Below are positions 1-13,290 of a stretch of 13,290 nucleotides of DNA, one piece after another. The position numbers and the translations under genes are program-made. The notes beneath the pieces were generated by a model, which worked only from the letters and a program-made list of their open reading frames with translations, ran no database searches and was not told where the DNA came from. The stretch is from a bacterium (GTDB lineage: Bacteria; T1Sed10-126), in assembly GCA_003557545.1 (NCBI GenBank), contig PWOD01000108.1:1-13290 (forward strand). The letters run 5' to 3'. The number at the start of each line of letters is the position of its first letter. The stretch's first letter is position 1.

Positions 1-2526
1 AATTCCGGGACAATTACTAACAGCTACAGCCGGGGAGCTATTGAAGCGCTTGAGGAGGCCGGTGGGTTAGTTGGCCGGCAGAGTGGTGGAATAGTTGAGC
101 AGAGCCTGGGGCTGGTTGAGTTAAAGGTTGATGTGGCAGCCGGGGGTGCAGTTGGCAGCCGGGTGGGTGGAGTTGTCGAGGAGGTCTTCTGGGACGTGGA
201 GCTGTCCGGTGAGTCGCAAAGTGCTGGAGGGGTGGGGTTAACTACCCGTCAGCTGCGTGATTTAGCCACCTACAGCGGTGCCGGCTGGTCGATTGAAGCC
301 AGCGCTATTGAGCACAACGATGGCTATCCATATCTGTCGGGGGAGACAGACCCGGTCTGGCAGATTTCGGTCTACCTGGAGTTAGAGATTATCGGTGAGG
401 GTGTGGTGCTGATTAATGGTGAGACCTATGTTGAGCCGCTGCAGGTTGATCCACAAACGCCGCTGCTGGTTGAGGCGGTCTCCGGTCCAGCCTGGGAGTT
501 TGGCGGCTGGTCGGGTGATTTGACCGGTGCGGATAGCAGCGTGGAGTTAATTGTTGAGCGGGATAAATCGATCACAGCTGAGTTTACCGGAATAACCCAT
601 CAGCTGGTAGCCGAGATTATCGGCAGCGGAGAGCTGCTGGTTGATGGGACGACTTATACCGATACGCTGGTGCTGCTTACCGGCAGCACGGTAGCGCTTA
701 AGGTGGTGGCGGATCAGTATTACAGCTTCAGTCAGTGGGGTGCTGATCTGGTTGGCAGTGATACGGAACTGGAGCTGCTGGTCGATGAGGATAAGTTGAT
801 CGTGGCTAAATTCAGCCGGGACAGCCATAGTCTGGAGATTGCTGTGGAGGGTCCGGGCCGGGTGGAGGTTAACGGTGAGACCTACGTCGGGCCGCTGCAG
901 CTGGCTGCGGGTGAGACGCTGGGGCTGGCCGCCGAGCTGTTGAACCCGGCCTATCGGTTTGATGGCTGGTCGGGCGATATTGATAATCCGGCAAAGACGC
1001 TCAGTCTGCTGATTGAGGAGGATCTGCAGTTGATCGCACCGTTTGTTCCAAACTTTGCCGGTGGCGAAGGAACACAGGCCTCTCCCTATGAGATTACAAG
1101 CTGGGAGCATCTGCACAGCGTCCGGGGTTTCCCTCAAGCCCATTTCAAGTTGACCGATGATCTGGACAGCACCAGCATTGGTTATCACCAGCTGGCCTCG
1201 GAGACCGCCAACGGTGGAGCCGGCTGGCAGCCAGTTGGTGACGAGACCGATCCCTTTGCCGGTCAGTTTGACGGAGCCGGCAGGACTATTGCCGGTCTGT
1301 ACATCAACCGTCCGGACAGCGATTATATCGGACTGTTCGGGGTGAGCTCGGCCGAATCACAGATGGCTGGCATTGAGCTGTATGAGGTTAATATCCTGGG
1401 GAGGAACAACGTCGGGGCATTAGTTGGGAAAAACGATGGGTATATTGAGATCAGCTCCAGCAGCGGTTCGGTTGAGGGTGAGGATAATGTGGGGGGACTG
1501 GTCGGGCAAAATCTCAGGGGACGTAAATTATCTGAGTCATCTTCGGCTGCTCAAGTAAAAGGAAATGACCGGGTAGGAGGATTGGTTGGGTATAACTATC
1601 GTAGTAGTGAAGTGGTTGGTTCTTTTGCGCAAGGGTCAGTTGAGGGTGAGAACATGGTAGGTGGTTTGATTGGATATAATTTCCGTGGAGGTATAGTGGA
1701 AAGATCCTTTGCCAGTGGTGATATACGGGGGAATGATTATGTGGGTGGGTTAATCGGTTTGACCGGTTCCGGTAGTGAAATCAGATATTCTTATTCGACC
1801 GGTGCGATTGAAGGGGGAGAATATGTTGGTGGATTAATCGGGACCAGTCGATTTGGCAGAATTAGTGGCTGTTATGCAAGAGGAACTGTTGATGGTGTGA
1901 AGAGTGTTGGCGGGTTTATTGGTCAGCTTGAAGAAGGAGCTGTTGAAACAGTTTATTCGACAGGTAAAGTTACTGCCATAGATAAAGCCGGTGGGCTTAT
2001 TGGTGAGAAGGTTTCAGCCCGTGTAATTCAAAGTTTCTGGGATATTGAAAGTTCATATCAGCGAAAGAGTGCTGGTGGCAGAGGCAAAACAAGTTTTGAA
2101 ATGAGTGATATTCACACTTATATTGATCAGCGCTGGGATATTCAGTTGATCGATAAGGAGGTAAATGATGGTTACCCATTTCTAGCCTGGACAGAACAGC
2201 TTAACTCGCCAGTGTGGTTTCTGACCGATGATGAATATTTTAATCTACTTGGAACAGCAGAGGGGTTAGAACAGCCATATTCCTATCCAAATCCTTTTCG
2301 GGCTGATCAAAATCGGGTGGTAAGTTTTATAATACCAGCAAAATATGGTAACCGGGTAAATCTAACAGTTTATAGTGTCGGGGGTCGCCTGTTGATAAAT
2401 AAGCAGTTAAATCTAGAGGTGGGCCGTATGGCAAGATGGGAGCCGGAGCTGGCCTCAGGGACTTATATTTATCTAATCGAGGGTAACGGCGTGTCAGATT
2501 CTAATAGGATTACGATTATAAGATAA
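1..2526 (+). CDS. GLUG-repeat / InlB-like surface protein, 5' end missing
   Basis: The frame is open from base 1, so the gene starts to the left of the window; 841 residues are visible. In order I see the end of a GLUG array (GGLVG near residues 21-25), a closing segment (FWD...NDGYP-type, residues about 62-110), and three InlB/'bacterial repeat' modules of about 74 residues with GWSGD-type cores (about 124-348). Then come a linker (GEGTQASPYEI...), a second array of eight GLUG repeats (about 462-678), a second closing segment (FWDIES...NDGYPFL), and a tail from about 760 that begins YPNPFR and ends ITIIR. GLUG and InlB-like modules are typical of exported adhesins. The tail resembles FlgD-like/type IX 'Por' sorting domains. 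No catalytic motif is visible. Visible GC falls from roughly 60-70% in the first half to 40-47% in the second. The function is inferred as cell-surface binding; its partner is unknown. Confidence 0.85.
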   Translation, partial: NSGTITNSYSRGAIEALEEAGGLVGRQSGGIVEQSLGLVELKVDVAAGGAVGSRVGGVVEEVFWDVELSGESQSAGGVGLTTRQLRDLATYSGAGWSIEASAIEHNDGYPYLSGETDPVWQISVYLELEIIGEGVVLINGETYVEPLQVDPQTPLLVEAVSGPAWEFGGWSGDLTGADSSVELIVERDKSITAEFTGITHQLVAEIIGSGELLVDGTTYTDTLVLLTGSTVALKVVADQYYSFSQWGADLVGSDTELELLVDEDKLIVAKFSRDSHSLEIAVEGPGRVEVNGETYVGPLQLAAGETLGLAAELLNPAYRFDGWSGDIDNPAKTLSLLIEEDLQLIAPFVPNFAGGEGTQASPYEITSWEHLHSVRGFPQAHFKLTDDLDSTSIGYHQLASETANGGAGWQPVGDETDPFAGQFDGAGRTIAGLYINRPDSDYIGLFGVSSAESQMAGIELYEVNILGRNNVGALVGKNDGYIEISSSSGSVEGEDNVGGLVGQNLRGRKLSESSSAAQVKGNDRVGGLVGYNYRSSEVVGSFAQGSVEGENMVGGLIGYNFRGGIVERSFASGDIRGNDYVGGLIGLTGSGSEIRYSYSTGAIEGGEYVGGLIGTSRFGRISGCYARGTVDGVKSVGGFIGQLEEGAVETVYSTGKVTAIDKAGGLIGEKVSARVIQSFWDIESSYQRKSAGGRGKTSFEMSDIHTYIDQRWDIQLIDKEVNDGYPFLAWTEQLNSPVWFLTDDEYFNLLGTAEGLEQPYSYPNPFRADQNRVVSFIIPAKYGNRVNLTVYSVGGRLLINKQLNLEVGRMARWEPELASGTYIYLIEGNGVSDSNRITIIR
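370..1044 (+). repeat. Three tandem InlB-like repeat modules
   Basis: Three consecutive protein modules of about 74 residues each share the same plan. Each has a beta start (LEIIGEG, AEIIGSG, AVEGPG), a G(E/T)TY turn, a W-centred core (GWSGDL, QWGADL, GWSGDI), and an aspartate/glutamate-rich end leading into an 'aEF' or 'aKF' strand. The same module occurs once in the neighbouring leucine-rich-repeat protein (GWTGDL). The copies are diverged, so this is an old protein-level duplication and not a recent DNA duplication. Confidence 0.8.
1384..2034 (+). repeat. GLUG repeat array, eight copies
   Basis: Eight repeats of about 25-27 residues, each with a VGGL(V/I)G-type core followed by a serine/tyrosine-rich strand and a G-x-V/I turn. 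The cores read VGALVG, VGGLVG (twice), VGGLIG (three times), VGGFIG and AGGLIG. GLUG arrays are expected to fold as a beta-solenoid-like rod in exported adhesins. The start of this array is also where base composition changes to a lower GC level. Confidence 0.8.
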
Positions 2527-2687
2527 GTTGATTGACTTATAAGAAGGTCAGATCATCCAGGGAAATATAGTACTTCAATGAGACAAGGAAAACCACAGAG
2601 TGGATGGGGAGCTGAACGAAAGAGAAAATCACTCACGAGGTAGTGGAGGGATCAACCTTTCAACATCGAGGCAAACTGGCGAACTAA

Positions 2688-5600
2688 TTATCTTATGATC
2701 GCCAGCCGTCCGGTTTCGCTGTTGCCGGTTGATCTGTCTTTGATCCGGTAGATGTAATAGCCACTGCTCAGGGTTTTGCCCGAATTATTACGGAGATTCC
2801 ATTCATAGGGGTCGTCGTGGGTTATTGTGTTGTAGACCAGAGTTCCGATAATCGTGTAAATTTCCAGCTCAAACGGACCATTATTGGGAGAGTTGAAGGC
2901 GAAATGCATCGAGTTATCGCCTGTCGTCGGATCGCCGTCACTGAAGCGGAAGGGATTGGGACCAACGATTACTTTAGAAGGTTTAGAGGGTTGGCCGATT
3001 GCGGTTTGAAAGAGGGCTGTGCACTGTCTATCCTGATTCATAACTATTGTTATTTCACTATCTGCCGATGTTAGGTCGCCGGTCCAGCCCTGGAAAACCA
3101 TTCCCGGGCCCGGGTTTGCTGTAAGCAGTAGTTCGGTGTTATAGATGTATTTGTCAAGGTCGGGATCAACGGAGACGCTGCCGTTGCCAATGATGTTTAT
3201 AGTTAATAGTTTATAACGATAGATCCACTGGCCGGCCGCCGCATTCCACAGGTAAGTGCCGGGATAGGAGTTGTTGGCCTGATAATCTGCCTTGAAATTA
3301 CCGTTATCACCGAGGGATGCAATATTTCCGATGCTGACCCCGGGACCAAGTTTTACTTCGGTCAAAGAATTTCTATAGAAAACCCAGTCTGTAACTGTGT
3401 TTAGGGTGGTGGGAAGTTCGATGGCTGTCAGGGAGTTAAAGGCGAAGGAATGGCTGCCCAGTTGAGAAATCGAGGGTGGCAGCTGTAATTCGAGCATATC
3501 GTTGTAAGCGTAGGCATAATGGCCTATTTCAGTGATAGATGGGCCGAGAGTGAGCTGTGTAATGTTGTTATCGTAAAAAGCGTAGTGGCCGATTCGGGTT
3601 ACAGTGACGGGAATTGTAGCGGTGGTTAGATTATTTCGGGTGAAGGTGAAATCTTTTATTTCAGTAATACCATGGGGAACTGTTACTGTGGTTAGCTCGT
3701 TGTTGCGAAAGGCCCCGACACCGATAGTGGTGGTGGAGTCGGGGATTGTGATGCTGGCAATATTGTTATGGGCAAAGGCATAATTCCCAATTGCAGTGAG
3801 AGAGTCGGGAAAGATTACACCGTTAAGATCCATGTTGGCAAATCCGATTGGATCGTTATCGTCACCGGGTCCGATAATCTCAACGGTTATCCCGGCTATT
3901 TTTTCAGGAATTACCGGGGAGAGTATTTCAGGAGAATCACCACTGATACCGGTAGGGTAGTACTGAGTTATAGTTCCGGTCAAGGGGTCAAATTCAAAAT
4001 ATTCTTCAGGGGTTAGATGGAGCCATTGGAAGCTGTTTTGATGCCATTGATAGCTGCCGGCCAGGGAGTTGTTAGCCACGTAATCTGCTGTAAAATTACC
4101 AATATTTCCCAGGGAAAAATTGTCTCCCAGTATAACATCCCTGCCAATAGTCACCTTTGTTATGGGATTGTCGCGGAAGGCAGAATCACGAATTTCAGTG
4201 ACAGATTCCGGGATGGTTATTTCGGTAAGTTGATTTCCCCAAAAGGCACTCATATCGATTAAAGTAAGAGAATCGGGGAGCTGTAGCTCTGAAATCAAAT
4301 TGTTACGGAATGCAGTGTGACCTATGGTTGTGACAGAATCACCCAGAGTCAGCGATTCGATAGAGTTGTTGGCAAAGACATAATCACCGATATCTGTAAT
4401 AGAATCAGGAATAGTGAGTTCTGTGAGGGAATTGTTATAAAAGATCATGTTATGTAAGACAGTGAGGGAATTGCCAAGGATTACAGATTCTATGGCATTT
4501 TGTTGAAAGGCTGCATTGCCCATTAAAGTAACAGAATCTGGAATAATTAACTCTGTAAGCAGGTTGTGTGAAAAACTGCCCCCTCCCAGATGCTCCAGGG
4601 AATTTCCCAGAGTCAGCGTTTCCAGATTGTTGTATCCGAATACATTTTCACCTATAAAGGTAACAGAATCTGGAATGATGATTTCTCTGAGTGAATTTTT
4701 ATAGAATGCCAGGCCTCCTATGAATGTAATAGATTCCGGGAAGGTTACGGCAGTTAAACCCATGTTGGAGAATCCAACGGGATTATTCCAATGCCCATAG
4801 CCGATTTGTTCAACTGTTTGACCGGCTATCTGGGACGGAATAATTGGATCGAGAACTTCAGGTGATTGACCTTCGCCGCATAAATAGTTTTCAATTCGTC
4901 GCAGTGAGATATTAAAGTCAAAACAGATATCGGCCAGAAGTGACCAGCTTAAAGCATGCCACAGGTAGGTCCCGGCCTGCGAGTTGTTTGCTTCATAGGC
5001 AGCTTTGAAATTACCATAAGGACCGAGTGAACGGTCGTTGCCAATAATAACATTCGACCCGATGGTTACCTCGGTTATCAATTCATGACGAAAGGCATCT
5101 GATTCCAGCTCAACAAGTGAATCAGGCAGCCGCAGCCTGGTTACCGGATTGTCCTGAAACGCCCGCGCGCCGATTTTAGTGATTGATTGAGGAAAATTCA
5201 AGTTTTCCAGGTTGTTGTTACCAAAGGTATGGGACTTTATTTCAGTGATTGAATTTCCAATATAAAGCTCTTCCAGCTGGTTGTTGACAAAGGCCCAGGA
5301 ACCCAGGTCGTTGACTGAATCGGGGATCAGGACGGCTGTAAGTAGATTGTCCATAAATGCATAATTTCCTATTTTTATCAGGGAATTTCCCAGCGTAAGA
5401 GTTTTTAGATTATTCAGACGAAACGCATTAGATCCTATTTCAACTACTGAATCGGGGATGATAAGTTCGCTGAGTGAATTGTGGATAAATGCGTGCTGTT
5501 TTATTTCGAGAAGAGAGGCGGGCAAAGTTACAGCGGTTAAACCCAGGTTAGAAAAACCTTCAGGATTGTTCCAATCACCCTCTCCTATAATCTGCACGGT

Positions 5601-5828
5601 TTCTCCTCCTATTTTCGCAGGAATTACCGGGCTGAGTATTTCTGGAGAGTCCCCGGTTAATCCGGTGGGGTAATACTGGGTAATAGTGCCGGTGGCCGGG
5701 TCAAATTCGAAATAGTTTTCGGGAGTTGTTTCTCCTCGAACAGTAACGGGGTTTAAGAGTAAGAGGCTAACGCTAAGGATGAATATAAAAATGATCCAGG
5801 AGGATTGAATATTATAGCTGTTAATCAT
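2688..5828 (-). CDS. BspA-like leucine-rich-repeat surface protein
   Basis: A complete 1046-residue protein. A hydrophobic stretch at residues 11-27 acts as signal peptide or anchor; its n-region lacks lysine or arginine, which is unusual. The body is three large modules (about 36-297, 301-600, 607-870). Each opens with a header (clear in modules 1 and 3 as FEFDP-TGTITQYYPTG, diverged in module 2), continues with BspA-type repeats of about 23 residues (LTELxIPDSVTxIGxxAFxxN), and closes with GNFxAxYxANNSxxGTYxW. Then follow one InlB-like module (GWTGDL, about 871-942) and a tail of about 90 residues from GPNPFR to LAIIR. BspA-like proteins are surface adhesins in other bacteria; no enzyme motif is visible. 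The ATG is preceded by AGAAGGA with a 7-base gap. It converges with the GLUG protein and shares two domain types with it. Confidence 0.85.
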   Translation of the reverse strand: MINSYNIQSSWIIFIFILSVSLLLLNPVTVRGETTPENYFEFDPATGTITQYYPTGLTGDSPEILSPVIPAKIGGETVQIIGEGDWNNPEGFSNLGLTAVTLPASLLEIKQHAFIHNSLSELIIPDSVVEIGSNAFRLNNLKTLTLGNSLIKIGNYAFMDNLLTAVLIPDSVNDLGSWAFVNNQLEELYIGNSITEIKSHTFGNNNLENLNFPQSITKIGARAFQDNPVTRLRLPDSLVELESDAFRHELITEVTIGSNVIIGNDRSLGPYGNFKAAYEANNSQAGTYLWHALSWSLLADICFDFNISLRRIENYLCGEGQSPEVLDPIIPSQIAGQTVEQIGYGHWNNPVGFSNMGLTAVTFPESITFIGGLAFYKNSLREIIIPDSVTFIGENVFGYNNLETLTLGNSLEHLGGGSFSHNLLTELIIPDSVTLMGNAAFQQNAIESVILGNSLTVLHNMIFYNNSLTELTIPDSITDIGDYVFANNSIESLTLGDSVTTIGHTAFRNNLISELQLPDSLTLIDMSAFWGNQLTEITIPESVTEIRDSAFRDNPITKVTIGRDVILGDNFSLGNIGNFTADYVANNSLAGSYQWHQNSFQWLHLTPEEYFEFDPLTGTITQYYPTGISGDSPEILSPVIPEKIAGITVEIIGPGDDNDPIGFANMDLNGVIFPDSLTAIGNYAFAHNNIASITIPDSTTTIGVGAFRNNELTTVTVPHGITEIKDFTFTRNNLTTATIPVTVTRIGHYAFYDNNITQLTLGPSITEIGHYAYAYNDMLELQLPPSISQLGSHSFAFNSLTAIELPTTLNTVTDWVFYRNSLTEVKLGPGVSIGNIASLGDNGNFKADYQANNSYPGTYLWNAAAGQWIYRYKLLTINIIGNGSVSVDPDLDKYIYNTELLLTANPGPGMVFQGWTGDLTSADSEITIVMNQDRQCTALFQTAIGQPSKPSKVIVGPNPFRFSDGDPTTGDNSMHFAFNSPNNGPFELEIYTIIGTLVYNTITHDDPYEWNLRNNSGKTLSSGYYIYRIKDRSTGNSETGRLAIIR

Positions 5829-5870
5829 AACTTTTTCCTTCTAAACTGCTCTAATTAAAGTCTTTATTAA

Positions 5871-5899
5871 AGTATACATCTTTAATCAGTGTTTTTCAA
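5871..5899 (-). promoter_or_regulatory. Sigma-A-type promoter for the leucine-rich-repeat gene
   Basis: On the minus strand TTGAAA (5899-5894) and TATACT (5876-5871) are separated by exactly 17 bases. Both hexamers match the consensus at five of six positions. Transcription would start near 5864, giving a leader of about 36 bases that contains the AGAAGGA ribosome site. Position, spacing and strand all agree with the downstream start at 5828. Confidence 0.7.
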
Positions 5900-5924
5900 A
5901 ATTTTTTCAAAAAAATAATCAATG

Positions 5925-5994
5925 TAGAACAATAACCGGTTTTTTCAAGTTGAGCGATCAAACTTTTTGGAGTGAATTAGAGTTTGTTCTAATT
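5925..5994. promoter_or_regulatory. Nested inverted repeats upstream of glyA
   Basis: AATTAGA (5975-5981) and TCTAATT (5988-5994) form a perfect 7-base palindrome around a 6-base centre, with TTTT ending two bases beyond. Part of the right arm, TTGTTCTA (5984-5991), is also the exact complement of TAGAACAA at 5925-5932. Between them lies a third small hairpin, AAGTTGA and TCAAACTT around a GCGA loop (5947-5965). This could be a repressor operator with a distant second half-site, or a folded leader or attenuator if transcription starts upstream of 5925. I do not recognise it as a known riboswitch or named operator. Confidence 0.4.
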
Positions 5995-6034
5995 TTGAGA
6001 AAGTAGGATAGGGGTGAAAGCGTTCGTGAGGATT

Positions 6035-6097
6035 TTCATGTTAGAATAAAATCGGGGTCTATGATAGAATTGTTTTAATTGAACAGTAAGGTATATA
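6035..6097 (+). promoter_or_regulatory. Possible glyA promoter region
   Basis: Two weak candidates overlap here. TATGAT (6060-6065) is a good -10 box, but its best -35 (TTCATG, 6035-6040) is 19 bases away. TTGTTT (6070-6075) and TATATA (6092-6097) are 16 bases apart, which would give a very short leader. Neither is convincing alone. glyA must have a promoter between 5829 and 6105 because the upstream gene is divergent. Confidence 0.25.
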
Positions 6098-6122
6098 AAG
6101 AATATAAAGGAGTTGGAAGAAG

Positions 6123-7409
6123 ATGTTTGACGAATCAGTCGAAACAGTTGACCATGAGGTTGCTGAGGCTTTAAAAAAGGAGGTGGCAAGACAGGAAAAT
6201 AATATTGAGTTAATTGCCTCAGAAAATTTTGCCAGCCGGGCTGTTTTGGAAACAGCCGGATCGGTTATGACTAATAAATATGCTGAAGGTTATCCAGGGA
6301 AAAGATACTATGGTGGCTGTGAGAATATGGATACTGTTGAACGGCTGGCCATTGATCGGGCCTGTGAGCTATTTAATTGTAAATATGCAAATGTTCAAGC
6401 TCATTCGGGCAGTGGAGCTAACATGGCGGCTTATATGGCATTGATTAATCCCGGGGACAAGATTTTAAGTATGGACCTTAGCCATGGTGGCCATTTATCG
6501 CACGGAGCACCTGTAAGTTTTAGTGGTCAGTTGTATGAAGTTGCACATTATGGAGTGAATGAAAAGTCAGAAAGAATTGAAGCTGAAGAGGTAATAGAGG
6601 CGGCAGAAAAGTTTAATCCTGATCTGATAGTTGCTGGATACAGCGCTTATCCTCGTGAGATACCGTTTGATTTATTTCGTGAAGTGGCTGACGCTCACGA
6701 TGCTTTCTTAGTAGTGGATATTGCTCATATTGCAGGATTAGTTGCAGCCGGCCATCATTCCAGCCCCTTTCCACAGGCTGATGTTGTAACTTCTACCACA
6801 CATAAAACATTAAGAGGACCCAGAGGTGGGCTTATACTCACTAATGATCAGGATATTGCCGATAAAATCAACAAGAAGATTTTTCCAGGTATACAGGGTG
6901 GTCCCCTGATGCACCAGGTAGCTGCTAAGGCCGTAGCTTTTAAAGAGGCCATGACAGAGGAGTTTGCTGACTATCAGAAGCAGGTAATAAGCAATGCTAT
7001 CAGGTTAGGTGAGGTATTGGATGACCGGGGTTTTCATATAGTCTCAGGTGGAACAGACAATCATCTTTTACTGGTTAACCTGGTGCCCAAGAATATTACC
7101 GGTAAGCTGGCCGAAAAGATTCTTGATGAGGTGGGGATTACTGCCAACAAAAATACTGTGCCGGGTGAAACTGAATCACCCTTTGTTACAAGTGGCGTGC
7201 GATTGGGGACGCCAGCTGTTACAACCCGGGGAATGAAAGAAGCTGAAATGGAAAAAATTGGCGAGTTGATCGATAGGGTCGTCTCAAACCCTGAGGACAC
7301 AAAGGCCCATAAGATGGTCAAAGTAGAGGTTAGTAAGCTTACTGCTGAGTTTCCCCTGTATCCTTTCATAGAAGGTTCTGGTTACAGCGCTGTTGGTATA
7401 CAGGCATGA
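6123..7409 (+). CDS. glyA: Serine hydroxymethyltransferase
   Basis: The cytoplasmic PLP enzyme that interconverts serine plus tetrahydrofolate with glycine plus methylene-tetrahydrofolate, the main source of one-carbon units. At 428 residues it is close to the usual bacterial length of about 410-420. Family landmarks are all present: the N-terminal [20 protein letters not shown] (56-65), HSGSGAN (94-100), SHGGHLSHG (120-128), VDIAHIAGL (198-206) and [12 protein letters not shown] with the PLP-binding lysine at 228. The C-terminal SGVRLGTPA-type folate/substrate region is also intact. The start is supported by AAAGGAG at 6106-6112, 10 bases before the ATG. It is divergent from the leucine-rich-repeat gene and may be co-transcribed with the 75-residue protein 41 bases downstream. 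I see nothing broken or unusual in the protein. Confidence 0.97.
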
Positions 7410-7450
7410 GGTTGATAGATAAATTATTCTGTTAGGAGGGTGAAGTTTAA

Positions 7451-7678
7451 ATGTCGCCAATCCAACCCGCTTCAGTTGATGCGATTCAAAGAGCTTTCAT
7501 GCAGCAGGATATATCAGCCCGTAACCTGGCAAAAATCGGATTAGTTGATCGAGCTGAAGTTGATCTGGTCAGAGAGACTGTAAATCAGATGAATAATAAA
7601 AACGCAGTGTCATTTAATATCTCATCGATTAAAGTTCAGGATCAAATGGTCGGAGAGCTGTTGGATTTACAGGCCTGA
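7451..7678 (+). CDS. Mini-protein resembling flagellar rod end helices
   Basis: A 75-residue protein with a strong ribosome site (AGGAGGG, 7434-7440, 10 bases before the ATG). By eye it matches the two ends of flagellar axial/rod proteins (FlgB/FlgC/FlgG type) joined without the middle. Residues 8-28 (AIQRAF...ISARNLAKI) resemble the N-terminal helix with its ANNIAN motif. Residues 36-73 (EVDLVRE ... DQMVGELLDL) resemble the C-terminal rod domain with consensus VDL..E...(x)n..DEML..LL.L. The usual QRAYEAN segment is altered to NKNAVSFN. Short proteins with only these helices occur in some flagellated bacteria, but I know of no assigned function. No flagellar genes are visible here. It could be an orphan rod or hook accessory, or a related coiled-coil protein. 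That it is a gene is likely; the family match is by eye only. Confidence 0.7.
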   Translation: MSPIQPASVDAIQRAFMQQDISARNLAKIGLVDRAEVDLVRETVNQMNNKNAVSFNISSIKVQDQMVGELLDLQA

Positions 7679-7697
7679 CTTAAACTTTCATCAGGCT
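7672..7697. terminator. Weak hairpin between convergent genes
   Basis: GCCTGA (7673-7678) and TCAGGC (7691-7696) pair around a 12-base loop, with one further G-T pair outside. The left arm contains the stop codon of the 75-residue protein. It sits in the 33-base gap between convergent genes, where a two-way terminator is expected. There is no T run directly after it on either strand, so termination is only suggested by position. Confidence 0.25.
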
Positions 7698-7711
7698 GGA
7701 TTATCGAGTTA

Positions 7712-9754
7712 TTAGTCCTTGTCGTTAGGGTTATTTTTTTCTTGCTCCCGCTTACTTTTTTCCACCAATTTTTTTAGCTTTTCGACAGCCTCTTTGTCGG
7801 CGTCATCATCCGGCAGGGTTGAGTTTTCCTCATCCGGTTGAGCTGAATCTGTTATGCTTTGTTCGGTTTCTGTCTGGTCTAATGATTGGGAATTTTGCTC
7901 AGTTTCCGGGGGAGCAGGTGGTAGTTCACCGGTTTCCATGAGTGCTTTAATTTCCTCAGCGTTGAGAGTTTCTTTTTCAATTAGAACATCGATTAGTTTT
8001 TCCAGTTTATCACGATGTTTTTCCAGCAGATTACGAGCTTCTAAAGTTGCCTCATCAATTATCTGACGTACAGCATCATCTATTTTTTGTGAAGTCTGCT
8101 CACTGTATTCACGACGTTGAGCCATATCTTCACCAAGGAAGACGTTGCCATTGGTATCATGGAAAGCAACATTTCCAAGTTCTTCACTCATTCCCCATTG
8201 CAACACCATTTTTCGTGCCAGCTTTGTAGCCCGCCTTAGATCATCCTGAGCTCCATTTGTTACAGTGTTTAATTTTATATCTTCTGCTACTCTACCGGAC
8301 ATAAGAACTGCTAATCGGGCCATGAGATCCTCACGTGAATACATTTTTTTCTCTTCCAGGGGAAGTTGTTGAGTGGCGCCAAGAGCCCTGCCCCGGGGAA
8401 TAATAGTGACTTTGTGGACAGGATCGGAATATTCTGAAAAGTAGCCAACAAGTGTATGACCGGATTCATGTGTTGCCATGGTCATTTTTTCTTTATCGCT
8501 TATAGCCAACTCTTCCCGCTGCAGTCCCATCAAAACCTTGTCTCGAGCCTCTTCAAGAGTCTCTCGAGAAATGGAATCAGCTCCCTTTTCCGCAGCAATC
8601 AGAGCCGATTCATTCAGAAGATTTCGTAAATCTGCGCCGGAAAAACCGGGAGTTCCGCTGGCCATCTCATCAAGATCAACGTCTTCCTGCAGCGGTTTAT
8701 TCTTTGCATGGAGCCGAAGAATCTCTTTCCGTTCCTTAAGGGTTGGCAGCTCAAAGGTTATTTGCCTGTCAAAACGGCCCGATCTAAGGAGGGCAGGGTC
8801 CAATATATCAGGTCTGTTGGTCGCCGCCAGTAAAATGACCCCGACGTTTGTTTCGAAACCATCCATTTCTGAAAGCAACTGGTTCAGAGTTTGTTCCCGT
8901 TCATCATGTCCACCACCCAAACCGGCGCCACGCTTACGGCCTACAGAATCAATTTCATCAATGAAAATAATTGCCGGAGATAGTTCTTTGGCACGTTCAA
9001 AAAGATCTCTTACACGGCTGGCACCCACTCCAACGAACATCTCCATAAAATCTGATCCTTCTGTGGAGAGGAAAGGAACTCCTGCTTCCCCGGCTATAGC
9101 CCTGGCTGTCAGTGTTTTACCAGTTCCTGGTGGGCCGACCATTAAGATACCTTTAGGAATCTCACCGCCCAGTCGGTCAAATTTTTCAGGTGTTTTTAAA
9201 AATTCAATTATCTGTTGAACTTCGTTTTTGGGTCCACTGTATCCCGCCACTTTTTCAAAAGTTACATCGGGTGTTTCTTCCTGAAAAAGTTTTGCTTTGC
9301 TTTCGCCTACACCCATAACTCCACCGCCACCAAGAGATTTTCTGGTCCGGTAAATAAAATAGATCCAGATCCCAACTATTAACAGGATAGGTAGCGAGTT
9401 GATGAGAAGCAGTGACCACCAGTTTTCTTCATCCACTTCTGTTGTTATTTCAACCCCCTTTTCACGCAGAGAGTTTACGATGGCTTCACCGGTTCCAGGG
9501 AGGGTCAGGGGGGCCAGTTCAAACTCAATATGTCCATCTACGGGGCTGGAATATTCACCGGCAATTTTTCTGGGGAATCCTTCAGGAGAGGAGGTTATGG
9601 TAACAGAGTCTACATTATCCTGTTCGACCTGGCGTTCAAATTCAGACCATGAGGGATTATCTATCTGCTGAGTTTCGGCTATATACTGGTAAATCATCAG
9701 GACTAAAACCAGTGTTGCTACTATAAAGATAACGCGTTTCAGATTATCACTCAT
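7712..9754 (-). CDS. ftsH: ATP-dependent zinc metalloprotease FtsH
   Basis: A membrane-anchored AAA+ protease that unfolds and degrades membrane and short-lived soluble proteins as a hexamer. The 680 residues contain TM1 (8-24), an extracytoplasmic domain (about 27-112), TM2 (113-135), Walker A GPPGTGKT (207-214) and pore loop FMEMFVGVG (236-244). These are followed by Walker B IIFIDEID (262-269), arginine fingers in SGRFDR (325-330), the zinc motif HESGH (429-433) and probable third ligand Asp505. After about residue 612 comes a long acidic, glutamine-rich then lysine-rich tail, common but variable in the family. The motif is HESGH instead of the more frequent HEAGH; the metal-binding residues are kept. 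The ribosome site is weak (GAGTGAT). The usual Firmicutes neighbours tilS and hpt are not next to it; ssnA lies upstream on the same strand. Confidence 0.97.
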
Positions 9755-9915
9755 TATTTGATCACTCTGCGGTTTAGAATAATGTACTTATTTTCAAAAG
9801 TTACCCTGAAATTCGGGGTATTACAACTTGTTTCTATCTCCGGTAAAGATTCTTCATGGACAGCTGTTTGGTTGTAGTTGATTGAAACTGTGCCTTGTAA
9901 ATTAAACCCTGTCAA
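9754..9915 (-). other. 53-residue open frame filling the ssnA-ftsH gap
   Basis: A minus-strand frame runs from TTG at 9915 to TAA at 9754-9756, and its last A is the first base of the ftsH ATG (TAATG). It begins LTGFNLQG and ends ILNRRVIK. It has no internal ATG, no ribosome site before the TTG, and no family I recognise. It may be chance, a gene remnant, or a leader peptide coupled to ftsH. An open run of this length in one of three frames is not rare by chance. Confidence 0.15.
9802..9820. terminator. Hairpin in the ssnA-ftsH gap
   Basis: TACCC (9802-9806) and GGGTA (9816-9820) pair, and the inner bases add up to three further pairs around a 3-base loop. On the minus strand, the direction of ssnA and ftsH, one inner pair becomes a C-A mismatch and the hairpin is followed within three bases by TTTT. 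It could be a weak terminator after ssnA or a leader structure in front of ftsH, about 48 bases upstream of its start. Confidence 0.3.
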
Positions 9916-9928
9916 TCAATATTTTCAA

Positions 9929-11260
9929 TCAGCTTATTCGACTCCATAATTCAGAAGCAAGCTCTCTGGATCTTTGACTGATCGAAGGTTCATCCAGAGT
10001 CTGGAGTTGTTTGTTTTTCATGAGAATTTTACCGGCGACGATTGTACTGTCGACAGTTGCGTTGACTAATCCGTAAATAAGATGTCCAAGAAAGGTGTTG
10101 GTAGTCAGTTCGGTTGGCGGACAGTAATCAAGGATGGCGATATCTGCCGCGGCACCTTTCTCAAGAGAACCCAGTTTAACAGGGAATAGCCGGTTAGCTA
10201 TTTGTGCGTTATTTTCAATTAAAAGTTGTGGTGCTTCTACAAAGGCTACCCGGGGATCTGATTTGTCGTGTTGATGTAACAGGTGAGCGCAGCGCATCTG
10301 TGCTGGCATATCAGAGGACATGCCATCAGTTCCAAGTCCAACCAGAATACCCCGGTCCAACATTTCCAGAACAGGGGAAACACCAACAGCGTTGTTCATA
10401 TTTGATTCAGGGTTATGAACAACTACAGTATCAGTTTGTGAGATCAGGTCGATTTCATTATTATCAACATTTACACAGTGGATATAGAGAGTTTTATCAC
10501 CACAGATCCCGAGATCTACAAGCCGTTCAACTGTGCGTTTGTTATAGTTGGCCAGTGAGTCCTCGTGGTCTTCAACACCTTCGGCAACATGTATGTGATA
10601 GCCAACATCATGTTGTTCGGCAACTTCTCGACATTTCGCCAGAGTTTCATCAGAGACTGTCAGTGAGGCGTGGATTCCTACCATACCCTGAAAAAATTCA
10701 GGATCACGTGAACTTAGTTCTTCCAGCCAGCGTTGATTTTCAGCCACCCCGGCTGCTGGAATATTTCGATCAGATACTTCATAACTTAGATTTGCTCGAA
10801 TTCCGGCCTCTTCTACGGCATCCGCAATAAGAGATAGGCTGCCGTCACGGCAGGAGGGGCTGGCATGATGGTCAATAATAGTTGTTGTACCGCTTTTTAT
10901 CGATTCGATCAGGGGAATATAGGCGCTGTAAAGAACTGATTCTTCAGTGAGAGCTTTATCCAGCTTCCACCAGAGTCTTTGAAGAATTTCTTCAAAGGTA
11001 TAGGCCGGCTCACCCGGTGGCGAAAACCCACGAGCCATGGTGCTGTAAAGGTGATGGTGAGCACAGATAAATCCTGGCATGACCACCTGATTAGTTGCGT
11101 CAATAGTTTCAACGTCAGAATAATTTTCCAGCAGTTCTTTTGTTGTTCCGATATCTGCAACAGTGCCTTTAGAAATATATACAGCACCATCATTGATGAT
11201 TTGGTTATCATCACCCAGAGTTACTACAGTACCGTTAATAATCAGATATTCGTCCATCAT
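9929..11260 (-). CDS. ssnA: SsnA-type amidohydrolase
   Basis: A 443-residue cytoplasmic metal-dependent hydrolase of the cytosine deaminase/chlorohydrolase-like amidohydrolase family. A beta-sandwich start and end (IINGTVVT..., VAGKILMKN) flank a TIM barrel. Metal-ligand motifs are present: HHH at 68-70, HIHVAE at 222-227, His261 in YIHCVN and Asp312 in LGTDGMSSDM. The segments RLWWKLDKAL, SGTTTIIDHHASP and HNPESNMNN match SsnA closely. SsnA genes recur beside YgfK/dihydropyrimidine-dehydrogenase-like reductases and hydantoinases in anaerobic purine or urate breakdown clusters, some of them selenium-linked; its exact substrate is not settled. Two ATGs are adjacent. AGGAGG lies 4 bases before the first and 7 before the second (11257), so the second may be the true start. 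It is 22 bases downstream of the oxidoreductase gene and is probably co-transcribed with it. Confidence 0.88.
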   Translation of the reverse strand: MMDEYLIINGTVVTLGDDNQIINDGAVYISKGTVADIGTTKELLENYSDVETIDATNQVVMPGFICAHHHLYSTMARGFSPPGEPAYTFEEILQRLWWKLDKALTEESVLYSAYIPLIESIKSGTTTIIDHHASPSCRDGSLSLIADAVEEAGIRANLSYEVSDRNIPAAGVAENQRWLEELSSRDPEFFQGMVGIHASLTVSDETLAKCREVAEQHDVGYHIHVAEGVEDHEDSLANYNKRTVERLVDLGICGDKTLYIHCVNVDNNEIDLISQTDTVVVHNPESNMNNAVGVSPVLEMLDRGILVGLGTDGMSSDMPAQMRCAHLLHQHDKSDPRVAFVEAPQLLIENNAQIANRLFPVKLGSLEKGAAADIAILDYCPPTELTTNTFLGHLIYGLVNATVDSTIVAGKILMKNKQLQTLDEPSISQRSRELASELWSRIS

Positions 11261-11264
11261 TATT

Positions 11265-11270
11265 CCTCCT
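11265..11270 (-). promoter_or_regulatory. Ribosome binding site of ssnA
   Basis: A perfect AGGAGG on the minus strand lies within the 22-base gap after the oxidoreductase stop codon. It is 4 bases from the first ATG and 7 bases from the second, which favours translation beginning with Met-Asp-Glu-Tyr. Confidence 0.75.
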
Positions 11271-11282
11271 GCTTAGTTAGGA

Positions 11283-13290
11283 TTATTCTTCACAAAGTAG
11301 TTCGGCTTCACGCTCAGTTCGTTCACGCATATCAATTGCTCCGTAGGGGCAGAGTTTTTGACACATACCGCAGCCAATACAGAGTTCTGGATCGGTTTCG
11401 GGATAGTTCTCATCGTCCATTTCAATTGCCAGATAAGGGCAACGGGTACAGTTACCACATTGAAGACAGAGGTCACGATCTTGATCGGAAATAGCTTTTT
11501 CAGGATCAAGATCCATAAAGTCACGGATCGGCTTCGGTAAGGCAATACCGATCAACTGGTCCATAGATTCGATCTTCCGGTCAGCCATGAGATGGCTCAC
11601 ACCAGAGGTCAGGTCATCGATTATTGAATAGCCCATTGCGGTTGGCATTGTACAAAACTGGGCAGTCTGACAGCCAAGGGCGAGAAAATCAGCCGCGGCC
11701 TTATAATCCATAGGACCACCGTTACCGGAGATTGCAACGTTAAGCGGCGCGGCTTTAGCCAGGGAAAGATAGCTGATATTTAAAGCACCCTGTCCACTCA
11801 TCCCGGCAACAATCCCATATTCCCAATCTTTAGTGAGCTGTTCACTGTCCGCTCTGAAGGTAAGGGTTGGGAAGGTGTTAGCAAGAGTAATTCCAGCCAG
11901 ATGATCCGGGTATTTTGCAAAAACTTTTTTCAATTCCTGGACAATTGTTTCGATCGCTGTTACCGCCCCGGTAAGTTTGAAAAGCTTGGGAACTTCGGGG
12001 TTGCTGTCCTGTAAAATCCATTCAACGATTTTAGCTGATAGTTGGGCACTCTGTGCGACTATGTCACCTTCTGTTCCTTCGCCCCCCTGTGGGCAGGAAA
12101 GGCTGTACTCGATCAATTGCGCACCAGCTTCCTCGAGCTGACGAGTGTTATTCTGCCAGCCCTGTTGATCAGTTTCATCATTTCCTGTGACCGGTCCGCC
12201 AGTAGAAGCAGCAACCAGCTTGTTGGGAAATTCCGGTCTTAGCTGTTCGATTTCACGACAGACCCGATCAAGTAGATGGCCTGAAACATTGTCGCAGTTA
12301 GCATAGGTTTTATCATCATACTGGAACATATAGTGGCCAGGTATATGAATCGGACCGCTGGCGAAAGCAGTTTTCATGATTCCGCCGGCCCATCCGGCTT
12401 CAAAGGCCTGTTTCATCTGTTCGTAGCCATCGGTTGGAGGAGCTGCCGAGAGAAGAAAGGGATGTTCAAGTTCAATATTAAAAAACTTTGTCTTTAATGG
12501 TACCGGCCAGTAGTTGTAACCGGGAATAACTATGTTACTCTTAACCGTCCCGTTGGGAGCTCGATCGAACTCTGGAATTGGCCTGTCAGCCAGATGGGCC
12601 GAGACTTTTTCAGCAGTATTTTTTCCGGCTGCGGAACCCTCAACTACAGTGGTCGGTCCTTCAATGCAGTCACCGGCATAAAATAATCCTTCAAGTTGAT
12701 CGATGGGGAGCTCGCTGGAAGCACCAATAGCAACTATCACGGTGTCGATATCGGAGCGCTCCATAAGACTGTTTTCCAGTGGATGAATCGCATCAAGCGA
12801 GAACTGTTCGCCATCCAGCTTGATTTTTTGTATCTCAATCCCCCTTATTTTGTCAGTGGAATCAGTTAGAATCTGAGTAACCTGAATCCGTCCTGTAACA
12901 TCAATACCGCTACTGGTCAGCTCATTCATCTCATCTTTAGTGAGCGGCATTTCATTAAGTTTTTCCAGGGCAAAAATTTCTACTGATTCAACTCCAAGGG
13001 ATTGAGCAGTGGCTGCACAATCATATGCAGTTGCACCCCCGCCAATAACTGCCAGGTTATTACCGAGATTAAAAGTGTCAGGATTTTTTAGAAAGTTTAT
13101 GCCAGCGATTGCCTGACTATCATTTTCGATTCCAGGATAGCGTGGTTTCCAGAGACCGTTAGCAACTATGACAGCGGCGTATTCCTGTTCTAATAGTTCG
13201 GCTGGATCTTCAATTTCAAAATCAGTCTCAACAGTGATATTATCAAGTTCTAAAACCCACTCTACATCGGTTTTTAGAACTTCGGGATCC
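11283..13290 (-). CDS. DPYD-like flavin/iron-sulfur oxidoreductase, N terminus missing
   Basis: The frame stays open to the right edge, so about 668 C-terminal residues are visible. They run GltD/PreT-like NAD(P)H-FAD domain (GGGATAYDC at 83-91; AGDCIEGPTTVVEG at 205-218), then a PreA/dihydroorotate-dehydrogenase-like FMN barrel (about 263-590; SLSCPQGG at 396-403, ISGNGGP near 520), then two [4Fe-4S] motifs (cysteines 608/611/614/617 and 637/640/643/647). This is the order of single-chain mammalian dihydropyrimidine dehydrogenase, a PreT-PreA fusion. It differs from E. coli YgfK as I recall it, where the barrel comes first. Where mammalian DPD has its catalytic cysteine (LACGQ) this protein reads DIVAQ, so the substrate is probably not uracil. 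The first cluster has an unusual CxxCxxCxxCP spacing. It probably feeds NAD(P)H electrons to reduction of a purine-derived or similar ring, with SsnA acting next. The substrate is inferred only. Confidence 0.85.
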   Translation of the reverse strand, partial: DPEVLKTDVEWVLELDNITVETDFEIEDPAELLEQEYAAVIVANGLWKPRYPGIENDSQAIAGINFLKNPDTFNLGNNLAVIGGGATAYDCAATAQSLGVESVEIFALEKLNEMPLTKDEMNELTSSGIDVTGRIQVTQILTDSTDKIRGIEIQKIKLDGEQFSLDAIHPLENSLMERSDIDTVIVAIGASSELPIDQLEGLFYAGDCIEGPTTVVEGSAAGKNTAEKVSAHLADRPIPEFDRAPNGTVKSNIVIPGYNYWPVPLKTKFFNIELEHPFLLSAAPPTDGYEQMKQAFEAGWAGGIMKTAFASGPIHIPGHYMFQYDDKTYANCDNVSGHLLDRVCREIEQLRPEFPNKLVAASTGGPVTGNDETDQQGWQNNTRQLEEAGAQLIEYSLSCPQGGEGTEGDIVAQSAQLSAKIVEWILQDSNPEVPKLFKLTGAVTAIETIVQELKKVFAKYPDHLAGITLANTFPTLTFRADSEQLTKDWEYGIVAGMSGQGALNISYLSLAKAAPLNVAISGNGGPMDYKAAADFLALGCQTAQFCTMPTAMGYSIIDDLTSGVSHLMADRKIESMDQLIGIALPKPIRDFMDLDPEKAISDQDRDLCLQCGNCTRCPYLAIEMDDENYPETDPELCIGCGMCQKLCPYGAIDMRERTEREAELLCEE

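Follow-up and report, generated by a model that had tools for sequence, protein, structure and literature searches.

Two convergent genes at the start of the window, by which we mean the whole 13,290-nucleotide stretch of DNA analyzed here, encode unlike surface proteins whose C-terminal tails belong to two homologous classes spread through the same genome. These tails are likely the cargo signals (C-terminal domains, CTDs) of a variant type IX secretion system (T9SS) in a small, uncultured phylum of LPS-type diderms outside the FCB group, with dedicated PorV/PorQ partners serving one of the classes, class 2. This reading is weakened mainly by the break in the sprA gene, by the failure to detect a motor or a sortase, and by the sampling behind the marker tree.

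Two Classes of Sorting-Type Tail

The first gene (positions 1 to 2526, forward strand), identified from its open reading frame and Pfam matches, encodes a GLUG-repeat surface protein, of which 841 residues are visible, the 5' end being truncated by the contig start. The protein is composed of Flg_new_2 repeats, GLUG repeats and a class 1 tail (Pfam: Glug, 2e-21; Flg_new_2, 2e-13); this C-terminal sorting-type domain of 82 residues (2278 to 2523, forward strand; YSYPNPFR...LASGTYIY...TIIR) runs up to the stop codon at 2524 to 2526. The facing gene (2688 to 5828, reverse strand) encodes a BspA-type leucine-rich-repeat (LRR) surface protein of 1046 residues, identified from its open reading frame and LRR_5 matches (2.5e-129), with a hydrophobic N-terminal segment (Kyte-Doolittle value 3.18), LRR_5 arrays, a single Flg_new_2 domain and a class 2 tail. 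Its first residues, approximately 1 to 32 (5733 to 5828, reverse strand; MINSYNIQSSWIIFIFILSVSLLLLNPVTVRG), form a probable Sec signal peptide with an inferred cleavage site, and its tail comprises 92 residues (2691 to 2966, reverse strand; VGPNPFR...WNLRNNSGKTLSSGYYIY...GRLAIIR) ahead of the stop codon at 2688 to 2690. No terminator or promoter pattern was found between the two genes. At the other end of the window (9929 to 13289), a gene for an SsnA-type aminohydrolase adjoins one for a PreA-like/YgfK-like oxidoreductase with ferredoxin domains, a pairing seen in the selenium or purine metabolism of anaerobes.

The original prediction held that the two surface proteins end in tails of one shared plan. 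The coordinates and the shared positions stand, with 31% identity and 25 invariant positions in the alignment, including PNPFR, L..Y...G.L, LxSGxYIY and IIR, but the tails represent two classes rather than one. Its comparison with type IX sorting models was borne out. The GLUG tail exceeds the TIGR04183 cut-off of 23 bits (24.1 bits for the whole protein, 30.2 for the tail alone), and the LRR tail scores 18.5 bits within the whole protein and 23.0 alone. The LRR tail also matches PF13585 (CHU_C; 26.9 bits, 5.4e-6), just under the gathering cut-off of 27, as well as the C terminus of PorZ (4e-6). No match to TIGR04131, the model of type B CTDs, was listed. The FlgD Ig-like domain PF13860 (cut-off 27) was listed for neither window tail, its best whole-protein score being 24.3 bits.

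A TIGR04183 profile search of the host genome returned 39 places at E ≤ 10, of which approximately 21 lie above the cut-off, one of these being a likely contaminant, and an alignment of 30 host tails gave 44 matches at E ≤ 0.01, so that the further carriers, for which the original prediction proposed a search, amount to about 40 other C termini. In the stretches that we read, the tail lies within 12 residues of the stop codon wherever the protein end is assembled. The carriers range from 145 to 4310 residues, with bodies unrelated to one another, and a hydrophobic N-terminal segment is present in 15 of 17 complete tail proteins vs. 46 of 127 other open reading frames. Class 1 and class 2 HMMs found no match among 2260 shuffled host open reading frames and none among 1263 open reading frames taken from around glyA in 80 further named genomes, which argues that the tail matches are not due to chance.

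The tails read comprise 13 of class 1, with the signature LASGTYIY...TIIR, and 25 distinct tails of class 2, with the signature WDxRNNSGxxVSSGYYLY...GRLAIIR, and the window contains one of each. Class 1 tails score 107–133 bits with their own HMM and at most 30 with that of class 2, and class 2 tails score 72–145 bits with their own HMM and at most 41 with that of class 1; the window tails reach 126 bits (GLUG, class 1) and 144 bits (LRR, class 2). Since hhalign finds the two profiles homologous (P = 98.6%) while the HMM scores remain separated, the window tails are homologous yet distinct as signals. Host contig C31 encodes another LRR protein, whose tail is 95% identical to that of the window LRR protein.

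TIGR04183 and Por_Secre_tail match 13/13 class 1 tails at E ≤ 0.1, and TIGR04183 and CHU_C match 25/25 class 2 tails at the same threshold, the CHU_C matches being weak; FlgD_ig weakly matches 19 of the 25 class 2 tails. Against the PDB, the class 2 profile matches the CTDs of PorZ (5m11, 5.5e-6) and PorU, and the NucA CTD bound to SprA-PorV (8glk). Judged by sequence, class 1 tails are plain type A, and class 2 tails come closest to CHU_C and to the CTDs of PorU/PorZ. Structure prediction covered only the two window tails (pLDDT 66 and 76), hence a modest confidence in the models, both of which are Ig-like. PorZ/PorU ranked high in the Foldseek list for the LRR tail, and the CTDs of mirolase, NucA and RgpB for the GLUG tail. 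Ig and FnIII domains crowd the structure matches, and structural Z-scores do not separate T9SS CTDs from other Ig-like folds. Ig-like folds are common, and structural matches alone are therefore not decisive.

A third, divergent type of tail (VEWNGRNNSGKIVNNGLYIVHV...VMVVK) occurs on host contig C198 (34 to 4667), where the carrier gene overlaps a divergent PorV-family barrel gene by 4 bp; a similar tail is present in locus L202 of the second genome described below.

Predicted Outer-Membrane Partners and Export Machinery

We compared the host genome (G000) with G001, the only other genome of the phylum in the collection, which belongs to the same family but to another genus. Six host genes match the PorV/PorQ family model NF033709 at 134–166 bits (cut-off 90), and ten genes of G001 lie above the cut-off; a host PorV-family barrel also matches PorV in the PDB (6h3i, 3e-8). 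All six strong host genes lie directly behind a gene with a class 2 tail, five of them overlapping its stop (gaps of -4, -4, -10, -10, -11, and +23 bp), an arrangement expected by chance with a probability on the order of 1e-10, given approximately 44 tails and a gene number of approximately 2000 as estimated from genome size. In G001, a tail gene precedes 10 of 11 strong PorV genes, two of these tails being class 1, so that 16 of 17 strong PorV genes in the two genera pooled stand directly behind a tail gene. Within G000, no PorV gene lies behind any of the 13 class 1 genes, and most class 2 genes, including that of the window LRR protein, are likewise without one. In the PorV tree, the class 2 partners from G000 and G001 share a single clade (0.94), and the two class 1 partners group together elsewhere, such that PorV clades broadly follow tail class. 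Similarity of the host barrels to PorP/SprF is well below the cut-off (15 bits vs. 90.55). Two very similar class 1 tails, L139 (G000, contig C123) and L197 (G001, contig C79), are probably orthologous; a PorV-family gene lies behind the tail gene at L197 and none at L139.

Among the other genomes searched, above-cut-off PorV genes are present in five of nine Gemmatimonadota, in none of 28 further named genomes from other groups, and in none of 14 controls. In six loci of two Gemmatimonadota genomes, a CTD gene lies immediately upstream of the PorV/Q gene, and Gemmatimonadota PorV form a separate clade of the tree (0.871).

A SprA-like gene on host contig C23 encodes 1004 residues before running off the contig end. 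It matches TIGR04189 at 74.5 bits (E = 2.9e-21; family cut-off 200 bits), with a best-matching stretch of 189 residues. A second, weaker SprA-like piece starts at the end of host contig C86 (699 residues, 24.7 bits); the C23 and C86 ends share no overlap, and we infer that the two pieces belong to one sprA gene, of which C23 carries the N-terminal half. In G001, an N-terminal SprA fragment at a contig end is 52% identical to its host counterpart. A phmmer search of the PDB with the host pieces gave no match. TIGR04189 found no SprA in the two Gemmatimonadota tested, and may therefore miss divergent forms. Three open reading frames (L133, L134, and L135) in an Armatimonadota genome (Chthonomonadia), which is without PorV/Q genes, match the SprA model around positions 587–691, the region also best matched by the host SprA.

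GldM (TIGR03517) had no match in the host genome at E ≤ 10, and the catalytic part of PorU (C25 sortase) was not found with NF033707, whose matches reach no further than the tail and a short adjoining stretch (positions 955–1095). The machinery that the original prediction proposed to look for is thus present in part: the PorV/Q-family barrels are clear and a SprA-like gene exists, below cut-off and broken, but neither GldM nor a full PorU was detected. At one locus of G001 (L201, contig C102, 2181 to 11549), a tail gene is followed by two PorV-family genes and then by TolQ/ExbB, TolR/ExbD, TonB-like and TPR genes. The TPR protein has a partial PorW/SprE-like stretch (64.8 bits), TPR matches being generic, and one may guess that these genes provide an alternative motor for the secretion system.

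The failure to find GldM and PorU, the crowding of structure matches by Ig and FnIII domains, and the weak FlgD_ig matches of class 2 tails would also suit conserved Ig-like/FlgD-like structural domains that serve large adhesins in folding or cell-wall contact, with export by another route and no T9SS. We regard this explanation as improbable, given that the tails are found nowhere but at the very C-terminal end of proteins unrelated to one another, that strong PorV genes in two genera nearly always follow a tail gene, and that a SprA-like gene is present. The models of TIGR04183, CHU_C and the PorU/PorZ CTDs also fit the tails better than FlgD_ig; the tails are not the ordinary Ig-like domains that would have refuted the original prediction.

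Host Identity and Envelope

The host phylum consists of two genomes in the collection; the host is therefore not a member of the Bacteroidota, a placement that would have refuted the original prediction, and it is probably not a member of the FCB group. Its probable position outside the FCB group rests on RpoB and on the tree. The host RpoB does not have an insert of approximately 119 residues that is found in every examined sequence from Gemmatimonadota, Acidobacteriota, Desulfobacterota, Campylobacterota, Bdellovibrio, and Verrucomicrobiota, and that is absent from the examined Clostridia and Thermotogota sequences. In a six-marker FastTree phylogeny, in which Gemmatimonadota is the only FCB phylum and Bacteroidota are left out, the host and G001 split from the insert-bearing group (the Gemmatimonadota/Acidobacteriota/Proteobacteria side) with a support of 1.000 and lie next to Thermotogota (0.945). 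KDO-synthesis genes on host contig C73, beside a PorV pair, support an LPS outer membrane.

Gemmatimonadota share the pairing of CTD and PorV genes, and among the genomes searched they alone outside the host phylum have above-cut-off PorV/Q genes, as might be expected if the host were a misplaced or deep FCB lineage with an ordinary FCB-type T9SS where such a system belongs. The missing RpoB insert and the fully supported split from Gemmatimonadota and the other insert-bearing groups, in a tree without Bacteroidota and the other FCB phyla, make this unlikely, though it is the more serious of the alternatives to a variant T9SS outside the FCB group.

The host genome is a fragmented assembly, and one short contig, C17, combines the best TIGR04183 match, a Bacteroidota-style type A tail, with outlying tetranucleotide composition; we rejected it as host DNA on account of that composition, and it is probably an assembly contaminant. 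That the T9SS-like genes reside on contaminating Bacteroidota or Gemmatimonadota contigs in the bin, as C17 might suggest, is very improbable: all other tail, PorV, and SprA contigs are host-like in composition (C23, r = 0.83, within the range of 3-kb host pieces), contig C73 joins a PorV pair to KDO genes, and the same system recurs in a second genus of the family.

A Probable Variant Type IX System and Its Relatives

The variant T9SS that we favor would comprise the following steps of secretion, recognition and anchoring. Cargo would reach the periplasm by means of a Sec signal peptide; recognized by its C-terminal Ig-like tail, it would then be carried across the outer membrane by a divergent SprA translocon. 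Class 2 proteins, such as the window LRR protein, would be passed to barrels of the PorV/PorQ family, and for six of these the gene comes immediately after a class 2 gene; the barrels would act as cognate shuttles and probably as surface anchors, in the way that SprF serves CTDs of type B in Flavobacterium. For class 1 proteins, such as the window GLUG protein, the partner would be a different one of PorV type, which follows class 1 genes in G001 and was not found in G000. Because no PorU catalytic domain was detected, the tails are probably retained as anchors rather than cleaved, and because no GldM was detected, the energy probably comes from a different motor. A bolder and more tentative version is a T9SS outside the FCB group without GldM motor or PorU sortase. 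Each class 2 adhesin would there be brought out and kept in place for good by a PorV/Q-type barrel of its own, and export would be driven by a Tol/Exb-type motor, as hinted at by the TolQ-TolR-TonB-TPR genes that follow a tail-PorV locus in G001; we consider this version possible but doubtful.

Similarly to type A T9SS of Bacteroidota (TIGR04183/PF18962), the host has a C-terminal Ig-like domain of approximately 80 residues on many unrelated proteins, mostly with signal peptides, together with PorV-family outer-membrane barrels, a SprA-like gene and class 1 tails that match TIGR04183. Unlike type A, in which a single PorV is shared, the host has many PorV/Q paralogues tied to single cargo genes, has neither a detected PorU catalytic domain nor GldM, and lies outside Bacteroidota. 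In Flavobacterium type B, the gene for a cognate SprF-like shuttle comes right after that of its cargo, and some cargo genes stand without such a partner (PMC12618676); the SprF/PorP system of F. johnsoniae has been linked to anchoring (PMC9143113). Like type B (TIGR04131/CHU_C with SprF/PorP), the host has a second class of CTD, frequently borne by adhesin-like proteins, a barrel gene immediately after the cargo gene, and some orphan cargo; its barrels, however, are of the PorV/PorQ family, with only weak PorP/SprF similarity, and the CTDs of PorU/PorZ are those that its class 2 tails most resemble. Gemmatimonadota likewise place a PorV/Q gene immediately behind a CTD gene, although their PorV clade is separate and their CTD similarity is weaker (12–32 bits). 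With the FlgD Ig-like domain, the tails share an Ig-like fold and a WDGRNNSG-type motif, but they sit on secreted surface proteins and not on hook-cap proteins, and neither their position nor their pairing with PorV is flagellar.

Published work restricts T9SS to the FCB group (PMC11285876), and our literature search, which covered papers available without subscription, found no report of it elsewhere; a type IX-like system in a host probably outside that group is unexpected, as the original prediction held for a diderm Firmicutes-like host. Since CTD-PorV pairs are also present in Gemmatimonadota, the pairing would be either older than the host lineage or transferred to it. How shuttles recognize CTDs is an open question in Flavobacterium (PMC12618676), for which the pairs of tail class and PorV clade offer a natural data set. 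Collectively, approximately 40 tails and matching outer-membrane partners in a phylum probably outside the usual group indicate that T9SS-type export probably has a wider distribution and more variants than had been assumed and, if SprA-like, PorV-family, and CTD parts do form a system in a phylum on the far side of the tree, T9SS would be older or more mobile than has been supposed.
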